This document shows positions 1-64,000 of a stretch of DNA of 64,000 nt, piece after piece (within the stretch, counting starts at the first letter, position 1; each line of letters starts with the position of its first letter). The translations under genes were made by a program, and so were the position numbers. Source of the DNA: an uncultured Poribacteria bacterium (GTDB lineage: Bacteria > Poribacteria > WGA-4E > WGA-3G); assembly GCA_951828515.1 (NCBI GenBank), contig OX639992.1, positions 4,938,217 to 5,002,216 of the forward strand. Reading direction: 5' to 3'. The notes beneath the pieces are model-generated. The model searched no databases and had not been told where the DNA came from. It was given only the letters and a program-made list of their open reading frames with translations.

Positions 1-150
1 GGCATGCGTTCGGTAGTGCGGTTTCGGGTGTTGTACTTGTCCGAGCCCCTTAATCCCGGCTGATGCAAGCGGGTCCGCCGCAAAAACCAGAATCGGGCTA
101 CGGGCAAGTAAATCAGTATCAGCAAGTTTGTCAAATATCCGGTTACCCAT
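1..150 (-). CDS. Partial CDS, N-terminal 50 codons, product not recognised
   Basis: An open frame starts with ATG at 150 and runs off the window edge. It is preceded by an AAAGGA ribosome-binding site, which supports it as a real start. The visible part begins MGNRIFDKLADTDLLARSPI, followed by a hydrophobic, alanine-rich stretch. It has the same orientation as priA and lies downstream of it, so it may be the last member of the housekeeping cluster. I do not recognise the family from 50 residues and assign no function. Confidence 0.55.
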   Translation of the reverse strand, partial: MGNRIFDKLADTDLLARSPILVFAADPLASAGIKGLGQVQHPKPHYRTHA

Positions 151-171
151 GTATAATTATTCCTTTAAATT

Positions 172-286
172 AACTATCAGCAAATTGGCTGTCAGCTTTC
201 TGCCATTGGCTGTCGGTTGAGAGATACTCGTTTAGCAAATGCCTCTTGTGACTGACTGCCGACTGCTGATGGCTGACGGCTATTAG
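172..286. repeat. Palindromic repeat family A copy, priA 3' junction
   Basis: The left arm is rich in CAGC/TGTCAG words and the right arm reads ACTGACTGCCGACTGCTGAT. The centre carries a degenerate GATACTCGTTTAGC…GCCTCTTGT core. It overlaps the priA stop codon, so the last codons of priA lie at the element edge. It is one of more than 20 related copies in this window. Confidence 0.7.
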
Positions 287-2856
287 AGGATACTCGTTGG
301 ATCGATGTCTATCACAAACTCAATAGCATTCGATTTAATAGCGACGGGTGGCTCGTCAGTTAAGTGCTTAAGGAGTTGACTGATTCTCTCAACGGAACTG
401 CTTCGAAGTAAAAAATGCCACCGAAATTTTCCTTCGATTTTCGAGAGCGGTGCTGGCGCGGGACCGAGGATGTCTACGTCGGCTTCTCTCTCATCTAACT
501 GAGCGGCAGGGGCTGGATCTGTCTGCCAAACCTGAAGTTGATCCCGGACAGCGTGCGCCGCCTCTTCAACCTGTTTTTCGTCCGCGCCACGGAGTAGGAG
601 CGTCCCGACATGCGAGAAAGGTGGATATCGTAACGCCCCGCGTGCTTCAACCTCTTGCGCATAGAAACCGAGATAATCGTGATTCTGTGCAGCGGAAATA
701 CAGTAATGATCAGGCATATAGGTCTGAATAACGACTTTCCCCTCAAGTTCGGCGCGCCCTGAACGTCCAGCGACCTGTGTCAACAGACTAAACGTCTGCT
801 CACTCGCTCGAAAGTCCGGTAGATTCAAACTGGTATCCGCGGCGATGACCCCGACAAGTGTGACATTCGGGAAGTCTAACCCCTTTGATACCATCTGTGT
901 GCCTATCAGAATATCAATCTCCTGTTGCTCAAATGCGCGCAAAATCTGCTGATGTGCGTTCTTTCGTGTCGTGGAATCGGCATCAAACCGTTTTACACGT
1001 GCCTGTGGAAACGCTTTCCTTACCTCTTGTTCAACCGCTTCTGTCCCCAATCCAAAATAACGGATAGCTGGGCTGCTACACTGTGGACAGGTCGGATGTG
1101 TCGGACGTTTATCACCACAATGATGACAAACGAGGCGTTTCGTTTCAAAGTGAAAAGTCAATGAGATAGAGCAATTTTCGCAGCGTTCAACATAACCACA
1201 CGTTCGGCAAAACACGTATGTGGAATGCCCGCGTCTGTTGAGAAACAGTATGATTTGCTCTTGCCTTTCCAACCGTTCTTGAATCGAACTTCGGAGGATA
1301 TCGGAGAAGATGGTGCGGTTGCCTTTTTTCAATTCCGTCCGCATATCCACAATGTGGACATCGGGCATTTTTCTATCAAGCACACGATCTGGTAAACTGA
1401 GAAGCCGATAACTCCCGTTTTTCGCACGATGAAAACTTTCGAGGGAAGGGGTCGCACTCCCAAGTAGGACAGGGCAGTTTGAGAGTTCACCCCGTTTCTG
1501 TGCTACCTCCCGTGCGTGGTAACGCGGGACGTTATCCGACTTATAGGACTCTGAATGCTCTTCGTCTATAATCAGCATACCGAGTTCTTTCACTGGGGCA
1601 AAGACAGCAGAACGCGGTCCAATCACGATATCCGCTTCACCTTTCTGGATGCGATGCCACTGATCATAACGTTCTCCATCACTCAACCGACTGTGTAGCA
1701 GTGCCACCCGTTCCCCGAACCTCCCAACAAACCGGGAGGTTGCCTGAGGTGTGAGCGATATTTCTGGCACTAACGCAATGATAGATTTCCCGCTTCCAAG
1801 AACTTCTGTCATCGCTTGCATGTAGACCTCGGTTTTTCCGCTCCCCGTTACACCGTGGAGCAGAAACGTGGGTGAACTTTCAGCCGCAGAGCCGGAGGAC
1901 GCATCCATAGCATGCGGTGCGAGTATATTTTGGATCTCCGCGAACGCCATTGATTGTGCAGAATTCAAGTCAAGCGGCTGTGTTGACGCGATCGGTTCAG
2001 AACTCAAAGGGTTACGAACGGCTTGTGCGCGTGTAATATGAACAAAACCCCGCCTTTCAAGCGTGCGGAGCAGAGAGATGCTGGCATTCACTTGTTTGGT
2101 TAGGCCGGCTGTCGCCAAAGGCGCACCTTCATCAAGCAGGAGTTGCAAAATCTCGGCATGCTTCGCAGCGGCAACGTGCCGACGGTTGCTCGGTCGCGCA
2201 CCAGATGCATCTTCAGAACCGTCCACTTCACCCTTGAGTCGATCAATTTCCGCCTTGATATCAGTTGGCGGTGAAGCTAAAGTCGCTACAGAAGTTAACA
2301 GCGTGTTGGCTTTCGGTTTGTGGGTGATATTAAGGCTAACGATCCCTTTTTCTTGTAGCGCGGTAATCTTTGGACGGAGATTCTGGTAACTTATACCCAC
2401 GCGGCGGGCGAGTTGATTCAGAGATAGCTCACCCTCTGCTTCCAAAAGTGCGACGAGTTCCTTTTGGACTTTTCCCGGTGGGACGGGGGCTCCCGGTAAG
2501 AGTTGCACCTTCTGTTCTTTCTGCGTTCGCACAGCAGACGGCACAGCGCAAAAGAGCGCGAGTCCCCACGAGCAGACATAATATTCCGCCATCCATTGGG
2601 TAAGTGTGAGCAAATCAGTAGAGAAGGTCGGGGTTTCTTCAAGGCAGTCGGAAATATCTTTGATAATATCCGGATCAAGATCGGTTTCATCGAGGCGTTC
2701 AACGACAACCCCTTCTTGACGCGTCCCTCGGAACGGTGCTAACACCCGGGTTCCGAGTTGTAAAGTGGCATCCATCTGCGGCGGCACACCGTAGGTGAAC
2801 ACTCGATCGACCGATAGCGGAAAAACGATGTTTGCGTAACGCATTTCTTTACCCAT
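283..2856 (-). CDS. priA: Primosomal protein N' (replication restart helicase PriA)
   Basis: PriA is a 3'-5' superfamily 2 helicase that recognises stalled or collapsed forks and reloads the replicative helicase. Visible features in order: the N-terminal 3'BD-type domain (YANIVFPLSVDRVFTYGVP), a winged-helix-like region around 130-290, Walker A GVTGSGKT (335-342), the DEEH box (431-434), and eight zinc-ligand cysteines (550, 553, 559, 562, 577, 580, 590, 593). At 857 residues it is longer than E. coli PriA (732), because of extra sequence before the helicase core. The annotated start gives MGKEM; Met5 has a purine-rich GGGTAAAG just ahead and could be the true start. It lies downstream of udg, 82 bp away, with no palindromic repeat in that gap. 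Confidence 0.97.
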   Translation of the reverse strand: MGKEMRYANIVFPLSVDRVFTYGVPPQMDATLQLGTRVLAPFRGTRQEGVVVERLDETDLDPDIIKDISDCLEETPTFSTDLLTLTQWMAEYYVCSWGLALFCAVPSAVRTQKEQKVQLLPGAPVPPGKVQKELVALLEAEGELSLNQLARRVGISYQNLRPKITALQEKGIVSLNITHKPKANTLLTSVATLASPPTDIKAEIDRLKGEVDGSEDASGARPSNRRHVAAAKHAEILQLLLDEGAPLATAGLTKQVNASISLLRTLERRGFVHITRAQAVRNPLSSEPIASTQPLDLNSAQSMAFAEIQNILAPHAMDASSGSAAESSPTFLLHGVTGSGKTEVYMQAMTEVLGSGKSIIALVPEISLTPQATSRFVGRFGERVALLHSRLSDGERYDQWHRIQKGEADIVIGPRSAVFAPVKELGMLIIDEEHSESYKSDNVPRYHAREVAQKRGELSNCPVLLGSATPSLESFHRAKNGSYRLLSLPDRVLDRKMPDVHIVDMRTELKKGNRTIFSDILRSSIQERLERQEQIILFLNRRGHSTYVFCRTCGYVERCENCSISLTFHFETKRLVCHHCGDKRPTHPTCPQCSSPAIRYFGLGTEAVEQEVRKAFPQARVKRFDADSTTRKNAHQQILRAFEQQEIDILIGTQMVSKGLDFPNVTLVGVIAADTSLNLPDFRASEQTFSLLTQVAGRSGRAELEGKVVIQTYMPDHYCISAAQNHDYLGFYAQEVEARGALRYPPFSHVGTLLLRGADEKQVEEAAHAVRDQLQVWQTDPAPAAQLDEREADVDILGPAPAPLSKIEGKFRWHFLLRSSSVERISQLLKHLTDEPPVAIKSNAIEFVIDIDPTSIL

Positions 2857-2938
2857 AGAACAACAGTCAGTCGTGTGTTGTGGATGTTACAATTGTTCTC
2901 ATACACCACACGTTTTACTCACCGCTGATAATCTTTCT

Positions 2939-3658
2939 TTAGCCTTCCGCTAAAAACGCAAGCACCTTTTTAACATCTTCCCACACATCACGTTTGCCAT
3001 TCGGATTTCTGAGCAGGTATGCGGGGTGATACGTCGGCATAACCACTGGCGGTTTTTTATGTGGAAGGACGTGGAGTCCTGCTACTTTACACGGATGGAA
3101 CTCCCCACGCAGTTTTGTAATCCCGATTTTCGTCCCAAGCATCATCTGTGCCGCAAAACTTCCGAGGGCTACAATCACCTTCGGCTGAATGAGCTCTATC
3201 TGACGCACTAAATAAGGACTACACGTTTCGACCTCATTGGATTCAGGATTCCGGTTGCTCGGAGGACGACATTTCAGTACATTGGCGATGTAGACATCCT
3301 CGCGCTTGAGGTTCATCCCTGACTCAATGATTTGCGTCAGCAATTGACCGGCTCTACCGACAAAAGGTTCACCTTGTCGATCCTCATCAGCCCCCGGTGC
3401 CTCACCGATGAACATAAGGTCAGCTTCCGCATTTCCAACACCAAAAACGACACTATTCCGTGTTTCGTGCAACGGACATTTGGTGCAACTTGCGGCATCC
3501 GTAGCCAACGCAGGCAGATCGAAGTTCGCATACGGCGATTCCCGTTCAGGTTCGCTTAACTCTGATTCCATAAAACCGAGTTTAAGTTGTTCTTCCACGT
3601 ATTCCCTCACACTTGCAACAAGTTCTATATAATCTTTTTTGAGACTGTCTCTATCCAT
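2939..3658 (-). CDS. Type-4 (family 4) uracil-DNA glycosylase, [4Fe-4S]
   Basis: It excises uracil from DNA as the first step of base excision repair. The water-activating motif GEAPGADEDRQGEPFVGRAG (85-104) is typical of family 4 enzymes. Four cysteines at 58, 61, 130 and 146 have the C-x2-C…C-x15-C spacing used for the iron-sulfur cluster, and a C-terminal HPAYLLRNP motif matches the DNA-intercalation loop. Length (239) fits, with a short extra N-terminal helix of about 45 residues of the kind often seen when the protein is annotated as SPO1 DNA polymerase-like. It sits between rseP and priA on the same strand; the 175-bp gap to rseP is filled by a palindromic repeat, so tight co-transcription is uncertain. 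Confidence 0.93.
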   Translation of the reverse strand: MDRDSLKKDYIELVASVREYVEEQLKLGFMESELSEPERESPYANFDLPALATDAASCTKCPLHETRNSVVFGVGNAEADLMFIGEAPGADEDRQGEPFVGRAGQLLTQIIESGMNLKREDVYIANVLKCRPPSNRNPESNEVETCSPYLVRQIELIQPKVIVALGSFAAQMMLGTKIGITKLRGEFHPCKVAGLHVLPHKKPPVVMPTYHPAYLLRNPNGKRDVWEDVKKVLAFLAEG

Positions 3659-3689
3659 AATGGCTTTCAGGACCGGTTTTCTACGAAAA

Positions 3690-3836
3690 CCCTTCAGTTG
3701 CCAGCAATCAGCGGAAATAGTTATCAGTCTTCAGTTATCGGTTAAGAGGTTTTCGTTTGACAGAACCCTCTTGTAACTGACTGCTGATTGCTGACTGCTG
3801 ATTGCTGATTGCTGATTGCTATTTTGCCGACCGCTA
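3690..3836. repeat. Palindromic repeat family A copy, rseP-udg junction
   Basis: It shows the consensus layout well. The left arm is CAGCAATCAGC…TCAGTTATC, the core is AAGAGGTTTTCGTTTGAC…CCCTCTTG, and the right arm is ACTGACTGCTGATTGC followed by three further CTGATTGCTG units. The element reaches into the last codons of rseP, and its edge supplies the TAG stop. Confidence 0.85.
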
Positions 3837-5525
3837 ATTCCGCAAATCGTGAATCAGGGATATACCATCGAACCAAGTGATGTACAGGAAGAGCGCAATC
3901 AGGAGAACAATACAAATCTGTTGAACAATCTCTTGTGCTTTCCGGGGCATGGGTCTGCCACGGATCTTCTCAACAGCAAAAAACAGCAGTTGCCCCCCGT
4001 CAGCAATCGGAATTGGTAACAGATTAACGATGCAAAGATTGATACTAATGAACCCAATGAAAAAGAGAACGCTGCTCAACCCAACCCTGTCAAACATGCG
4101 GCTCGTGGCGTTCGCAATACCAATTGGACCCGCGAGATGCTTCGGTGATACTTCACCACCTACTAACTGTTGTAAGGTTCTACCCACAGTTGTAAACGTC
4201 AACCATGTCGCTTCAACGCCTTTCCCGAATCCGGTCAAAAAGTTGTAATCGGGCAAAGGTGCGGTCTTCGCAGCAAATTCCATTCCACTTAAGGAAGTCT
4301 GCCACGCCAATCCGAAGAGTGCCCCCTCAGTATCGGTTTCCACTGAACTTTGAGAGTCCACGGGGAGTGTTACTTTTTGCAGGCTACCGTCTCGCATCAA
4401 TCCGACTTCGATCGGTTGACTTGACATCGTCTTGAGTTCCGAATAGAGCGTTGCATTGTCTACTGATGTTCCATTAAGCGTCACAAGTACGTCTGCATCT
4501 TGGATCCCAGCGTTTTGCGCAATGCTACTCTCTTGGATGCTCGCTTTCACACGCCAGCGTACCGGCAATTCGAGTGTGAGCGTCTCATCGTCACGGCGAA
4601 TACCGAGTGCCAGTGCTTCTTGATTTTCGCTAATACTTTGGTAAAGTGCCTGATATTTTTCATTACGCCAGTCTTCGGAAACGTGCCAGACACCATACCC
4701 AAAATAGGGAACGTTGTGGAGCCTCTTGCCGTTGATGCTCTCAATTTGGTCGCCGACTTGAATCCCAGCGTGTGCCGCGGGGCTTCCTTCTTCGATATAA
4801 CTGACAATTGTCTCGGATCTACTGCTCACTCGAATGATACCTATATCTCCTCTGACACTCGGCTCAGCATCCGGTCTAACAGAGAGGAACTTGCGTTCAC
4901 CATTCCGTTCCACAACGAGGTCAAGCGGTTTATTTGCGCTGGTAAAAACTCGTGTTTGAAACATCGCCCAATGGCTAATCGGGGTGCCATTGACGGAAAT
5001 AATCGTATCGCCAGGCATGAGCCCGCCCACCGCACCGGGTCCATCATCAGCGACCCAGCCGATCTGAATTGCCTCTTTTTCACCGAGCGGTAAGCCTGTT
5101 AATCCACCAACCAACCGAGCGGAATCCGTGTTAAGCCCAGTCGCAAAGACAAGCCAATATACCAATACACCAAACAATAGATTAACCGCGGGACCCGCGG
5201 CGACAACAAAGGCGCGACTGCCGATCGGGGCACTCGCAAATTCGCCATGCGCACCAGTTTGTTCGCTTGGATTCTCCCCCTCCATTTGAACATAGCCACC
5301 AAATGGCAATAATGAGATTCTATAATCTGTTTCATCTCGCTGAAATCCAATGAGTTTCGGACCAAAGCCGAGGGAGAAAGTGTTTACTTTGATACCGCAC
5401 CGTTTTGCCGCATAAAAATGACCGAGTTCATGAATGAAGATAATGAACCCGAGCGGAATAATTGCGAGAAATGCCGTTTTTATGTACGGAATTACGGAGC
5501 TAATCAGGTCAACGATAAATTCCAT
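3834..5525 (-). CDS. rseP: RIP metalloprotease RseP (site-2 protease, M50B)
   Basis: This is an integral inner-membrane zinc protease for regulated intramembrane proteolysis, e.g. of anti-sigma factors or leftover signal peptides. The active site HELGH is at 32-36 in the first membrane helix, and the C-terminal NLLPIPIADGG motif supplies the third zinc ligand. Three PDZ-like segments lie between (around GAVGGLMPGD, AAHAGIQVGD and AQNAGIQDAD); two is usual, which explains 563 residues against about 450 in E. coli. I chose the ATG at 5525, preceded by GAGGT at a good distance, over an upstream ATG at 5594. The extra 23 residues of the longer form would be encoded by the neighbouring repeat. It follows dxr, the usual order. 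Confidence 0.95.
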   Translation of the reverse strand: MEFIVDLISSVIPYIKTAFLAIIPLGFIIFIHELGHFYAAKRCGIKVNTFSLGFGPKLIGFQRDETDYRISLLPFGGYVQMEGENPSEQTGAHGEFASAPIGSRAFVVAAGPAVNLLFGVLVYWLVFATGLNTDSARLVGGLTGLPLGEKEAIQIGWVADDGPGAVGGLMPGDTIISVNGTPISHWAMFQTRVFTSANKPLDLVVERNGERKFLSVRPDAEPSVRGDIGIIRVSSRSETIVSYIEEGSPAAHAGIQVGDQIESINGKRLHNVPYFGYGVWHVSEDWRNEKYQALYQSISENQEALALGIRRDDETLTLELPVRWRVKASIQESSIAQNAGIQDADVLVTLNGTSVDNATLYSELKTMSSQPIEVGLMRDGSLQKVTLPVDSQSSVETDTEGALFGLAWQTSLSGMEFAAKTAPLPDYNFLTGFGKGVEATWLTFTTVGRTLQQLVGGEVSPKHLAGPIGIANATSRMFDRVGLSSVLFFIGFISINLCIVNLLPIPIADGGQLLFFAVEKIRGRPMPRKAQEIVQQICIVLLIALFLYITWFDGISLIHDLRN

Positions 5526-5542
5526 GATATTTATTACCTCAT

Positions 5543-5646
5543 TATGAGTATCAGTTATCAGGGACTTGTTTGTGACGTGATTCTTACTCGCCACATGCTT
5601 TAACTGACAACTGACGACTGAAAGGATTTTTTAATCCGTCGTGATA
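5543..5646. repeat. Palindromic repeat family A copy with nested mini-hairpin, dxr-rseP junction
   Basis: The arms are GTATCAGTTATCAG and AACTGACAACTGACGACTGA. Inside the right arm sits a second small palindrome, GGATT-TTTT-AATCC, the same position and type as the nested hairpin in the tamB copy near 51,582. The core is degenerate. Confidence 0.6.
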
Positions 5647-5647
5647 A

Positions 5648-6817
5648 CTATTTTTTTTGTTTTTTTATTATTGAACGTGCTGTCGATTTTGCCCAACGAT
5701 CAACCTCAAGGATATCCGGAAGTGTCGGGTCAGCGATCACCTCATGCGCATCCATCACACGTGCGAGGATCGCAGGAATATCCATAAATCCGATGCATGT
5801 ATCGAGAAAAGCCTCCACGACCACTTCATCTGCGCTACTGAGCACTACGGGGAGTGTACCACCAACTTCTGCCGCTGTATACGCCAGTGAGAGACATGGA
5901 AATTTTTCAAAGTCAACCGGTTCAAAGTGTAGTGTGCGTGCCTCCGTCAAATCCAAACGTGGTACTGGTGTTGAGAGTCTCTGCGGATAGGTTAAAGCGT
6001 ATTGGATCATAATACGCATATCTGTGGGTCCCAGTTGTGCGAGTGTGGAGCCATCTGTCCATTCCACCATAGAATGGACAATGCTCTCTGGATGGACGAC
6101 AATATCAATCTTCGAGAGTTCTATGTCAAACAACCATTTCGCCTCAATGACCTCCAGCCCTTTGTTCATCATTGTCGCCGAGTCTATTGTGATTTTCTGT
6201 CCCATCTTCCAATTCGGGTGCTGAAGTGCTTGCTGTGGTGTGACGGAATAGAGTCCCTCTTTCGGTGTGTCTCGGAAGGGTCCGCCTGACGCGGTAATCA
6301 GGAGTCGGTGGATATCTGACTGCTGGTCGCGCGTACCTTCCAAACATTGGAAAATGGCGCTCATTTCACCATCTATCGGTATCAAGTTAACACCGTTTGT
6401 TTGGACAGCCGCATTAACAAGAGCGCCAGCCATCACCATGACCTCTTTATTAACAAAAGCGATGTCCTTACCGGCGTTAATCGCTGCCAAAGTCGGTAGC
6501 AACCCCGCACTTCCGCCCATTCCATCCAGGACTTGAGACGCTTGTGGCATCGTCGCTACGGTTTGAAGTCCCTCGGTGCCAGCGAGCACTTGCGTGCAGT
6601 TGAGGTCTCGAATCCGTTCTCGGAGTTGTGCCGCCGCTGTGGGTTCATTTAAAGCCACCAATGCTGGACGATACCGTCGAATCTGTCGTTCAAGGGTATC
6701 AACATCCCGGTTCGCCGCAAGACCGACGACCTTAAATTCGTCAGTATGCGTTTCAACGACGCTGAGGGTGTTCTTCCCAATAGAACCCGTGCTACCAAGT
6801 ATGGCGATGTGCTTCAT
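5648..6817 (-). CDS. dxr: 1-deoxy-D-xylulose 5-phosphate reductoisomerase (Dxr/IspC)
   Basis: It converts DXP to 2-C-methyl-D-erythritol 4-phosphate with NADPH, the first committed step of the MEP isoprenoid pathway. It opens with the NADPH-binding GSTGSIGKNTL and contains VNKEVMVMAG, PIDGEMSAIFQCL, ITASGGPFRD, the metal/substrate loop HPNWKMGQKITIDSATMMNK and HPESIVHSMVEW. Length (389) is standard. Its partner dxs lies at 44,335-46,182, so both entry steps are in this window. The start has no obvious Shine-Dalgarno sequence because a palindromic repeat abuts it. Confidence 0.97.
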   Translation of the reverse strand: MKHIAILGSTGSIGKNTLSVVETHTDEFKVVGLAANRDVDTLERQIRRYRPALVALNEPTAAAQLRERIRDLNCTQVLAGTEGLQTVATMPQASQVLDGMGGSAGLLPTLAAINAGKDIAFVNKEVMVMAGALVNAAVQTNGVNLIPIDGEMSAIFQCLEGTRDQQSDIHRLLITASGGPFRDTPKEGLYSVTPQQALQHPNWKMGQKITIDSATMMNKGLEVIEAKWLFDIELSKIDIVVHPESIVHSMVEWTDGSTLAQLGPTDMRIMIQYALTYPQRLSTPVPRLDLTEARTLHFEPVDFEKFPCLSLAYTAAEVGGTLPVVLSSADEVVVEAFLDTCIGFMDIPAILARVMDAHEVIADPTLPDILEVDRWAKSTARSIIKKQKK

Positions 6818-6825
6818 GTTTTATG

Positions 6826-6975
6826 GTTGTCGGTTGTCGGTTCGCCTACTACGCAGGCTTTCAGTCTGCCTCGCAGTGAGAGTTACAAGAAGGGTCATCG
6901 CTTCTGACGACTTTCCAACTTCCCAAGACTTTCACGTCCTCTTTGTTGATGGCTGACCGCTGACTGCCGACAGCC
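6826..6975. repeat. Palindromic repeat family A copy, cdsA-dxr junction
   Basis: It starts with TGGTTGTCGGTTGTCGGTTC and ends with GATGGCTGACCGCTGACTGCC. The middle is replaced by unrelated sequence including a CGCAGGCTTTCAGTCTGCCTC stretch, so this copy is diverged or composite. It fills the gap almost entirely. Confidence 0.6.
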
Positions 6976-6978
6976 AAT

Positions 6979-7809
6979 CTAAAAGTGTCCTGTCAATGCC
7001 AGATAGTAATAGAGCACGGGTGTGGTAAAAATGAGGCTGTCGCACCTATCAATAAATCCACCGTGCCCAGGGATAATGTGTCCGGAGTCCTTAACACCAG
7101 CAGTTCGCTTCATCAGGGAAGCACTGAGATCTCCAAGTTGTCCCAAAACGCTGAGTAGCAGTCCAATAAAGACAGCGTTCCCCCAAGACAGCGTTCCTTT
7201 CAAAAGGAGTGTACTCAACAAGAAACTCGTTAAAGTGCCGACGACCAACCCACCAATAGTCCCTTCGATTGTTTTTCGTGGACTGACTGGTGTGCCGAGT
7301 TTGTGTTTGCCGAACGCTCTGCCGACGAGATACGCGCCAGTATCGCTACACCAAACGATTCCAGCCAAGAGGAAAATAAGTTGTCTACCGATCGGTTCCG
7401 CATTTCGGAGCAAGATGAGATGGTAGCCTAATGCCCAACCGATCGTTAAAATACCCGTTAGTTTCAGCGTAACAGCGAGCAATTCACCGGCGACCTTCGC
7501 CCTAAAAATACTTTCTGCGAAAATATAAATGAATACGAAGGTAAAGTAACTGAATATGAGCGTTGAGGCAGAGATCGTCTGTGTAAGTGTCGGCAAAAAA
7601 TACGCGCATAAACAGAACACACCCGTCAAGAGTGCCGGTATCACTGGATTCAATTTTTCCGTGAAGTGTTGCGCTAAACGACAGTACTCGACTTGCATCA
7701 TCACCACAGCGACAGATACAAGCAGCAGGTAGAGCCAATCTCCTCTATAAATAATTAAGAGGACTAACGGCACCAGCACAACCACACTCAGGGCTCTCCG
7801 CCAAAACAT
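6979..7809 (-). CDS. cdsA: Phosphatidate cytidylyltransferase
   Basis: It makes CDP-diacylglycerol from phosphatidic acid and CTP for phospholipid synthesis. The polytopic membrane protein (276 residues, about seven hydrophobic segments) carries the family signature near the C-terminus: SASLMKRTAGVKDSGHIIPG followed by HGGFIDRCDS, and the SPRKTIEG motif before it. It lies between frr and dxr, the classical position, although uppS, which usually precedes it, is absent. There is no clear ribosome-binding site; a family A repeat ends just upstream of the ATG. Confidence 0.96.
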   Translation of the reverse strand: MFWRRALSVVVLVPLVLLIIYRGDWLYLLLVSVAVVMMQVEYCRLAQHFTEKLNPVIPALLTGVFCLCAYFLPTLTQTISASTLIFSYFTFVFIYIFAESIFRAKVAGELLAVTLKLTGILTIGWALGYHLILLRNAEPIGRQLIFLLAGIVWCSDTGAYLVGRAFGKHKLGTPVSPRKTIEGTIGGLVVGTLTSFLLSTLLLKGTLSWGNAVFIGLLLSVLGQLGDLSASLMKRTAGVKDSGHIIPGHGGFIDRCDSLIFTTPVLYYYLALTGHF

Positions 7810-7814
7810 ATTTT

Positions 7815-7945
7815 TTTAATGGTTTTCAGCTTTAATAGTTTTCAGTCTTCGGTCTTCAGTTTTCAGGCACAAGAGGCTTCTGTTAAACGAACACCTCTTA
7901 ACTGACAACTGATAACTGACAACCGATAACTATTCCTTCCGATAA
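7815..7945. repeat. Palindromic repeat family A copy, frr-cdsA junction
   Basis: It has a clear core, AAGAGGCTTCTGTTAAACGA followed by ACACCTCTTAACTGAC. The right arm ends in three ACTGATAACTGACAACC-like units, and the left arm in TTTTCAGTCTTCGGTC. It occupies the whole gap where uppS would be expected. Confidence 0.8.
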
Positions 7946-7952
7946 CTCTTCC

Positions 7953-8540
7953 TCAAGTTTCTAATAACTCGGATTCTTTTGCCTCCGTCAACTCGGTAAT
8001 CTGGTCGATGTACCTATCCGTAAGTTGCTGAACCGGATCTGCACTCGCTTTTCCACGCTTCTTATCGCCCCCACGCCCTCTGCTTTTACTGCCACCACCA
8101 GCATCACCACCTTCGCTCTTTTTAACGGCTTCGTTGGCGTCGCGGCGGATATTCCGAATTGCAACCTTACCCTCTTCGGCGAGTTTACGCACGACCTTCG
8201 TTAACTCGGTCCTGCGCTCCAATGTGAGTTCGGGAACTTGGATTCGGATAACGTTTCCGTCATTGTTCGTTGAGAGTCCCAAATCTGAGTGGGCGATCGC
8301 TTTCTCAATTTCTGTAATTAACGTTTTGTCCCAAGGTTGAATGACAAGCAGTCTCGGTTCAGGGGTGGTAATCGTGCCGACCTGACTCAGTGGACTTTTG
8401 CTACCGTAATACGTAACATTTACCTGATCTAAGAGTGCTGGTGTCGCACGTCCCGTTTGTACATGCGACAATTTCGTTGCTGTTGCTTCGACTGTCTTCT
8501 GCATCCGGGACTCAGTCTGTTGAAGAATTTGTTGTTGCAT
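7953..8540 (-). CDS. frr: Ribosome recycling factor
   Basis: With EF-G it splits the post-termination ribosome. The N-terminal three-helix-bundle half (MQKTVEATATKLSHVQTGRA) and the domain II segment (YYGSKSPLSQVGTITTPEPR) are conserved, as is the helix RNIRRDANEAVKKSE. At residues about 141-166 a low-complexity GGDAGGGSKSRGRGGDKKRG segment replaces the usual acidic loop, taking the protein to 195 residues instead of about 185. The final helix (QLTDRYIDQITELTEAKESE) is intact. A GGGAAG site precedes the ATG. It follows tsf, but the normal intervening pyrH is missing. Confidence 0.96.
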   Translation of the reverse strand: MQQQILQQTESRMQKTVEATATKLSHVQTGRATPALLDQVNVTYYGSKSPLSQVGTITTPEPRLLVIQPWDKTLITEIEKAIAHSDLGLSTNNDGNVIRIQVPELTLERRTELTKVVRKLAEEGKVAIRNIRRDANEAVKKSEGGDAGGGSKSRGRGGDKKRGKASADPVQQLTDRYIDQITELTEAKESELLET

Positions 8541-8548
8541 CTGATCTT

Positions 8549-8685
8549 CCCTTAATAGTTGTCAGTCGTCAGCAGCCAGCAGTCAGTCACAAGAGGGATA
8601 TGATATTCCTAACACCTCTTTTAACTGACGACTATTCCCTCTGACAACTGATAACTGAAAACTGAAAACTATTCACCATAAATGG
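8549..8685. repeat. Palindromic repeat family A copy, tsf-frr junction
   Basis: The left arm is TAGTTGTCAGTCGTCAGCAG, the core ACAAGAGGGATATGATATTC…ACACCTCTTTTAACTGACGA, and the right arm GACAACTGATAACTGAAAAC. It stands where pyrH normally lies. Confidence 0.8.
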
Positions 8686-8695
8686 TCCTGTATTT

Positions 8696-9289
8696 TTACT
8701 GACCCAGTACGTAGAGCACAAAACGTTTGACGACAATGTTCTCACCCAATTGGGCGATTGCGTCCTTTACGAGGGTATCGATAGTTTTGTCTGAATCGCG
8801 GATATAGGGTTGCTGTAGGAGGCAGGTCTCCGTATAGTATTTAGAGATGCGCCCTTCAACGATCCGTTCAGCGATGTGGGCAGGTTTACCCTCCTGCTCA
8901 GCTTGTGTTTTCAGAATGGCTTTTTCTGCTTCGAGATCCTCGGCAGGCACATCCTCCGCCTTAACATATTTCGGTTTCGCGGCTGCGACCTGCATCGCGA
9001 TCTCTTTCGCCAACTCTTGGAATTGCTCCGTTCGTGCGACGAAATCGGTTTCGCAATTCAGTTCGACTAACGTGCCGACACGGCTACCGGGATGGATATA
9101 GGAAACAATCAATCCTTCTTTTGCCACGCGACCGCCTTTGACTTCGGAAGCTTTCAATCCTTGCTCCCGTAATTTCTGAATCGCTTCGTCAATATTTCCA
9201 TTCGTCTCTGTTAGCGCCTTTTTGCAGTCCATAATTCCTGCCCCCGTCCGTGAACGGAGGTCGCTAACAAGCTTTGCCGTAATTGCCAT
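8696..9289 (-). CDS. tsf: Elongation factor Ts (short form)
   Basis: It is the guanine nucleotide exchange factor for EF-Tu. The N-terminal UBA-like domain (LVSDLRSRTGAGIMDCKKAL) and the exchange-active TDFV motif (NCETDFVART) are clear. At 197 residues it is the compact form with a single core subdomain, as in Thermus-type EF-Ts, rather than the 280-residue E. coli form. A GGAGG-type site (AGGAGGATAA, read on the minus strand) precedes the ATG. It lies downstream of rpsB, as in most bacteria. Confidence 0.97.
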   Translation of the reverse strand: MAITAKLVSDLRSRTGAGIMDCKKALTETNGNIDEAIQKLREQGLKASEVKGGRVAKEGLIVSYIHPGSRVGTLVELNCETDFVARTEQFQELAKEIAMQVAAAKPKYVKAEDVPAEDLEAEKAILKTQAEQEGKPAHIAERIVEGRISKYYTETCLLQQPYIRDSDKTIDTLVKDAIAQLGENIVVKRFVLYVLGQ

Positions 9290-9304
9290 TTATCCTCCTC
9301 TTGT

Positions 9305-9440
9305 TTTATGTTTAGCGATCAGCAATTAGCAATTAGCAATTAGCAAGAGAGTTCACTTAAACGATACCCTCTTTACTGATGGCTGAAAGGGTTTCGGAGA
9401 AACCCGACCTGACTGCTGACTGCTATCTTGCTGATTGCCA
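9305..9440. repeat. Palindromic repeat family A copy, rpsB-tsf junction
   Basis: The left arm has three copies of AGCAATTAGCAATTAGC. The core is AAGAGAGTTCACTTAAACGA…ACCCTCTTTACTGATGGC. The right arm contains a nested small palindrome, GGGTTTCGGAGAAACCC, before CTGACTGCTGACTGC. The nested hairpin is of the same type as those at 5,630 and 51,582. Confidence 0.8.
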
Positions 9441-9442
9441 AT

Positions 9443-10348
9443 TTATTGAGACTGTCGACGAGGGGGTCGCCCTTTCCGTCGTTGACGTGGCGCACGGGTC
9501 TGACGCTGCTCACTATCGCCAATCGCCTCTGGCTCTGCAGATAGTTGCGCTTCATTCAGAATCTCAGCACTTTCTTCCTCGTGCCTTTCCTCTTCAAGTA
9601 TAGCCTTTACCTGTGGCACCGCTGTTTCGGGTTGCTCTGCCTCCGTTGCGACCTCTGCACCTTCCAATGCATCTCCTCTACCATTAATTACCGCATCAGC
9701 TAAAACAGTACAGATGAGACGGATCGAGCGGATAGCGTCATCGTTACCCGGGACCGGCAAATCAATCGGATCAGGATCGCAGTTGGTATCAACGATAGCG
9801 ATGATCGGAATGCCGAGTTTGTTCGCTTCTGCGATAGCCGTATGTTCTTTCCGTGTATCCGTAACAATAACAACTTCAGGGAGCGTTTTCATCTCTCTGA
9901 CACCATTCAGGTTGTTGTCGAGTTTGCCTTTCTCACGTCGCAGACGCATGACTTCTTTTTTCGGCATCTGATCAAAAGTCCCATTGGTTTCATCGGCATC
10001 CAGTTTATCCAATCGGTTGACACTCCGACGGATGGTTTGGAAATTCGTCAGCATACCGCCAAGCCACCGGTGATTTACGTGGTACATACTTGATCGAACC
10101 GCCTCGCCTCGCACGGCTTCTTGGGATTGTCGTTTCGTGCCAACAAATAACACGCCACCACCCTTCGCCGCGATATCGGCAACGAAATCAACGGCGGTTT
10201 CGAGCATGCGTAGCGTCTTTTGCAAATCAATAATATAAATCCCGTTTCGTTCGGCGAAGATGTACTCTGCCATCTTCGGATTCCAACGACGGGTCTGATG
10301 TCCGAAGTGAACTCCACATTCAAGGAGCTCTTTCATTGTAACTGCCAA
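9443..10348 (-). CDS. rpsB: 30S ribosomal protein S2
   Basis: It is the small-subunit protein needed for S1 binding. The family start ([20 protein letters not shown]), [12 protein letters not shown] and [16 protein letters not shown] are diagnostic. The core ends near residue 230; a roughly 70-residue tail follows, first acidic ([15 protein letters not shown]) and then strongly basic ([16 protein letters not shown]), giving 301 residues against about 240. The start is TTG at 10,348: an ideal AGGAGG lies five bases upstream, and the resulting MAVTMKELL matches the family. Met5 is the alternative. It has its own promoter and a leader of about 170 nt. Confidence 0.97.
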
Positions 10349-10527
10349 AAAAACCTCCTAAGTTTGCGAGGGTAACTTACCCCCACTGGGTTTTCGCGTC
10401 CACCTCTTTCATATCTGCATCAGACTCTCAATACGAGAGAACCCGCTGTGCAAATCGAGAGGTGTGTCGTATCCAGTATTGATTGTGTAACTCCTGATGA
10501 ACATTTTTCATCATAATTGGTATAAAT
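10349..10527 (-). promoter_or_regulatory. rpsB 5' leader (untranslated)
   Basis: This stretch between the predicted rpsB promoter and the TTG start has no gene. It ends in AGGAGG and includes a short hairpin CTCTC-gtatt-GAGAG. S2 leaders often bind S2 for autoregulation, but I could not match it to a known motif, so regulation here is inference. Confidence 0.35.
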
Positions 10528-10556
10528 ATTTTACCACAAAAACGATTGAATTTCAA
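10528..10556 (-). promoter_or_regulatory. Sigma-70-type promoter for rpsB-tsf
   Basis: On the minus strand, TTGAAA (10,551-10,556) is followed after exactly 17 bases by TAAAAT (10,528-10,533). Both boxes differ from consensus at one base. It is placed about 180 bases upstream of the rpsB start, in AT-rich DNA without repeats. Confidence 0.6.
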
Positions 10557-10642
10557 GTTTTATAACACACCTTTTAACTGAATGTCAAGAAAATTGTGGA
10601 TTTGGGATGTGTTCTGTGGTATAAAACAGCAGGGGGACAAAG

Positions 10643-11695
10643 GTGGAACATCTCATTGAACAGATCGCCGCTCACTTCAAAATAGCCGTAGATGCGCTAA
10701 AATTCGAACCGATCCAGCATGGCAGTCAGCGAAAACACAACGTCTGCCGATTAAAGCTCGGCGCTGTGAACTATCTACTCAAACAGCACGACATCACCAC
10801 ACCGGTTGTTAAAGCAGGCTACACCCCTGGTGAAATTGAATCCGCCATCCTATCAATATTACACCGCAATGGATGTCGGGTCCCGAAAATTATTTGGAAA
10901 TCTGAAGGCTCTCATGCACTCTTGTTGGAATGGTGCGGAGAATCGACGCTCGATGCCATAGCACAAAGCAGACCGTCTTCCACTCTCAAACCGATTTTGC
11001 AGACCGCATTGATGGAACTCTGTCGGGTGGAAACCGTTTTCGCAGAAAACACGGAACTTCTTACACCATACGCCTTCCGATTTGATCTCGACGTTACCCT
11101 GCAACATTTACTTGAACAAGGCAGAAAAACCTTGGGTTATCTTTGTGGTGCCATAACCCCATCGCAAACGGCGCATCTTGACGCGGCATGGGCGACACTT
11201 TCCAACCGACTTCAAACGGCGCGACCCACTTTCGATAGCCTCGACTACCAGAGTCGCAACATCGTGATTTCTGAGGAAACACCTTTTCTAATTGACTTTT
11301 CAAGTATTGGCTGGGACTGGCAGGAACGGCGGTTGGTTCAATTTTTCAATAGTATCGGAGCAAACCAAGAGGGAGCAAACTTCGTCTCGTTATTAAATCG
11401 AGAGTTGGTCGACGTTTATACGACGTGGGTTACCTCGCATCGTGAAACCTGTTCGCCTGCGGAAATCGCAGCACGTGTTGACAGTCATCATCTCCTCTTT
11501 TATCTCTCAGTTATACATCAAATTCTACGTACTGTCGCGCAGCCGGATGCCTCCGAAAGCAGAACGCTCCTCAAGGCATGGGGCGACCTCAAGGCGAGAT
11601 ACCAAAGTGCGCTTATGCAGGTTATTCATACTGGACTGAGCGACGATGTTCACACAACTCAAATTCGAGAGATGATTGCCAATCGAAATTCATAA
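10643..11695 (+). CDS. APH-like phosphotransferase (aminoglycoside phosphotransferase fold)
   Basis: This is a small-molecule kinase of the APH/choline-kinase fold; its substrate is unknown. Visible landmarks are the putative ATP-anchoring Lys47 (YLLKQ), Glu65 in the following helix, the catalytic loop LDYQSRN (Asp201, Asn206) and the metal-binding FLIDF Asp218. It uses a GTG start with AGGGGG seven bases ahead. It is divergent from rpsB with about 290 bp between. There is no sign of resistance-gene context, so a housekeeping role (sugar, choline or antibiotic-like metabolite kinase) is as likely as resistance. Confidence 0.75.
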   Translation: MEHLIEQIAAHFKIAVDALKFEPIQHGSQRKHNVCRLKLGAVNYLLKQHDITTPVVKAGYTPGEIESAILSILHRNGCRVPKIIWKSEGSHALLLEWCGESTLDAIAQSRPSSTLKPILQTALMELCRVETVFAENTELLTPYAFRFDLDVTLQHLLEQGRKTLGYLCGAITPSQTAHLDAAWATLSNRLQTARPTFDSLDYQSRNIVISEETPFLIDFSSIGWDWQERRLVQFFNSIGANQEGANFVSLLNRELVDVYTTWVTSHRETCSPAEIAARVDSHHLLFYLSVIHQILRTVAQPDASESRTLLKAWGDLKARYQSALMQVIHTGLSDDVHTTQIREMIANRNS

Positions 11696-11730
11696 GCGGT
11701 CAGCAGGCAGGAGGGTGCGGTGGTTTAACA

Positions 11731-12135
11731 TCACTCTTTAACTGCATCTCTAAGGATTGTCTTCTCAAGTTCAATAAGAAATGCTTGTATCTCTGGAGTA
11801 GACGGTTTTGTGGTATGAAATTCCGACTGATACGATTTCAGCACTGTGTAAAGGGATGTAAGGTTTACTTTCCGTTGCTCGGATGCCTCGCGCACGTTTG
11901 CAAAGACCGCAATTACCTGATCTTCTGAGATACCATCGGGACGATTTTTTGACTTTAGAAGATGCTTTTCTACACCGTTCAGCGCGCGTTCTGCCATCCA
12001 ATAGCGTCCACCTTCAGGACCGCCAACTCGACGGTAAACCACACCACCTACGATTAAACCGACTGCCACAACTGCCAATAAAAAAATCAGAACCCGTCTA
12101 TAACAACCGCTTAGTTTTTTGTTCGTATTCACCAT
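11731..12135 (-). CDS. Hypothetical small membrane-anchored protein
   Basis: It has 134 residues. After a short basic N-terminus (NKKLSGCYRR) comes one hydrophobic helix (VLIFLLAVVAVGLIVGGVVY), then a hydrophilic, helix-rich domain, so it is probably a type II or signal-anchored protein with a periplasmic domain. I do not recognise the family. It lies 27 bp downstream of the amidohydrolase on the same strand and may be co-transcribed with it. The opposite strand has overlapping open frames, but only this one has a credible membrane-protein composition. Confidence 0.6.
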   Translation of the reverse strand: MVNTNKKLSGCYRRVLIFLLAVVAVGLIVGGVVYRRVGGPEGGRYWMAERALNGVEKHLLKSKNRPDGISEDQVIAVFANVREASEQRKVNLTSLYTVLKSYQSEFHTTKPSTPEIQAFLIELEKTILRDAVKE

Positions 12136-12162
12136 GTTTGTATGTTTTTAATTGGTATTTTC

Positions 12163-13278
12163 TTAAACTTTTCCTTCACGTATTGTCAATGCCGCTTTCA
12201 ATTTTTTATTCCCGGTAAACTTAGTATCGTGTGTGTCAAAGAATTCAAATTCACCGTCCAGTACTTCAAAGACTGCGACATCCGCGACGGTTCCAACTTT
12301 CAGATGACCGAGTTGCGCCTCACGTTGGATCGCCTTCGCCGCGCTAATAGTCGCCTTCTCAATCACGTCCTCAAGCGAGAGTCCCAAGTGCATCAACTTC
12401 GACAACACTGTCGGTAAATCGTAGACGGGTCCATTGATGTTGCCCGTGTGGAGATCGGTACTGATCACATCAGAGATGAAGCCTTGTTCCATAGCGCGTT
12501 GTGCGATCTCATAACGGAAACTGCCAGCACCGTGCCCGACATCAAAGATAATACCGTCCTCGCGTGCTTTCCACGCTTCAGGAATCACGCTTCCTTTCTC
12601 GTCAACAATATTATCACCGTTGCCTTGGAAGCAGTGGGTAATCACATCGCCTGGACGGAGTAATCGCAAAATATCAGGAAGCGGCACACCGGCACCGATA
12701 TGACACATGACAGGTGTCTCTGCGTGTTCAGCCGCTTCGATGGCAAGTTTCAGCGGTTCAACGCCGTTATCACCCACCTGCATTTTACCCTGACGCACCT
12801 TGACCCCGACGGTCATATCACGATGTGCCTGTAAAGTCTCCGCAACACGCCCCGGGTCGGCATAAGCTATATCGTGCATCTCACCGATAGGTCCATAGAC
12901 AAGCCCAATCCCAGAGATGTGGATATAGGTGAGAATGTTCGTTCGCGCGGGTTCAGCGATGAATTCACGGAAGCCGGGGAACGTCACCCAACTTGGACTG
13001 CCAGCATCCACAACGGTGGTGGTTCCGGCTGTTGGGCAAACCCCATCGGCTCTGATACCCCACGTCGTTACACCGTAATAGACATGCGTGTGAATATCAA
13101 CGAGTCCCGGTGTCACGAATTTATCTTTAACATTGATGGTCTGTGTCGCCGCACCTTCCGGAATATCCTGTTCAATAGCAGCGATGACCCCGTCAGCAAT
13201 TGCGACATCGTACACTGCATTCAAGTTCTGCGCGGCATCAATGACAGTGCCACCTTTTAGTAAAATATCATAATGCAT
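12163..13278 (-). CDS. Amidohydrolase/deacetylase family metallohydrolase
   Basis: This is a dihydroorotase-like TIM-barrel metal-dependent hydrolase (371 residues). The N-terminal beta-sandwich leads into PGLVDIHTHVYYG (metal-binding HTH). Further landmarks are KVRQGK (candidate carboxylated lysine region), CHIGAG, THCFQGNGD, FDVGHGAGSF and DVISTDLHTGN (catalytic Asp). The C-terminal GHLKVGTVADVAVFEV closes the sandwich. The best-known relatives are annotated as amidohydrolase/deacetylase; the substrate cannot be told from sequence. It is not a pyrimidine dihydroorotase by context. Confidence 0.85.
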   Translation of the reverse strand: MHYDILLKGGTVIDAAQNLNAVYDVAIADGVIAAIEQDIPEGAATQTINVKDKFVTPGLVDIHTHVYYGVTTWGIRADGVCPTAGTTTVVDAGSPSWVTFPGFREFIAEPARTNILTYIHISGIGLVYGPIGEMHDIAYADPGRVAETLQAHRDMTVGVKVRQGKMQVGDNGVEPLKLAIEAAEHAETPVMCHIGAGVPLPDILRLLRPGDVITHCFQGNGDNIVDEKGSVIPEAWKAREDGIIFDVGHGAGSFRYEIAQRAMEQGFISDVISTDLHTGNINGPVYDLPTVLSKLMHLGLSLEDVIEKATISAAKAIQREAQLGHLKVGTVADVAVFEVLDGEFEFFDTHDTKFTGNKKLKAALTIREGKV

Positions 13279-13287
13279 TTCCGTTCC

Positions 13288-13345
13288 TCATTGGCGATCA
13301 GCGGAATAGCCATCAGCAGTCAGTAAGCATCGGGATCCAAAGATC
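13288..13345. repeat. Half copy of palindromic repeat family A
   Basis: GGCGATCAGCGGAATAGCCA followed by TCAGCAGTCAGTAAGCATCG, then GGGATCCAAAGATCCCTCGTA. Only one arm of the family is present, joined to a GGGATC…GATCCC hairpin. A similar join occurs at 37,530-37,590. Confidence 0.5.
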
Positions 13346-13377
13346 CCTCGTACAGAGGAATAGCAATAAATAGGAAA

Positions 13378-14058
13378 TTAGACACCTCGTTTATCGCCCC
13401 ATATATCCACGTGCACACGAGGCGAATAGCGATACCCATTTTCTTTGCAGAGATCTACCAACCATTCCTGTTTCTGTTGTAGCACAGTGGGTGTTGTTCC
13501 TTGCGGCATCAGAAGGATTGTTTCGGCAGGAATATCGATCTCTGACTGTAACGCTTGGATCTCCGCTAAATCTTCAGGTGTATCCACGACAAATTTCACT
13601 TGGCACGAATATGTATCTAAAAACTTGCGGATAACGTCGGGACGGATGCGTCCACGCTCGTGGCGTTTGAAAAATCGGTTGTCTGTTGGAGGATTGGAGT
13701 TACGCAACTTAGGACTCATGGAAATGAGGTGCGCCGCGACTGACGCGAAGAGCGTGGCGTTCGTTTCAATCGTGATGTGGTGTCCCCGCTTATCCAATTC
13801 CTCACAGAGTGTCATTAACTCCTTTGGTTGAATAAATGGCTCTCCACCGGTAATAACGACATGCTTACAACCGTATTGTGAGATCGCGGCAACACTCTCA
13901 GCGACAGAGATGTCCCTGTTTTCAGGTGTCCAAGATGTGTAAGGTGTATCACACCAAACACATCTCAGATTGCAATAACTCGTTCGGAAAAAAACAGAGG
14001 GGACACCGATAAGTTGCCCTTCTCCCTGAATCGTATGAAAGAGTTCGCTAAATTTCAT
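13378..14058 (-). CDS. queE: 7-carboxy-7-deazaguanine synthase (radical SAM)
   Basis: It makes 7-carboxy-7-deazaguanine from 6-carboxytetrahydropterin, on the route to queuosine. The N-terminus SELFHTIQGEGQLIGVPSVF is typical; the radical-SAM cluster motif is C-x3-C-x2-C (CNLRCVWC), and VVITGGEPFIQP is the SAM-binding GGEP motif. It has 226 residues, normal size. A GAGGGGAC site precedes the ATG. No queC, queD or preQ1 riboswitch was found nearby; a preQ1-type loop was looked for upstream without success. Confidence 0.9.
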   Translation of the reverse strand: MKFSELFHTIQGEGQLIGVPSVFFRTSYCNLRCVWCDTPYTSWTPENRDISVAESVAAISQYGCKHVVITGGEPFIQPKELMTLCEELDKRGHHITIETNATLFASVAAHLISMSPKLRNSNPPTDNRFFKRHERGRIRPDVIRKFLDTYSCQVKFVVDTPEDLAEIQALQSEIDIPAETILLMPQGTTPTVLQQKQEWLVDLCKENGYRYSPRVHVDIWGDKRGV

Positions 14059-14196
14059 ACTTTCGTCCCCTCGCTGCGCGTTCTGTCAAGGCGATGCGTT
14101 AGATAACGACATCTTGTTAGGTCTATCCTCGATTTTGAGGAGATTAGACGCAAACTCTATTTACGAACGGCGCGAGGTAGCGACTTCCACGAACGC

Positions 14197-14568
14197 TTAA
14201 GCCTCAATGAGTTCAATTTGAACGTTGTCGGGTCCCTTGAAAAACGCCATCATGAGTCCATTGGGTTTCAAATCTTCGAGTTCCGCGCCCTTCGCTTGAA
14301 GTTTCGCGACCTCTGCATCTAAATCCTCTACGGTAAAAGCGAGTTGATAGACACCCCAACGTGGATTGCCGCTGGTGTCTTCTACATCCATGTCCCCTAA
14401 TTTAGGTGAGAGGAAGATTCGCTCCCCGCCAATTTCCATTCGGATAATCTTCAATCCGCGGACATCAACAACTTCTGAGACTTTTCCGTCAAACATCTCT
14501 TCGTAATACTGAACTGCACCTTCTAAATCTTCACAACGAAGATGAACGTGGTGAAATGTAACTGCCAT
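14197..14568 (-). CDS. VOC family protein (glyoxalase/bleomycin resistance fold)
   Basis: It is a 123-residue single VOC domain with two beta-alpha-beta-beta-beta modules: HHVHLRCEDLEGAVQYYEEM opens the first and YQLAFTVEDLDAEVAKLQAK the second. It closes with FFKGPDNVQIELIEA, which carries the usual C-terminal metal-ligand Glu; the N-terminal ligand would be a His of HHVHL. Substrate unknown: dioxygenase, isomerase and antibiotic-binding members share this sequence pattern. It is a stand-alone gene; the gap to queE holds no repeat of family A. Confidence 0.85.
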   Translation of the reverse strand: MAVTFHHVHLRCEDLEGAVQYYEEMFDGKVSEVVDVRGLKIIRMEIGGERIFLSPKLGDMDVEDTSGNPRWGVYQLAFTVEDLDAEVAKLQAKGAELEDLKPNGLMMAFFKGPDNVQIELIEA

Positions 14569-14638
14569 TGTTAAAATTTCCTTCCTTTCTTTGAAAAAGC
14601 GCCATACAAAGGCGCAAAACTAAAGATATGCCATTATC

Positions 14639-14658
14639 ACACAATCTATTGATTGTGT
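14639..14658. promoter_or_regulatory. Inverted repeat upstream of VOC gene (operator or hairpin)
   Basis: ACACAATC-tatt-GATTGTGT is a perfect 8-bp palindrome about 70 bp upstream of the VOC start. A run of T follows on the plus strand, so it could also look like a terminator, but no plus-strand gene ends here. An operator is the more likely reading. Confidence 0.35.
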
Positions 14659-14743
14659 CAAATTATTTTTTTCGATGCACCCTCAGCGATAACAGTCGGT
14701 AGGTTGGCACTTCACACAGATGTTTAACCAACCTACGACTTTA

Positions 14744-15032
14744 TTATACTAAAGTTTGGACAATTCGTGTTGCTTGCGAGTTGAGTTTTCAAAGGCGTAT
14801 GTATTTTTCCGAGAGTTCTAAACACTCACGAAACTCTGAGAAAAATACCACACTCCAGCGGAGTGCTATGTCTATAGTAAAGGGTATATCCACCCTCCCG
14901 CACTCCAGCGGAGTGCTATGTCTATAGTAAAGGGTATATCCACCCTCCCGCACTCCAGCGGAGTGCTATGTGTCCTGAAAGGATATGCCGCATCTCTCAG
15001 ACAAATACTGAAAATTGTCCAAAGCTTAGTTA
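14744..15032. repeat. Composite inverted-repeat element containing tandem repeats
   Basis: The ends are near-complementary: CTAAAGTTTGGACAATT on the left and AATTGTCCAAAGCTTAG on the right (14,749-14,765 and 15,013-15,029), flanked by TTATA-type bases like the MITE family next door. The interior includes the 50-bp tandem repeat. No coding capacity was seen; open frames crossing it are repeat artefacts. Confidence 0.55.
14851..14971. repeat. 50-bp tandem repeat, 2.4 copies
   Basis: The unit starts CACTCCAGCGGAGTGCTATG and ends with a TATCCACCCTCCCG tail. Two identical units (14,851-14,900 and 14,901-14,950) are followed by a 21-base partial copy. CACTCC-agc-GGAGTG is itself a hairpin, and the same core recurs singly at about 28,791. 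Confidence 0.85.
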
Positions 15033-15170
15033 TTATAGTAAAGCCCGAAAATACTTGCACGCTCTTGAAAACACAAAACCCACATTGCTGGCGAGGTGTT
15101 TTTGATAGGGCGTTTCCCCCTAACCTCGCCGCATTACAGAGTGTAAACTTAATTATGGGTTTTACTATAA
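15033..15170. mobile_element. MITE-like element, TTTATAGTAAA family (138 bp)
   Basis: The terminal inverted repeats TTATAGTAAAGCCC and GGGTTTTACTATAA match at 13 of 14 positions. There is no coding sequence. Interior words (TACTTGCACGCTCTTGAAAAC, CTGGCGAGG, CCTCGCC) are shared with the copy at 46,279. If the flanking TA is a target duplication, it would fit IS630/Tc1-type mobilisation. Confidence 0.65.
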
Positions 15171-15390
15171 ACCCGTTAGCACAATTTTTGTAGTTAACCA
15201 TACAATTTTTGCGTGTTCGTATAAAAACTGACAAATGCTATCCCTCACGGTATGTTTTTTGGGACAAATGTCAATATTACCGCACCCTTCGATAAACCCA
15301 GTGGCTGTCTGTGTTTTGGACGCACCATCGTGAAAAAGGTCTTTTGAATTTCGCCAGTTTTGGGAAGAATATGGGTTTCCTAAGAGGCAT
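15171..15390. other. Gene-free stretch before the STAS promoter
   Basis: No open frame with a plausible start, and no member of the main repeat families, was recognised here. The base composition is AT-rich. Confidence 0.4.
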
Positions 15391-15406
15391 TGGCACGTAA
15401 TTTGCT
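15391..15406 (+). promoter_or_regulatory. Sigma-54 (-24/-12) promoter upstream of STAS gene
   Basis: TGGCACGTAATTTGCT matches the RpoN consensus TGGCAC-N5-TTGCT at every defined base, with exactly ten bases between the invariant GG (15,392-15,393) and GC (15,404-15,405). Transcription would start near 15,418, about 83 bases before the STAS gene start. A sigma-54 promoter implies activation by an ATP-dependent enhancer-binding protein, none of which is in this window. Confidence 0.7.
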
Positions 15407-15500
15407 CCAATAAATATAGTTTGCAGATTCAAATTGCCTAAAAAATATAAAATAAAAAATCGACAATTCCAATGTTATCACAAAGAAAAAGGATAAAATC

Positions 15501-15842
15501 ATGAAAACTCAAATTCGCCAACAAGGTGGCATCTCAATTGTGGAACCCAATGGAAGGATAGTGGGTTCCGCTGCCGCAGAATTACGGAAGACTATCGTGC
15601 CGCAGATAGAGGCTTACGACGAGCCACGTCTCCTTATCAACCTCGAAAACGTCCATAAGATTGACAGTATCGGACTCGGTGTGCTTGTGGAAGCACATAT
15701 CATTGCGAAGAAGAAGAAGGGACGTATCGGAATCGTCCATCTCGGTAAACATATCCGAAATGTGATAATTATTACGCGACTCATTCATCTTTTTGAAGTT
15801 TTCGACAGTAAAGATACCGCACTTTCGGCATTATCCGCATAA
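15501..15842 (+). CDS. STAS-domain anti-sigma factor antagonist (paralogue 1)
   Basis: This is a single STAS domain (113 residues) of the SpoIIAA/RsbV type, which binds an anti-sigma kinase in its dephosphorylated state. The phospho-acceptor region is IDSIGLG with Ser56, equivalent to Ser58 in DSSGLG of B. subtilis SpoIIAA; the second Ser is Ile here. AAAGGA precedes the ATG. It lies behind a sigma-54-type promoter and before a strong terminator, so it looks monocistronic. The paralogue 300 bp downstream keeps DSSGLG. No kinase or phosphatase gene is adjacent, so the partner is elsewhere. Confidence 0.88.
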   Translation: MKTQIRQQGGISIVEPNGRIVGSAAAELRKTIVPQIEAYDEPRLLINLENVHKIDSIGLGVLVEAHIIAKKKKGRIGIVHLGKHIRNVIIITRLIHLFEVFDSKDTALSALSA

Positions 15843-15870
15843 ATTTCAAATGCATAACCATGTCAAATGG

Positions 15871-15900
15871 GGGACCGGTTTTTACCGGTCCTTTTTTTTG
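15871..15900 (+). terminator. Rho-independent terminator after STAS gene 1
   Basis: The hairpin GGACCGGT-tttt-ACCGGTCC is followed by eight T. It starts about 30 bases after the stop codon. Confidence 0.9.
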
Positions 15901-16143
15901 CCCATTGTCTGAATCAGGATTTATGGGGTTTTAGGGTTTTCGGCACAAATTAGCAGGCAGCGATCAGTAAGATACAGTTGAAGAATTATCCATGAAACGG
16001 GTTATTAATAAAAAAAATGAAAAAAAATCTAACTTTTTTCGAGGAAATGCGTCTAAAGTAACGAACACTTCAATTGAAAATTCAAATTGTGTAAAAATAA
16101 TCGACACGTTCACTGTTTTCGTAAATGAAAAAGGAGAAAAATA
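15901..16143. other. Spacer between the two STAS genes
   Basis: It begins with a copy of the CAGGATTT repeat (TGTCTGAATCAGGATTTATG, about 15,906-15,945) and a fragment of family A (GCAGGCAGCGATCAG). The rest is AT-rich and ends in AAGGAG before the second STAS gene. No -24/-12 site like the one upstream of gene 1 is present. Confidence 0.5.
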
Positions 16144-16485
16144 ATGGCAACTCAAATTCGTCGACAAGGCGAGGTAGCGATCTTGGAACCCAGTGGAAAA
16201 TTAGTGGGACCCTCCGTATTGGAATTGCGAGAGGCAATCGCGCCGCAAATAGAGACTTCTGACGAACCACGTATCCTCATCAACTTTGAAAACGTCAATA
16301 TGATCGACAGTTCAGGACTCGGTGCTCTCATGGAAGCACGTGCCCGTGCGACCCGAAAGCAAGGGCGCATTGGTGTCATCCATGTTGGCAAACACATCAA
16401 AAACCTTGTCGTTCTGAGTCGGCTCGTAAGTATGTTTGAGCATTACGACGACGAGGATGCGGCTGTTTCAGGACTATCCGCATAG
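16144..16485 (+). CDS. STAS-domain anti-sigma factor antagonist (paralogue 2)
   Basis: It has 113 residues, the same length as paralogue 1 and collinear with it throughout (TQIRRQGEVAILEPSGKLVG against TQIRQQGGISIVEPNGRIVG). It keeps the classical DSSGLG with Ser56-Ser57, so it should be a regular phospho-switch. A strong AAGGAG site precedes the ATG. Its own terminator follows. The tandem pair most likely arose by duplication; different upstream regions suggest they are expressed under different conditions. Confidence 0.9.
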   Translation: MATQIRRQGEVAILEPSGKLVGPSVLELREAIAPQIETSDEPRILINFENVNMIDSSGLGALMEARARATRKQGRIGVIHVGKHIKNLVVLSRLVSMFEHYDDEDAAVSGLSA

Positions 16486-16511
16486 AACCCAGAGTTCAAT
16501 GCCCATCAAAA

Positions 16512-16540
16512 GGGGATCGGTTTTACCGGTCCCTTTTTTT
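16512..16540 (+). terminator. Rho-independent terminator after STAS gene 2
   Basis: GGGATCGGT-ttt-ACCGGTCCC (one mismatch pair) is followed by seven T. It is closely similar to the terminator of paralogue 1, so it was probably duplicated with the gene. Confidence 0.88.
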
Positions 16541-16604
16541 GGTGTCGGCGGTCAGCGGTAGTTATCAGGGTCAAGATTTACAGCGATATCTTCCTGCAGA
16601 GTGC

Positions 16605-16632
16605 TTGACATATCCGGCAATTCTGCTATTAT
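16605..16632 (+). promoter_or_regulatory. Sigma-70-type promoter of the heparinase-like gene
   Basis: A consensus TTGACA (16,605-16,610) and TATTAT (16,627-16,632) are separated by 16 bases, 33 bases before the ATG. TTATAT, two bases downstream, is an alternative -10. Confidence 0.6.
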
Positions 16633-16665
16633 ATTCTGAACCGTTCACTTGAAAAGGACAACAAC

Positions 16666-18789
16666 ATGTCGCTGGAAAAATGGACAACTATCCAAACTGA
16701 ACATATCCAACGCCTCGCGCACACCCTTGCGGAGCGGGAACTCCTTGCAATCAGGCAACTGGAACCGATAGCGGATTTTGAGGAACTCCTCACGTTTGAC
16801 GAAGCACAACCGACACCTATCGAATTTACACCCCAATATCCTGCATGGCGATTGGAATCGGTCGCCGCACGCATCATTGAGGCGGTCGCGATCGCGGCAT
16901 ACGAACCGCTCACCGAGGTGGGGTACCGCGAACTTGCCCGTATCTTGTTGGAGCACGCGGCGTATCTCTACGCCTATTCAGATGGTGAACCTCGTCCACG
17001 ACTCGAAGCAGGAAGCGCGCTGGCGTTGGCAGGCGGTGTCTGTGCGTCTGTCCCGCAATCAGAGCTCTGGCGGCTTGCTGGTTTCGGAAGGATCTCAGCG
17101 GTGCTGGCAGAGGTCGCACCTGCACCGACAGATTCCCATCTTACTTTGCCAATCGATGTCGCTTTCTCGCTCGCGAATGAGCGAAACCTCCCGATTTTGG
17201 CATCCGCGGTGACCACTTATAACACTGCTCTCAAACGCAACTTCACGGCTCGGAACCAATACAATTTGCCCTTGAGCGATAACGACTTTTTTGACGCGCT
17301 TAATCTGGATTTTCTGGGAATGGAAGCCGTGAAATCTGCCTTCCTCGCAGCAGATGTGCCCGCCGCAAAATCCGCGTATACCGACTTTCGAAGGGAATTT
17401 CTGAATTCACAAGTTGAACATAAATCAATCCCGCTAACAGACAGATCCGACACCTATACGACTGCCAAAACCTACCTCGAATGTCTGCTCAGGCTGTCCA
17501 TCCATCCGACTCCTGCGATCGCAGCGACCACAGAGATAGGGATTGCCGCGCACCTTCTTCCTGAATTCCATGGCAGTGAACAACTTCGCACGCTCGCGCG
17601 CCGTCGCTATAAGTGGATAATAGACGCGTTCTTTCATTCGGATGGATTTCACAAGGATCGGACACTACGCGCTCACATTGAAGCAATTGCTGATTTCGTC
17701 AGATTCCTATCCGTTTACGGAGAACCCACGGAGAATGACGGCTACTTTGAAGAGATACAGACATCACTGAAAAAACAGGTGGAAACATGCCTCCTTTTGC
17801 GACAACCCGATTGTGCGTTTCCACCATTGGGTCCGCTCCCTGCTCCCAATTTCGATGCCGTTGAACTCTGCACGATAGTCGATAACGACTTTCGGCGTGA
17901 GGATTTTCCGACCCCTGATGCCACCTCGCACGCGCTTCCTGAGACGGGTTGCTATGTCATGCGGGACAGTTGGCAACCCGATGCCCAATACCTATTTTTC
18001 GATGCGCACCCATCGGGAGAACCAGGCAACGCGGATACCTCAACTTTCGTGTTATACGCACACGGACGACAATTGACAACAGGTTCCGTCCGCGGGTCTG
18101 ATATGCCGCTATCAGCATCCGATAGGATTGATACACAATGGATAACAACACCTGTATTCGACTTTATTGAAAAATGGCATCAAACGACAACCCTTCACCA
18201 CAAACGCGCCATCTTTTACCTCAAAGGCGAATACTTCATCTGGCATGATCTCGTTCTCGGTGCTGGTGCACACACATTGGAACACGTTTTTCATCTCGAT
18301 CGAGGTACAGCCTCACATATCGCCGCTGATACTGGGTCTGCATGGACACAAGATCCACGCCGTAGCAATCTGTTCATCGGTGCGGTAGGGACAGCCGACC
18401 TCTCGGTAACGTTGGATTCGGACACCGTTGTCTATCGGGGACATCAGGAATCGCCAGTCGTTATGAACACATTGTTGTTTCCTATGAAATCTGAAGTTAA
18501 TTTACATCCGACACTTACCGATATTGAGGTACGCACGGATCCTGATGTCTTAGGGACAGGTTTCACCCTCCAGTCGCACGACACAACGGACACGTTCCTC
18601 ATCTCTGATGATGGTTTAGCGGAGATGTCCGCTGCAGATATTCGGTTTGTCGGTGAATATCTCTTCTTACGGAGGGGTGCCTCCGGTTCAGCCGTTCAAT
18701 TCGTGATGCTGAACGGTCGGTTTTTGGAGGTAGATGGGAACGTCCTTGCCGATTTCGATGAAGCCTGCGAGAGTTATGTGAGGATGTAG
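16666..18789 (+). CDS. Heparinase II/III-like (alginate-lyase fold) protein, histidine motif lost
   Basis: It is a 707-residue protein with an all-alpha N-terminal half (about 1-390) and a beta-rich C-terminal half. The segment GCYVMRDSWQPDAQYLFFDA followed by HPSGEPGNADTSTFVLYAHG is the Hepar_II_III signature. Family members normally have one or two His before the Asp (H-x-H-x-D type); here the sequence is GNAD, without His. There is no signal peptide, so it appears cytoplasmic. Polysaccharide-lyase activity is therefore doubtful; it may be inactive or use another mechanism. AAAGGAC precedes the ATG. Confidence 0.72.
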   Translation: MSLEKWTTIQTEHIQRLAHTLAERELLAIRQLEPIADFEELLTFDEAQPTPIEFTPQYPAWRLESVAARIIEAVAIAAYEPLTEVGYRELARILLEHAAYLYAYSDGEPRPRLEAGSALALAGGVCASVPQSELWRLAGFGRISAVLAEVAPAPTDSHLTLPIDVAFSLANERNLPILASAVTTYNTALKRNFTARNQYNLPLSDNDFFDALNLDFLGMEAVKSAFLAADVPAAKSAYTDFRREFLNSQVEHKSIPLTDRSDTYTTAKTYLECLLRLSIHPTPAIAATTEIGIAAHLLPEFHGSEQLRTLARRRYKWIIDAFFHSDGFHKDRTLRAHIEAIADFVRFLSVYGEPTENDGYFEEIQTSLKKQVETCLLLRQPDCAFPPLGPLPAPNFDAVELCTIVDNDFRREDFPTPDATSHALPETGCYVMRDSWQPDAQYLFFDAHPSGEPGNADTSTFVLYAHGRQLTTGSVRGSDMPLSASDRIDTQWITTPVFDFIEKWHQTTTLHHKRAIFYLKGEYFIWHDLVLGAGAHTLEHVFHLDRGTASHIAADTGSAWTQDPRRSNLFIGAVGTADLSVTLDSDTVVYRGHQESPVVMNTLLFPMKSEVNLHPTLTDIEVRTDPDVLGTGFTLQSHDTTDTFLISDDGLAEMSAADIRFVGEYLFLRRGASGSAVQFVMLNGRFLEVDGNVLADFDEACESYVRM

Positions 18790-18945
18790 GAATAGCGGTC
18801 GGCTATCAGCAGTCAGCGGGTTCGCTGATGCTCACTTTCAGCGGTCAGTAGGGGATCCCTTTAGTTTTTAGAACACCTCGCCTAAAAAAAGGAAACTGAT
18901 AGTTGTTGGAAAACCTTCTTTACTGACGACTGAAAGGTTTTTTGA
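18788..18945. repeat. Palindromic repeat family A copy after the heparinase-like gene
   Basis: It starts just after the stop codon: AGCGGTCGGCTATCAGCAGT, then TTCGCTGATGCTCACTTTCA, and a right part with TTACTGACGACTGAAAGGTT. The centre (AGTTTTTAGAACACCTCGCC) is diverged. Confidence 0.6.
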
Positions 18946-18996
18946 ATGAGATTTAATAAATAAATTGGATAATTCTATGTTCCCCCAAACCCGGTA

Positions 18997-19652
18997 GGTG
19001 CGGTTTCCTAACCGCACCATAGGTGTCAATTTAGGGATATTTTACAGCACTTGGTCGTCGTCTCGTAGGCTGGGTAGAACGGATGCCACCAAACCCCGTA
19101 GGGGTGCTATTGCTTCGCAGTGAGAATAGAAAGCGGCGTATGCCAGCAACCGCACCCCGTAGGGGTGCTATGTCTATAGAAAACGCATCAAGAAGACTCC
19201 ATCATCTTGTAAATCCTTGAATCCTGTAAATCCTGATTCAGACGATGAACACCTACATGTCTCCATAAACAAGTCATCTTTTTCTAAAATTGGCCCCTAT
19301 GGCTTCAAAACCCACCCCGCCGCTGACGAGGTTTCTAACCTCGCCTCTTGAGTCTCGTAGGTTGGGTAGAACGGATGCCACCAAACCCGTAAATATCATA
19401 GAAAGCGAAGGTCGGTCCATACACGCCCCATTGATCAGAAACCGAGAGAAACCCAACGCTTTCGGCGTCAAGTGCCGGGACCTCTGCGGGTATGACGTTG
19501 GGTTTCGCTGGGGTATTGAGTGGGTATGCCGGCATGTCGTATTTGAGGCGTATTTGGCACCCCTACGTCTTCTTTTTGCGTTCCGCTCTACCCAACCTAC
19601 GGGACCCGAAACCGCTAAATTGACACCTATGGTGCGGTTTCCTAACCGCACC
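18997..19652. repeat. 656-bp nested inverted-repeat region, no genes
   Basis: The outer ends are inverted copies of GGTGCGGTTTCCTAACCGCA + CCATAGGTGTCAATTTAG (18,997-19,034 and 19,615-19,652). Inside, CGTAGGTTGGGTAGAACGGA at 19,356 is matched by its complement at 19,582-19,601, enclosing another candidate element. ACCCCGTAGGGGTGCTAT occurs twice around 19,097-19,175, and a CAGGATTT repeat in reverse at 19,205-19,243. Open frames of about 125 codons on both strands here are products of the repeats and carry no protein-like conservation. Confidence 0.65.
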
Positions 19653-19759
19653 GGATATCGATAAAAATTACCCGATTAAATTCTTAATCTTCATCAGAAA
19701 AACCGACCTGACAGCCGATTGCTAATTCGTCTGAATCAGGATTTACCGGATTATATTGA

Positions 19760-20524
19760 TTAATCCTCAACTACTTCCAACCCTTGCATCCGTTCAAGTG
19801 CAAAGACGCGGGTATCCTGCCGTAACTCGCAAAAGCCTTCAACACATAATGTCTCACCGGACTCTCGGTTGTTCGGGATATTCAGAAACCGTTCCGGCAC
19901 CACCACGCGTGTCATCCACCTTTTCGCCTTCGGCTTCTTATAGTCAAACCGAATCCGCTGATCGCTGTCAATCGCCGATTGGATTTCTGAGACTTGTTCC
20001 GCGAATTCCGACTGCGATGGCTTTAGCGTAAAACTGCCGAACATATCGGCTTCCCGGTACACACTCCGATAACACGTCGCGCAGATCAGTGTGAGATTCT
20101 CCAACTCGTTCGTCCCACCTTCAAATACCGGTATATCGTGCACTAAATAGCCATCCTGCTCCTTACCACAACTTGAACAGAGCGAACCGTTTTGCCGAAT
20201 AACCCGCCGTTTCCGTTCCTCCCAGTCCGGGGGCCAACACGGCAGATGGTCATAGATTCCGGTTAAAACGGATTTTACCTTCTCGAGTTTAGCACGTAAA
20301 TCTTCACTCTCGGTTTCCGCTGAGGCCACGTCTTGTTCTACACCCTCATCTGGCACAAAGAGCGACAACATGAGTTGTGACTTCTGTCTTTGCAGCGCAG
20401 TTTCAATCTCATGTTTTTGCATTTGCAATAGGATGATACACGAATAATGCAAGTAGTCCCCATTGGAAAGTGCTATATCGTATTCATAATCGGTCTCTAT
20501 CTTACAAACGCTGCAATAAGGCAT
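19760..20524 (-). CDS. Zinc-finger/HNH-like protein with C-terminal WYL-like domain
   Basis: It has 254 residues from the ATG at 20,524, which has GAGGA eight bases ahead. A GTG at 20,545, overlapping the upstream stop as GTGA, is the alternative. Order: an N-terminal CxxC…HYSC cluster, a coiled-coil-like segment, an HNH-like zinc module (CSSCGKEQDGYLVHDIPVFE then GGTNELENLTLICATC), and a C-terminal segment like a WYL domain (IRFDYKKPKAKRWMTRVVVP…TRVFALERMQGLEVV). The HNH catalytic positions are weak (VHDIP; CYRSVY instead of CH), so it may bind DNA without cutting. WYL proteins commonly regulate defence genes. It forms an operon with the AAA/PD-(D/E)XK gene. Confidence 0.65.
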   Translation of the reverse strand: MPYCSVCKIETDYEYDIALSNGDYLHYSCIILLQMQKHEIETALQRQKSQLMLSLFVPDEGVEQDVASAETESEDLRAKLEKVKSVLTGIYDHLPCWPPDWEERKRRVIRQNGSLCSSCGKEQDGYLVHDIPVFEGGTNELENLTLICATCYRSVYREADMFGSFTLKPSQSEFAEQVSEIQSAIDSDQRIRFDYKKPKAKRWMTRVVVPERFLNIPNNRESGETLCVEGFCELRQDTRVFALERMQGLEVVED

Positions 20525-20541
20525 CTCGGATTCCTCGAATG

Positions 20542-22152
20542 TCACGCATCAGGGAGGCGTTCATCTGAAGGTCGTTCCTGCACAACAGGAATCACATAAC
20601 TCCGAACTGTAACATCGTCGATCGTCTCGGTCTCCCGACGCGGCTCTGGATCTTGGCGATGATCAAAGACGACATAGTACCCTTCTGTTGCTCCTTCCAC
20701 CTTGAGGTATGCCGCTAATTGCTTCTTTCCTGCTTGATAGCGACTATTGCCTCGCCAAATCTTTGTCTCAACAATGTATTTTTGCTGATTGTGAGTAATC
20801 AGGATGTCCATTCTACCACGTCCGGTTTGCACCTCTATGTGCATAACACCACCGATACGCCTAACAAACTCATCAAGATAAGCAAGCAAGAGGTGCCGTC
20901 CTACCGATTCTTGCGGCGTATCTGGGACCTGCAAAATCCTGAACCTGGCACGTGCTATGAAATCTCGGAAGTTATCAAGTAACGCCTCCATTTCAATCTG
21001 CCCCGTAGGTGTGAGATAATCCCGAAGTGCGTTGCTGGTATCTGCCGGGAAGTATTCTTGCTCTAACCCGTTTACGAGTGGCTTGAATGCCCTCATAATA
21101 CGATAGAGATAAATCGGATTGAGAATCTCACAGACCCCGTCATTACCTCTTGCGATGACCCCATAAGTGGCGAGTTCACTGATAATGTCATTATCCGGAT
21201 TGAAGTCCACGCCTTCGTCACGTTCCATAATACGCATCAGCATACTTTCAAAACGTGGGTTTTTGCGGATGTTGGTTATCAAATGTGTGATGTTGACATT
21301 GTTTTCCGCAAGAAGTTGGGCATGTGCCGTTGTAAAGTATGGTAGCGTAATCGGTTCAGTTTTGGGAATATCCAACTCCTCCGTGAGAATTTGGGCGAAT
21401 CGGTTGACGAGAACAGGTTGTCCGGCAGTCTGCTTATGAATAGATGTAACAACCTCTGGGGCAAACGCCTGACCGACTTCTGCCGTATATTGCCCAAGGA
21501 GTTCTTGCACCTGCGCAAGCGTGAAGTTCGGCAAATTGAACTCGTCTTGGATATTGAACGGGGAGATGGATCTGTCGTAATTTAGCTGCGTGATACTCTT
21601 GACACCCACAATACCGATACTATGCGGACATCGAGAAACAGGGTTTGAAACATAGATACGGCGGAGTGAATGCAGAAAACCCCTTACCGCCTCCTTGGGG
21701 ATACCATCAAACTCGTCTATGATGAGGACGACGCGTTGGTCATCCAGAAAACTGGAAAAGCGTCTAAAGAATCTTCCCATCGAGAGATGATCGGTTATCT
21801 CAGCGTTCTGCAAAAAATCCGTTAACGCCTTGGGAAATACCTCTCCGCGTCGCGCAAAAACATTTTCTATCTCCTCGCAAATATCTGCGTAGAGACCGCT
21901 ATAAAAGACTGATGGCGTGCAGTCTTCATATTCCTCAAAGTTCAACGGAATTGGGAAGTAAGCCGATGCCTCGTCAGCAAATACATCTAAGGCACGCTGG
22001 AAAAAGGTCGTTTTGCCGGTCTGCCGCGGCGCGAAGATAACAATGTAACGCCCCTCTTTGACGCGCATGATGAAATCTGAGAGTTCGGCAGCGCGGCTGA
22101 CAACATAGTTTTTCTTAGGATGAACGGGACCTTGCGTTCCAAAGCGTCTCAT
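20542..22152 (-). CDS. AAA ATPase with C-terminal PD-(D/E)XK nuclease-like domain
   Basis: It has 536 residues. The P-loop APRQTGKT is at 41-48 and Walker B VVLIIDEFDG at 141-150, typical of the AAA-like ATPases close to PF14516 and AAA_14. The C-terminus (about 430-510) has MDILI…YIVETKIW with Asp449, Glu462 and Lys464 forming a PD-(D/E)XK core. I chose the ATG at 22,152, preceded by AAGGAGAGAAAA; the longer frame from 22,182 lacks a site. This architecture is widespread and often mobile, but its role is not settled. It is followed after 17 bp by the zinc-finger/WYL protein. Confidence 0.8.
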   Translation of the reverse strand: MRRFGTQGPVHPKKNYVVSRAAELSDFIMRVKEGRYIVIFAPRQTGKTTFFQRALDVFADEASAYFPIPLNFEEYEDCTPSVFYSGLYADICEEIENVFARRGEVFPKALTDFLQNAEITDHLSMGRFFRRFSSFLDDQRVVLIIDEFDGIPKEAVRGFLHSLRRIYVSNPVSRCPHSIGIVGVKSITQLNYDRSISPFNIQDEFNLPNFTLAQVQELLGQYTAEVGQAFAPEVVTSIHKQTAGQPVLVNRFAQILTEELDIPKTEPITLPYFTTAHAQLLAENNVNITHLITNIRKNPRFESMLMRIMERDEGVDFNPDNDIISELATYGVIARGNDGVCEILNPIYLYRIMRAFKPLVNGLEQEYFPADTSNALRDYLTPTGQIEMEALLDNFRDFIARARFRILQVPDTPQESVGRHLLLAYLDEFVRRIGGVMHIEVQTGRGRMDILITHNQQKYIVETKIWRGNSRYQAGKKQLAAYLKVEGATEGYYVVFDHRQDPEPRRETETIDDVTVRSYVIPVVQERPSDERLPDA

Positions 22153-22183
22153 TTTTCTCTCCTTAAACCATAGCACCAACATT

Positions 22184-22314
22184 GTGGTAAAGCCTACAAT
22201 TACTTGGACACTCTAAAGAGGCGAGAGAAACACCCAAGCAAAATACCTCGCCAGCGGCGGTAAAGGATTGGTTCGCTGAATAACTGCCTACATATTTTCG
22301 GGCTTTAGTAGAGG
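22184..22314. mobile_element. Degenerate MITE-like element, TTTATAGTAAA family
   Basis: It is collinear with the element at 30,965: GACACTCTAAAGAGGCGAG, CTCGCCAGCGGCGG, TTCGCTGA.TAACTG and CTACATATTTT are all shared. The ends have decayed to GGTAAAGCC and GGGCTTTAGTA. It contains an AGAAACACCCAAGCAAAAT insertion relative to the other copy. It lies directly upstream of the AAA/PD-(D/E)XK gene. Confidence 0.6.
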
Positions 22315-22409
22315 TAAGAATACCATGTAGGTATTTCATTGTCAAGTGGTTTGCTTACCATCGAGTAACAATCGCGATCATAGGGAAACACCCAAGCAAA
22401 AACACTCGC

Positions 22410-22532
22410 TCCTACAGAAGAATAGCCGTCGGGAATCGGAGTTCCCTCCTACAGAAGAATAGCCGTCGGGAATCGGAGTTCCCTCCTACAGAAGAATAGC
22501 CGTCGGGAATCGGAGTTCCCTCCTACAGAAGA
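22410..22532. repeat. 37-bp tandem repeat, 3.3 copies
   Basis: Three identical units (22,410-22,446, 22,447-22,483, 22,484-22,520) are followed by a partial fourth. Each begins TCCTACAGAAGAATAGCCGT and contains the hairpin GGGAA-tcggag-TTCCC. It ends directly at the 3' end of the next gene. Confidence 0.92.
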
Positions 22533-22536
22533 TTGG

Positions 22537-23268
22537 TCAGTCGGTTAGAGCCTTTTGTGCCTCCTTCAATACTTTTACGTCTTGCGGTGTAACATCAACG
22601 ACTTCTTGTTTTGTGTCAATGGCATTGCATGCGATAATGGTTTTGAGGATTTGATGTGCTAAGGTCACATGTTTCGTGACATTTTTTGAATTGCCATGTT
22701 GAAAGATGCGTTGTCTCTCATATCCGTAAAGGGTTTCTAATTCTCGGACGACGTTTTCCGGCACGTTGAGGTCAGGGATACGGTAATTCTTGCAGAACTC
22801 GTCGCGGGTGTCGTTAAAGAGTGCCTTGTATTTATCGGGGAACTGCCCGTGGTCGATATCAAGACGGCGGAAGCGATTGAATAGGTTTTTGCGAAGTTGC
22901 GCGTGGTGCTTTGGAAGTTCCTCTCTTCGACGTATTTCACAATACCGAGCGTAGCTGCTTTCGCATTCAGCCTGATAGACCTCAGGTATGTCTTGATTGA
23001 GTCTTTCATCGGCTTTGTCCCCGTATTTTTCTTTGTACGCCTCTTGATGATCCTCAATGAAAGCCTCTCTGAATAGACGTTCGTCGTATTTTGCCTCATC
23101 ACTAAGCGGATCCCCCATCCATTCATCAAAGGTCTTCAGATCGGGTATATCGGGTGGTGGCAGGTCGGCTTCAAATTCTTCCATGAATGCGTCAACGATA
23201 TTGGTTAGGGTCATAAAGCGTGCGAAGCATTTGACGACGAATTCTTTGTGTTTTTCTTCAAGTTTCAT
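22537..23268 (-). CDS. Unrecognised 243-residue protein, possible N-terminal helix-turn-helix
   Basis: The start at 23,268 has AAGGAG seven bases upstream; an upstream ATG at 23,376 would translate the operator region and is rejected. The N-terminus (EEKHKEFVVKCFARFMTLTN followed by IVDAFMEEFEAD) resembles the helix-turn-helix-like start of DUF2280/small-terminase-type phage proteins, a weak match from memory. The rest is highly charged and helical. A 24-bp palindrome built from TGTTACAC lies immediately upstream, hinting at autoregulation. No phage structural genes are nearby. Function unknown. Confidence 0.55.
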   Translation of the reverse strand: MKLEEKHKEFVVKCFARFMTLTNIVDAFMEEFEADLPPPDIPDLKTFDEWMGDPLSDEAKYDERLFREAFIEDHQEAYKEKYGDKADERLNQDIPEVYQAECESSYARYCEIRRREELPKHHAQLRKNLFNRFRRLDIDHGQFPDKYKALFNDTRDEFCKNYRIPDLNVPENVVRELETLYGYERQRIFQHGNSKNVTKHVTLAHQILKTIIACNAIDTKQEVVDVTPQDVKVLKEAQKALTD

Positions 23269-23283
23269 GAGAATTCTCCTTAA

Positions 23284-23307
23284 AAATGTTACACTTGTGT
23301 AACATTT
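23284..23307. promoter_or_regulatory. 24-bp operator-like palindrome
   Basis: AAATGTTACAC and its exact complement are separated by two bases, just upstream of the ribosome-binding site of the minus-strand gene. Half-sites (GTGTAACATTT) recur at about 23,410, and a related AAAATGTTACACTTTTCACC lies at about 33,872. It could be a repressor site for the adjacent gene. Confidence 0.55.
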
Positions 23308-23815
23308 GGTGTGCAGTGGTGATCGGTAGGGAACCCAGTTATTGTAAGGGTTTATAGGCATTTTTTTGTAACCCATTTCTGTAAAAAAAATGGATAAATT
23401 AGCGAAAAGTGTAACATTTTCTTGATAGCGATTAGATATCAGCAGTCAGCGATCAGTGATCGGTTCTCCGTTAGCAATGAAGTTTGTCGATTGGGGTGTA
23501 TGATGTTCAATTCAATCTATATACTTATTTTATTTTTACGAATTATATAATATCATATATAATATAAGGATGCAAATTTATTTTTTATTGTCTGAATCAG
23601 GATTTACAGGATTTTAGGATTTTCAGGATTGCGGACGTTTCTTGTCTGATTCGTGGATTACAGGGATGACACAGATGACGCTGATTTTCGGGATTTGGCA
23701 TCCGATATAGTAATATGCGGGCAGGCACGAGACCTGCCCCTACAGTGATACAACACCCTCCCACATACCAAAATTGTAGAGGGATTGAATGGCTTTATTT
23801 CTTCCGTAAAAAACC
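23308..23815. other. Gene-free stretch with several repeat fragments
   Basis: It holds a GAAAAGTGTAACATTTTC site (about 23,405-23,422), a family A fragment (ATCAGCAGTCAGCGATCAGT, about 23,438), an AT-rich block (ATATAATATCATATATAATA, 23,546-23,570), a CAGGATTT repeat (23,589-23,630) and a GATTCGTGGATTACAGGGAT repeat. No gene was seen. Confidence 0.6.
23589..23630. repeat. CAGGATTT interspersed repeat (type copy)
   Basis: It reads TGTCTGAATCAGGATTTACA followed by GGATTTTAGGATTTTCAGGA, four near-tandem GGATTTT words after GTCTGAATCA. Similar copies lie at about 15,906, 19,205 (reverse), 19,727, 30,870 (reverse), 33,275 (reverse), 35,992 (reverse) and 63,598, always outside genes. Confidence 0.85.
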
Positions 23816-23844
23816 TTGCGCTTGAGAGGTAGAAGGCGTATAAT
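23816..23844 (+). promoter_or_regulatory. Promoter of the restriction-modification gene
   Basis: A perfect TATAAT (23,839-23,844) lies 17 bases after TTGCGC (23,816-23,821), and about 64 bases before the start codon. Confidence 0.5.
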
Positions 23845-23907
23845 GAAAAAACAGGATTTTTCCGAATCCACATCATCAATCTAACAAGGCTGACTGCGAA
23901 ATAAGAT

Positions 23908-26900
23908 ATGAATTTCCAAACACGTTGTGGCCGTTATCTACAGAACATCCACCAAACACAAACCACCGCTGAGGCGACCCCAGAACTCTCTTTATTCCCA
24001 CACCTCCAAGTGTTTCTTGAAGAAATTGCCGTTGCGCATTTCGATAGAGACACCACGACATTCACACAGGAGCCGAGAAGGTTGGATCAGATCGGTAGAC
24101 CGGACTTTATCGCGATGGAGGGTTTGCTGCCTATCGGTTATATTGAGGCAGAAGCTTATGGCAGAGACCTCGATGCACTCACGGGACATGCCAAAGAACA
24201 GAACGAGCGGTTTATCGAAAACCTTGATAACTTCATCCTCACGAATTTCGTCGAATCTCGATTGTATACGGGCGGACAACTCCGCGCAGCCGCAAACATT
24301 ACGGACGCTCCCGAGAATTTAGAGATGCTCCTGGAACGGTTTCTGAATGCTGGAAACGTCCAAATCTCGTCACCGGAGGCATTGGCGAGATACCTTGCGA
24401 GGCGGACGCGGGAACTCCAGACACAGATCGCAATAACGCTCACCGATGAAAACAGCGATATCCATAGGATGTTCTCGGCGTTCAAAGAGACGCTCATTTC
24501 TACACTGACCCCTGACGACTTTGCGGATATGTACGCCCAGACGCTCGCCTACGGGTTGTTCGCGGCACGCTGCACACTCCCGAACGCGACGAATTTCTCA
24601 CGGCATACCGCTGTCGATGCCCTTCCCAGATCAAACCCATTCCTCATCCAACTCTTTTATCACGTCACCTCCCCGACACTGGAGACGAACGTTACTTACA
24701 TTCTCGACGACATCGCCTCGCTCCTCCAAAACGTTCCGACAGAGATGCTCCGCACGGCGTTTGCCGCCAAAAATCATCTCGAAGATCCGGTTATCCATTT
24801 CTACGAGACTTTCCTTGCCGAATACGATCCGCAGCGGCGCGTCAATCGCGGGGTCTACTATACACCGCCACAGGTTATCTCCTACATTGTGAGATCTGTG
24901 GACAGCCTCCTCAGAACGGAATTGAACAGACCCGACGGTCTCGCCGATGACAATACACTCATTCTCGACCCAGCGACGGGGACTGGCGGTTTTCTGTTGA
25001 CGGTGTTAGATAACATCCGAGAGTCGGTCACCGAAAAATACGGCACAGGAGAGTGGAACCAGTATATCAACGCGGCGTTAGTGAAACGGGTTTTCGGGTT
25101 TGAGTTGCTCGTCGCGCCGTATACAATTGCACATCTGAAGTTGAGTCTGTTCCTGCAAGCGCAAGGGTGGCGCGCCGATGAACGCCTCCGTATCTATCTC
25201 ACGAATACCTTGGAACAACCCGCAGAAATGCAGCCATCTTTGCCCTTTGCGGAGTTTATCTCCGATGAGGCGAACGCCGCATTGGCAGTGAAACGGGACG
25301 AACCACTCCTCGTCATCCTCGGCAATCCACCATACCCACAGGATTCTGCCAACCCAAGTCGCGAGGGACGAAGATTAACTTTCATTGGTGAACTCATTGA
25401 AGATTACAAGCAAATAAATGGGCAACCACTTGGTGACATAAATTCTAAAGTACTTCAATCAGATTATGTGAAATTCATTCGGTGGGCGCAGTGGCGGATT
25501 GATAAAAACGGTGAAGGTATTATCGGCTATATTGTCAACAACAGTTTCCTTGATGGACCGACATTTCGCGGTATGCGACAAAGTTTGTTAGAGGGTTTCA
25601 ATACCATCTATCTACTCAACCTACACGGCAGTAGTAGAATAACAGAAGTTGTTCCTGAAGCAGTAAGAGATGAAAATGTCTTTGACATTTCACAAGGGGT
25701 TTGTCTCCTGTTGTGTGTTAAAGAAAGTGATAATCAAGGGCCAGCAAAGACTTATTACGCTGATTTATGGGGATCGCGCGCGGAGAAATACAATACGCTT
25801 TCCGAAACCGATGTCCAATCCACAGAATGGTGCGAGTTACAACCGATGTCTCCTTACCACCTTCTTGTGCCGCAAGCAACTGAACTTATATCTGAGTATG
25901 AACTTGGATGGAAGACCACAGACGTTTTCCAGACAGACTCAGTGGGAATCGTCACCGGACGGGATAAATTTACCCTTCATTGGACAGCGGAAAAACTACG
26001 CGAGACTGTAGAGGATTTTGTTTCCCTCTCTGAAGATGACGCTCGCAAGAAATATCAATTGCCGAAGGACAGCCAAGATTGGAAGATTCACCGTGCCCAA
26101 GCCGATCTCCGTAATCATCCCGATGCTGACCAACACGTCACGTCCATTCATTACCGTCCATTTGACATACGCTGGACCTACTACACTGGACAGTCATCTG
26201 GTTTCCACGGACGTCCTCGCCCTGAGATTATGCGTCACATGCGGAGAGAAAATCTTGCCCTTTGTGTTCATCGTGGTATCAAAAGTCCTATATGGCAACA
26301 CGTTTTGGTGACTGATCAAATCAGTGAAAAAAGTTATATTTCAAATAGAGGTGAACCGACGGCACATGTATTTCCGCTCTACTTGTATCCAGACCCAGAG
26401 GAATTGAGGGTCTCAACAGAGCATTCGCTCAATTTCAAACCGACTTTTCTGACCGCGCTTTCGGAGGCGTTAGCACTTCCACAGACCGCACCGTTTAACC
26501 TACCCGAAGGTATTGCACCGGAGGAGGTTCTCGCCTATATCTATGCGATCCTGTATAGTCCAACCTACCGCGAACGGTATTATGATTTTCTGAAATACGA
26601 TTTCCCACGTATCCCGTTGCCACAAGACCTTGAACAGTTTCGCACGCTCGCGGTATTGGGGCAGCGTTTGATTGATTGTCACCTTTTGAAAGATGTATCG
26701 CGACTGGAAGTCGCTCCTACAGGCACACGGGTTCCAGCGGTGCATCGGTTTGAGGGTGAAGGGGACGGTATCGTTGCACGGGTGCGGTATGTGAACGGAC
26801 GGGTTTGGATCAATCCGACCCAGTATTTCACGGATGTGCCTGTGGATGTCTGGGAGTATGAGATTGGTGCGTATCAGGTATGTGAGAAGTGGTTGAAGGA

Positions 26901-27021
26901 TCGGAAGGGAGAGGCGTTGCGTCGTGAAGATTTACAACGGTATCGTGCGATCTTGGTGGCTGTGGCGGAGACACTTCGGGTTATGGCGGAGATTGATTCG
27001 GTTTTGTGGGAGGGTGTGTGA
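23908..27021 (+). CDS. Eco57I/type ISP-like restriction-modification enzyme (N6-adenine methylase fused)
   Basis: This single 1,037-residue polypeptide carries an N-terminal nuclease-like region, a helical linker, an N6-adenine methyltransferase (motif I DPATGTGGF 354-362, motif IV NPPY 473-476) and a C-terminal target-recognition part (RDKFTLHWTAEKL…; HYRPFDIRWTYYTGQSSGFH). The N-terminal PD-(D/E)XK candidate is RPDF (Asp66)…GYIEAEA (Glu80): the expected Lys two residues after the Glu is replaced by Glu82, so cleavage may be lost or use another residue. There is no helicase domain, unlike LlaGI-type enzymes. It is monocistronic behind its own promoter; the start has only a weak ribosome-binding site. 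Confidence 0.88.
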   Translation: MNFQTRCGRYLQNIHQTQTTAEATPELSLFPHLQVFLEEIAVAHFDRDTTTFTQEPRRLDQIGRPDFIAMEGLLPIGYIEAEAYGRDLDALTGHAKEQNERFIENLDNFILTNFVESRLYTGGQLRAAANITDAPENLEMLLERFLNAGNVQISSPEALARYLARRTRELQTQIAITLTDENSDIHRMFSAFKETLISTLTPDDFADMYAQTLAYGLFAARCTLPNATNFSRHTAVDALPRSNPFLIQLFYHVTSPTLETNVTYILDDIASLLQNVPTEMLRTAFAAKNHLEDPVIHFYETFLAEYDPQRRVNRGVYYTPPQVISYIVRSVDSLLRTELNRPDGLADDNTLILDPATGTGGFLLTVLDNIRESVTEKYGTGEWNQYINAALVKRVFGFELLVAPYTIAHLKLSLFLQAQGWRADERLRIYLTNTLEQPAEMQPSLPFAEFISDEANAALAVKRDEPLLVILGNPPYPQDSANPSREGRRLTFIGELIEDYKQINGQPLGDINSKVLQSDYVKFIRWAQWRIDKNGEGIIGYIVNNSFLDGPTFRGMRQSLLEGFNTIYLLNLHGSSRITEVVPEAVRDENVFDISQGVCLLLCVKESDNQGPAKTYYADLWGSRAEKYNTLSETDVQSTEWCELQPMSPYHLLVPQATELISEYELGWKTTDVFQTDSVGIVTGRDKFTLHWTAEKLRETVEDFVSLSEDDARKKYQLPKDSQDWKIHRAQADLRNHPDADQHVTSIHYRPFDIRWTYYTGQSSGFHGRPRPEIMRHMRRENLALCVHRGIKSPIWQHVLVTDQISEKSYISNRGEPTAHVFPLYLYPDPEELRVSTEHSLNFKPTFLTALSEALALPQTAPFNLPEGIAPEEVLAYIYAILYSPTYRERYYDFLKYDFPRIPLPQDLEQFRTLAVLGQRLIDCHLLKDVSRLEVAPTGTRVPAVHRFEGEGDGIVARVRYVNGRVWINPTQYFTDVPVDVWEYEIGAYQVCEKWLKDRKGEALRREDLQRYRAILVAVAETLRVMAEIDSVLWEGV

Positions 27022-27176
27022 ATCGCGGATTATCACGGATTACGCAGATTTCGCGGATAATAAGTAGGTTCGTAGTAGGGCGATTCATCGCCCGTTCTTT
27101 TCTGTGCATAATGAATTTTCCTAATCCGAATAGAAACATTCAATAGCATTCAGTTCTGGCTCCCTTTCAGATTGCC
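27022..27176. other. Repeat-bearing spacer after the R-M gene
   Basis: It contains GAATCGCGGATTATCACGGA followed by TTACGCAGATTTCGCGGATA, a dispersed word also seen near 30,755 and 33,350, and GTAGTAGGGCGATTCATCGC. No gene was found. Confidence 0.5.
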
Positions 27177-27206
27177 TTGAAATCTTGCGGTTTAATATGT
27201 TACTAT
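27177..27206 (+). promoter_or_regulatory. Possible promoter of the coiled-coil membrane protein gene
   Basis: TTGAAA (27,177-27,182) and TACTAT (27,201-27,206) are 18 bases apart, 55 bases before the chosen start. The -10 box is weak. Confidence 0.3.
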
Positions 27207-27261
27207 CGAATTAACAGAAACAGGGTTGAATTTTCTAAACTGCACTGTTATGGGGGTTTTT

Positions 27262-28650
27262 ATGGCGGAAGGACAGTGGTTATTTAATTTTGATTATGAC
27301 GAGTTTAATAGGATTCGAGGACAGGACAATCTCTTTGAACTGCGGGAGGAATTTAATACGAGGAATGCTTTTCTTTCCCAGAGTCTACTAATTACTCAAG
27401 AAACTGCAGGCTCGTATTGGTTATTAGCAGACTTTGAGAATCAAAAGACTTATAATATTAAAAAAGAAAATGACACAAGGGTTGAAGTGTCGGAGGGAGT
27501 TGACCTAAAGAAACACACCGATATCTTAGGCGACGCTGGCACAATCATTCCTCGCCTACAACAGGCGATAGGCACTCACATGGGGATTATCGATGCTTTA
27601 AAAAGGTTGAATTTTAACACAGTTAACCTTGAGAACTTAAAACGTATCGATTTATCAGCCAGAAACCTTAGTTTTGAGGCAGTGTATCCGGCTTTGGAAG
27701 TTGCATATAAAATGTTATATGAAATTCTTGCTGCTCCACGTACTATACTAATTAATCTGTCATCCCGGGATCTCCAACAACTTAAGAAATACGTTCTACA
27801 ATCTTATGAAATGACCCAAAAAATTGTAAATTTTGGAGTAGGAGAAAGAGACCCAGATATAAGAAAACAACATGCTAATCTTTCACGCGAGATTCACCAA
27901 TTTTGCGAAAGTGTAAAACAATCTTTGTTTCAAATCGCTGCATACTTATCCTCAAGAACAGTAGACCAACTTGAGAATCAGATTAAGACTGCCCTAACTG
28001 ATGCTGAAGACAAACTCAATACGGCAATTGACACCGAAACCGAAAAATTACAAAAACTTGGTGTGGAAGCAGAGCAACAAACGTCAGAAATTGTAGAAAA
28101 ACTGGAGCAGATTCACCTTAAGTATCAAAACCAACTGACAGAAAAACCGATTTCGCAATACAAAACAATTTTTGAAACGCAAGCAAAAAACCATCGAACA
28201 ATGGCATGGGTTTGGTTTGCAGCTTCAGGTCTATTGGCTGTTGGGTTTGGGCTAATTTTTTGGAAACTATTGACAGATATTGGATCTTTAACGAACCAAG
28301 AAAATCAATTGTCAATGATTTTGTCAAATCTTTTTGCAAAGGGTTTCTATCTTTCCTTAATCTTTCTCTTTCTTAACCGTACCATTAAAAATTTTGCTGC
28401 CGAGAAACATTTAGAGGTTACCAACACTCACCGTCAGAATGCCTTAGAGACTTTCGACACCTTTGTAGCAGCATCAGAAGGAAATCGAGATACACGGGAT
28501 CAAGTATTATTGACAGCAACCAAAGCTATTTTTGACGCAAATCAGAGCGGTTATTTGTCTACTAAAACCGGTAGCTCTGACAGCGCAAGTCCAGTTCAAC
28601 AAATAATCAAAGAAGTGATTCCCTCTAAATCGTCTGACAAAAGTGATTGA
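27262..28650 (+). CDS. Coiled-coil protein with two membrane helices, family unknown
   Basis: It has 462 residues from the ATG at 27,262 (GGGGG five bases ahead; an in-frame ATG at 27,226 lacks support). A soluble N-terminal part (WLFNFDYDEFNRIRGQDNLF…) is followed by long helices, a coiled coil around 240-300 (QLENQIKTALTDAEDKLNTA…), then two hydrophobic helices (WVWFAASGLLAVGFGLIFWK; MILSNLFAKGFYLSLIFLFL). A conserved-looking C-terminal helix-rich tail follows (AAEKHLEVTNTHRQNALETF…). This sensor-coiled-coil-membrane-tail plan occurs in membrane-associated defence proteins, but I know no named family. It lies between the R-M and AlbA_2 genes. Confidence 0.65.
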   Translation: MAEGQWLFNFDYDEFNRIRGQDNLFELREEFNTRNAFLSQSLLITQETAGSYWLLADFENQKTYNIKKENDTRVEVSEGVDLKKHTDILGDAGTIIPRLQQAIGTHMGIIDALKRLNFNTVNLENLKRIDLSARNLSFEAVYPALEVAYKMLYEILAAPRTILINLSSRDLQQLKKYVLQSYEMTQKIVNFGVGERDPDIRKQHANLSREIHQFCESVKQSLFQIAAYLSSRTVDQLENQIKTALTDAEDKLNTAIDTETEKLQKLGVEAEQQTSEIVEKLEQIHLKYQNQLTEKPISQYKTIFETQAKNHRTMAWVWFAASGLLAVGFGLIFWKLLTDIGSLTNQENQLSMILSNLFAKGFYLSLIFLFLNRTIKNFAAEKHLEVTNTHRQNALETFDTFVAASEGNRDTRDQVLLTATKAIFDANQSGYLSTKTGSSDSASPVQQIIKEVIPSKSSDKSD

Positions 28651-28734
28651 ACCGTGCCATAAACGAAATGATTCTTAACGAAAATTACTACTAACAAATT
28701 TTAGACATTTCAACAGAGTTTTCAGACACTTTCC

Positions 28735-28815
28735 CCACCCCGTAGGGGTGATATGTCTATAGAAAATCGTGTTCTCAAGATACTGCACTCCAGCGGAGTG
28801 CTATGTGCATAAAAG
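28735..28815. repeat. Two gene-spacer hairpin repeats
   Basis: ACCCCGTAGGGGTGATATGT followed by CACTCCAGCGGAGTGCTATG. Both are members of the hairpin-plus-CTATGT group seen at 14,851 and 19,097-19,175. Confidence 0.6.
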
Positions 28816-28846
28816 GCTGGCTTAAGATACCAAGTAGGTGCCTTAA

Positions 28847-30178
28847 ATGATATTTGACAATCGCCGTATTTCTGAAATCACCGAACAGGAATTAAAGGAT
28901 CTCATTGGTAATCAAGAAGAGAATCTGTGGATTGATTTCAAACAGCAAGATTATCGCAGAGATCCTGATGACCTTGAAAAACACAAGCGTGAGATCTGCA
29001 AGGACGTTACAGCAATGGCTAATGCCGAGGGTGGGTATATCCTTATTGGTGTTCGGGAAGACAACAAAGTCGCACAAGATTTTTTCACTGTCTCTGATGC
29101 CATCAAGGTTGCTCAAAGAATTAAGAGTATTTGCCAGCAATACATTGACACGCCTATTTTGAATCTAGAAGTAGAATCCTATCCCCATCCTTTACAATGG
29201 AAAAATACAAATATAGAACTCGTAATTATTCATATACCGCCGAGTGAAAGGAAACCTCATGGTTTTCGATCAAGAGGCACAATCAATTTTGTGAAGCGGG
29301 ATGGAGATACTACAAGAGAGTATCCAATATCGGAACTGATTCAAGACCTTTTGGTTAGTTATCGACCACCAATTATGAGTCAAATTGAAAGTCAATTAAC
29401 AGCTATTTTAAGAGGCACACAAAGGGAGAGAAGGAATTCAATATCCGCTCAAGACGATGCTTTGGATGTGGACGAAGAAAGCGAGCTAGTTGATTTAATG
29501 AATTTACGATTTCGTGATGCTATATCGGACCAACCTTATTATCGCATCCTTGCTGTACCGAAAGAACTCGATCCAGAAGCAGTTGATACACGAGGTGAAA
29601 ACATACGCAATATTTTGAAAAATCCACCGAATATACGTCGGGCAGGTTTTGGTGTCACAGGCATGATGGAAAGGGATATGGTGCCTTCCACTGAGGGAGT
29701 TAGGGGGCGCGATATGTATGGAGAAATCATTTTACTAAAGAATGGATTTCTTGAAGTCCGATGTCCACTTTCCGATAGCCACTTTCAATGGATGCACGAG
29801 GAAGCCAAAATTTCTACACCATGGTTATATCCTTATGTAGTATGTGAGTTCCCAGTAAGTTTCCTGAAGTTGGCTAAGGCAATCTATGAGGTATCCGGTA
29901 TTAATTCAAGCATTTTCATACGACAAGAATATTACAATCTTGAAGGATTTACGCTAATCGGGGGGAATCCATCAGATCCTTTTTTCAGGATTATATTCGA
30001 GGACGAGATACATGTATATGATGAGCCAACTCCAATTGTTTCAAAACAAACCGTTGATCCAAATTTTGTCCCGGACCACGTTGCTTATGAATTGGTAAAG
30101 GAAGTATATGACTGTTTTAGGTTAGACGAGCGATCGATTCCCGCCTTTGATGAAAATGGCAATTTTATTTTCGAGTAA
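28847..30178 (+). CDS. AlbA_2 (Schlafen-type) ATP-binding domain protein
   Basis: It has 443 residues. The AlbA_2 domain occupies about 1-165: the start (EITEQELKDLIGNQEENLWI), the DFK motif in WIDFKQQD, MANAEGGYILIGVRED, the IHIPPSERKPHGF segment and the C-terminal RDGDTTREYPISEL. The remaining about 280 residues are not recognised. AlbA_2 proteins are found in transcriptional regulators and in defence-associated nucleases such as Schlafen relatives; which applies here is open. It is the middle gene of a plus-strand run with the coiled-coil membrane gene and the small TPR-like gene. AGGTG precedes the ATG. Confidence 0.75.
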   Translation: MIFDNRRISEITEQELKDLIGNQEENLWIDFKQQDYRRDPDDLEKHKREICKDVTAMANAEGGYILIGVREDNKVAQDFFTVSDAIKVAQRIKSICQQYIDTPILNLEVESYPHPLQWKNTNIELVIIHIPPSERKPHGFRSRGTINFVKRDGDTTREYPISELIQDLLVSYRPPIMSQIESQLTAILRGTQRERRNSISAQDDALDVDEESELVDLMNLRFRDAISDQPYYRILAVPKELDPEAVDTRGENIRNILKNPPNIRRAGFGVTGMMERDMVPSTEGVRGRDMYGEIILLKNGFLEVRCPLSDSHFQWMHEEAKISTPWLYPYVVCEFPVSFLKLAKAIYEVSGINSSIFIRQEYYNLEGFTLIGGNPSDPFFRIIFEDEIHVYDEPTPIVSKQTVDPNFVPDHVAYELVKEVYDCFRLDERSIPAFDENGNFIFE

Positions 30179-30179
30179 G

Positions 30180-30260
30180 TCTATACGGATGTCGCCCCAC
30201 TGGGGCTTTAGTCTGTGGTATTTCGTGTTTTCTACACAGATGTCGTCCCTACGGGGCTTA
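30180..30260. repeat. Pair of GTCGCCCC/GGGGC hairpin repeats
   Basis: GGATGTCGCCCCACTGGGGC and AGATGTCGTCCCTACGGGGC are two copies of one hairpin repeat in tandem, about 55 bp apart, between the AlbA_2 gene and the next gene. Confidence 0.6.
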
Positions 30261-30330
30261 GATGAGCCGTATACAAAAAACGCCACCAATCTGTGTCATC
30301 TATGTTATCACCGTTGGAGAGAGTGAACAC

Positions 30331-30744
30331 ATGTCTACTCAAAAAACGAAGCCTTACACGAAGACACTCAAAGAGATAATGCTCCGAAAGTCAGAAATCC
30401 TCTCGAAAGCGCAAGCATTTTGGGAAATCGGCATGACAGAAACAGCACAACCGCTGTGGATAGCTGCTGCCATCTATGAGGAGCATATCGCACCAATGCT
30501 TGATGCGTTGGGGCGCGAATTGGAAGGGGCGATACATCGGATTAGTGCGGCATCGTGCTATGAAAAGGCGGGGGATCCAAGTCGAGCCGTGAATTTCTAT
30601 CGTGCAGTGCTTTCGGGACCGTTGCGTGAGGATACGCGCGAAGATGTTGAAAATATGATTAATGCTTGTCTTGTTGCGTTGAACCGTCCAACCGCCGAAA
30701 AAGTTTCTACAAGACTAATAACCATTGAACCAGAAAACTCTTAA
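30331..30744 (+). CDS. Small TPR-like helical protein, copy 1
   Basis: It has 137 residues from the ATG at 30,331; an upstream in-frame ATG at 30,262 would translate repeat-derived sequence. The helix pairs KTLKEIMLRKSEILSKAQAF, ETAQPLWIAAAIYEEHIAPM, LEGAIHRISAASCYEKAGDP and SRAVNFYRAVLSG look like TPR-like repeats. A second, truncated copy lies at 32,765-33,082 (KTKPYTKTLKEAMRRKSEIL). Each copy sits downstream of a different defence-like gene. Function unknown. Confidence 0.6.
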   Translation: MSTQKTKPYTKTLKEIMLRKSEILSKAQAFWEIGMTETAQPLWIAAAIYEEHIAPMLDALGRELEGAIHRISAASCYEKAGDPSRAVNFYRAVLSGPLREDTREDVENMINACLVALNRPTAEKVSTRLITIEPENS

Positions 30745-30748
30745 AATC

Positions 30749-30964
30749 TGTGCTATCCGTGTCATCTGCGAGAATCCGCGATTCAGACGAAGACAATCAC
30801 CAACCTTCTATAGACAGGTTTCTCTGCTTCTCCGCTGGAGCAAAGAGGAGTATTGGCGATTCTCCTGCAAATCCTTGAATCCTGTAAATCCTGATTCAGA
30901 CAATAAACACCGGATACTCCCACTTATTTTCCTTGCAATCGATCGCAAATGCGCCTATAATTGA
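30749..30964. other. Gene-free spacer made of three repeat types
   Basis: It holds a GAGAATCCGCGATTCAGAC word (about 30,767), a GCTTCTCCGCTGGAGCAAAG hairpin (about 30,827) and a reverse CAGGATTT repeat (about 30,863-30,905). No gene was seen. Confidence 0.55.
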
Positions 30965-31085
30965 TTTATAGTAAAGTTTAGAATTAATTAGACACTCTAA
31001 AGAGGCGAGGATACAATCCTCGCCAGCGGCGGGGCGGGTTGTTTCGCTGAGCAACTGTCTACATATTTTTCGACTTTACTATAAA
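30965..31085. mobile_element. MITE-like element, TTTATAGTAAA family (121 bp, best copy)
   Basis: Its 13-bp terminal inverted repeats are perfect: TTTATAGTAAAGT and ACTTTACTATAAA. The interior holds GAGGCGAGGATACAATCCTC GCC, a second palindrome. It has exactly the same length as the copy at 46,279. There is no coding capacity. It lies directly upstream of the OLD-like ATPase, where it could contribute a promoter or leader. Confidence 0.8.
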
Positions 31086-31113
31086 ACCACCACCACCAAT
31101 AGAGGAAGAAACA

Positions 31114-32556
31114 ATGGATGCCCACATTACCGTCCAAAACTTTGGTCCCATAGAAAAAGCAGAGATAGACTTACGCCCGCTCACTGTATTTGTCGGCGAA
31201 AGTAACACCGGCAAGACCTATCTCGCCGCACTCATCTACGCATTACACCAAAATTTTAGAGGTATCTCACAATTTCCTTGGGCAAGTGCTGTTGCCTCTC
31301 ATCTCAGTTTTGCTTATCGTTTCCACTTACCAAGTCGGCAGGAAGAAATAGAAAAAGAGATGTTAAAGGCACTTAAAAAGTTAAACACGTCTGGACGGCA
31401 TTTCAAATTCTCCGATTTACCTCATCAGATGTCTTCTCGGTCACAGTCTATACTCACTGATCAGGAAAATTTCACATATGAACTCCAACGATGTTTCGAT
31501 CTTGAATCTGCTTCCAAGTTAATTCGATTCACCCGCAGCCAAGACAACGAAATGAAAGTTTCACTGTCGGTTCGCGAAGGTGATCAAACGTATTGGGATT
31601 TCAAGGTACGGACCACTGGACCCACCGACCTCACCATAACAGGGCACATCAATCCAGACATGATCCTCCTCGACGCAAAGGACCCAATGCGTAAGACTGA
31701 ATTCAATGAAATATCTGATGTCGAACGTCTATTTCAGACTTTAAGCGGGCGACGCTGGCGAACAGTGGATTCATACTACTTACCTGCAGCTCGGAGCGGC
31801 GTCATGGAAAGCCGAGACGTACTTGCCACTGCCCTTATCAAGCGGGCAACGCGCATCGGTTTAGACCGCCTTGAAGTCTCTACATTTTCTGGAATGGTAG
31901 CGGATTTTCTGGAGCAGCTCGTTAACTACAAGAAACGCAAGAGATCGTCAAGCAGAATAAGTCGCGTCGCTGAACAACTGGAGACCGATCTATTGGAGGG
32001 GAAAATTGAGGTTAATCGTCCCACGTCAGAAGCGTATCCACAATTCCTCTACCGTCCAGATCAAGCGAAAGAAGGCTTACGGATGAGCCATTCCTCAGCG
32101 ATGGTATCCGAACTCGCACCTTTAGTCCTCTTTCTGCGAGGTATCGTTAAACAGGGGGACCTGCTCATTATTGAAGAACCTGAATCTCACCTGCATCCCG
32201 GCGCACAAACCAAAATCGCCCAAACCCTTGCTCGCTTGGTCCGAGCCGGTGTTAACGTCCTGATTACAACACATAGCAACTATCTACTCCAACAAATCGG
32301 GAACCTGATTCGCGAAGGTGAATTGCGGAAACAGGGGGAATCCACAAGTGAAACAGCAGACTATCTAAAAGAGGAAGAGGTCGGGGCGTGGTGGTTCCAT
32401 AAGAACAAACCCGTCACAGAACTCCCATTTGATCTTACTGAAGGTATAGAACCAGAAGATCACTTGGATATAGCCGAGGATCTCTATAATCGTTCCGCAG
32501 GACTCCAAAACAGAATTGAAGAAACCAAAGGGAAGGATGCCGTTGAATCTGAGTAA
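31114..32556 (+). CDS. AAA ATPase of the OLD/AAA_15 type
   Basis: It has 480 residues of ABC-like ATPase. The P-loop GESNTGKT is at 28-35, a signature-like SHSSAMVSELAPLVLF at 325-340, Walker B LLIIEEPESHLHPG near 350-363 and the switch His in ITTHSNYLLQQ (His387). It has no TOPRIM or other C-terminal nuclease, so it would need a partner protein. The next frame overlaps it by 20 bases and starts with AAGGGAAGG just before its ATG, the layout of an ATPase-effector pair, but that partner is truncated here. GAGGAAG precedes the ATG at 31,114. Confidence 0.82.
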   Translation: MDAHITVQNFGPIEKAEIDLRPLTVFVGESNTGKTYLAALIYALHQNFRGISQFPWASAVASHLSFAYRFHLPSRQEEIEKEMLKALKKLNTSGRHFKFSDLPHQMSSRSQSILTDQENFTYELQRCFDLESASKLIRFTRSQDNEMKVSLSVREGDQTYWDFKVRTTGPTDLTITGHINPDMILLDAKDPMRKTEFNEISDVERLFQTLSGRRWRTVDSYYLPAARSGVMESRDVLATALIKRATRIGLDRLEVSTFSGMVADFLEQLVNYKKRKRSSSRISRVAEQLETDLLEGKIEVNRPTSEAYPQFLYRPDQAKEGLRMSHSSAMVSELAPLVLFLRGIVKQGDLLIIEEPESHLHPGAQTKIAQTLARLVRAGVNVLITTHSNYLLQQIGNLIREGELRKQGESTSETADYLKEEEVGAWWFHKNKPVTELPFDLTEGIEPEDHLDIAEDLYNRSAGLQNRIEETKGKDAVESE

Positions 32557-33082
32557 AGAGCTTGCCCACGTTCGAGAACAGGTATCTCCAAACAGCCTCA
32601 CCAATTCATGCAGCGGAGAAGGATGTCGAGTATACCTTACCGACCTACCCAAGCAGAAGATCGTGATAAATGTAGAGAAAAAGTTTGACGCTCGCAAAGA
32701 CAACCGAAAAAGGTCTGACCGTCTGCTATTTTACGGGAAGCAAAACACCTTCGTCGCCGTTTCAATGAATAAACATATACCCATCCCAAAAACGAAACCT
32801 TACACGAAGACACTCAAAGAGGCGATGCGCCGAAAATCAGAGATACTCTCCAAAGCACAGGCATTTTGGGAAATTGGTATTGAGGAGACAGCGCAACCGC
32901 TTTGGTTGTCCGCTGCCACTTATGACGAGCATATTGCACCGATGCTCGATGCTTTGGGTCGAGAGTTAGAAGGGGCACTGCATCGGATTAGTGCGGCATT
33001 GTGTTATGAAAAGAAAAAAATATACAAATTATCAAGTTTTATCGGGCTTCGGGGGCTGTTTTTTAGAAGCCTCTTGACTTAA
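32537..33082 (+). pseudogene. Hybrid frame: truncated ATPase partner joined to TPR-like copy 2
   Basis: Residues about 1-76 (from the ATG at 32,537: MPLNLSKELAHVREQVSPNS, CSGEGCRVYLTDLP, IVINVEKKFDARKDNRKRSD, RLLFYGKQNTFVAV) resemble small proteins that follow AAA_15-type ATPases and normally continue into an E-x-K nuclease-like motif; the frame is cut just before that point. From Met at 32,765 it continues as a second copy of the TPR-like protein (IPKTKPYTKTLKEAMRRKSE), which itself is cut after SAALCYEK and ends in repeat-derived sequence. The partner identity is from memory and uncertain. Confidence 0.5.
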
Positions 33083-33181
33083 CTTTGCTTTGAGTTTTTC
33101 TAACTGTATTTTTTCTTTTTTCAGTTCTGCGCGTTCTTCTTTTAATTTAGCGCGTTCTTCGCGAGTTCGACGGAAAAACAT
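33032..33181 (-). CDS. Short charged coiled-coil frame, probably a gene fragment
   Basis: It is a 49-residue frame (MFFRRTREERAKLKEERAEL followed by KKEKIQLEKLKAKLSQEASK). The frame is open further upstream (…NTLLLEGFDV), without a start, so this looks like the C-terminal end of a larger protein. It overlaps antisense the broken end of TPR copy 2, so an insertion here probably truncated that gene. No ribosome-binding site. Confidence 0.3.
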   Translation of the reverse strand: MFFRRTREERAKLKEERAELKKEKIQLEKLKAKLSQEASKKQPPKPDKT

Positions 33182-33493
33182 AACATCAAATCCTTCGAGT
33201 AAGAGGGTATTAAGGGATATTCTTTGCTATAGACATATTGCTCCGCTGGAGCAAAGCGTGCCATTCGCAACTATCCTGTCAATCCTAAAATCCTGTAAAT
33301 CCTGATTCAGACAACAACCCCAACAATAAGCAACCCGCGTCATCTGTGCCATCCGAGACAATCCGCTATTCAGACAGTAATTGAATGCCGCTGGAGATTC
33401 CGCTAATTGAGGATTTTCCCTTGCTTTATGCAGGAAATTGTGGCAAAATACAGAATATATGAAGATTCTGGGTTTTCTACACGGGGGGCTATA
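33182..33493. other. Gene-free spacer with dispersed repeats
   Basis: It holds a CTATAGACATATTGCTCCGC hairpin repeat (about 33,227), a reverse CAGGATTT copy (about 33,275-33,312) and GTCATCTGTGCCATCCGAGA + ATCCGCTATTCAGAC (about 33,339). No gene. Confidence 0.5.
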
Positions 33494-33859
33494 ATGAAAT
33501 TAATCCTGATTTCTATCACTGCATTTTTGATTTTTGCGGCACCTGTGTTCAGTGAACTGACTGTGACGGACCTTGAAAAGATCCGTTCAATCGTCAAAGA
33601 GTCCGAGGATCGTTTGAAGGAGGACCTTAAAGCCTCCGAGGAACGCTTGACGCAACACGTTGCTGACAAATTTGGAGAAGTAGACAAACGGTTGAACATA
33701 ATATTCGGGTTTGTCATCGCTTTAATAACCCCGATTGTCGTGGTTGTCGGTGTCCCGCAAATCATTATGGCATGGCGTGGCAAAGAAGATCGCACCCAAA
33801 AGGAGCAGATTCAAGAACTGAGACAAGAAATAGAAGCACTTAAACAACAGCGGACGTGA
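33494..33859 (+). CDS. Small secreted/membrane coiled-coil protein
   Basis: It has 121 residues. The signal peptide MKLILISITAFLIFAAPVFS is followed by a charged helix (LEKIRSIVKESEDRLKEDLK…), one membrane helix (IIFGFVIALITPIVVVVGVP) and a second coiled coil to the end. The start at 33,494 was chosen because the longer frame (33,407) would put 29 unrelated residues before a perfect signal peptide. The topology suggests a membrane-tethered coiled-coil stalk; function unknown. Confidence 0.6.
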   Translation: MKLILISITAFLIFAAPVFSELTVTDLEKIRSIVKESEDRLKEDLKASEERLTQHVADKFGEVDKRLNIIFGFVIALITPIVVVVGVPQIIMAWRGKEDRTQKEQIQELRQEIEALKQQRT

Positions 33860-33869
33860 TCTGACCGAA

Positions 33870-34022
33870 AAAATGAAAAATGTTACACTTTTCACCAAAT
33901 TATTTTTTTCAGCGGAGAATCGCAACAGAGAAATACCCAGGAAACCTATGCCACCAGTGGATTCTCAACCGAAATACGCACAGAAATGCCAATTTAAAAA
34001 TGTTATAAAAACGTAACATTTT
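33870..34022. promoter_or_regulatory. Spacer with two TGTTACA-type palindromes
   Basis: It holds AAAATGTTACACTTTTCACC (about 33,872) and AAAATGTTA-taaaaacg-TAACATTTT (33,997-34,022). Both resemble the operator-like palindrome at 23,284, so the same regulator may act at both ends of the accessory region, or both may be remnants of one repeat. Confidence 0.35.
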
Positions 34023-34041
34023 GTGACATTTTAAAGAGAAT

Positions 34042-34131
34042 AGGACTTACGCACTTCCTTGGTAGGTGCGGTTTCCTAACCGCACCGAATACGTCCGAAT
34101 AGACGAGATTTACTGATTTTGCGTAAGTCCT
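34042..34131. mobile_element. 90-bp MITE-like element with AGGACTTACGC ends
   Basis: The terminal repeats AGGACTTACGCA and TGCGTAAGTCCT are perfect. The interior contains GGTGCGGTTTCCTAACCGCA CC, the same palindrome that bounds the region at 18,997. TIRs of this type are known from IS-derived MITEs in other phyla. No coding capacity. Confidence 0.75.
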
Positions 34132-34277
34132 GGAGAAATTACGATGAAACTCCAATGTAGCATAGGAAACTGTTGGTTCCTATGGAAGGTTTTTCTATAC
34201 AGATGCCGCTCCTACTGGGATTCGGAAAACAGGCAGAATTATAAATCCCGAGGTCTGAAAAACGCATCCGTTTGCAT
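34132..34277. other. Short gene-free stretch before the LamG gene end
   Basis: AT-rich with no recognised repeat or gene beyond a weak plus-strand frame (34,144-34,389) that overlaps the LamG gene and has no support. Confidence 0.4.
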
Positions 34278-35084
34278 CTATTGCATCTTGATCTTTCCCC
34301 AACTCACAGCGAGGAGACCGGTCGGGTCAACCGCCAGTCCTTCTACCATAGCCTCTTCAATCTCATTGGCAGTCAGTGCCGAGTCATAAATTCGGATGTC
34401 ATCAACGGCACCCTCGTAATCGACCCCACCGGGCCAGCCACTCGTAAATCCAATCTGCCATGTGTTCCCTTTAATATCCTCGCCACCGTTATACCCCATG
34501 TGATGAACGCCTTCTGTACCGTTGACATAGATATGCCCCTCAAGTGCTTTGAACTCCCACGTCACGGCAACATGATGCCATTTACCGTCCGAAACATCTG
34601 TATCGCCTCGTATCCAGTCGCAGCTATGACCGACCCATTCGACGGCTCCGGTCTTACCGCCTTCTGAAGTCGCCGAATCCCCCACGTAAAACAGTTTTTC
34701 ATGAAAGTCAAGCACCCGATCCTCATTGTTCTTCGTCAGAAAGCTAACGCTGGTCTTGGTGGTTTTTATCCAAGCCGTAATCGTGAAATCTGCAGCACCC
34801 GTTTCTGTAATCCAAGCATCGATGGCAACGTAGTCATCACCGTCAAACGCCAAAGCACTGCCCGAAATACCAGGTACCCACTGTGGATCCCCACCGGCGA
34901 AGGCACCATCGTGTCCCTTGCCCGAGCTATCTTTAACGGTATTGCCTTTACCTTCGTTAAACTCCCAGTGCGCCACCAGTTCTCCCGCTACATCGATGGA
35001 TTGCCCAAAAAGGATACACAACGTTGCCAAAAACACAGCCGAATAGCGTAACGGTTTAAAAGCGACAGATATAGTAAGGGTCAT
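34278..35084 (-). CDS. Secreted LamG-domain (concanavalin A-like) protein
   Basis: It has 268 residues with an N-terminal signal peptide (SAVFLATLCILFGQSIDVAG). The mature part is a LamG jelly roll: LVAHWEFNEGKGNTVKDSSG, GSALAFDGDDYVAI, FTITAWIKTT, DGKWHHVAVTWE, DDIRIYDSALTANEIEE. The tail LLAVSWGKIKMQ resembles the WG-x-IK tail often found on LamG proteins of Poribacteria-like genomes, perhaps a sorting or anchor signal. AAGGAGG lies ahead of the ATG. Likely role: binding of carbohydrate or surface ligands. Confidence 0.88.
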   Translation of the reverse strand: MTLTISVAFKPLRYSAVFLATLCILFGQSIDVAGELVAHWEFNEGKGNTVKDSSGKGHDGAFAGGDPQWVPGISGSALAFDGDDYVAIDAWITETGAADFTITAWIKTTKTSVSFLTKNNEDRVLDFHEKLFYVGDSATSEGGKTGAVEWVGHSCDWIRGDTDVSDGKWHHVAVTWEFKALEGHIYVNGTEGVHHMGYNGGEDIKGNTWQIGFTSGWPGGVDYEGAVDDIRIYDSALTANEIEEAMVEGLAVDPTGLLAVSWGKIKMQ

Positions 35085-35189
35085 CCGTTTTACCTCCTTG
35101 ATCGTTTCCTGTTACATTACTGCCCAGACGTTCATGCCCAACTTCCCATGACATCAAGGGTTCAATCGAAATTCAACAAGTCTTGCGAA

Positions 35190-35810
35190 TCACTGTGATC
35201 GGTGAGTCGTGGCTTTGAATACAGAATTAACAGCACCAAAAAGCGTTGGTAAATTAGCCAATGCAAAGTCTGTTCTGTTTTGGGTGAAGCTCCCACCGAT
35301 AAGCCGCCCGAATTGCCACAACGTTCCATCAGTGACAATACCGTATACCGGAAAAGCAGTGCTTTCATTCATTTCTTTCGCGTTTATTCTTTGAGCAGCT
35401 ATCAACTCCGCCAGACATTGCCCCCATCCCTGTTCAAAATCGTTTTTCTTTGCCTCAACGAGTAGTATCAGCGGACTTCCGACAACGGTTTTGCCTAATT
35501 CGGATCGGGTAGAAATAAAATAATCCGGCGTTCCGTTCAAGATTTCATCATAAACGATGGCTTGCTTTATCCAGAGGGCGTATCGATCGGCATAAACTTT
35601 GTAGGTCTCCTTCAAAACAGGAAAGATAATTGTTTCACACCGTGCAGCTTCAGAGGCGAAAACATGGATATGGTCCCGTGTAAATTCAAAGTCTCGCAAG
35701 AATTCCGCTGAAGGACTTGAGGGTTCACTTTCAACAAAGTTGTCTTCTGAGTATGTGATATTGAACCTTTTTTGCACTTCAGCGATTGTCTTGAAATCGC
35801 TAAATGCCAT
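35190..35810 (-). CDS. PD-(D/E)XK nuclease-like protein of unknown function
   Basis: It has 206 residues. The core is NGTPDYFIS (Asp96) … LILLVEAKKNDFEQGWGQCL (Glu119, Lys121), with a following helix (QCLAELIAAQRINAKE), a classical PD-(D/E)XK arrangement. The end YGIVTDGTLWQFGRL is typical of a family common in cyanobacteria and other genomes, with no established function. GGAGG lies seven bases before the ATG. It lies at the edge of the accessory region and is not in an operon with its neighbours. Confidence 0.8.
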   Translation of the reverse strand: MAFSDFKTIAEVQKRFNITYSEDNFVESEPSSPSAEFLRDFEFTRDHIHVFASEAARCETIIFPVLKETYKVYADRYALWIKQAIVYDEILNGTPDYFISTRSELGKTVVGSPLILLVEAKKNDFEQGWGQCLAELIAAQRINAKEMNESTAFPVYGIVTDGTLWQFGRLIGGSFTQNRTDFALANLPTLFGAVNSVFKATTHRSQ

Positions 35811-36054
35811 GACTGTGCCTCCTCATTTAATTCAACGCGGTTTCAATCCACTCCTATAAATCAATGGAATGTTTATAGGTTATTGTACAGCATGTCAGCA
35901 ATTGATGCTAATGTTTTCGTAACCCGTGTCAATGGAAGTTTATAGTGCTATACTTGTTGCCCCGCTGGAGCAAAGAGTGATACTTAACCTCTCCTGAAAA
36001 TCCTAAAATCCTGAAAATCCTGATTCTGACAACTAAATCCGGTGTTTCTCTCTC
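35811..36054. other. Spacer with hairpin and CAGGATTT repeats
   Basis: It contains TTGCCCCGCTGGAGCAAAGA (about 35,956) and the reverse CAGGATTT copy AAAATCCTGAAAATCCTGAT (about 36,003). The upper part is AT-rich with a TTTATAGGTTATTG segment. No gene. Confidence 0.5.
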
Positions 36055-37515
36055 CTACAAGTCATCCAACGGGAACAGCGGACGGCGGATATCGTGGTAT
36101 TCAAAATGTAACGGGTTCACGGCGGTCAGTCCAGGTGTGTCTACTTCGATAATCTGTCCTGCGATGGGTTCATACGCAGCGCGGTAGGCGACCGCGGCTT
36201 TGACGACGATCATCTGCATCTCCGTTGGATCAATGCCCAGACTATAGAGTTGCTGGAGACTAAACGGGGTCTGTCGCCGACTTGTCAAGGCAACCAAAGA
36301 ATCTCCGACCGCAACGACAGCCGTCAAGCCTTGATCGTGGTATCGCTGCCCGCCGTGCCGAGGTTGCGTTTCTATGTACTGACCGTCGTGGATGAGTCGG
36401 ACAGTGCCGCGAATCGGGACGGGATCGCCGTGCAGATTGTCCGCTTTCCCACCGACTTCGAGCGAAACCGTCCCACCGACTCCCGCCTGAATGCAACTCT
36501 GGACAGCCTCTGGATCAAAAACGACAACGACAAATCCTGATGCTTTCTGCCGTACCAATTCCGCTAAGATGAAGGTACTATCTCCGGGTGAACCACCCCC
36601 GATGTTATCCCCCATCTCAACGAGAATCACGGGAGGGCTTTCAGATTGCATGGCTTGCTCGACTGCCTGCGCCGCATCGGGAAGATCGAGCGTGAGTTGT
36701 CCGCGGACATTCCACAGCATATCGGATAACCGATCGGCTTCGCTTTGCGCGAGTTGTGGGTCGTCATCAGTAGCAACGACGAAGGCAGGTCCCGCCTCAT
36801 GGACATCGGCGTACGGATACCCCACGGCGACGCTCCCGACGAGGATATTCGGATTTTCTTCTAACTGCTTCGCGGCTGTGAGAATAGGCGCCATCGGCGG
36901 CACGTTGGTAACATGATACAGGATATTGAGGAGCATCGGGGGTTTGGCGAGTGCTTGCGTCGGTGTAACCTCTCCTCGGAGTATCCGCATCATCAATTCC
37001 GCTGCCTGTAGCCCGCGTTGGCGTTGATCGATGTGCGGCGTTGTCTTGTAAATCACGAGTGCCGTCGATTCAGCGACCATCTGCTCGGAGACGTTCGCGT
37101 GCTGGTCAAGCGTGACAACAATCGGTAGGTCGCGACCGAAAGCATCGCGGAGCCGTCGCAACACCTCGCCATCGCCATCCGGGTAACTCTCAACGACCAT
37201 CGCGCCGTGTAGTGCGAGGAGGAGTCCCTCATGTTTCGGTGCGGATTTGAGGTGCTGGATTAATATCTCAGTGAGCCGGTCGAATACATCGTCCGTCACG
37301 CGTCCTGCCGGCGTTGCAGAAGCCATGAACGTCGGATAAATTGTATAATCGTACTCTGTCGCGCCTTGAATAAATCCACTTATTTCGTGATGCGCTTCTC
37401 CCCAGACCTTTATCATATTACTGGCATGGGTTTGAGAGAACGCAGCCGCATCGGTGGGCGCCTCGCTAAATGTATTAGATTCGTGCATGATTCCGGCGAT
37501 AGCAAGTGTTGTCAT
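36055..37515 (-). CDS. M81 family metallopeptidase (MlrC-like)
   Basis: It has 486 residues, full length for the MlrC (microcystin-LR degradation protein C) family, presumed zinc peptidases or amidohydrolases. It opens with TLAIAGIMHESNTFSE and contains LALHGAMVVESYPDGDGEVL and PIVVTLDQHANVSEQM, which supply the metal-binding Asp and His residues, then EMGDNIGGGSPGDSTF in the C-terminal half. Microcystin degradation is not implied; most members act on unknown substrates. AAGGA precedes the ATG at a short distance. It is transcribed alone. Confidence 0.9.
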   Translation of the reverse strand: MTTLAIAGIMHESNTFSEAPTDAAAFSQTHASNMIKVWGEAHHEISGFIQGATEYDYTIYPTFMASATPAGRVTDDVFDRLTEILIQHLKSAPKHEGLLLALHGAMVVESYPDGDGEVLRRLRDAFGRDLPIVVTLDQHANVSEQMVAESTALVIYKTTPHIDQRQRGLQAAELMMRILRGEVTPTQALAKPPMLLNILYHVTNVPPMAPILTAAKQLEENPNILVGSVAVGYPYADVHEAGPAFVVATDDDPQLAQSEADRLSDMLWNVRGQLTLDLPDAAQAVEQAMQSESPPVILVEMGDNIGGGSPGDSTFILAELVRQKASGFVVVVFDPEAVQSCIQAGVGGTVSLEVGGKADNLHGDPVPIRGTVRLIHDGQYIETQPRHGGQRYHDQGLTAVVAVGDSLVALTSRRQTPFSLQQLYSLGIDPTEMQMIVVKAAVAYRAAYEPIAGQIIEVDTPGLTAVNPLHFEYHDIRRPLFPLDDL

Positions 37516-37527
37516 AATATCTTCCTT

Positions 37528-37592
37528 AGATGGCAGTTAGCGATCAGCAGTCAGTAAGCGTCAGGAGTCGGGATTCGGAGATCCCTCCTACC
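37528..37592. repeat. Family A half copy joined to a GGGATTCGGAGATCCCTCC hairpin
   Basis: ATGGCAGTTAGCGATCAGCA, then GTCAGTAAGCGTCAGGAGTC, then GGGATTCGGAGATCCCTCCT. It has the same arrangement as at 13,288 and at 42,200, where one arm is joined to the same hairpin. Confidence 0.6.
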
Positions 37593-37608
37593 GTAAATCA
37601 AAAATACC

Positions 37609-37638
37609 TTGACGGATACAGTGAAAATAGTGTATCAT
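37609..37638 (+). promoter_or_regulatory. Promoter of the HD hydrolase gene
   Basis: TTGACG (37,609-37,614) and TATCAT (37,633-37,638) are separated by 18 bases. It lies about 70 bases before the start codon. Confidence 0.5.
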
Positions 37639-37705
37639 TTAACAAACTTTAAGTCTTCTATTTTCTAACAACACGATAAGACAATTACAGGCACGCTTGA
37701 AAAGC

Positions 37706-38419
37706 ATGATGCAGAACGGCACTCGGAAAAATCAGATCGAAGAAGCAATAGAGGTCGCCGCCGAAGCCCACCAAGGGCAATATCGGAAAGGCACTGGTAC
37801 GCCCTATATCACACACCCTTACGCCGTTGGTCTTATTTTAATGGAAGCGGGATGCACAGAAGCCGTGATTATTGCAGGTATCCTGCACGATACCGTCGAA
37901 GATACCGATTTGACCCTGGAATTCATTCGAGAACATTTTGGTGACGCTATCGCAGACATCGTCGAAGGGTGTTCAGAGAACAAAGCGTTGCGGTGGCGAG
38001 CACGCAAGACCGAACGGATTGAGGCGTTGCGAACTGCCAGCCCCGAAATCTGCATCGTAACATGTGCTGACAAACTTCATAACCTACGCACTATTGTTTC
38101 AGAGTACGATGTCATTGGTGATGCCGTATGGGATCGGTTCCACGGCGGTGTCGAGGATCAGGCATGGTATTACCGCAGTATCCTCGGTGCGATTGCCGAT
38201 CGGGACGCGGCTTTACAAAAAAGCGTCCTACGTGATAAACTATCTAAACATGACAACGGTGCGAACACTCAATCCGATGGAAATGAGAGCGCACCTCAAC
38301 AAGGGTCCCCCGATAGCAATGATGTTCGGAAGACTCCCACAGCAATAGAGACTGTAAATCCTCAACTCTTTCGCCAGTTTCAGCAGGCTGTAGCATATCT
38401 GTTTGATGGTGGTTTGTAA
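37706..38419 (+). CDS. HD-domain hydrolase, SpoT/MESH1-type
   Basis: It has 237 residues from the ATG at 37,706; a TTG three codons upstream is the alternative. The N-terminal domain is the SpoT-like (p)ppGpp hydrolase HD fold: AHQGQYRKGTGTPYITHPYA, GILHDTVEDTDLT (HD and ED motifs) and CADKLHNLRTI. No synthetase domain follows. The last about 50 residues (HDNGANTQSDGNESAPQQGS…) are a disordered linker and a helix. Small alarmone hydrolases of this type remove the pyrophosphate of (p)ppGpp or related nucleotides; substrate not proven. Confidence 0.8.
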   Translation: MMQNGTRKNQIEEAIEVAAEAHQGQYRKGTGTPYITHPYAVGLILMEAGCTEAVIIAGILHDTVEDTDLTLEFIREHFGDAIADIVEGCSENKALRWRARKTERIEALRTASPEICIVTCADKLHNLRTIVSEYDVIGDAVWDRFHGGVEDQAWYYRSILGAIADRDAALQKSVLRDKLSKHDNGANTQSDGNESAPQQGSPDSNDVRKTPTAIETVNPQLFRQFQQAVAYLFDGGL

Positions 38420-38444
38420 ATGACCCAGACACACTGGCGAAAAA

Positions 38445-38465
38445 GGCGAGGTTAGAAACCTCGCC
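38445..38465. repeat. GGCGAGGTT hairpin before the isomerase gene
   Basis: GGCGAGGTT-aga-AACCTCGCC, a perfect 9-bp stem. The same stem sequence occurs inside the MITE at 46,279 and near 19,328, so it is probably a remnant of a mobile repeat. Confidence 0.6.
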
Positions 38466-38488
38466 AGCGGAATATAAGGAGAGATTTA

Positions 38489-39385
38489 ATGAAGATTGCG
38501 TACGCTTTTAGACGATGTGCATCCTATCCCTACAACGGTGGCGGGTTACCCACCGATGCAACAGATCGACGACGGTTTTTGGGGCATTCCAAAGCGATTG
38601 GATTCGATGGAATTGAACTCCCAGCGATGAACCTCCCTGAAGCCGAAGCCAAGACGCTCCGTTTGGAACTTGAAGATGCCGGTATTCCGTGCGTTGCGAT
38701 TCGCGGAGGTGGCGGTGCCGCGCATCCGCGTGTCGCTACTTCGAACAAGCAAAATATGATAAACGCTGTCAATTTCGCCGCGAATATCGGCGCGGGCGTT
38801 GTGAATTCCACGGTTACCACGCCACCGCGCGACCCGAACGGTAAAGGCACGTATCGCGGTGAAACCGTCTCGCAGGGGTCAAGCCGTCTCGCAAGTGCAG
38901 TGGATTATGAACGCACCGCAAAAGCAGTGAGCGAAGTCGCCGGTATCGCCGCAGATCAGGGGGTAGATATCTCCATAGAAATCCATCAAAACTCGATTGC
39001 GGATAACAGCTGGTCGGCATTACATTTGTTAGAATTAATTGACGCACCGAATGTCGGTCTGAATCCCGACTTAGGCAATATCTATTGGACTTACGATACG
39101 CCAGAGGAATCGTGCGAAGATGCGATCGTCGCGCTTGCGGAACACGTCAACTATTGGCATTGCAAGAGCCTCTATCGTGTGCATATCCCGGATCTGGAAA
39201 CGGCTATCTACGTCCAAGCCCCGTTACCTGACGGTGAAATCGACTATCGTTTCGCGATCGCGGCGTTGTTGGATGTCAACTATGAAGGGTATCTGGCAAT
39301 CGAAGGTATACGCGACGGGGATCAGTTCCACCAAGATGGTCGGAGCGTGGCTTACGTGAAATCTGTTTTGTCGGACCTACAGTAA
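38489..39385 (+). CDS. Sugar phosphate isomerase/epimerase family protein (AP endonuclease 2 fold)
   Basis: It has 298 residues and a TIM barrel of the xylose isomerase-like superfamily. The metal and active-site positions are ISIEIHQNSIADNSWS (Glu), LNPDLGNIYW (Asp), NYWHCKSLY (His) and LAIEGIRDGDQF (Glu). AAGGAG lies eight bases before the ATG. Members include sugar epimerases, inosose isomerases and hydroxypyruvate isomerases; specificity cannot be set here. It is separated from selD by about 110 bp containing a purine/pyrimidine hairpin repeat. Confidence 0.85.
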   Translation: MKIAYAFRRCASYPYNGGGLPTDATDRRRFLGHSKAIGFDGIELPAMNLPEAEAKTLRLELEDAGIPCVAIRGGGGAAHPRVATSNKQNMINAVNFAANIGAGVVNSTVTTPPRDPNGKGTYRGETVSQGSSRLASAVDYERTAKAVSEVAGIAADQGVDISIEIHQNSIADNSWSALHLLELIDAPNVGLNPDLGNIYWTYDTPEESCEDAIVALAEHVNYWHCKSLYRVHIPDLETAIYVQAPLPDGEIDYRFAIAALLDVNYEGYLAIEGIRDGDQFHQDGRSVAYVKSVLSDLQ

Positions 39386-39399
39386 CAATTTAACACAAG

Positions 39400-39484
39400 G
39401 AATGAATGGAATAAAAGAAAGGAAGAATGGAAGGATAGAAGAAGGGAAGATTGGGTACCCACCCTTCCTCCCTTCCTCCTTTCC
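39400..39484. repeat. Purine-rich/pyrimidine-rich inverted repeat upstream of selD
   Basis: Purine-rich GAAAGGAAGAATGGAAGGAT is followed by pyrimidine-rich CCACCCTTCCTCCCTTCCTC and CTTTCC, forming an imperfect long hairpin. A second member is at 60,722-60,806 before an ABC permease gene. It stops 13 bases before the selD start. Confidence 0.7.
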
Positions 39485-39496
39485 AACCAAGTCGCT

Positions 39497-40540
39497 ATGA
39501 CACAAGAGAAAATCCGACTCACCGCGACCGTCAAATGTGCCGGGTGAGCATCAAAACTCGCTCCGGGTGAGCTTGCGCACATTTTAGGTAAAATCCCGAA
39601 ATCCACGGATCCGAACCTGCTTGTCGGCACTGAAACCTCCGATGATGCTGGGATCTACCGCATTTCTGACGAGATCGCGCTCGTTAACACGGTGGACTAC
39701 TTCACGCCTATCGTGGACGATCCGTATACCTTCGGTGCCATCGCCGCGACGAACTCATTGAGTGATGTCTACAGCATGGGCGGCATTCCGAAAACGGCAT
39801 TGAACATCACCTGTTGGCCCAAGGCTGACTTGGATCTGTCCATCCTCGGTGACATTGTCCAAGGTGGCACTGAAAAGGCTATTGAGGCGGATGCGGCACT
39901 TGTCGGTGGGCATACCGTGGATGCCCCAGAGTTGATGTATGGACTCTCCGTAACGGGGATCGTGCATCCGGAGAAATTCGTCAAAAACTACGGTGCGCGT
40001 CCCGGTGAAGTGCTTATTCTTACCAAAAACCTCGGCATCGGTATTCTCACCACAGGATTGAAATTCGATAAAATCAGCGATGCTGTCTTACCACAACTCG
40101 TCGAATCCATGACTCGCCTCAATGCCTCCGCATCATCCGTCATGCTGAAGTATGGTGCCAGTGCGTGTACAGATGTCACAGGGTACGGCTTGTTGGGACA
40201 TGCGTCGGAGATGGCAGCAGGTAACGATGTTCGCCTCAAGATCGATAGCAGTGCCGTGCCTTACTTCGCTGACGCGCCTGCACTCGTGGCACAGGACACC
40301 TACACGCAAGCCTATCTTGCGAATATGGAGTTCCTCGCCGATAAGGTCACTTTCCACACCGATAGCGAGGCAATGCGGCATATCTTGATGGAGGCGGAAA
40401 CATCTGGCGGTCTGTTGTTCTCACTTCCTGCTGAGAACGCCGACGCGGCGATAGCGGACCTCCATGCCGCCGATTGCCCAGAAGCAGCTGTCATCGGAGA
40501 AGTGATAGGGACGGATACCGCGCATATTGAAGTATTTTAA
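39497..40540 (+). CDS. selD: Selenophosphate synthetase SelD, selenocysteine at residue 17 (in-frame TGA)
   Basis: It makes selenophosphate from selenide and ATP, the Se donor for tRNA-Sec. The gene reads through TGA at 39,545-39,547: MTQEKIRLTATVKCAGUASK. Translated this way it has 347 residues, the same length as E. coli SelD, and the TGA falls at the position of catalytic Cys17 with the Lys three residues later. Frame and similarity continue without a break into DDAGIYRISD, TVDYFTPIVDDPYTFGAIAA, NSLSDVYSMGGIPKTALNIT, LVGGHTVDAPELMYGLSVTG and TDVTGYGLLGHASEM. Treating the GTG at 39,692 as the start would lose the active site. It implies the cell has SelA, SelB and tRNA-Sec elsewhere. Confidence 0.93.
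39545..39585 (+). promoter_or_regulatory. Candidate bacterial SECIS element in selD
   Basis: The RNA after UGA can fold: CAA…CUCGC pairs with GUGAG…UUG around a five-base UCCGG loop, with the loop about 15-19 bases after the UGA. Bacterial SECIS hairpins lie directly 3' of the codon, so this placement fits. It was identified by eye only; no energy was calculated. Confidence 0.5.
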
Positions 40541-40800
40541 TGGCTGTCAGTTGTCAGAAGTGGCTTTCGGCTATCGGCTATCGGCTTTCGGCAAGAAAAG
40601 AGGCGTTCTTTAGTGGCTATCGGCTATCGGCTATCGGCTATCGGCAAGAAAAGAAACGTTCTTTAGTGGCTATCGGCTATCGGCTGCCGACCGCTATCTT
40701 ACCGACTGCCGACTGCCGATTGCTGACTGCTATCTTACCGACTGCCGACTGCTGATTGCTGATTGCTATCTTACTGACTGCTGACTGCTGAAGGCTACAA
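40541..40800. repeat. Compound family A repeat array, selD-pyrE gap
   Basis: TGGCTATCGGCTATCGGC and GGCAAGAAAAGAGGCGTTCT form two tandem left-type units. Three right-type units (TCTTACCGACTGCCGACTGC, TCTTACCGACTGCCGACTGC, TCTTACTGACTGCTGACTGC) follow, up to the pyrE start. This is the clearest case of amplification of single arms in the window. Confidence 0.8.
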
Positions 40801-40803
40801 AAA

Positions 40804-41325
40804 ATGACAAAAACAGAACTCGCGAAACAGATACGTGCTGTTTCATATCTCACAGGAGAATTCGTACTCCGCTCTGGAAATATCAGCAACTTTTATTGGG
40901 ACAAATATCGGTTCGAGAGCCATCCTGCGCTACTCACGGCTATTGCTGAGCAGATGGCGAAATTATTACCATCCGAATGCGATGGATTGGCAGGTTTAGA
41001 ATTAGGGGGGATACCGCTCGCAACTGCCCTCTCGTTGCAAACGGAATTGCCCTGTTTCTACGTACGGAAGGAAGCGAAAACATACGGCACGTGCAACCTC
41101 ATAGAAGGTGGCGTTAAAGAAGGTAGCCAACTCGTTGTCATAGAGGATGTGATTACGACTGCCGGACAGGTCTGCACATCTATTGAGCAGATCCGAGCGG
41201 AGGGATACACGGTGGATCACGTTATAGCCGCCATTGATCGACAGGCAGGTGGTGCTGCCAAGATTAACGCACTCGGGTGTTCGTTCGCATCCGTTTTTAC
41301 GCTTGCCGAGTTAGAAGGAGAATAG
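40804..41325 (+). CDS. pyrE: Orotate phosphoribosyltransferase
   Basis: It joins orotate to PRPP to form OMP in pyrimidine synthesis. It has 173 residues. Visible: SYLTGEFVLRSGNISNFYWD (orotate-binding loop), GLAGLELGGIPLATAL, the flexible active loop FYVRKEAKTYGTCNLIEGG, and the PRPP motif VVIEDVITTAGQVCTSIEQI. It is slightly short of the usual about 200 residues, mainly at the N-terminus. There is no clear ribosome-binding site: a family A array ends three bases before the ATG, which is unusual. Confidence 0.93.
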   Translation: MTKTELAKQIRAVSYLTGEFVLRSGNISNFYWDKYRFESHPALLTAIAEQMAKLLPSECDGLAGLELGGIPLATALSLQTELPCFYVRKEAKTYGTCNLIEGGVKEGSQLVVIEDVITTAGQVCTSIEQIRAEGYTVDHVIAAIDRQAGGAAKINALGCSFASVFTLAELEGE

Positions 41326-41420
41326 CAGTCAGCTATCAGCAGTCAGCAGTCAGTAAGAGACCTCTACTTCATCAGAAATCTCTTTGCTGATGGCTGAAAG
41401 CCGATAGCCGATAGCCATTA
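41324..41420. repeat. Palindromic repeat family A copy, pyrE-ymdB gap
   Basis: AGCAGTCAGCTATCAGCAGT on the left, the core AAGAGACCTCTACTTCATCA with ATCTCTTTGCTGATGGCTGA, and AGCCGATAGCCGATAGCC on the right. It ends 4 bases before ymdB. Confidence 0.75.
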
Positions 41421-41423
41421 AAT

Positions 41424-42200
41424 ATGAAAATACTGTTTATCGGAGATATAGTTGGTAATCCGGGCAGAGTCGCAACAACACAATTTCTGGAAGAACATCA
41501 GGACACATACGACTTCATCGTTGTAAACGGAGAGAACGCCGCCGGTGGCAAAGGGTTAACGTTTGAAATCGTCGACCAACTTTTGGCATCCGGAGTCTCC
41601 GCGATTACAACAGGGAACCACGTTTGGGATAATAGAGAAATTTTCCGTTTCATAGATACAACACCGCAACTGATACGACCTGCGAATTATCCGACTGAGG
41701 TCGCTGGACGCGGCGTAACCATTGTTGCATCCGCTGACGGGCAAACTCAACTCGGTGTCATCAATCTTGCCGGACAGATTTTCATGAGTCCTTACACCAA
41801 TCCGTTTCATGCCCTCAATTCGATTTTGCCTAAAGTGCAAACGGTGACACCGTATATTCTCCTCGATTTTCATGCAGAAGCGACCTCTGAAAAGATCGCG
41901 ATGGGCTGGCATGCAGACGGCAGGGTAGGGGCAGTGATTGGCACGCACACGCACGTTCAAACGGCGGACGCGCGCGTCCTTCCACAAGGCACCGCCTACA
42001 TTACAGACGTTGGTATGACCGGACCCTACGACTCTGTTATCGGCACGCGAACGGATCACGTGCTTGAACGGTTTTTGACCATGATGCCCACCCGTTTCGT
42101 TGTCGCTAAAGGGAACGTCAAACTCTGTGGTGCCGAGATAGAACTTGACGAAGAAACCGGACTGGCAGTGAGTATCACGCCTATCCAGCATCAGTATTAG
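41424..42200 (+). CDS. ymdB: YmdB-type metallophosphoesterase (TIGR00282 family)
   Basis: It has 258 residues. Two-metal phosphoesterase core: GDIVGNPGR (metal Asp), NGENAAGGKGL, TTGNHVWDN (Asn/His), DFHAEATSEKIAMGWHADGR, GTHTHVQTADAR. In B. subtilis the homologue is a cAMP phosphodiesterase that affects sporulation and motility and is found next to rny; no rny gene is here. It is transcribed from beyond pyrE; the gap is filled by a repeat, and the ATG has no good ribosome-binding site. Confidence 0.92.
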   Translation: MKILFIGDIVGNPGRVATTQFLEEHQDTYDFIVVNGENAAGGKGLTFEIVDQLLASGVSAITTGNHVWDNREIFRFIDTTPQLIRPANYPTEVAGRGVTIVASADGQTQLGVINLAGQIFMSPYTNPFHALNSILPKVQTVTPYILLDFHAEATSEKIAMGWHADGRVGAVIGTHTHVQTADARVLPQGTAYITDVGMTGPYDSVIGTRTDHVLERFLTMMPTRFVVAKGNVKLCGAEIELDEETGLAVSITPIQHQY

Positions 42201-42607
42201 AACGGCAATCAGCAATCAGCAGTCGGCAGTCAGTTTCAAATACGTCGGGATTCGGATATCCCTTCTACAGGAGATCAGTCTTGTAGGTTGGGTTGAACGG
42301 GAACTTACTAAAAAACTGTACAACGCCAATGACTTTCAAGTTCATTGAAAAATCTAAAGTACTAAAACACGAGTGAAACCCAACGTGTTATTACACCGAC
42401 AGCGTTTGGTTTGCTGGGGTTCGCTACGTTACCTGTAGGAATCGGCGATTGAAAAGCGGAATGCTCTGGACAAAAAAGAGACGTTTTGATCATTTACCGC
42501 TCAACCTGGGGGAATACCCAAGCAAAAACACATACATCTATAGGGCATTTTATTATCGAACTCACGTTAACAGTAAACATGCGCTGGAGGACTTCCGTTA
42601 CACAGAT
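42201..42607. repeat. Repeat-filled gap: family A half copy, hairpin and TTGGGTTGAACGG element
   Basis: Starting after ymdB: ATCAGCAATCAGCAGTCGGC (half copy), GGGATTCGGATATCCCTTCT (hairpin), then a longer element at about 42,283-42,440 beginning TTGTAGGTTGGGTTGAACGG and containing AAACCCAACGTGTTATTACA and TTGGTTTGCTGGGGTTCGC. It is related to the CGTAGGTTGGGTAGAACGGA element near 19,356. The remainder has an in-frame extension of xseA (from 42,449), which is unlikely to be translated. Confidence 0.6.
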
Positions 42608-43849
42608 ATGCAATTAGATATGCAATTAGAAATGCCTATGGCAACACGCGCTGTCCACAGCGTCAGCGAAATAACAGATTTGTTGAACCGTCTGATAGCG
42701 CGACATCAACCCTTTCAAAATGTGTATGTGCGTGGACAGTTATCGAATTGCACACATCATCGTTCGAGACACATCTATTTCACGCTCAAAGATGAGGTAA
42801 ACCAAATTGAATGTGTCCTTTGGCGGAGCAATGCTACTCGTTTTCGCGCTATGATTCGCAACGGCGAAGAAGTGCAGGTGCAAGGGAAGGTTGGGGTCTA
42901 TGGTCCTCAGGGTAGATATCAGATTACGGTGAGTGCGGTGAAACCGCTGGGGATCGGTGCGTTGCAACAGGCTTTTGAGGAATTGCAAGAGCGACTTGCT
43001 GCAGAGGGTTTGTTTAATCCAGTACATAAAAAACCGCTGCCAAAATATCCGAAGAAAATCGGTGTTGTTACGTCATCGTCAGGGGCAGCGTTTCAAGACA
43101 TCCGCCAACAGCTCCGCAAGCGGTATCCGTTAGCCGAGGTCTGGCTTCATCCGAGCCGAGTACAAGGTGATGGGGCTGCCGAGGAGATTGTTGAAGCAAT
43201 CAGAGTGATGAACCAACGGGACGACATAGATGTGTTAATTGTGGGACGCGGTGGAGGTTCCATTGAGGATCTCTGGGCGTTCAATGAAGAGATAGTGGCA
43301 CGCGCAATTTTCGCATCTGCGATTCCGGTCGTGTCCGCAGTTGGGCACGAGACGGATACCACGATCTCTGATTTAGTGGCGGATTATCGTGCTCCAACCC
43401 CATCAGCGGCAATCGAACATATCGTTCCAGATCAGGATGAACTGTTCGCACAATTAGATGGGTATAACGCATGGCTGCGTAGTAGAATATTGGAACGTTT
43501 ACAAACACAGAGAACGCGCCTGCAGACGTTTGAGACGCATCTTTCTCCAACGCGTCGTAAGGACGCAATCAATCAACTTTCCCAGAGGATAGATGACTTA
43601 GAAACTGGATGCCGGAACGCCGTAGAACGCCGACGCAACGATACCGAACGCGATCTTCACACACTCGCGCAACGCCTAAACGCGCTGAGTCCATTAGCCA
43701 CACTGCAGCGAGGGTATAGCATCAGTCGGAAAACAGATGGAGGGGTACTCACCTCGGCTGAACAGGTGTCGATAGGCGATAGGATTGAGATCCAACTCGC
43801 AGATGGACATCTCGCATGTCGCGTTGAGGAACGCTCCTCAGAGGAATAG
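42608..43849 (+). CDS. xseA: Exodeoxyribonuclease VII large subunit
   Basis: With XseB it degrades single-stranded DNA. The N-terminal OB fold runs from VHSVSEITDLLNRLIARHQP (YVRGQLSNCTHHRSRHIYFT); the catalytic domain contains KIGVVTSSSGAAFQDIRQQL, GRGGGSIEDLWAFNEEIVAR and SAVGHETDTTISDLVADYRA; a coiled-coil C-terminus follows (RLQTFETHLSPTRRKDAINQ…). The frame is open back to 42,449, but the extra N-terminus is repeat-derived. I give 42,608; the ATG at 42,638 (MATRAVHSVSE) matches family starts even better. xseB follows 85 bp downstream. Confidence 0.93.
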   Translation: MQLDMQLEMPMATRAVHSVSEITDLLNRLIARHQPFQNVYVRGQLSNCTHHRSRHIYFTLKDEVNQIECVLWRSNATRFRAMIRNGEEVQVQGKVGVYGPQGRYQITVSAVKPLGIGALQQAFEELQERLAAEGLFNPVHKKPLPKYPKKIGVVTSSSGAAFQDIRQQLRKRYPLAEVWLHPSRVQGDGAAEEIVEAIRVMNQRDDIDVLIVGRGGGSIEDLWAFNEEIVARAIFASAIPVVSAVGHETDTTISDLVADYRAPTPSAAIEHIVPDQDELFAQLDGYNAWLRSRILERLQTQRTRLQTFETHLSPTRRKDAINQLSQRIDDLETGCRNAVERRRNDTERDLHTLAQRLNALSPLATLQRGYSISRKTDGGVLTSAEQVSIGDRIEIQLADGHLACRVEERSSEE

Positions 43850-43934
43850 TCGTATCTGATTAAGACACGTCAGAATTAACCGAAAACCTACCTGAAACAA
43901 TATGGTAGGCAACGAAGGAACCAATAGATAAAAA

Positions 43935-44120
43935 ATGACATTTGAAGAAAAACTCAAAAAATTGACACAAATTGTTGAACAACTCGAGGAAGGTAACGAA
44001 CTACCGCTTGAGGATTCTCTCAAGCTTTTTGAAGAAGGCATCGGTTTAATTTCATCGTGCAGGAAGATGCTCGAAAACGCCGAACAGCGGGTAGAAAACG
44101 TTCTCGAAACAGATTTTTAG
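43935..44120 (+). CDS. xseB: Exodeoxyribonuclease VII small subunit
   Basis: It has 61 residues and is typical of the family: MTFEEKLKKLTQIVEQLEEG followed by ELPLEDSLKLFEEGIGLISS and a final helix CRKMLENAEQRVENVLE. It is small, helical and forms the stalk with XseA. It lies directly downstream of xseA and is probably co-transcribed. Confidence 0.93.
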   Translation: MTFEEKLKKLTQIVEQLEEGNELPLEDSLKLFEEGIGLISSCRKMLENAEQRVENVLETDF

Positions 44121-44185
44121 TAGTTATCAGAGCGTTCGCTACGCTCACTTTCAGTTATCAGTTTTCAGTTAAAGAGTCTTTATCA
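44121..44185. repeat. Palindromic repeat family A, truncated
   Basis: It starts right after the xseB stop: TAGTTATCAGAGCGTTCGCT, ACGCTCACTTTCAGTTATCA, GTTTTCAGTTAAAGAG. It contains the variant GCGTTCGCTACGCTCAC seen also near 62,460. Confidence 0.6.
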
Positions 44186-44197
44186 ACATCAGTCCAA

Positions 44198-44334
44198 ACC
44201 GCGTAGCCCGTAAGCGTAGCGGAGGGGTTTTTGATAGGGGTTTTTGATAGGGCGTTTCCCTTTCTTCAGATATACGGAGCGGCACTTTATTTGTGAAACC
44301 GCCCTAACCGAACCGCAAGGTAAATTATAAAAAT
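44198..44334. repeat. Short repeat family C copy upstream of dxs
   Basis: It begins CCGCGTAGCCCGTAAGCGTA (GCGGAGGGGTTTTTGATAGG) and ends CGAACCGCAAGGTAAATTAT. It contains TTCAGATATACGGAGCGGCA, also found in the copy before tlyA. It abuts the dxs start codon, so its last bases form the leader of dxs. Confidence 0.75.
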
Positions 44335-46182
44335 ATGTTCTTAGAAAAAATTAAGAGTCCAGCAGACTTGAAAAAGCTTGAGATTGACGAACTGAAAGCA
44401 CTCGCTGATGAGATGCGCGCGTATCTATTAGCAGTGCTCTCTGAGCATCCAGGACATTTTGCGCCGAACTTCGGGACCGTCGAACTCGCAATAGCATTGC
44501 ATAAAGTGTATGATACACCGCGCGACAAGATCATCTGGGACATCGGTCATCAGGCGTATCCGCATAAACTGCTTACCGGTAGACGGGAATCGTTCCCAAC
44601 GCTCCGACAAAGTGGTGGTATCAGTGGGTTCCTCAGCAGAGCCGAGAGTGAATATGATGTCTTTGGCGCGGGACACTCCAGCACTTCTATCGCCGCGGCA
44701 TTAGGGGTCGCAACTGCCAGAGACCTCATCAATGAACATTACAAAGTCGTTGCTATCATCGGAGATGGCGGGTTAACAGGTGGAATGGCATTTGAAGCGT
44801 TGAACGCCGCCGGTGACTTTAGAAACGATATGACCGTCATTCTCAATGACAACAACATGTCCATTTCAGCGACTGTCGGCGCGTTCTCAAAACATTTCCA
44901 CAAACTCACGAGTTCACCGCAGTACAACTTCCTCCGTTCTGGTGCGAAGGGATTGATGAACATGATTTCAGAAGATGCCAAGCAGATAGCAAGGAAGATC
45001 GAGGCTTCTTTGAAACCGGGCACGCTGTTTGAGGAATTCGGATTCCGCTACTTCGGTCCGCTTGATGGAAACGATTTAGAAGCATTGATACCTGTTCTGA
45101 CGGGTATTCGCAGTCTCACCGGTCCTATTTTAGTGCATATCGTAACCGAAAAGGGGCGCGGTTATACACCAGCTGTCGAAGATCCAGTCGGATTCTATAG
45201 TGTGAGTGGTCCCTTCAATCTGAAAACAGGAAAGACAACCAAACCGAAACCTGAAACACCCACCTATACCGAAGTATTCAGCCGCACGTTGATTGAATTG
45301 GCGAAACGCGATGCACGGATCGTCGGTGTGACGGCAGCGATGCCGGGTGGTACAGGACTCGATAAATTTGCCAGCGCATTTCCGAGTCGATGTTTCGACA
45401 TCGGCTTAGCAGAACAGTGCGCCGTTACATTCGCGGGTGGGCTCGCTACCCAAGGCATGCGTCCTGTTGCAGCTATCTATTCCACCTTCCTCCAGCGAAG
45501 TTACGATCAGGTGTTACACGACGTGTGTATCCAAAATCTTCCCGTTATTTTCGCTTTAGACAGAGGGGGGCTTGTCGGCGCGGATGGTCCAACGCATCAC
45601 GGCGTTTTCGATTTTGCATTTCTACGCGCTATTCCAAACATGGTCGTCATGGCACCCAAAGATGAAAACGAAATGCAATCTATGGTGAAAACAGCGGTGG
45701 CGTATCAAGAGGGTCCCATTGCCTTCCGTTACCCGCGCGGCACCGGTATCGGTGTGAAAATGGCAGCGGAACCGCAGGTGATACCGATAGGAAAAAGTGA
45801 AATCGTTAGAGAGGGTGAGGATATACTCGTGATTGCTATCGGCAACCGCGTCTATCCTGCACTGGAAGCGGCGCAGACGTTAGCCGACTCTGGAATCTCA
45901 ACAGCGGTTATTAACGCACGGTTTGTTAAGCCGCTGGACACTGAAACGATTCTACCGCTTGCGGAACGGATCGGTAAGGTCATTACAATTGAGGATGGTG
46001 TGATAATGGGCGGTTTCGGTAGTGCTGTTTTGGAGGCACTTGCCGCAGCTGGTATGAAAGACGTGCAGATCACAAATCTTGGTATTCCAGATGAATTCAT
46101 TGAACACGGCGATATCACACAACTCTACGCTCTCTGCCAGTGTGATGCCGATGCGATTGTCCGAACCGCACAGAATTTTTAG
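44335..46182 (+). CDS. dxs: 1-deoxy-D-xylulose-5-phosphate synthase
   Basis: It condenses pyruvate and glyceraldehyde 3-phosphate with thiamine diphosphate at the head of the MEP pathway. It has 615 residues. Visible: DIGHQAYPHKLLTGR, GDGGLTGGMAFEALNAAG with NDNNMSIS (ThDP/Mg motif), FEEFGFRYFGPLDGNDLEAL, HIVTEKGRGYTPAVEDPVGF, and the transketolase C-terminal domain (LDRGGLVGADGPTHHGVFDF). The motif usually AEQHAV reads AEQCAV, with the catalytic Glu kept and His changed to Cys. Its partner dxr is at 5,648. A repeat of family C directly precedes the ATG. Confidence 0.97.
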   Translation: MFLEKIKSPADLKKLEIDELKALADEMRAYLLAVLSEHPGHFAPNFGTVELAIALHKVYDTPRDKIIWDIGHQAYPHKLLTGRRESFPTLRQSGGISGFLSRAESEYDVFGAGHSSTSIAAALGVATARDLINEHYKVVAIIGDGGLTGGMAFEALNAAGDFRNDMTVILNDNNMSISATVGAFSKHFHKLTSSPQYNFLRSGAKGLMNMISEDAKQIARKIEASLKPGTLFEEFGFRYFGPLDGNDLEALIPVLTGIRSLTGPILVHIVTEKGRGYTPAVEDPVGFYSVSGPFNLKTGKTTKPKPETPTYTEVFSRTLIELAKRDARIVGVTAAMPGGTGLDKFASAFPSRCFDIGLAEQCAVTFAGGLATQGMRPVAAIYSTFLQRSYDQVLHDVCIQNLPVIFALDRGGLVGADGPTHHGVFDFAFLRAIPNMVVMAPKDENEMQSMVKTAVAYQEGPIAFRYPRGTGIGVKMAAEPQVIPIGKSEIVREGEDILVIAIGNRVYPALEAAQTLADSGISTAVINARFVKPLDTETILPLAERIGKVITIEDGVIMGGFGSAVLEALAAAGMKDVQITNLGIPDEFIEHGDITQLYALCQCDADAIVRTAQNF

Positions 46183-46272
46183 TGATTCGCAAAGCGTTAG
46201 ATGAGGCGATAAGTTCTCTAAAGATTTGCGTTTTTGACGCGCCTGCACCGTTGTTGCAGGCTGCTGTCTTCT
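46181..46272 (-). repeat. Short repeat family B copy, antisense to dxs direction
   Basis: Read on the minus strand: CAGCCTGCAACAACGGTGCA then GGC…AAATCTTTAGAGAACTTATC…CTAACGCTTTGCGAATCACT. It is about 70% identical by eye to the tamB segment at 50,531-50,620 (CAGCCTGCAACAACGGCGCA … TTAACGCTTAGCGAATCACT). Read in the tamB frame, this minus-strand copy also lacks stops (QQPATTVQARQKRKSLENLS). Confidence 0.8.
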
Positions 46273-46278
46273 GTTGAT

Positions 46279-46399
46279 TTTATAGTAAATCCTAAAAATA
46301 AGTGCACACTTTAGAAACACAAGCACCGTTCCGCCGCTGGCGAGGTTTCTAACCTCGCCTTCCGGTGGATGTATAGTTAATTGTTGACTTTACTATAAA
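46279..46399. mobile_element. MITE-like element, TTTATAGTAAA family (121 bp)
   Basis: Ends: TTTATAGTAAA and TTTACTATAAA, perfect over 11 bp. The interior contains GGCGAGGTTTCTAACCTCGC C. It has the same length as the copy at 30,965, and the left interior (AAATAAGTGCACACTTTAGA) matches that of the copy at 15,033. No coding capacity. Confidence 0.8.
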
Positions 46400-46407
46400 T
46401 GTAGGAT

Positions 46408-46529
46408 CGAACCGTAAGCCCGTAACGTACGTAGTGGAGGGGTTTTTGCTTGGGCGTTTCTTCAGATATACGGATAGGCAGGTCAGTCCCCCAAAAACGC
46501 CTGACCGAACCGCGAGGAAAAATTAAAAA
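46408..46529. repeat. Short repeat family C copy forming the start of tlyA
   Basis: GAACCGTAAGCCCGTAACGT, then GTAGTGGAGGGGTTTTTGCT, TTCAGATATACGGATAGGCA and GACCGAACCGCGAGGAAAAA + TTAAAA. It is collinear with the copy before dxs. If tlyA starts at its TTG (46,450), the first 25 residues are encoded by this repeat. Confidence 0.75.
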
Positions 46530-47487
46530 ACGGATAGATACCTTTCTGGTAGAACACGGCTTGGTAGAGAGTCGGGAACAGGCGAAACGGCTCATACTTG
46601 CGGGTGCAGTGACCGTCAACGGGAACTCCAGAATAAAGCCGGGGCAGCGCATTTCGTCAGATGCCAAAGTGGTCGTGCAACAGCCGCAAAAATATGTCAG
46701 CCGAGGCGGGTTTAAGTTAGAAAAGGCGTTACGCACCTTTGATATAAACGTCCGAAATCGGGTCGCACTTGATATTGGCGCATCAACAGGTGGGTTCACA
46801 GACTGCCTTCTTCAGCACGGCGCGAAATTCGTCTATGCCATTGATGTCGGTTACGGGCAACTGGCGTGGAAACTCCGCACGCATCCACAGGTGCAACCGA
46901 TTGAGAAAACGAACATCCGACACCTAACGCCAGCACATCTAAAAACAGCGGCATTAAACAGCATAGAAAATGCTGCCTCCATCGCCGTAATCGATGTTTC
47001 CTTCATCTCTTTGAGAACGGTTCTGCCGAGCATCGTCAAACTTCTTACACAGCAAAATAGCGGTCAGCCATCGGTTTCCGTCAGCAATCAGCAAGAGACG
47101 GTAGGTTCACCAGAAAACCTCTTAACCGACAGCCGATGGCTGATAGCCAATCGCTATTACGACCTCATCGCACTGCTGAAACCACAATTTGAAGCCGGTA
47201 AAGCCCATGTGAAAAAAGGTGGAATCGTCTCCGACAAACAGGTACATATCCAGACGATAGATAACCTCAGTGCTTTTGTCACGAAAAAACTCGGAGCCAC
47301 AGTGAGAGGTCTGACCTATTCGCCGATCCACAAGGACATCGGGAATATTGAGTACTTGCTCTGGCTTACAGTCGATGGTGAGCGCATGAATTCCTATCAA
47401 CTCCAGCAAACGACTGCTGAGGTTGTAGAAGCCGCACACGAATCTTTTGGAAGTAACTCTCAGCAACCAGCAGTCAGCGGGTGGTAA
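46450..47487 (+). CDS. tlyA: TlyA-family rRNA methyltransferase with two repeat-encoded segments
   Basis: It is a 2'-O-methyltransferase (TlyA/haemolysin A family) with an N-terminal S4 RNA-binding domain (RIDTFLVEHGLVESREQAKR, LILAGAVTVNG) and a FtsJ-like domain (YVSRGGFKLEKAL, LDIGASTGGFTDCLLQHGA, VDVGYGQLAW-type SAM pocket, IDVSFISLRTVLP, LLKPQFEAG). Residues 201-237 (QQNSGQPSVSVSNQQETVGS followed by PENLLTDSRWLIANRYY) are a family A palindrome inserted in frame between LLT and DLIALLKPQFEAG. The TTG start at 46,450 puts 25 repeat-derived residues first; an ATT at 46,522 with GAGGA upstream would give MKKRIDTFLVEHG, the family-like start. The C-terminus also ends in a repeat. Confidence 0.9.
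   Translation: MGVSSDIRIGRSVPQKRLTEPRGKIKKRIDTFLVEHGLVESREQAKRLILAGAVTVNGNSRIKPGQRISSDAKVVVQQPQKYVSRGGFKLEKALRTFDINVRNRVALDIGASTGGFTDCLLQHGAKFVYAIDVGYGQLAWKLRTHPQVQPIEKTNIRHLTPAHLKTAALNSIENAASIAVIDVSFISLRTVLPSIVKLLTQQNSGQPSVSVSNQQETVGSPENLLTDSRWLIANRYYDLIALLKPQFEAGKAHVKKGGIVSDKQVHIQTIDNLSAFVTKKLGATVRGLTYSPIHKDIGNIEYLLWLTVDGERMNSYQLQQTTAEVVEAAHESFGSNSQQPAVSGW
47050..47160. repeat. Family A palindromic repeat inserted in frame in tlyA
   Basis: It is 111 bases, a multiple of three, without stop codons in the tlyA frame. Left arm AGCGGTCAGCCATCGG, right arm CCGATGGCTGATAGCC: near-perfect complements. The core includes CACCAGAAAACCTCTTAACC, giving the peptide PENLLTD. Flanking protein segments join to a normal TlyA if it is removed. 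Confidence 0.9.
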
Positions 47488-47556
47488 AAGACGTTTTGTT
47501 AGACCGAAAGCAGTAGCCTGCAACATCGGCGCAGGCGGATTTGAGAAAGGGACTTT
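47459..47556. repeat. Repeat copies at the tlyA end/tamB start (families A and B fragments)
   Basis: TCAGCAACCAGCAGTCAGCG provides the last residues and stop of tlyA. AGTAGCCTGCAACATCGGCG + CAGGCGGATTTGAGAAAG is the left half of family B. CTCCGCAAGGTAAAATTAAA, just inside tamB at 47,578, is the end of family C. Three families meet within about 150 bases. Confidence 0.65.
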
Positions 47557-47560
47557 AAAG

Positions 47561-50500
47561 ATGAAAGCTGCGTTATTCCTCCGCAAGGTAAAATTAAAAA
47601 TTTTCATTGGGATATTTCTCATTATCGGGGTGTGTGGAACGCTCTTCTTTATCCAATCAAGAACTTTTCTGGAGTGGGTGGAGGGGCGGCTTGAGACTGA
47701 GCTCAAAAATCGGATAACGGGTGACTACACGGCAAACATCGGCAAAATAGAGGGAAATATCTTAGGAAACGTCAGCATTAAAAGCGTTGAGATTTCCAAG
47801 GAAAACAAACCGGTAATTTCCACAGGAAAAGTCGTACTCAAATACAATCTGTTAGGATTGCTAACCCGGAAATTTGAGGCGACAAAACTGCAGGTGGATA
47901 AAGCGGAAATTCACGCGCGCCGAAACTCCGATGGCGACCTTAATCTCGGACACATTTTTAAGGAGCAGACGACACAAGGTTCCTCACAATTCGGTTTCGC
48001 TGTCGAATCTATTGAATGTAAAGATGGCACAATCGATTACGTTGACCCACAACGCAACTTTGAAGCCCAGATTGATGGGATCTATATTGAAGTGAAAGGA
48101 CCTCTCGACACATGGAAGCATAATGGAACGTTTAAAATTAATAGTGGCAGTTTCAGGATCAACGGTGCCGAAACTGCGATCAACAAGTTTGATGCCGATT
48201 TTCAGATCTTAGCCAGCGGTAGCACATTAGAGAAACTCCGACTGGAATTTGGCGATTCCGATTTGGAGATTACAGGTGGATTTACCCGCAGAGAAACCAC
48301 CACTTCTTGGAACAGCACGCTTGACTTGAGCCTGAATCTCGCAGATGTAGAGCCTTTTTTCGGTGAAGACATCGAACTTGACGGTGATGTTGACGCGACG
48401 TTGACAGTGAACGGTACAAATTCTGCCTTAGCTGGAACACTCTCCGCAAAAATACCGACGTTGGAAATAGCAGTCAGCGATCAGCAGCCAGCAGTCAGTC
48501 ACAAGAGGGTTTTGTTAAACGAAAACCGCTTGACTGAAAACGGACGGTTTCCGATCGAAACCGATAGCCAACTCAAAATTGCGTTGACAGCACTACATGT
48601 TGACGCGAATTTCAACTCTGATCCCTCCCCAACATTCACATTAAAGAAACTCAGTTTCCAAGTCGCCGATGGCACCGTGGTCAGTGATGGAAGCATCGCG
48701 TCAGAAAGCGCGTTGGAAGGCGATCTACTCACGCAACTTCAACAATTCCCAACCCATCCGATTGCTTACCGTGGAAAATGGGACGCTACAGAAATACAAC
48801 TCATACCGCTGCTGTCGATGTTCACCCAATTGCCAGAAAACCTTGTAGATAGCACAGGACGTCTCTCAAGCAGTGGAAGGTTCAACGGACGTAGCAGCGA
48901 TATTACTTCGCTCCTACAAAGTCTCGAACTCGATAGCAAGGTCGTGTTGACAGAGACAATGCTTGACGAAGTTAGATTCAACGATTCAACTTTCAATTGC
49001 ACAATAGCGGCGGGTGAACTAAAAATAGACGGGAACTTGGATGAAACCGAGATTAACGCCAAAGGTCCCTTTCCGTTGAAGCAACAAGATGCTTTGGAGA
49101 TTCGCGCGTCGGGTATCAATATCAGTGACTTGATGAAAATTGCCAATAGTGAGGACATCGGAGGCATCGGAAATTTGTCCGCGAAGTTGTCAGATGGGGT
49201 ATTGAATGGGTTCATGGAAATCCCGAATGCGACCTTCAACGACATCCCACTCGGTGTGTTGGCGGGTAATTTTCGCTATCAAGCGGGGCGGGTGTTCATC
49301 GAAAACGGTCTGATGACGAAAAACACCATAGAAAAGTCGCCAGTTAAAGAGGAACTCGAAAACTCCACAAGTCTGCTGACAACTGACGACCGACGACTGA
49401 TAACTACTAAAACGGAGTATGAAAGTCGGGCAACAATTACGGGGACTGTGGAGGTTAATGGCGACTTCCCAGCGGATTTCAGTGTTATTGCCGACCCCGT
49501 TTACGTCCAACATTACCCAAGACTCTTGTTGGGTGCGGAATATCCGGTGGACGGTGAGATCAGAGGCGAACTCAAATTAAATGGAACACTCGTTAATCTC
49601 GATGGTAGTGCCGACTTCTATGTTACCGAAGGCGTGGCATGGGGTATCCATTTGGATCCGTTGACGCTGCCTCTGGAAATTGAGGATTACAACCTTACGA
49701 TACCGGACTACAAAATAACGACACGTGGGCAACAGGTTACACTCAATGTTGCGGTAGCATCCAATGGCGAATATGACATCCTCCTCGAAAACGACACCCC
49801 CGTCCATTTAGAAGAAATTGCGAAGGCGGCAGACCTCAGCGATTTCCCGTTTGAAGGACTATTCGATGTTCGGGTTGTTGGAACGCTCAAAAAACCCGAA
49901 AGTGCTGCCCCTGAGGTCAGCTGGCGGGTGGAACTCGATTTTTCGGACGTAACCTTCTTGCACAATGAACGCGGCAGGAAATATCCACTCGGTGATGTTT
50001 ATCTGCTCGGCAAACTCGTAGAACGAAAAAATACCACCGGTGAGCCTGACATCTTCGACTTTCAGGGGCATGGATTTGACGGAACAAGTCAGATTCAGGG
50101 TTACGTCAGCATGGCTACGGGGAATCCCTACCAATTCACAGCGGAGAGTGAGGCATTTGATATTGCACGAATCCTGCCTATAGTGCATCCCTTACTTGAG
50201 TCGGTTACAGGGATTGCCGGTGGTGTCGCGTCAATAAGTGGAACGGTAGCAGACCTCGCCCCACCCACCGAGAATATAGCCTCTGAAACCCAATCGTTAA
50301 AAAATCCCTACGATGTAGATATTCTCGTCAGGGAATTAGCAATCAGCCTTCAGCCTTCAGCAGTCAGCAAAGACGCAAGCGTTTCAAGAACGTTTCTTTC
50401 TTTACCGACGGCTGATAGCCAACAGCCGACAGCCACTATCACAAATGCTGAACCGATTCGCTTGCATCTCAAAGATGACAAATGGACAATCGATTCCCTT

Positions 50501-53500
50501 TCCTTAAGGACATCTGAATCAATAAAAGAAGGGCAGCCTGCAACAACGGCGCAGGCAGAGGGTAAGAAAAAATCGTTATTAAACCCATCGCTTGATTTAA
50601 CGCTTAGCGAATCACTAAAAAATCCATTTCTTGAATTGACAGGAACTCTGGATGCCAAAAGTGAGGCGATGAATCTGCACGCGGTATCTGACGGGTTCGC
50701 GCTGGCAGCGTTTGAAGACGTATTGGGGCTCCCGCTTGGTATGCTGCAAGCCGGTGCCCTTCGTTATGACTTGAAAGCCACAGGAACACCCATGCAACCC
50801 AATGTTCAGTTAGAATGGGCAATCCCGACGCTAACATTAGAAACAGAAGCGGGTGATATTGATATCGTCGATGCCGGTGGTGCAATAACATATCAGGAGG
50901 AGACGCTGCGTTTTGAGGATTGTGCTTTCAAACTCTTCGGTAACAACGTGAACGTGGAAGGGTACATTGACGTTCAACCCGAAGAGGTCAACAACTCGGA
51001 ATTACACCTCCGCGTCGATACAATTGCTTTGGATCTCGCGAGTGTGGTTTCCGGTTCGGATTTTTTTTCAAAAAATCCTTTCGGTCATCAGTCCTCAGAC
51101 AAGAGTGGGTTGTTAAACGAAAACCTCTTAACCGACAACCTTAACCATCGACTCGACTCCGATACAACACAGCAAAGCACGAGTCGATGGTTAAAACCGA
51201 CAACTGATGATCAATATATAACCGGGACTTTAGAGGCATCCATAGAGATCGGTGGCACACTCGCTGAGCCTCTTGTTCTACTATACGCTGAAACAGCCGG
51301 GCAACGTCCGATCCGCTTTGCCTCTTATATCCCCTCTATCACGCTGGAGAGACTTCGCGTAGATATTCACTTCGATTCAGAATTTATACGTGTTCAAAGG
51401 GCGGAGGCAAACGGACAGATGGGAGATGGTCCTTATCGTGTCGAAGGAGAAGCCGCGTTCTCACGCCGAAATAGCATTGTCCCGCAAGCCCACACGCGGC
51501 TTGCGTCGCAGTCAGCAGTCAGCAGTCAGTTACAAGACGGGTACGACGAGGAACCTAACACCTCTTTACTGAAAACTGACAGGATTTTTTCGCAGAAAAA
51601 ATCCGCTCTGACAACTGACAACTATTTTAAAATTGATGTGTCGGCATCGCAAGTAGAAATTGGGGACTACGGTTTCGCTTCAGGACATGTTAAGCTTAGC
51701 GGTACAGGCTTAGATCCACAACAGATTACCGTCATTGGTGAAATAAACGAATTGGAACTTGATGGCTACGATTTCCGTCTCACGAACAGGGCACCACTCC
51801 GATTCAGTCTAAACGCCCCTCAAACCCGTGAGGGAAATTCTCTGCGACCTTCCATTCTAACCAAACCCGTAGCTCGTAACGAAGTGGAGAGCGGATACTC
51901 AGAGAGGCATGTCAAACCCCAAATCAGCCCTGTTTCTCCGCAAGGTAAAATTAAAAATCCGCAAGGTGAAATTAAAATACAGATTCCCTTACAACTCACA
52001 TCACCCACGATGACAGCCGCGACGGAGGTCAACGTTGCAGGTACTTTCACCGCCCCTGAAATCACAGCAGACTGGCACGGCACGCTCAATGACAAAGAGT
52101 GGACAGGCAAAATCGAGTACAAAGATGAACGCATAAATATCATCGGGATAGAACTCAAAAACCGGGATGGGACGTTAACGCTTGCAGGTGTGATTCCGTT
52201 TAATCTGACATTTGAAGGGTTGGATATATCTGAGCGATTTCTTGCAGCACCCATCGATATCCGTCTTCGAGGTAGCGAGCTGCCCCTCAACTTTTTCCCG
52301 GGGATTGAGACGGTCTTTGCTGAAGCGGATGGCACTGTTGACATAGATTTGGGGATACAAGGCACAAGTCAATCGTCAGACATGATCGGCAACGTGTTTG
52401 TTGAGGCGTTGCATCTGCGTCTCAAGGACTTTCATGAACCACTCCGAAATACGCAGATACAGTTCAGCGTACGTGAAGAACTAATTAATATCGCAGAGTT
52501 CCGATTTGACATAGCGGAAGGTTCCTGTAGACTTGAACACGGACTGATAGCATTAGACGGCTTAACGCCAGAATACTTGATATTACGAGGATTGAGATTA
52601 GAGCGATTTCCGCTCGGTTCAACTGTACGTCAATCTTTACCGCCGGATTTGTTAGAAGAGACCGAGGGACATATAACAACGACATTGGAGACATTAACAG
52701 TGCCGTTTGACAGTTTCTTAGCAACTGGAGACAGGATGCCATTTCCGCAAGTCCGAAAGATCCCCTCGCTCACCGACCTCGTGGCTGTATCGAATGCGAA
52801 TTTATCCATTGATAGTGTCCGCTTCGCTTTCAAGGCAATGGATCGGTATTATGACTTTCAAAGTTCTCAATCAACGCCGATAGTGCTCAGTGATGGAACT
52901 CTGGCTTTAACGAAAACCTTCATGCTTGAAAATCAAGACGAATTTTCAGTCAAGCAGACCTTTACCGATGAAGATACAAAACCTGAAGGTTTACTTGCCG
53001 ATGAACAAACACTTGATGCCAAGACAACGCTCAGTATTGATGCTGAAAGCGAATGGTCGGTGAACGGGGAATTTGACGGCGCACTTCGGATCAAAAATTT
53101 TGATGTTTCAGCGATAACGGAGACATGGCCCGCACCGTATCGGGTTACCGGTGCGCTGTCGGGAAGTCTACAGATCAGCGGCACGAGTGCGGATCCAAAG
53201 ATAACCGTGCGGCGGCATGAAAGCGAACCCGCTGAGCTCTATCTACACGACATTCCCATTGACCTGCGCTGGAGAATCCGGTATCAGAATGGGAAATGGG
53301 AAATAACGGAAAAAAGGTACGTCGAAATTCGATTTGGGGAAAATCAACTGACGTTCTCATGGATGATGCCTTACGAACTTGAAATTATTCCGTTTCTTAC
53401 GGCACTCCAGCAGACCCCGGAAAAGGTGTGGACGGCACTCCAACAGACCCCGATGCATGGCACTGTGGATATTAAAGTAGAGGATCTCGACATGCTACCG

Positions 53501-54631
53501 TCTGTTGTGCCGGGACTCAGTGCCGCAACAGGCACGAGTGAGCTTCATGTCAAGCTGACAGGGACGATGGAGACTCCAGAAGCCAATGGTCGGGTGCTTT
53601 TCCAAAATATTGGGTTTGAATTCCCAGAGGCTGGTATTCGCGTTGAAGAGATGGAGGGCAAAATTGAGTTATCAGAAACAGGGGCGACTATTCAGCAACT
53701 TGATGGTATCTTGAACGATGGAAAATTTGGGGTTACAGGTGGCATCACAGCCCCACCGGATAAACGAATATGGGAGAAACCGCCGACGTTGAACCTGTCC
53801 ACCGGTCTCACATCAGCGGCTTTTGAACAACAAGGACAGTATCGGATCGAGATCTCTTCCACCTCATTTGGGCTGAAGGGGGAACTTCTTCGTCCCTATC
53901 TAACAGGGAGCCTACATATCAGCGGAGGCTACTATCAACAAAATTGGGAAAGCGTGCGGGATTGGCTCACAGGGGTCTCCGTCAAGGAAACGGAACTTGT
54001 GCTGGATTACCCGATTCTACGTGATTTACATCTCAATGGCGTAGATATTAACATCCCGAACAATTTTCGTGTGCTTTCATCTATCACGGGACCCACAGAC
54101 ATTGAAATCTCCTGCTTAGGTAAACTCTTCGGTCCAATTAATGAGCCGGTTTTCAATGGGAATGTCTCGGTACTCAACGGAAAAATTGGATTCGTTGCAC
54201 AGACCTTTGAATTCCTCGAAGGTTCTCGAATCAGTAACCAGAGTACCGTCGATTTTGATCCGGAACTCAATATTTTTCTCCGCACCCCCAACAGCGTTCG
54301 AGGCGTGTTACCGAGAGATGGAAGCACAGTGGACCTTCAGGTTTACGCCTCCTTTACTGGCACGCTAAGCAACCCGAACTTCATCCTGAACGCGCCCCCT
54401 GAGACGACCACGGAAGTCCTTTCACATGACGATATTATAGATTTTATCTTATACAATGCCGCGCTCTCAGGCGCACTCGGTGGGTTCACTTTTAGTTTCC
54501 ATCGTCCGCTTGATGAAGACGCACGATATATCAGTGCGGAGTACCCACTTGGAAAGAATGTATCCATTAAAATTGAAACGAATGAAAAAAGGGAGCACGG
54601 GATTGACATTGAATTCAAGGGACGTTTCTAA
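47561..54631 (+). CDS. tamB: TamB-like protein (DUF490/TamB C-terminal domain), repeat-expanded
   Basis: It has 2,356 residues from the ATG at 47,561 (AAAGGG upstream; the frame is open to 47,447, but that part is repeat). An N-terminal signal anchor (LKIFIGIFLIIGVCGTLFFI) is followed by a very long periplasmic body of short beta-strands with recurrent GNVSIKSVEI-, GTLSAKIPTLEI- and FNGRSSDI-type segments (AsmA/TamB beta-taco), and a C-terminal TamB domain (VSVLNGKIGFVAQTFEFLEG, DPELNIFLRTP, TLSNPNFILNAPPE, FSFHRPLDEDARYISAEYPL, SIKIETNEKREHGIDIEFKG). TamB-type proteins bridge the inner and outer membranes and move lipids to the outer membrane or assist its assembly. At least seven short repeats are inserted in frame. 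bamA follows immediately. Confidence 0.93.
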   Translation: MKAALFLRKVKLKIFIGIFLIIGVCGTLFFIQSRTFLEWVEGRLETELKNRITGDYTANIGKIEGNILGNVSIKSVEISKENKPVISTGKVVLKYNLLGLLTRKFEATKLQVDKAEIHARRNSDGDLNLGHIFKEQTTQGSSQFGFAVESIECKDGTIDYVDPQRNFEAQIDGIYIEVKGPLDTWKHNGTFKINSGSFRINGAETAINKFDADFQILASGSTLEKLRLEFGDSDLEITGGFTRRETTTSWNSTLDLSLNLADVEPFFGEDIELDGDVDATLTVNGTNSALAGTLSAKIPTLEIAVSDQQPAVSHKRVLLNENRLTENGRFPIETDSQLKIALTALHVDANFNSDPSPTFTLKKLSFQVADGTVVSDGSIASESALEGDLLTQLQQFPTHPIAYRGKWDATEIQLIPLLSMFTQLPENLVDSTGRLSSSGRFNGRSSDITSLLQSLELDSKVVLTETMLDEVRFNDSTFNCTIAAGELKIDGNLDETEINAKGPFPLKQQDALEIRASGINISDLMKIANSEDIGGIGNLSAKLSDGVLNGFMEIPNATFNDIPLGVLAGNFRYQAGRVFIENGLMTKNTIEKSPVKEELENSTSLLTTDDRRLITTKTEYESRATITGTVEVNGDFPADFSVIADPVYVQHYPRLLLGAEYPVDGEIRGELKLNGTLVNLDGSADFYVTEGVAWGIHLDPLTLPLEIEDYNLTIPDYKITTRGQQVTLNVAVASNGEYDILLENDTPVHLEEIAKAADLSDFPFEGLFDVRVVGTLKKPESAAPEVSWRVELDFSDVTFLHNERGRKYPLGDVYLLGKLVERKNTTGEPDIFDFQGHGFDGTSQIQGYVSMATGNPYQFTAESEAFDIARILPIVHPLLESVTGIAGGVASISGTVADLAPPTENIASETQSLKNPYDVDILVRELAISLQPSAVSKDASVSRTFLSLPTADSQQPTATITNAEPIRLHLKDDKWTIDSLSLRTSESIKEGQPATTAQAEGKKKSLLNPSLDLTLSESLKNPFLELTGTLDAKSEAMNLHAVSDGFALAAFEDVLGLPLGMLQAGALRYDLKATGTPMQPNVQLEWAIPTLTLETEAGDIDIVDAGGAITYQEETLRFEDCAFKLFGNNVNVEGYIDVQPEEVNNSELHLRVDTIALDLASVVSGSDFFSKNPFGHQSSDKSGLLNENLLTDNLNHRLDSDTTQQSTSRWLKPTTDDQYITGTLEASIEIGGTLAEPLVLLYAETAGQRPIRFASYIPSITLERLRVDIHFDSEFIRVQRAEANGQMGDGPYRVEGEAAFSRRNSIVPQAHTRLASQSAVSSQLQDGYDEEPNTSLLKTDRIFSQKKSALTTDNYFKIDVSASQVEIGDYGFASGHVKLSGTGLDPQQITVIGEINELELDGYDFRLTNRAPLRFSLNAPQTREGNSLRPSILTKPVARNEVESGYSERHVKPQISPVSPQGKIKNPQGEIKIQIPLQLTSPTMTAATEVNVAGTFTAPEITADWHGTLNDKEWTGKIEYKDERINIIGIELKNRDGTLTLAGVIPFNLTFEGLDISERFLAAPIDIRLRGSELPLNFFPGIETVFAEADGTVDIDLGIQGTSQSSDMIGNVFVEALHLRLKDFHEPLRNTQIQFSVREELINIAEFRFDIAEGSCRLEHGLIALDGLTPEYLILRGLRLERFPLGSTVRQSLPPDLLEETEGHITTTLETLTVPFDSFLATGDRMPFPQVRKIPSLTDLVAVSNANLSIDSVRFAFKAMDRYYDFQSSQSTPIVLSDGTLALTKTFMLENQDEFSVKQTFTDEDTKPEGLLADEQTLDAKTTLSIDAESEWSVNGEFDGALRIKNFDVSAITETWPAPYRVTGALSGSLQISGTSADPKITVRRHESEPAELYLHDIPIDLRWRIRYQNGKWEITEKRYVEIRFGENQLTFSWMMPYELEIIPFLTALQQTPEKVWTALQQTPMHGTVDIKVEDLDMLPSVVPGLSAATGTSELHVKLTGTMETPEANGRVLFQNIGFEFPEAGIRVEEMEGKIELSETGATIQQLDGILNDGKFGVTGGITAPPDKRIWEKPPTLNLSTGLTSAAFEQQGQYRIEISSTSFGLKGELLRPYLTGSLHISGGYYQQNWESVRDWLTGVSVKETELVLDYPILRDLHLNGVDINIPNNFRVLSSITGPTDIEISCLGKLFGPINEPVFNGNVSVLNGKIGFVAQTFEFLEGSRISNQSTVDFDPELNIFLRTPNSVRGVLPRDGSTVDLQVYASFTGTLSNPNFILNAPPETTTEVLSHDDIIDFILYNAALSGALGGFTFSFHRPLDEDARYISAEYPLGKNVSIKIETNEKREHGIDIEFKGRF
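48467..48545. repeat. Family A repeat in tamB (copy 1)
   Basis: Reads GCAGTCAGCGATCAGCAGCC, AGCAGTCAGTCACAAGAGGG, TTTTGTTAAACGAAAACCGC, TTGACTGAAAACGG. Encodes AVSDQQPAVSHKRVLLNENR + LTEN. It is the nearest copy to the intergenic consensus, inside the coding sequence. Confidence 0.92.
49338..49410. repeat. Family A repeat in tamB (copy 2, diverged)
   Basis: CGCCAGTTAAAGAGGAACTC, GAAAACTCCACAAGTCTGCT, GACAACTGACGACCGACGAC, TGATAACTAC. Encodes SPVKEELENSTSLLTTDDRR + LITT. The right arm keeps ACAACTGACGACCGACGACTGATAAC in full. Confidence 0.7.
50337..50440. repeat. Family A repeat in tamB (copy 3)
   Basis: Left arm AGCAATCAGCCTTCAGCCTT CAGCAGTCAGC; right arm GACGGCTGATAGCCAACAGC CGACAGCC. The core is replaced by GACGCAAGCGTTTCAAGAAC. 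Encodes AISLQPSAVSKDASVSRTFL then SLPTADSQQPTA. Confidence 0.8.
50531..50620 (+). repeat. Family B repeat in tamB
   Basis: GGGCAGCCTGCAACAACGGC, GCAGGCAGAGGGTAAGAAAA … CTTAGCGAATCACT. Encodes GQPATTAQAEGKKKSLLNPS followed by LDLTLSESLKN. The minus-strand copy at 46,181 shows the sequence is a dispersed element, not a native part of TamB. Confidence 0.85.
51083..51215. repeat. Family A repeat in tamB (copy 4) with nested 54-bp palindrome
   Basis: The consensus core AAGAGTGGGTTGTTAAACGA and AAACCTCTTAACCGACAAC encodes GLLNENLLTDN. In the right arm is nested TTAACCATCGACTCG (51,141-51,155) with its exact complement at 51,180-51,194. After that the right arm resumes (ACCGACAACTGATGATC). It looks like an insertion inside an insertion. 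Confidence 0.88.
51482..51506. repeat. Short palindrome GCAAGCC…GGCTTGC in tamB
   Basis: CCGCAAGCC-cacac-GCGGCTTGCG lies immediately before family A copy 5, in frame (PQAHTRLA). Confidence 0.5.
51507..51635. repeat. Family A repeat in tamB (copy 5) with nested mini-hairpin
   Basis: CGCAGTCAGCAGTCAGCAGT on the left; core TTACAAGACGGGTACGACGA and CCTAACACCTCTTTACTG; right arm ACTGACA then CTCTGACAACTGACAACTAT. Nested in the right arm: GGATTTTTTC-gca-GAAAAAATCC (51,582-51,604). The frame differs from copies 1 and 4 yet stays open (NTSLLKTD). Confidence 0.9.
51861..51976. repeat. Family C repeat in tamB
   Basis: CCAAACCCGTAGCTCGTAAC, GAAGTGGAGAGCGGATACTC … TCCGCAAGGTAAAATTAAAA, then GCAAGGTGAAATTAAAAT as a duplicated end. 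Encodes TKPVARNEVESGYSERHVKP and SPQGKIKNPQGEIKI. The same family lies upstream of dxs and tlyA. Confidence 0.85.
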
Positions 54632-54770
54632 TTGGCGGTCAGCAATCAGCAATCAGCAATCCGGTACCGACATCGACTGTTATCGTCCTTACGAGGACTC
54701 AAGACATCGTCGACAAGAACCGACTGCCAATCGCCGACTGCTGACCGCTATTTTGCTGATTGCTATCTTA
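54632..54770. repeat. Family A repeat at the tamB-bamA junction
   Basis: Left arm GCGGTCAGCAATCAGCAATC, right arm AATCGCCGACTGCTGACCGC and TTTTGCTGATTGCTATCTTA. It begins at the tamB stop and runs into the bamA signal peptide. Confidence 0.85.
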
Positions 54771-57700
54771 TGGTTTCCCTGTTGCCTTTTTTGGCAATCT
54801 ATAGAAGCACAAGAATCAGATGCATCCAATCAGAAGCGGATTGCAAAGATAGAGTACTATATTGGCACAACCCCTGCGGAGGAAACCCCGGAACACCCCA
54901 ATATACTCAGAAACCAGACGGTCGTATATGCCGGCGATCTACTACTGTCTCGGTACGCCATTCGACAGAGCATTAAAACACTCTACGCGACACAGCGGTA
55001 CTCCCAAATTCAGGTATACTCGCAGGACACTCCTGATGGCATTGTTTTAACCTACCAACTGACCCCTTTCGCGCGCATCCAACGGATTGTGCTCTCCGGT
55101 ATCCCTGAAAACGAAGTCAAAAACGCCATCGAAAATGCGATGAGGTCACAGCCAGGCGGGAAGTATGTGCCTACAATCGTCAAAACCGATGCACAACGCA
55201 TTAAATTGGTCTGTCAAGAGTACGGATATTTCAACGCTAAAGTCTCGACATCCGATGTACTCCACGAAGATGGTACGTTAACTTACCAAATAACCGTCGG
55301 GGATGCGTCAGCCATCAAAACATTGCAGATTCACGGAAATGTTGCTATCTCAACGAATCGCCTTAAAGCGGCTTGTAACTTTAGCCGACTCTCCCCGATT
55401 TACAACAAATCTGCCGTGGATACCGACGTGGCAGCTATGTTAGAACTCTATCGTGAAAACAACTACCCCACTGCGACGATTGTCCCGACCTTTGTCCCTG
55501 AAACCGGTGTGTTACAATTTTACATCAATGAAGGCAAGCAGGTACGCTTTAATTTCGTTGTGAATGTTGGAGAACTCCCGCTATCGCTCCAAGATGCGTT
55601 CAGGGAAGATATAGCTTCTCTAATAAACACCGCCTCCTCTGCTATATGGGAGCGCAGGATAAAATCTTATTTCAAATCCGAGGGCTATCACGACACCACA
55701 GTATCCGAGGAGATACTGGATGCATCCAGTATTCGACTGACGATTAACCCAGGGACGCGTTATGTCGTTAAGGGGGTCACTTTCTTCGGGAACAGGGCGT
55801 TTCCGGCTGCAAAATTGCTACGAGAGATGACAATGAAACCCATAGGTGGATTCCTGCGAAACTTGCAAGCGGACATCACAAGGCGGCTATTTCAACGAGA
55901 ACAGAGACGCTTTTTTTATGAATCAGAACTCGATACAGATATACATCGGCTCAAAATTCTATACGCAAAAGCAGGTTATCCGAAGGCAGGTATCCAGACG
56001 AAACTCGATAAGCAGAATCCAGAAAACCGGAACATTGGTGAAGTTGTGATACATATCACAATAATTGAAGAATATAAAGAGATGATTCACCGGTGCGACA
56101 TCAGCGGGAACAAAGCGTTAGATATCGCTACGCTTTTGGCGCGTTTACAGAGCGAACTTCCATTCCCACAGCCGAATGCCTCGCTTGCCCGGAAAGCCTA
56201 CAGCGACGCAATTTTAAGAGCCTATTACGAGATCGGGTATATTGACGCAGTGGTCAGCGACACGTACATACCAGAAACGGAAGATCCTGTTTTTCGAGTA
56301 ACGGGTAATTTCTCCGTCCCTCTTGAGAGAGGTAGGCTCCCTCTGGAAATCCGAACGGAATTCAAGAGACATAACCTCGCACTCACAGGCGTTTACATAG
56401 CCAGCTATATCGGCAACCGTTGGAGTCTCCAAGACATTGAAGGTAATCCACGGTATACACTTAAACAGGAAAAAACACATCTTGAGGTTTATGAACACGG
56501 AGTCCTGCATCTCACTGTAGATACGGAAGGTGAACAGGTAGTGTTCGGTAAATTCTATTTTGTGGGGGACACAGATGTTGTGAAACAACATGTGCTTGAA
56601 CGGGAAGTATCACACCTTGAAGGGACGCTTTGGACCTCAGAGAAGTTAAGCAGTGCCCTGCAAAATCTCTATAGTTTAGGGCTTTTCCGTAGTGTCCAAA
56701 ATGAACGTTTCTCACAGGCTATCCATAGCACGCAGTTACCCCAATCATCCGAGGCTACAGAGTCTCCTAACCTCCGCCTGCAGAGAATTAACAATGTTTT
56801 AATAACGGTCGAAAAACAGAAACCAAGGACCTACAGTGTGAGCGGTGGTTACAGTTTCGCAGAAGGGCTCCGCGGAACGTTGGCATTAACGGACAGCAAT
56901 CTGCTCTTTAGTCGAAACATCCGAGGACGTGTGCGCAGCAGATTAGGATGGCGAGACGAGTTAGGTTATCTCTTTGATGCAACGCTCACCGAACCGTGGT
57001 TGATTGGACGGACGCGGGGAAGTCTACAGGTATTAGCCAAGAAGTTAGAGGTAGACGATAACGTCCGCGCACTTCAGGGAAGTTTCATCCTCAGTAGGGA
57101 CCTGTCCGAATTGCACCATCTCGATCTACGATATAGTTACCGGGACTTGAATCAGCCTGTCCCATCGATGCCAGAAACACTTGTAGGAGCGAGCTCCAGT
57201 TCGCGATTCCCTGAAGCGCAAAACCCTTTCAACACAACCGTGAGCAGTGTTCGTCTTTCTTGGACGTATGATAGTCGTGTGCGTTATTTGAATCCTACGG
57301 GCGGTATGTTGAACGCGCTGACACTTGAATATGCGGGTGGCTTCTTGCAGGGTGAAACCAGTTTTATTAAGACAACGGCGGATACCCGATATTACCAAAA
57401 ACTTACCGGTGGGCTTGTCTTAGCAACCGCCGTCCGATTCGGGATCACGACGGGGATACACTCTAACCGTCGCGCAGAATTGATTTCCTTCGAGCGGTTT
57501 TGGGCAGGCGGCGGGACAACAGTTCGAGGGTATGCAGAGCGCTCTCTCGGTCCTGAAGATAGCACTGGGATCCATCGCGGCGACGTACAATTCATCTTTA
57601 ACACGGAACTACGTTTCCCAATCTATTGGATGGTCCGCGGTGCGTTCTTTTTTGATACCGGCAACGTCTGGGATTCATTGGAGGATATCGATCCAACAAC

Positions 57701-57848
57701 ACCGCTACCCGCCTCTGTCGGAGCGGGACTTTACTTGGACCTTGGCGCTCTTACGGCTGGAATTGATTATGCGATCCCACTCGTGTCCGCACCGGGTGCC
57801 TTAGATCCATACAGAGCCTTTCACATTCGTCTGGGCAGTACATTTTAA
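54753..57848 (+). CDS. bamA: Omp85-family outer membrane assembly protein (BamA/TamA-like)
   Basis: It has 1,031 residues from a TTG at 54,753. Several POTRA domains fill about residues 30-700 (e.g. RIQRIVLSGIPENEVKNAIE, RYVVKGVTFFGNRAFPAAKL). The C-terminal 16-strand barrel region has SVSGGYSFAEGLRGTLALTD, the family RGY motif TTVRGYAERSLGPED, ELRFPIYWMVRGAFFFDTGN, and ends in Phe as outer membrane proteins do. The signal peptide LLIAILWFPCCLFWQSIEAQ is encoded partly by a family A repeat. The frame is open upstream to 54,456 with no better start, so the exact start is unresolved. It could be BamA or a TamA partner of the adjacent TamB. Confidence 0.92.
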   Translation: MLIAILWFPCCLFWQSIEAQESDASNQKRIAKIEYYIGTTPAEETPEHPNILRNQTVVYAGDLLLSRYAIRQSIKTLYATQRYSQIQVYSQDTPDGIVLTYQLTPFARIQRIVLSGIPENEVKNAIENAMRSQPGGKYVPTIVKTDAQRIKLVCQEYGYFNAKVSTSDVLHEDGTLTYQITVGDASAIKTLQIHGNVAISTNRLKAACNFSRLSPIYNKSAVDTDVAAMLELYRENNYPTATIVPTFVPETGVLQFYINEGKQVRFNFVVNVGELPLSLQDAFREDIASLINTASSAIWERRIKSYFKSEGYHDTTVSEEILDASSIRLTINPGTRYVVKGVTFFGNRAFPAAKLLREMTMKPIGGFLRNLQADITRRLFQREQRRFFYESELDTDIHRLKILYAKAGYPKAGIQTKLDKQNPENRNIGEVVIHITIIEEYKEMIHRCDISGNKALDIATLLARLQSELPFPQPNASLARKAYSDAILRAYYEIGYIDAVVSDTYIPETEDPVFRVTGNFSVPLERGRLPLEIRTEFKRHNLALTGVYIASYIGNRWSLQDIEGNPRYTLKQEKTHLEVYEHGVLHLTVDTEGEQVVFGKFYFVGDTDVVKQHVLEREVSHLEGTLWTSEKLSSALQNLYSLGLFRSVQNERFSQAIHSTQLPQSSEATESPNLRLQRINNVLITVEKQKPRTYSVSGGYSFAEGLRGTLALTDSNLLFSRNIRGRVRSRLGWRDELGYLFDATLTEPWLIGRTRGSLQVLAKKLEVDDNVRALQGSFILSRDLSELHHLDLRYSYRDLNQPVPSMPETLVGASSSSRFPEAQNPFNTTVSSVRLSWTYDSRVRYLNPTGGMLNALTLEYAGGFLQGETSFIKTTADTRYYQKLTGGLVLATAVRFGITTGIHSNRRAELISFERFWAGGGTTVRGYAERSLGPEDSTGIHRGDVQFIFNTELRFPIYWMVRGAFFFDTGNVWDSLEDIDPTTPLPASVGAGLYLDLGALTAGIDYAIPLVSAPGALDPYRAFHIRLGSTF

Positions 57849-57929
57849 TTATCGGAGTTCCATTGTGGGAGGGGTGTTTTGCTGGGGTGTTCCCCGATTT
57901 CCTCTCTAAAAACCACAGAGAGGCAAGAC
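57849..57929. other. Leader between bamA and the YIP1-like gene
   Basis: It contains TTATCGGAGTTCCATTGTGG and TTGCTGGGGTGTTCCCCGAT, both partial matches to repeats at 22,410 and 42,424. AGAGG lies seven bases before the next ATG. Confidence 0.4.
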
Positions 57930-58598
57930 ATGAAAGAAAGTTGGCAAAACCTAACTGATCTCATCACGAATCCGAGCACAACATTCGCGCGCCTGAAATT
58001 TAACCCAAAGTGGGTTTTTGCTTTCGTTGTTTTTTGCCTTCTCTCCTTTGGAATGGGTGGTGCCGTAGCACCATTTACTCGACAACTCCTTATCTCCCGC
58101 TCCGTCGAGAGTGCTGCCCCCAACGAAATACCTTCGGTCATATCTGTTATGGTGATAGCACTCGTTTGGGCAGTCCTATGGTGTGTTGTCCTGAGTGTTA
58201 TACTCACTATAGCGGCGCGAATTTTCAAGATAGATAGGGCGGTACAATTTAAACATATCTATGCCGGGGTTGTCCATACGTCCTTGATTCGTTCGATGAT
58301 ATTCCTCGTTAATATAGGCTTGCTTCCGATTTTTAGGAGTATTGAGGATGTTGAGACAGCTATCGATACGAGAATTATTCCGGGATTGCATATATTGGCG
58401 GGTTCGATCGAAAACACAAATCTCCTGCTGTTTTTAAGCCACGTACATATTTTGAATATCTGGCATATCTTTGTCTTAACAATAGCCGTCTCTATTTATA
58501 CGGGTGTTAGCAAAGGGAAGGCGTGCTTTGCCGCAGTAATCATCTGGTTATTAAGAGTGGGCATAGAGGTTGTGTTCACCGCTATGTTTCTGTCCTGA
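57930..58598 (+). CDS. YIP1-family integral membrane protein
   Basis: It has 222 residues from the ATG at 57,930; a longer frame starts at 57,879 but its first residues are repeat-derived. After a short soluble N-terminus (WQNLTDLITNPSTTFARLKF, the Yip1-type P-x-T-F-x-R motif) come about five hydrophobic helices. The family is ubiquitous but of unknown molecular function in bacteria. It is the last plus-strand gene before a convergent ABC operon. Confidence 0.75.
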   Translation: MKESWQNLTDLITNPSTTFARLKFNPKWVFAFVVFCLLSFGMGGAVAPFTRQLLISRSVESAAPNEIPSVISVMVIALVWAVLWCVVLSVILTIAARIFKIDRAVQFKHIYAGVVHTSLIRSMIFLVNIGLLPIFRSIEDVETAIDTRIIPGLHILAGSIENTNLLLFLSHVHILNIWHIFVLTIAVSIYTGVSKGKACFAAVIIWLLRVGIEVVFTAMFLS

Positions 58599-58630
58599 CG
58601 CTCAGGGAATTTAAACCTACAAAACTTTTC

Positions 58631-59563
58631 CTACTCATCCGACTGTCCATAAGGTTTCCCCAATGCCAGCGGAGCTTCGGCGCGCCCGACAAATCCTGCC
58701 AACACCGCTAAACAGAGCACATAAGGCAGCATTAAGAACACCTGATACGGAACATCCCAACCCAACGCTTGGAAGCGCGCATCGAGTGCTGAACCGAGCC
58801 CAAAAAGTAGAGCCGCACCACACGCCTTCACAGGATGCCATTTCCCAAAGATAACAATCGCTAAAGCAATGAACCCGCGTCCGACCGTCATGCCGGGTGT
58901 AAAATACGGGACATCCGCAAGAGAGAGATACCCACCTGCTATTCCTGCCATCGCGCCCGCGAAGAGCAGACAAATTGTTCGCAAACGGAGAACGTTCGCA
59001 CCTGCCGCGGCAATCGCCCGCGGATGTTCGCCACAGGCGCGAACACGAAGTCCCTGTTGCGTATGGTAGAGGAAGAAATAAACGCACGGCACCAGTAGGA
59101 ATGTGATGAAAACGAGAATATTATGTGAAAACAGTGCTTGTCCCAAGAAAGGGATTTCGGAGAGCAGTGGAATATCAATCTGTCGGAACGCTGGTACGCC
59201 CTGGGCGATCCCCGTTATGCCGAAGAGTCGTTGATAGACGACCTCTGTTAAACCTAACGCCAAGAGCGTCATTGCTGTCCCAATGATGACTTGATCACCT
59301 CGTAGTTTTATCGCACACAGGGCAAACAACGCCGCGGCGATAAGTCCACTGAGTCCTGCCATTAAAAGTCCGAACCACGGGGCGATCATGACGAATTCTG
59401 CCGTGTAGAACGAACCTACCATCCCGAAAAATGCACCGATGAGCATCATTCCCTCGATACCGATGTTAAGGACACCCGCACGCTGGGAGATGACCTCGCC
59501 TAATGCGGCGAGTAGGAGTGGGGTTGCCCCCCGAATTGTCGCTGAAAGAATATCTTCAAACAT
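58631..59563 (-). CDS. BMP-family ABC transporter permease (second)
   Basis: It has 310 residues and about nine membrane helices of the BPD_transp_2 (LivM/RbsC-like) type: AALGEVISQRAGVLNIGIEG MMLIGA, RGDQVIIGTAMTLLALGLTE, LYHTQQGLRVRACGEHPRAI, GGYLSLADVPYFTPGMTVGR. In BMP/YufQ-type systems this pairs with the other permease to import nucleosides or related metabolites. It is the last gene of the minus-strand transporter operon; 33 bp separates its end from the convergent YIP1-like gene. Confidence 0.9.
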   Translation of the reverse strand: MFEDILSATIRGATPLLLAALGEVISQRAGVLNIGIEGMMLIGAFFGMVGSFYTAEFVMIAPWFGLLMAGLSGLIAAALFALCAIKLRGDQVIIGTAMTLLALGLTEVVYQRLFGITGIAQGVPAFRQIDIPLLSEIPFLGQALFSHNILVFITFLLVPCVYFFLYHTQQGLRVRACGEHPRAIAAAGANVLRLRTICLLFAGAMAGIAGGYLSLADVPYFTPGMTVGRGFIALAIVIFGKWHPVKACGAALLFGLGSALDARFQALGWDVPYQVFLMLPYVLCLAVLAGFVGRAEAPLALGKPYGQSDE

Positions 59564-59599
59564 ATTTTTAACTATTGGGTTTTTGCTCGTTTTTCTCCG

Positions 59600-59655
59600 T
59601 TGTCGAAAAACGTATTAACTGACTACTGACCGCCGATTGTTGATTGCTATTCCTG
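59600..59655. repeat. Family A repeat fragment between the permease genes
   Basis: AACGTATTAACTGACTACTG and ACCGCCGATTGTTGATTGCT: a right arm, ending at the stop codon of the upstream permease gene. Confidence 0.6.
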
Positions 59656-60702
59656 TAAAGATTGTCGTTTTCGGAAAAGTTGGATAGAACTATAACCGAT
59701 GACGAACAACAGAATCGTCGCTTGCATGACCAATGTCACCTTATCGGAGATACCCACCTCCCGCTGCATGCTGTAGGAACCTGTCGTCAGCGCGCCAAAC
59801 AACAATGCGGCAGCAACCGTCACCAACGGATTCAGTTTTGCTAACAGAGCGACTGCAATCGCAGTGTAGCCGTATCCGGGTGAAAAATTGATGAACAACC
59901 GACGGGTCAGTGCTGTCAGCTCAATTGCGCCGCCAAGTCCTGCAAGCGCACCGCTGATGAAAAAGACACGGACGGTGTTGTGCGCAATCGATATCCCCGC
60001 CGCCTCCGCTGCAGCCGCACCTTCTCCTACGGCGCGGAGTTGATACCCAAACGCCGTCCGAAAGAGGACAAACGTGAGGATAACCGCCAATACGACAGCG
60101 ATAACAATGCCGAGATGTACCCGATGCGGCGGGAGAATACGAGGCAGGAACACCCATTCGGCGATTCGGTCGCTCTGCGGACCGCGTTGCGCTGTTTCCT
60201 GCAAGGGACCACCGTCTATCATCATACTCACCAAGTGAAGCGCCACGTAGTTCAGCATAATCGTACTGATAACTTCGTTGACCCCGCGCACCACCTTGAG
60301 AACCGCTGGAATGAGCCCCCATACGCCACCAGCGACTGTAGCAAATCCCAGACACAACGGTACCGCAATCCACGGACTTTGCGGAAAAATTGGAGCGAGT
60401 TTCGTCCCAAACCATGTCGCCGTTAATGCCCCTATCAAAAATTGTCCCTCAGCACCGATGTTCCAAATCCCACACCGAAACGCCATCGCAACCGAAAGCC
60501 CTGTCATTAGAAACGGCGTGCTCTTTACCAATGTCTCCCCGAATTTTCGACTATTACCAAAGGCACCACTCATCGCGGCTTGGTAAGCCTCCAGTGGGTT
60601 ATAGTGACAGAGCAACATGATGATGGCGTTTGTAACAAACGCACTCACGAGAATCAAAATAGGTGTTGCGAGCCATTGAATATTGATTTTCTTTAATATC
60701 AT
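59647..60702 (-). CDS. BMP-family ABC transporter permease (first)
   Basis: It has 351 residues, also BPD_transp_2 fold: SGAFGNSRKFGETLVKSTPF, AMAFRCGIWNIGAEGQFLIG, KVVRGVNEVISTIMLNYVAL, TAFGYQLRAVGEGAAAAEAA, NFSPGYGYTAIAVALLAKLN. In YufP-type proteins this permease comes directly after the ATPase. The first helix is at residues 9-30. The gap to the ATPase gene is filled by a purine/pyrimidine repeat. Confidence 0.9.
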   Translation of the reverse strand: MILKKINIQWLATPILILVSAFVTNAIIMLLCHYNPLEAYQAAMSGAFGNSRKFGETLVKSTPFLMTGLSVAMAFRCGIWNIGAEGQFLIGALTATWFGTKLAPIFPQSPWIAVPLCLGFATVAGGVWGLIPAVLKVVRGVNEVISTIMLNYVALHLVSMMIDGGPLQETAQRGPQSDRIAEWVFLPRILPPHRVHLGIVIAVVLAVILTFVLFRTAFGYQLRAVGEGAAAAEAAGISIAHNTVRVFFISGALAGLGGAIELTALTRRLFINFSPGYGYTAIAVALLAKLNPLVTVAAALLFGALTTGSYSMQREVGISDKVTLVMQATILLFVIGYSSIQLFRKRQSLQE

Positions 60703-60721
60703 AAAAATGGTCTTCAGTATT

Positions 60722-60806
60722 TGGGTGGAAGGGTGGAAGGGTGGAAGGATGGGGACTCTCTTCCATCCTTCCCTTCTTCCATTTCCCTTCCCTTTCTCCT
60801 ATTCCA
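60722..60806. repeat. Purine-rich/pyrimidine-rich inverted repeat, permease-ATPase gap
   Basis: GTGGAAGGGTGGAAGGGTGG and AAGGATGG followed by CCATCCTTCCCTTCTTCC and further pyrimidine-rich units. It is the second member of the type seen before selD (39,400). Confidence 0.7.
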
Positions 60807-60828
60807 GTCTCTTTCTGATGCCTGACTT

Positions 60829-62424
60829 CTATTCCTCGGTGTGGGTCTCCCCTGTCATTAACAATCCGAGTGCCTCAATATCGTTGCGTTGCGCTGTCGC
60901 TTCGATCAACTTGCCCCTCGACATGACATAGAGTCGATCACTTAACAGTAAGACCTCATCTAACTCTGTTGAAATTAACAGGACGGATTTCTTTTTGTCG
61001 CGTTGTGCCAATAAATTCTCATGAACATAGTGAGCGGCATTGACATCTAAACCACGTGTGGGATTGACAGCGATAAGGAGTTCAGGTTGAAGCGAGATTT
61101 CTCGGGCGAGGACGATTTTCTGTTGATTGCCACCGGAGAGTGAAGAAGCAGGAATATTAGCCAGAGGCGGACGGATGTCGTAATCCGAGATGAGTTGCTC
61201 TGCTGTCTCCCGCTTCCGTTTCTGGTTAAGTACATTCCACTGTGCTAAGTTTGCTAAATGGGTCACGTTCAACAAGAGATTGTCCGTAACCGAAAACGCG
61301 GCAATGACCCCTGTTGTTTGCCTATCTTCAGGGATATAACCGACACCGCGCCGACGCACTGCTTTGATCCCCTGAGGATTGGCACCTAAGATGCCTATTG
61401 TCCCAGAGGCATTGTGTCGCAAGCCCATGATCGCCTCGGCGAGTTCACGCTGCCCATTGCCATCTACCCCTGCGATACCGACGATTTCACCGCGACAGGT
61501 CTCCATGGAAACATCTGACACCGCAACCTCGTCTCGACTGCCGAGAACTGTTAGATTTGAGAGTTGTAGCACATTGTCTGGAGGGGTGTTTTCGAGATGT
61601 GGGTTGGAAACCGAGCGTTCAACGTCGTTGATTTCTTCTCCAATCATCTCTCTGGCGAGTTCCCGGGCAGTCAGTTCCCCCGTCGGACCGAGGTACACTT
61701 TCTTGCCACGTCTTAAGACGGTAATTCTATCGCTGATGCTCAAGACCTCCTTCATTTTGTGGCTAATGAAGATGATCGCTCGACCATCAGCTTGGAGTTT
61801 GCGCAGAATCGTAAAGAAACCTTCTACCTCTTGTGGGCTCAGAACGGCGGTGGGTTCATCAAGAATCAGGATCCGGGCATCAACAGCAAGTGCCTTCAGA
61901 ATCTCTACACGTTGTTTTAAACCTACTGATAAACTCCCTACCAGCGCAGTCGGATCGACGATGAGACCGAACCGCTCTGAGAGTTCCTCAGTAATACGGA
62001 TAGCATCCTCTTTCTTAAACCGGAATTTTCCCAACCATTGCTTGTAATCACCGTTTGACGGCACGTTTCTGGCGGGATTCGAGCGCAATTGTCCAAGAGC
62101 CAAGGCAATATTCTCAGCAACGGTGAGATTTTCAATCAGCATAAAGTGCTGATGCACCATACCGATACCGTTAGCAATCGCGTCTCGTGGTGACTTTGCG
62201 CGTAACCTACGCTGCCACGCTTCGCGATCGGTAACATAGATCCGTCCACCCGATGGTTGGTAAAGACCGTAGATGAGGTTCATCAATGTGGACTTCCCCG
62301 CCCCATTTTCTCCTAAAATCGCGTGGATTTCGCCGGCTCGTAACTCAAAATCGACGCCGTCAACAGCGGCAAAGTCGCCGAAAGTTTTCGTTATATTCCG
62401 AAGTTCAAGGATGTTTTCTGCCAT
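60829..62424 (-). CDS. BMP-family ABC transporter ATP-binding protein (two nucleotide-binding domains)
   Basis: It has 531 residues with two fused ATPase domains. First: Walker A GENGAGKST, signature LSVGLKQRVEILKAL, Walker B ILILDEPTAVLS. Second: degenerate P-loop GVDGNGQRELAEAI, signature LSGGNQQKIVLAREI, LLIAVNPTRGLDVNAAHYVH. The first site looks fully active; in the second, as in RbsA and YufO-type proteins, Walker A is altered (no GKT) and Walker B has Asn. It is the first gene of the transporter operon. Confidence 0.94.
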   Translation of the reverse strand: MAENILELRNITKTFGDFAAVDGVDFELRAGEIHAILGENGAGKSTLMNLIYGLYQPSGGRIYVTDREAWQRRLRAKSPRDAIANGIGMVHQHFMLIENLTVAENIALALGQLRSNPARNVPSNGDYKQWLGKFRFKKEDAIRITEELSERFGLIVDPTALVGSLSVGLKQRVEILKALAVDARILILDEPTAVLSPQEVEGFFTILRKLQADGRAIIFISHKMKEVLSISDRITVLRRGKKVYLGPTGELTARELAREMIGEEINDVERSVSNPHLENTPPDNVLQLSNLTVLGSRDEVAVSDVSMETCRGEIVGIAGVDGNGQRELAEAIMGLRHNASGTIGILGANPQGIKAVRRRGVGYIPEDRQTTGVIAAFSVTDNLLLNVTHLANLAQWNVLNQKRKRETAEQLISDYDIRPPLANIPASSLSGGNQQKIVLAREISLQPELLIAVNPTRGLDVNAAHYVHENLLAQRDKKKSVLLISTELDEVLLLSDRLYVMSRGKLIEATAQRNDIEALGLLMTGETHTEE

Positions 62425-62598
62425 AGTTGTCAGTTGTTAGGTCGCTGTGCTTTCAGGGCGTTTCGCTGCGCTCCACTCTCAGTTATCAGGGCGTTCACTG
62501 TGAGTAACTTCCTGTTTGAGGAGTTACCTTCAACAACACGTGACTGACAACTGGCAACTGAGAGGTTGACGGAATGAAATGGAGTCAACCGCCCTAAT
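62425..62598. repeat. Compound family A repeat, ATPase-DUF6807 gap
   Basis: TAGTTGTCAGTTGTTAGGTC, GCGTTTCGCTGCGCTCCACT (variant insert), CAGTTATCAGGGCGTTCACT, then the right arm ACGTGACTGACAACTGGCAA CTGAGAGG. The GCGTTTCGCTGCGCTC insert matches that after xseB. Confidence 0.65.
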
Positions 62599-62605
62599 AA
62601 CTATT

Positions 62606-63448
62606 CTATTGTGTCCATTCTGCTGCTCTTGCTGTTGTTAGCTCGCCATCGTAAGCGATAACCCGAAGTGAAACTTTCCAACGCTCACCCGCCGGTGTTG
62701 ATATCGACCCCGTCCACGTCGGATTATAGAGAGCCATCCCATAATCTCGTATAAACCATGGACCCCGAACATCTTTATTCAGGATTGTCATACAGACCCC
62801 AAAGTGTCCATGTTCACTTAACATATTCTGGTAGGCAACGAAATCTGATTCACCTTCATGAACGACCTCGACACCCCCGTTACGTCCGTTATCGCCCAAC
62901 ACAATACCGCCCATGACAGGCAGCAGTCTCGGTTCAACGCGGATACCGATGCTTCCGAACTTCGTCTGCGGATAGGTCGCAGCACCGTAGGACGCAATTT
63001 TTTCGCTCGTCATATCGCAGACGGTGGCATCCGCGAGCGCGTAAAGATTGACAGTACGGATTTCGTCAATCAACGGTTCTTCGTTCTCATCTCGCCAGAC
63101 AACATTTTGAACGAACTGAACACCATCCGCGTATGGGGTAATCTCAATCTCTTTTTGTGTGTCCATCCGTCCCAACTTCTCAAAAACCTTATCTGTGAAG
63201 GAACGACGGGGTGGCGATGCCCAGAAACCTGCCTCCCTTTCACCGACCTGTACAGGTCCTTGTCCAACAAAGATACCGTTATGGAAGGGATGATCGAAGG
63301 CGAACTCCTGAACAACGGTATGTCCTGCTGGTGTATAGAACGGAAAGACGAAGGGACGATAAAAATTCGCACCGACACCGCCCAAACAGCGACCCGTATC
63401 GTTTTGAACAACTAAATGGGTCTTGGCATTTATTTTTACTTCAAACAC
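62606..63448 (-). CDS. DUF6807 (PmoA-like) family protein
   Basis: It has 280 residues and belongs by pattern to the family once annotated as methane oxygenase PmoA (PF14100), a beta-sandwich, probably sugar-related protein unrelated to true methane monooxygenase. Landmarks: YRPFVFPFYTPAGHTVVQEF, DHPFHNGIFVGQGPVQVG, AGFWASPP, WRDENEEPLIDEIRTVNLYA, GPWFIRDYGMALYNPTWTG. No signal peptide. It lies upstream of the BMP transporter genes on the same strand, with a repeat between, so a shared metabolic role is possible but unproven. Confidence 0.75.
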   Translation of the reverse strand: MFEVKINAKTHLVVQNDTGRCLGGVGANFYRPFVFPFYTPAGHTVVQEFAFDHPFHNGIFVGQGPVQVGEREAGFWASPPRRSFTDKVFEKLGRMDTQKEIEITPYADGVQFVQNVVWRDENEEPLIDEIRTVNLYALADATVCDMTSEKIASYGAATYPQTKFGSIGIRVEPRLLPVMGGIVLGDNGRNGGVEVVHEGESDFVAYQNMLSEHGHFGVCMTILNKDVRGPWFIRDYGMALYNPTWTGSISTPAGERWKVSLRVIAYDGELTTARAAEWTQ

Positions 63449-63751
63449 GTATTTCTTACGCTCCTATTTATGTTAATCCTAAAAAGTATATGTAATTTGT
63501 GCAAGTATGTCAACAGAAATTCTGTAGAAATACGGATACATGGTGATTCAAATATCTCTCCTACAAAGTAGCAATCAGCAGTTGAGAAGTTAGAAGTTGT
63601 CTGAATCAGGATTTTGAGGTTTTCAGGATTAGGGAACGGGTGATAAATCATCCTACTACAAACAGAAGCGCGATAAATGCCTAATCAAGGGGCGCGAGTA
63701 GAACTACTCCTACAGGAGAAATAAATGCTTCAAATGCAATGTTATTGTCGC
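63449..63751. other. Divergent intergenic region with repeats
   Basis: Contains GTAGCAATCAGCAGTTGAGA (family A fragment, about 63,568), GTCTGAATCAGGATTTTGAG (CAGGATTT copy, about 63,599) and GGGCGCGAGTAGAACTACTC CTACAGGAG. No gene was found. It separates the minus-strand DUF6807 gene from the plus-strand BMP gene. Confidence 0.5.
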
Positions 63752-63781
63752 TTTACATTTTTCGCGTAAACATGTTATACT
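63752..63781 (+). promoter_or_regulatory. Promoter of the BMP substrate-binding gene
   Basis: TTTACA (63,752-63,757) and TATACT (63,776-63,781) are 18 bases apart, 37 bases before the GTG start codon. Confidence 0.6.
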
Positions 63782-63818
63782 GTTCCAAACATTTCTGTAA
63801 AGAAGGAGAAATCTTGAA

Positions 63819-64000
63819 GTGATACAGACATTTTATAAGTTACGCAATAACGTTGCAATCTATGCATTATACTTGGGCATTTTCATCATTGGACTTATGC
63901 TAATCGGGAGCGCGAACCTTGAGGCAAAAGGGGAACCTGAAAAATTTAAGGTTGCCATGCTGCTTCCGGGTTCAATCAGTGATGCGGGTTGGAACGCTTT
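63819..64000 (+). CDS. Partial BMP-family (PnrA-like) substrate-binding protein, N-terminus
   Basis: The frame from GTG at 63,819 runs off the window; AAGGAG lies ten bases upstream. A short basic N-terminus (MIQTFYKLRNN) is followed by a hydrophobic helix (YALYLGIFIIGLMLIGSANL, probably a signal peptide without a clear lipobox Cys), then FKVAMLLPGSISDAGWNA, the characteristic start of BMP family binding proteins for nucleosides or related ligands. It is divergent from the DUF6807 gene and is presumably the binding protein for the ABC importer at 58,631-62,424, which lacks one. Confidence 0.85.
   Translation, partial: MIQTFYKLRNNVAIYALYLGIFIIGLMLIGSANLEAKGEPEKFKVAMLLPGSISDAGWNA

Follow-up and report, generated by a model that had tools for sequence, protein, structure and literature searches.

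How can a conserved protein gene carry several copies of a palindromic repeat and still keep an open reading frame? The question is raised by the tamB gene in the window, by which we mean the whole 64,000-nucleotide stretch of DNA analyzed, positions 4,938,217–5,002,216 of the 5.85 Mb single-contig genome of a sponge-associated Candidatus Poribacteria bacterium. The tamB open reading frame (47447..54631, + strand) is 2394 amino acids long, matches the Pfam TamB family with an E value of 4.6e-13, and contains five copies of the repeat, here called family A, together with two further inserts; the conserved TamB protein probably starts near 47561. Just upstream of this start, a half element (47452..47487, + strand) forms the C-terminal tail of TlyA, SNSQQPAVSGW followed by the stop. 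The answer that we consider highly probable is that family A is a non-autonomous repeat of this genus, kept within genes only where it is in frame, free of stops and placed in a loop.

Repeat searches and alignment were used to define the element. The analyses showed family A to be a quasi-palindromic, hairpin-like composite of approximately 100 bases, whose parts come in the order AATAG, left arm, a core of the form AAGAGG...CCTCTT, right arm and CTATT; the left arm consists of 7-nt units around TCAGY and the right arm of units around CYGA. T-type right arms are AACTGACAACTGATAACTGA, and C-type arms are built of related units. The middle of the core varies in sequence, and is commonly GTTAAACGAAAAC or TTCACCAGAAAAC. 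Predicted folding is better than the shuffled mean in all seven copies tested (z from -2.0 to -5.0). Heptads equidistant from the core show no covariation between the arms at the A/G-T/C position, and the hairpin is therefore not visibly maintained. The element has terminal inverted repeats and no transposase gene; no target-site duplication was read, the DNA of the empty sites being too diverged for reading one. Rfam gave no match for the element.

The family was counted in a 2.064 Mb sample (35% of the genome) by a profile search at E<1e-3, with reversed sequence as a control. This found 203 copies compared to 1 on the reversed sequence, which rules out chance, and if the sample is typical the whole genome would hold roughly 575. 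The density is uneven, ranging from 4.5 to 30 copies per 100 kb across the sample. We searched 23 genomes of the same genus and then 36, including the window's own, plus 24 others. According to a covariance model, family A is present in all 36 same-genus genomes, with at least 23 to 73 matches each; outside the genus it is sparse, occurring in 5 of the 24 genomes and with few or no matches overall. The TamB orthologues in named records all belong to Candidatus Poribacteria. One record occurs twice, as L124 and G017, and L124 was taken out of the counts for relatives.

The five copies in tamB all lie on the + strand. Copy 1 (48466..48568) comprises AATAG, a heptad arm, the core ACAAGAGGGTTTTGTTAAACGAAAACCGCTTGACTGA and a small hairpin, CGGTTTCCGATCGAAACCG, and reads IAVSDQQPAVSHKRVLLNENRLTENGRFPIETDS. 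Copy 2 (about 49332..49412) is degenerate, with a right arm that reads LLTTDDRRLITT and has CGA in its third heptad. Copy 3 (50335..50447) has a AACGTTTCTTTCTTT-type core in the alternative frame TCT TTA CCG, copy 4 (51085..51210) reads DKSGLLNENLLTDN and has a nested hairpin inside it, and copy 5 (51470..51626) has AATAG at one end and CTATT at the other, contains two nested hairpins and has the core CCTCTTTACTGA, read as TCT TTA CTG. Copies 1, 3, 4 and 5 have profile E values from 8e-6 to 2e-13, while copy 2 is weaker and falls short of the threshold. The count of at least five copies made in a sequence-only reading of this DNA is thus upheld by reading and profile search together, with copy 2 below threshold in the latter. 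The nested hairpins, to which no strand is assigned, are other repeat types, which we call B, C and D: D lies in copy 4 (51141..51194) and has perfect 15-bp arms, TTAACCATCGACTCG; copy 5 holds C in its left arm (51482..51505; CCGCAAGCC...GGCTTGCG) and B in its right arm (51582..51604; GGATTTTTTCGCAGAAAAAATCC). Family A copies cover about 1.4% of the sample, and in or beside them are three of the four B hairpins in the sample, five of the eight C hairpins and all three D pairs, including that in tamB copy 4.

The orthologues show, by their empty sites, that the tamB copies are inserts: the alignment of orthologous TamB proteins falls into blocks, with breaks exactly at the family A copies. The sites of copies 1 and 4 are empty in all 39 orthologues, and copy 3 is missing from all but 3 of the 39. 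Residues are present at the site of copy 2, a variable loop, in up to 12 of the 39 relatives, and at the site of copy 5 in up to 8. In some relatives the loops at sites 2, 3 and 5 are occupied by family A inserts that differ from those of the window. Sister species can differ in this respect: site 3 is filled in L136 and empty in its sister L121, and sites 3 and 5 are filled in L123 and empty in L122, its sister in a phylogenetic tree. The empty alleles of the sister species match the state of other relatives. The simplest reading is that insertion, or else exchange, has taken place repeatedly in these loops. Precise loss, which would have to restore the old tamB codons, is unlikely. At sites 3 and 4 the insert takes the place of approximately 10–14 host codons rather than simply splitting the host sequence. 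The way in which sister species differ points to allelic recombination in addition to insertion.

Empty orthologues support in-frame insertion not only in tamB but also in tlyA, ispH and yegS. The family A copy in tlyA (47056..47158, + strand) reads NSGQPSVSVSNQQETVGSPENLLTDSRWLIANRY; the corresponding TlyA loop is filled by several different inserts in about half of 18 species, if not more, and holds short heptad remnants in L122, L123 and L128. The ispH insert is 64 residues long (residues 369–432) and is missing in 12 of 12 relatives, and at the empty site in one genome (G001) the flanks are 3 bp apart. The yegS insert (residues 127–171) is present throughout the genus, and the site is empty in four genomes of other genera, where the flanking matches are 0–3 bp apart. 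At the protein level the yegS insert region has 63% identity with the insert in a penicillin-binding protein (PBP) of the same genome and 55% with that in PolX. Further family A genes, identified by reading frame only, encode this class A PBP, PolX and a histidine kinase, and also a BatA-type protein, a glucose-6-phosphate isomerase homologue and a DUF4175 protein. Peptides of the form QLRG..V.P.SPLTDNRQL occur in the tlyA and tamB genes of several species.

We then consider how these copies are read. Copies were called genic or non-genic on the basis of hexamer coding scores together with an open frame running on into coding flanks. Family A is strongly depleted in genes: only 25 of 202 copies are genic, the other 177 being non-genic, in a sample whose coding fraction is about 0.85. 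As the unit length of 7 is not divisible by 3, the left arm can be read in three frames, all of which would give the same hydrophilic heptapeptide cycle, QSAVSSQ. The right arm would read L-T-D-N/S-stop, with every frame stopping after three units, since the 7-nt unit brings each frame to YGA as a codon at every third unit. A copy that is kept therefore needs CGA (Arg) in place of TGA at the in-frame units, and hence would carry the recurring peptide LLTD(N/S)R. Every YGA read as a codon is CGA, in 14 of 14 cases in the window's own genome and 15 of 15 in relatives (29 of 29), whereas the off-frame YGA units of genic copies comprise 47 TGA and 32 CGA, and the units of non-genic copies 865 TGA and 343 CGA. 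Openness and codon CGA are partly true by construction, because genic copies were called by their open frame; the informative part of the pattern is that off-frame units retain TGA. The genic copies are thus not just a TGA-free family, because the changes are found at the positions that would otherwise be read as stops, in agreement with the earlier proposal that only suitably phased or mutated insertions survive.

Frame use among the genic copies is non-random. The right-arm frames are distributed 11:3:1 among the 15 copies with a phasable right core, all from 35% of the genome; 10 of these 15 read CTC TTA, in what we call the LLTD frame, and one more reaches the same frame via a different spacing. 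(Phasing by the longest heptad array was dropped, as the first unit does not always adjoin the core.) The left end is read as AAT AGC in 11 copies, as ATA GC in 3 and as TAG in none. In stretches from relatives, 13 of 16 copies, not all of them independent, have the same heptad frame when L124 is excluded. Direct reading bears out the proposal of the sequence-only reading that copies 1 and 4 and the tlyA insert share one frame (LLNENRLTEN, LLNENLLTDN and PENLLTDS; codons CTC TTA or CGC TTG), and that copy 5 has lost a stop and uses another, its core CTCTTTACTG being read TCT TTA CTG; copy 3 uses that other frame as well. The further proposal, that the other two frames are closed by stops, is correct for the core GTTAAACGAAAACCTCTTAACTGAC (TAA or TGA) and incorrect for the element at large. 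Having only one open frame is limited to one core type, because non-genic copies with the commonest core spacing are about equally open in the three frames (0.17, 0.22 and 0.20 for core plus right arm).

Could the frame bias arise purely from stop-codon filtering of random insertions, with no preferred source or peptide? Frame use is expected to be biased because AATAG rules out one of the frames, and others are ruled out by GTTAAAC and CTCTTAACTGA, the cores that are common; the positions of AATAG and of TTAA/TGA fit this reading: the TAG frame occurs in no genic copy, and a filter for stops over the whole element, including the left end, leaves only 1 of 18 in the third frame when applied to the non-genic copies. 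The same filter, however, predicts a ratio of about 8:9:1, against which 11 of 15 copies in the LLTD frame is an excess (p = 0.023), and a genic core has another genic core as its nearest neighbour more often than chance predicts (p = 0.004). The excess is modest and comes from 15 copies, found in a sample of 35% of the genome. Stop filtering accounts for much of the frame bias, and that it accounts for all of it is a serious possibility, to which we give somewhat less than an even chance.

A second reading, plausible to a lesser degree, is that a coding-competent lineage spreads preferentially between genes, through gene conversion or through copying between heptad arms, so that the open frame is inherited and need not be filtered anew at each insertion. 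The core subtype TTCACCAGAAAACCTCTT (SPENLLTD) recurs among genic copies and is enriched there, the TTCACCAGAAA core being present in 4 of 25 genic and 6 of 177 non-genic copies (p = 0.02); the yegS, PBP and PolX genes of one genome have related peptides; and the QLRG..V.P.SPLTDNRQL peptides described above link tlyA and tamB in several species. Against this, the six non-genic occurrences show that the subtype is not confined to genes, it accounts for only part of the genic copies, and tamB copies 1 and 4 are closest to non-genic ones. In the reading that we prefer, a core subtype open in the LLTD frame recurs in several genes and partly accounts for the bias left by filtering. A stronger form, in which family A would be a translated selfish repeat whose open-frame lineage copies itself preferentially between the protein genes of the genus and repeatedly enters the same TamB and TlyA loops, seems to us rather unlikely; if true, conserved proteins would be receiving loop peptides time and again from a mobile DNA repeat.

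The positions of the inserts in the protein structures were examined using an AlphaFold2 model of TamB residues 860–1530, which spans copies 3, 4 and 5 and has a mean pLDDT of 63. Stretches with pLDDT below 50 are residues 943–950, 970–994, 1025–1051, 1199–1258, 1341–1391 and 1459–1506, all of which apart from 943–950 are inserts between strands; copy 3 corresponds to 970–994, copy 4 to 1199–1258 and copy 5 to 1341–1391. A random junction avoids strands 43% of the time, which gives p = 0.014 for all five inserts doing so; two of the five are not family A, and p = 0.08 when the three family A inserts are taken by themselves. The TlyA insert corresponds to model residues 180–208, again of low confidence, between a helix (162–175) and a strand (211–217). 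Any insert is expected to model poorly, and the placement therefore rests mainly on the flanking strands. In the models, the inserts of TamB and TlyA thus lie in loops between strands, which the sequence-only reading had proposed to check; with frame use biased and the inserts predicted to lie in loops, neither of the outcomes that it named as refuting, unbiased frames and interrupted strands, was seen.

The filling of the same TamB and TlyA loops with similar peptides in several species might suggest that the loops have acquired a use, such as that of binding or surface-exposed segments, and are retained on account of their peptide. We regard this as very improbable, because the inserts differ, are missing or are mere remnants in close relatives, and their very low model confidence is that of disordered segments. 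Expansion of the heptads in place in permissive loops, in the manner of a microsatellite and with no insertion, could draw on the ability of 7-nt units to slip and on the remnants in the TlyA loops of L122, L123 and L128, but is refuted by the shared cores at unrelated sites, besides being at odds with the conserved composite of AATAG, core and CTATT and with sites in ispH and tamB that are cleanly empty, and we give it the least weight of all.

We therefore return to the non-autonomous repeat filtered by frame and loop. Family A would spread as a short quasi-palindromic element within one genus of Poribacteria, most of its surviving copies being intergenic, and a genic copy would be retained only where it is in frame without stops and falls in a loop, where the translated peptide is presumably close to neutral. 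One consequence is that low-complexity loops rich in Q, S and N in Poribacteria proteins may represent repeat DNA rather than functional segments. The many insertions with empty orthologues make the survival of repeats inside proteins directly testable, through the unit-by-unit removal of stops and the placement in loops, and also make it testable whether repeats move from gene to gene.

Several known systems resemble family A in part. Correia/NEMIS, ERIC/RU-1 and other MITEs (PMC2229807) are likewise small, with inverted ends and no transposase gene, and some of their copies are fused in frame with genes; family A differs in its ends, AATAG/CTATT. REP and REPIN sequences with RAYT (PMC3733652, PMC3116915) are also high-copy and palindromic, and the present genome does contain Y1 transposases (6 Y1_Tnp matches). 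However, family A is longer, its AATAG/CTATT ends have no GTAG or CGTC tag, and its copies lie near only one of the four best Y1 loci, giving no clear association with a Y1 transposase as the mover.

In-frame palindromic repeats in conserved genes are best known from Rickettsia, as the RPE (Ogata et al., 2000; reviewed in PMC2229807 and PMC10969869), which are found in frame in unrelated conserved genes. Family A resembles the RPE in its size class (about 100–150 bp), its many copies, its in-frame presence in unrelated conserved genes and also between genes, and its preferred open frame with a conserved peptide. It differs in occurring in a distant phylum rather than being confined to Rickettsia and its kin, in its arms of 7-nt units, nested hairpins and use of CGA for in-frame right-arm stops, and in that its genic copies are a small minority. 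NCBIfam matches of five insert-bearing proteins contained no RPE model, an indirect test in which the presence of such a model in the library was unchecked. By analogy, family A appears to work like the RPE while being apparently unrelated to it. It provides a second case, rich in copies and in a genus of which dozens of species have been sequenced.

The arms of family A have a counterpart elsewhere. Direct repeats of the heptamer TAACTGA are known from Beggiatoaceae, cyanobacteria and Bacteroidetes (MacGregor, 2015; PMC4679880), where most of them are simple direct repeats that precede start codons and a single set is inverted; forward repeats are nearly excluded from genes because they read LITDN-stop in all three frames. 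Poribacteria are absent from that paper, we found no paper joining Poribacteria and TAACTGA, and the titles and abstracts of papers on Poribacteria and palindromic or other repeats describe no such element. The family A right arm AACTGATAACTGA is of the same heptamer type; in family A, however, both arms of a core-bearing palindrome are built of such units, and genes do contain forward arms, in which CGA stands in for the in-frame TGA. RPE-like insertion and TAACTGA-like heptamers meet in one element, family A.

Two further inserts in tamB do not belong to family A, the quasi-palindromic repeat. The first (window 51818-51967, TamB residues 1458-1507; ILTKPVARNEVESG) is also found in L123/G008 and is missing from nearly all the remaining relatives; it looks like one more dispersed repeat. 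The second, at 50525-50620 (TamB residues 1027-1058), has the sequence KEGQPATTAQAEGKKKSLLN... and is common only to two relatives, L121 and L053, and in part to L136. Small hairpins of three different non-A repeat types lie inside family A copies in tamB (51141-51194, 51482-51505 and 51582-51604), and other palindromes seem to use family A copies as landing sites. At the 3′ end of the gene, an A-like copy (54631-54780) starts at the tamB stop codon and overlaps the start of the following Omp85-type ORF.

Elsewhere in the window, repeats of approximately 120-140 bp, which start with TTATAGTAAA and end with TTTACTATAA, occur in four places (15033-15171, 22182-22314, 30966-31085 and 46280-46399) and are probably a separate MITE-like family. 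A repeat containing TCCTGTAAATCCTGATTCAGACAA is present in both orientations, at 19203, 30861, 33272 and 35990, and at 15904, 19726, 23587 and 63596.

A near-identical long TlyA insert (SQLSVKEEDDD...DNRKVFRRKT) is shared by two species that are distant on the TamB tree (L133:6893-7909 and L137:3684-4700), while the TlyA inserts of their sister species differ from it. This suggests either that tlyA alleles were exchanged or that one subfamily inserted twice. A second TlyA loop, after NIRHLT, also carries insertions in some species (L127, L129 and L130).

Outside the genus, the family A covariance model gave 16 weaker matches in G052, a genome from another family of the same class (best E 1.8e-6), which may represent a related heptad family.

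Follow-up and report, generated by a model that had tools for sequence, protein, structure and literature searches.

The results show that a short repeat, here called family B, is dispersed through the genome of an uncultured poribacterium, is built around a covarying hairpin and stands in many of its copies directly before a start codon. It is almost confined to one genus of sponge-living Poribacteria. We consider it probable that family B is a group of genus-specific, spreading REP/MITE-like repeats serving mostly as mobile 5′ leaders, their function and movement being deduced from sequence comparison. Coordinates (Table 1) refer to the window, i.e., the whole 64,000-nucleotide stretch analysed; G000 is the window's own genome, and the other G numbers are the relatives compared.

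Table 1. Positions in the window of the family B elements and of their host and component features.
Feature	Position	Strand	Basis
Type-1 leader of dxs, ATG at 44335; G000, G012 and G042 only among those compared	44208..44331	+	
Type-2 copy between dxs and tlyA; tail overlaps dxs stop codon; head-to-head partner of 46407-46528	46177..46272	-	
Leader-type element extending into tlyA, with an additional GGTTTTTGCTTGGGCGTTTC segment; not present in relatives	46407..46528	+	
tamB open reading frame, host of two internal copies	47447..54631	+	
Type-1 element at tamB start; supplies ATG (about 47561), replaces native N-terminus MRKRLQK	47505..47599	+	
In-frame tamB insertion (site 1), 96 bp, type-2 element; model R1 match 50525-50620	50522..50617	+	Codon alignment with 15 orthologues; R1 28.3 bits
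Hairpin H1, GCCTGCAACAACGGCGCAGGC	50536..50556	+	Exact-hairpin count and fold
Type-2 tail AACGCTTAGCGAATCACTAAAA, without AAGG on the + strand	50599..50620	+	
Type-1 element in frame within tamB (site 2), short native segment replaced, common to G008	51861..51956	+	tamB codon alignment, model R1
Two tandem 21-bp tails within tamB	51938..51977	+	

An alignment of 29 copies gave a unit of about 95 nt, in which an A-rich edge (CAAAAAC) is followed by GTAG, the hairpin, GGAT, a variable body and the tail CCGCAAGGTAAAATTAAAA. GTAG precedes the hairpin in 21 of these copies and GYAG (GTAG or GCAG) in 24; in the fold used, the last G of GTAG overlaps the first hairpin pair. The tail CCGCAAGGTAAAATTAAAA defines type 1 and contains AAGG, a Shine-Dalgarno-like motif lying about 10–12 nt before the start codon. 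In the type-2 variant, to which the site-1 copy in tamB belongs, the tail is a different one (AACGCCTTGCGAATAATTAAAA) without AAGG, and the model score is only 28 bits. Of 72 hairpins, 2 lacked a tail. When 106 distinct copies were compared, changes on both sides were found in each of the four outer hairpin pairs, and double-changed cells numbered 65 vs. 16.6 in shuffles, with far fewer when the partners were slid. In one hairpin class, the inner loop pair was C-G or T-A in 34 of 35 copies. The folding of the consensus RNA suggested in a previous sequence-only reading of this DNA hardly improved on shuffles (z about −1) and was uninformative by itself, so that the claim of a structure rests on the covariation, which was informative. 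The hairpin is thus a real structure, which may matter as RNA or as single-stranded DNA. Rfam 15 covariance models gave no match to the locus at E up to 2. In some leaders (L263, L265, L228 and window 44208–44331), other palindromes or GGTTTTTGATAGGG segments are nested in the hairpin or adjoin it, and the hairpin itself therefore seems to be a hot spot.

Copies in the own genome were counted in 1.26 Mb, about a fifth of the genome, with open frames as the sole gene calls. With an E cutoff of 1, the covariance model gave 107 matches in 1.264 Mb, most of them strong. Family B has about 90 copies in the 1.26 Mb, which extrapolates to roughly 400 per genome. Within the genus, the model found the family in 35 of the 36 genomes; outside it, in 1 of 24. 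When a hairpin 27-mer was searched in a collection of 84,980 species, the matches listed, from which the own genome was possibly left out, were Poribacteria records only. The open-access literature yielded no description of such an element in Poribacteria.

The position of the copies relative to genes did not support the picture implied by the sequence-only reading, that of a repeat typical of gene interiors: only about 4 of the 93 scored copies lie in frame (sense) within an ORF vs. 43 that end at most 15 nt upstream of the start codon of an ORF with a length of 70 aa or more. Of the 108 type-1 tails in the 1.26 Mb of the own genome, 53 (49%) were followed within 13 nt by the start of an ORF of 60 aa or more; among random positions this held for 13%, and among other ATTAAA sites for 15%. 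The same was true for 94 loci from other genomes, where 99 of 170 type-1 tails (58%) were followed by a start within 13 nt vs. 16% in the control (p about 3e-23). The start position shows a sharp peak, with AATTAAAA-A-ATG as the usual arrangement. No recognised start adjoins about half of the copies. None of the 8 type-2 tails in the own genome was followed by a start, and of 26 in the wider set, about 4 convincingly were; since such tails are so rarely at starts, the site-1 copy in tamB is a member of a less leader-like branch.

The copies might be purely selfish palindromes resembling REPs or the Rickettsia palindromic elements (RPE), inserted nearly at random, with the A-rich positions before ATG being merely tolerant and the tail functionless. 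Such a reading would accommodate the in-frame intragenic copies, the many copies in intergenic regions away from starts, and the head-to-head and tandem pairs (13 of each), as such dimers are described for REPs (PMC3733652). It is, however, unlikely in view of the tail-to-ATG distance, which is nearly fixed in dozens of genes, the lack of enrichment at the A-rich ATTAAA control sites, and the loss of the native ribosome-binding sites at dxs and purL, where the element must hold the replacement. The genes behind the leaders are diverse, ordinary housekeeping genes without a common theme (purQ, purL, secD, secF, nusB, a nuoG-like gene and others). This argues against an immobile, vertically inherited cis-regulatory RNA (a riboswitch-like or regulon leader) lost in some lineages, as do the native starts kept at purL and secF in outlying genomes of the genus, the existence of in-frame and antisense copies, and the absence of an Rfam match. 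Such an RNA would explain the covarying hairpin and the placement at starts, but we consider it highly improbable.

Comparison of orthologues at dxs, tlyA, tamB, purL and secF showed that some relatives have the leader and others the native start. In relatives without the leader, the native region upstream of dxs is short and has AGGATTCATAAC-ATG or similar. At the other end of this gene, the tail of the minus-strand element includes the stop codon (window 46170–46185), and the final dxs residues are unlike those of relatives. The tlyA leader occurs in G000 only, where the conserved ATG is lost. At this start (window 46528–46545), G000 and G012 both lack the ATG conserved in relatives, and the frame of G000 is open into the upstream element. 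The tamB start carries a full leader in G000, G008 and G016, with a different hairpin in each of the three, the bodies of the G000 and G008 leaders being nearly the same, and only the 3′ half or the tail was found in G012, G023 and G042. The purL leader is present in G000, G008 and G046, with the loss of the native ribosome-binding site, the start and three codons; G049 has the tail alone before the native ATG, a different leader (family D) stands in G023, G017 and G044, and the remaining genomes are native. Both at tamB and at purL, the hairpin joined to one and the same leader body varies from genome to genome. When mapped on a purL tree of 29 genomes, the leader distribution requires 4–5 state changes, some of which may be exchanges of the upstream region rather than new insertions, because the bodies are alike in G000, G046 and G008. 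More generally, presence/absence among species could partly be due to loss or recombination of upstream regions. In G008, G012, G016, G023, G042 and G046, the secF match ends after residue 100, which suggests a further insertion or divergence beyond this residue in those close relatives. Several insertions removed native sequence; no duplicated target and no clean target-site duplication are visible, the relatives being too diverged for short duplications to be readable, also at tamB site 1. Judging from position and replacement, the element most likely supplies translation initiation, since the native sites were removed at dxs and purL.

Inside tamB, the codon alignment revealed 32 extra codons at site 1 that keep the reading frame. 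The site is filled only in G000 and G012 and empty in 14 other aligned relatives, thus indicating that the insertion is real, in frame and confined to a lineage. The two filled copies are 85% identical, with the frame open in both, and across the tamB orthologues of 30 genomes of the genus, the alignment breaks exactly at the site of insertion. The orthologues thereby confirm the in-frame repeat that the sequence-only reading had placed at 50,531–50,620, with the bounds moved to 50,522–50,617. The repeat stands well above chance: with 110 bases around the site as the query, BLAST against the own genome gave 47 listed matches, and the window holds three exact copies of the hairpin GCCTGC-N-GCAGGC, where 0.04 would be expected. 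The minus-strand copy noticed earlier at 46,181–46,272 does exist, but its identity, put at about 70%, is 78% over 92 bp (E 2.8e-14, BLAST); as had been stated, it is free of stops in the same frame, and it encodes a similar peptide. The supposed half copy at 47,517 proved to be a full-length element (47,505–47,599, 91 bits) with the other 3′ tail type. The outcome named beforehand as refuting the repeat, a match found nowhere else and a segment conserved in unrelated TamB proteins, did not occur: the repeat has other copies, and nearly all TamB relatives lack the protein segment. The structure prediction for this TamB segment (mean pLDDT 40), in which the insert is modelled as a coil between strands, carries no weight. 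We also considered a conserved peptide in the intragenic copies and rejected it: relative to the hairpin, the reading frame of one tamB copy differs from that of the other, which argues against such a peptide. Family B is distinct from family A, as had been proposed, its model matching none of the family A insertions in tamB. The latter (TCAGCAGTCAGC .. CCTCTTAACTGACAACTGA, at about 50330–50440, 51100–51220 and 51600–51740) vary among orthologues, and family A insertions often lie directly upstream of family B elements, e.g., at dxs.

Family D, the other leader at purL, is about 60 nt long and consists of ACCAAAAACC, a paired stem around the conserved loop GAAAYGWARTGGA, and then ATAGTTAAAAATG (L264, L306, L236 and others). 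Its stems vary freely yet stay paired: 98% of the cells are paired, with 31 double changes vs. 10.5 in shuffles and a covariation score of 0.70 vs. 0.23. All 38 searched genomes of the genus carry it, as does 1 of 44 others, and its loci had no match in Rfam 15 at E up to 1. A weak family D match lies at window 43879–43937. As a leader, family D behaves like family B. Pairs of B/D elements were arranged head to head in 13 cases, in tandem in 13 and tail to tail in none, with about 3 neighbours expected by chance. It is tempting to suggest, if only tentatively, that families B and D may belong to a Poribacteria superfamily of mobile structured 5′ leaders that passes from gene to gene, takes over translation initiation chromosome-wide in place of native ribosome-binding sites and start codons, and lands or is kept at starts because of its function there rather than being just tolerated.

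Bacterial MITEs such as Correia, RUP and ERIC are non-autonomous, reach high copy numbers and influence neighbouring genes. Family B resembles these elements (PMC10969869) in being non-autonomous and of high copy number and in its presumed influence on adjoining genes, but its monomer has no evident terminal inverted repeats, no target duplication was found (the relatives being too diverged at site 1), and the signal that it carries resembles a ribosome-binding site. RPE are short, dispersed elements that insert in frame into protein genes and leave these unbroken (PMC10969869, PMC3733652), and both tamB sites are likewise in-frame coding insertions absent from orthologues. In contrast to RPE, however, in-frame copies are a small minority of family B, nearly half of which are gene leaders; RPE are CGTC-tagged, whereas the family B hairpin is adjoined by GTAG or GCAG in 24 of 29 copies; the tamB copies use different reading frames and share no conserved peptide; and, concerning homology, the hairpin 27-mer was found in Poribacteria only, among the matches listed. 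The GTAG REPs, known from many phyla, have a hairpin beside GTAG, alternative complementary stems, head-to-head dimers and some intragenic units (PMC3733652). The GTAG-adjacent hairpin, the complementary covarying stem and the head-to-head dimers of family B are similar, while REPs are palindromes of 20–40 bp and family B is a 95-nt unit with a conserved tail at a fixed distance from ATG, without tail-to-tail dimers among the B/D pairs. We place family B within the REP/MITE kind, outside any named family.

As for the mobilising enzyme, the frequent GTAG or GYAG before the hairpin and six Y1 transposase matches in the own genome would fit REP elements moved by a genome-encoded RAYT (REP-associated tyrosine transposase). 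We nevertheless find this doubtful: the flanks of the four Y1 genes inspected of the six carry other repeats and not the family B hairpin, the element-rich G012 shows no Y1 match, and G021, with five Y1 matches, has no element. These four IS200-like/RAYT-like genes (G000:C1 2484804, 2854481, 2864923 and 2880735) have flanking repeats of their own, e.g., GGCGAGGTTTC..GAAACCTCGCC or GGTGCGGTTTGCAACCGCACC. Spread by reverse transcription of the leader RNA, which would produce a constant 3′ end, tandem tails and 5′-shortened copies, could account for the tail-only copies at tamB in G012, G023 and G042 and for the tandem tails, but there is no RVT_1 domain in the own genome, nor in several element-rich relatives (e.g., G012, G023 and G046), and there is very little chance that this is the route.

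Taken together, the data are best accommodated by mobile leaders acting as follows. Copies would arise beside genes and replace the native sequence up to the start codon; the AAGG of the tail would then act as a Shine-Dalgarno-like site 10–12 nt ahead of this codon and drive translation, so that the target gene acquires a ribosome-binding site, and in some cases a start codon, that is new to it. Copies landing elsewhere would persist if harmless, and two may have remained in frame in tamB in this way, one of them with a type-2 tail.

Mobile elements that bring promoters are well known. If our reading is true, a dispersed repeat has brought a ribosome-binding site and even the start codon to hundreds of genes, which would represent a genome-wide route to rewired translation and a natural experiment on what makes a leader work. 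Starts called automatically in these genomes may be in error, because native starts have given way to the elements. In-frame additions to proteins such as TamB would then be a by-product of the same process in the same genomes.

Follow-up and report, generated by a model that had tools for sequence, protein, structure and literature searches.

Dispersed palindromic repeats in the start region and predicted signal peptide of a TamB-linked Omp85 gene in Poribacteria

The window analyzed here, a stretch of 64,000 nucleotides from the single-contig genome of a sponge-dwelling Candidatus Poribacteria bacterium, encodes in order an FtsJ-like methyltransferase, TamB, an Omp85 protein and a Yip1-domain protein. 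The tamB gene (47447-54631 as the longest possible reading frame, forward strand, stop codon TAA at 54629-54631) matches the Pfam TamB model PF04357 with an E-value of 4.6e-13 and a score of 49.6 against a cut-off of 22.4. The gene behind it on the same strand encodes a mature protein (54810-57848) with POTRA domains and an Omp85 barrel (PF07244 and PF01103), whose named relatives with the best E-values come from Poribacteria (30-79% identity). The original prediction had called this gene bamA and considered it essential. However, its score of 237.2 against the BamA equivalog model TIGR03303 falls below the curated cut-off of 297.15, which is passed by a second Omp85 protein of the genome (score 398; at ~5.517 Mb, L162:7159-9615), with neighbors that we take, from sequence alone, to be an OmpH/Skp-like gene (skp) and an LpxD-like gene (lpxD). 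As the protein passing the BamA model is encoded elsewhere, the designation as essential is likewise unsupported. The score against the TamA model NF047950 is also low (58.5, under a curated cut-off of 625), so that the gene is TamA-like by position only. It combines Omp85 and POTRA domains with adjacency to tamB, a linkage found at 32 of 33 orthologous loci (the remaining contig begins close upstream of the Omp85 gene). Given its failure to reach the BamA cut-off and the second protein that does, it appears best called a TamB-linked, TamA-like Omp85.

Between the tamB stop codon and the Omp85 gene lies a palindromic repeat that extends from directly after the stop to about 54767, with inverted repeat arms at 54630-54661 and 54722-54753. 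On the forward strand it can be divided into a 5' arm directly behind the stop (54632-54661), which is built of AGCAATC heptad units, forms one side of the inverted repeat and has many genomic copies, a core (54662-54721), a 3' arm (54722-54752) that includes a first terminal unit, CTGACCGCTATT, at 54741-54752, and a second terminal unit, CTGATTGCTATC, at 54756-54767. Both units are exact matches to the motif CTGAYNGCTATY, which with up to one mismatch occurs 34 times in the window against 2.73 expected. Across the genome the terminal motif ACTGCTGACNGCTAT, again with up to one mismatch, has 135 matches as opposed to 2 for a reversed control, which shows that the repeat at this junction is not a product of chance. 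Copies of the arms are scattered through the genome (at least 36 matches with E <=0.001, 40 of 207 candidates having been scored), while the core gave no further genomic copies at the sensitivity used, the matches covering positions 1-37 or 90-127 of the query. At the 30 of the 135 terminal-motif places that were opened, conservation extends up to and including GCTATT and declines beyond it; leaving aside the window locus, at least 5 of the other 29 have a second terminal unit behind the first, and the same arrangement is seen here. Dispersed copies and inverted termini are the features of a MITE or mobile palindromic repeat, and like REP/MITE-type short dispersed repeats the element is palindromic, present in high copy and mostly situated in spacers. 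We infer its mobility from the differing repeats that occupy one site across species. Only this locus among the 30 opened places continues into an open frame of at least 120 codons; hence, use in a signal peptide is not a general habit of the repeat.

Several other occurrences of repeats were noted. Arms often start in short gene spacers, no more than a few bases from a stop codon (e.g. 18789-18817, 41325-41355 and 42200-42234), and 16 of 23 arm clusters in 464 kb lie outside called open reading frames. The heptad family also occurs in frame inside tamB at 48470-48493 and 51508-51530 (AVSDQQPAVSHKR, SQSAVSSQLQ), and the FtsJ-like methyltransferase gene contains, on the minus strand at 47056-47067, an exact copy of the terminal motif, close to the segment SVSNQQETVGSPENLLTDSRWLIANRY. 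At 22421-22506, in a small tandem array related to the repeat terminus, CCGACGGCTATT occurs three times at a spacing of exactly 37 bases. Another inverted-repeat family, apparently unrelated, is found at 15033-15170, 30965-31085 and 46279-46399; its ends read TTTATAGTAAA / TTTACTATAAA, and its arms are separated by about 60-70 bases.

The ancestral organization of the gene start is visible in a comparison of 33 orthologues from the same genus, the window genome included. Outside a clade of eight species (L001-L008), the Omp85 gene starts at an in-frame ATG. In most of these species an n-region (e.g. GSANYNTFIDS or HRLCSNYT) comes next; the hydrophobic core (e.g. VICLILMFCCFF) and the cleavage region (e.g. 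QSVGAN) follow. These relatives thus preserve the original ATG and n-region (M..SANYNTF..., MHRLCSNYT...). In the clade, which contains the window genome and has support of 100/99 in a 33-row tree and 100/100 in a 12-row tree, both are gone and repeats stand in their place: one kind in L001 and L003, a second in L002 and L004, a third in L005, L006 and L008 and a fourth in L007. Four or more distinct repeat sequences, in five lengths, thus occupy the spacer, and the inserts of L002, L003, L005 and L007 have further copies in their own genomes. In two or more further lineages, too, repeats have inserted in frame into this signal peptide. In L024, from outside the clade, the frame runs from an ATG through the repeat into RRLTAI-PCLILMLCC, and the genome has a further copy of this repeat that matches it at 85% identity over 104 bases. 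In L031 (L031:101-310) the signal peptide contains a 150-base repeat, in frame, which separates MYTSFLNHTSIS from the core; a start at a TTG close to where this repeat ends would also yield a plausible signal peptide. Judged by eye, L022, L019 and L029 look like further cases that retain only short repeat remnants.

In the window genome, the Omp85 frame from 54735 to 54770 spells R L L T A I L L I A I L, and the exact matches of the two terminal units to the repeat motif, translated as LTAI and LIAI, bear out the claim of the original prediction that RLLTAILLIAI is repeat sequence. The native remainder of the signal peptide, LWFPCCLFWQSIEA (54768-54809, forward strand), aligns with relatives that have other repeats or none and matches them from LWFPCC to IEA (LWFPCC...IEA). 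As expected for a Sec signal peptide, a 12-residue core with a hydropathy of 2.88 (LLTAILLIAILW) is followed by IEA before Q, and by rule cleavage is expected before QES. The predicted n-region encoded by the repeat contains the stretches SAISNQQSGTDIDCYR and QEPTANR. The proposal that a repeat replaced or remodelled the secretion signal is thus upheld, in that start and n-region have been swapped and the first hydrophobic residues come from the repeat, with the original state preserved in relatives. It would have been undermined by repeat-free orthologues with the same residues, and here the outcome is divided: the second half of the hydrophobic core is common to relatives, but LIAI is absent from the outgroups. 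LIAI is shared with L003, which has the same element, and with L007, which has another repeat upstream; L005, L006 and L008, nested within the clade in both trees, lack it and carry a native-like VCLIL in its place. Its presence in L007 could speak for a native origin, but the exact match to the repeat terminus makes derivation from the repeat likelier.

Despite this turnover, the reading frame has been kept. The distance from the tamB stop to the Omp85 gene equals 1 modulo 3 in all eight clade members, with lengths to the Cys-Cys pair of 121, 127, 142, 148 and 166, whereas among the 24 further species whose locus includes tamB the phases 0, 1 and 2 occur 9, 9 and 6 times. The Omp85 frame is free of stops in all eight members and open from inside tamB, while the other frames of the same inserts contain stops in 15 of 16 readings. 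For species in which the tamB stop and the Cys-Cys pair are 100 nt or more apart (excluding L030, L032 and L033, which lack the pair, and L031, which lacks tamB on its contig), the frame is open throughout in 8/8 clade members as against 2/14 others (L021 and L024; Fisher 1.4e-4, for species that are not independent). Given their shared ancestry, the inserts of the eight species amount to about four or five independent events; because of this relatedness we treated them as four, and a first-order Markov null, which ignores the composition of the repeats beyond dinucleotides, gives a probability of 1.6e-4 that all four are open, falling to 6e-6 once the phase factor is included.

The inserts also diverge slowly. 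In four pairs in which length was kept, three of them sharing species, insert divergence was 5-17% as opposed to 23-34% at fourfold sites of the same gene (each p <1e-3), i.e. 2-4 times less, and when other spacers between same-strand genes in the neighborhood were compared, length was kept in only 1 of 15 comparisons. The insert thus behaves as a conserved part. By codon position, pN and pS are equal in the L002/L004 insert, at about 0.18, a pattern that is not clearly coding, and constraint at the RNA level is possible. In the last 10 tamB codons pS is lowered, but as this is seen in sister species too it is not specific to the clade.

Where translation starts bears on all of these observations. 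The original prediction of no in-frame ATG is correct for the region after the tamB stop. Upstream, however, the frame extends without a stop into tamB, where ATGs (54456, 54513, 54558 and 54582) and TTGs (54573, 54603 and 54609) are available. Only L004, L006 and L008 have an ATG in the interval from the tamB stop to the hydrophobic core; the other five of the eight members lack one, L005 having ATA and L002 ATT where their sisters have ATG. In L004 a stop interrupts the Omp85 frame inside tamB, so any start shared by the clade would have to lie within about the last 20 tamB codons. TTGs 59 and 23 bases before the tamB end are in frame in all eight members. We favor the second of these as the probable start codon, namely the TTG at 54609-54611 (forward strand), which is in frame in 8/8, has a purine-rich stretch nearby and a predicted anti-Shine-Dalgarno duplex of -4.3 to -7.8 kcal/mol, and would yield an n-region of 43 residues with a net charge of +2 ahead of the core of hydropathy 2.88; TTG 54573, ATG 54558, ATG 54582 and TTG 54603 are further candidates. 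None of these tamB-tail codons is peculiar to the clade, for the TTGs are part of the tamB coding sequence and sister species have them too. Nor can starts in this group be told apart by Shine-Dalgarno strength, since the native ATGs of relatives are no better than random positions (median -1.9 versus -2.9). A programmed +1 frameshift out of tamB, giving a fusion protein, was considered and, on sequence alone, rejected, the context in most members being TTC TAA without a slippery repeat.

We therefore weighed several explanations, of which the following is the one we lean towards, as somewhat better than an even prospect when taken as a whole. A dispersed palindromic repeat would have landed directly behind the tamB stop in an ancestor of the eight-species clade, and the TamA-like Omp85 gene downstream would thereby have lost its original start codon together with the n-region of its signal peptide. 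In this proposal, expression would have been rescued because the Omp85 frame, +1 relative to tamB, is open back into the tamB tail; ribosomes would initiate at a start codon there, with TTG 54609 favored, and then read the repeat, giving an n-region of at least 43 aa ending in RR, followed by the repeat-derived LLTAILLIAI and the native LWFPCCLFW. Later the insert would have been overwritten by other repeats or altered in length, only frame-keeping changes surviving. Directly observed are the repeat, its terminal units in frame, the conservation of frame and phase and the slower divergence of the insert; the start codon, the translation itself and the secretion of the product are what we infer in this scheme. 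Signal peptides with n-regions of more than 40 aa are unusual, which counts against a start in the tamB tail. Alternatively, translation may begin, as originally predicted, at the TTG within the repeat (54753-54755, forward strand), whereby only LIAI of the precursor would be repeat-derived and the upstream repeat would be an untranslated leader. The core so predicted is still hydrophobic (2.52), though uncharged; short signal peptides with almost no n-region exist in L019 (MTYFILFLCC...) and L029 (MIYFILLLCC...); and the 24 native ATGs of relatives often have no Shine-Dalgarno match (median -1.9 kcal/mol). Yet the anti-Shine-Dalgarno duplex at this codon is weak (-0.7), the codon is TCG in L003, which has the same element, and ATA in L007, and a start there leaves the conserved phase, the open frame and the slow upstream divergence without a reason; we regard it as an unlikely, if serious, alternative.

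Conservation of frame and phase might instead be a by-product of shared ancestry or of a constraint on RNA structure, the true start being local and different in each species. Well-placed ATGs in L004, L006 and L008 fit this explanation, as does the slowness of the inserts at all codon positions, which an RNA constraint would give; but a single phase has been kept by five lengths from at least four repeat sequences, and gain or loss of heptad units would shift the frame, so that we judge it improbable. The absence of an ATG after the tamB stop in the window genome could even suggest a start lost through a sequencing indel, or a pseudogene. This we think very improbable, as eight separate genomes share the phase and the Omp85 gene is full length and under purifying selection (dN/dS 0.14-0.25 across 28 pairs). 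For the genus, we suggest tentatively, and with rather less assurance than for the explanation favored above, that the tamB-Omp85 junction may be a hot spot at which palindromic repeats swap in start regions and signal-peptide fronts, and that in one clade the Omp85 gene may start inside tamB, as a repeat-made gene overlap with an extended signal peptide kept by selection.

This kind of event has been known from Yersinia since 2007: a Yersinia palindromic sequence (YAPL, RU-2) is described as part of the predicted YPO1552 signal peptide, and it was suggested that RU-2 fusions may create exported proteins (Delihas 2007, PMC2759123, PMC2229807). YPO1552, as described there, is a small putative exported protein, whereas the Poribacteria locus involves a conserved Omp85 with many orthologues and, unlike the Yersinia case, displays the state before insertion, the successive replacement of one repeat by another and a reading frame that was maintained. 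The Rickettsia palindromic elements (RPE; Ogata 2000 as cited in PMC2759123) are, in that summary, likewise dispersed palindromes in frame in coding genes, and the in-frame insertions within tamB in the window resemble them; the insert at the Omp85 gene, by contrast, occupies the gene start and signal peptide. No account of these repeats in Poribacteria was found in the literature searched, PMC3909097 having been checked for five words. What appears to be new is the involvement of a conserved Omp85, the visibility of ancestral states, the exchange of several repeats at a single site and the evidence that the frame was maintained by selection, and the evolutionary support is stronger here than for the Yersinia case.

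The n-region of a signal peptide is generally regarded as open to almost any sequence. The locus offers a natural test of this tolerance, with different repeats fronting one conserved outer-membrane protein and with the states before and after both present in living relatives. Automatic start calls may err in such repeat-rich symbiont genomes, and selfish DNA could supply start regions and secretion signals.
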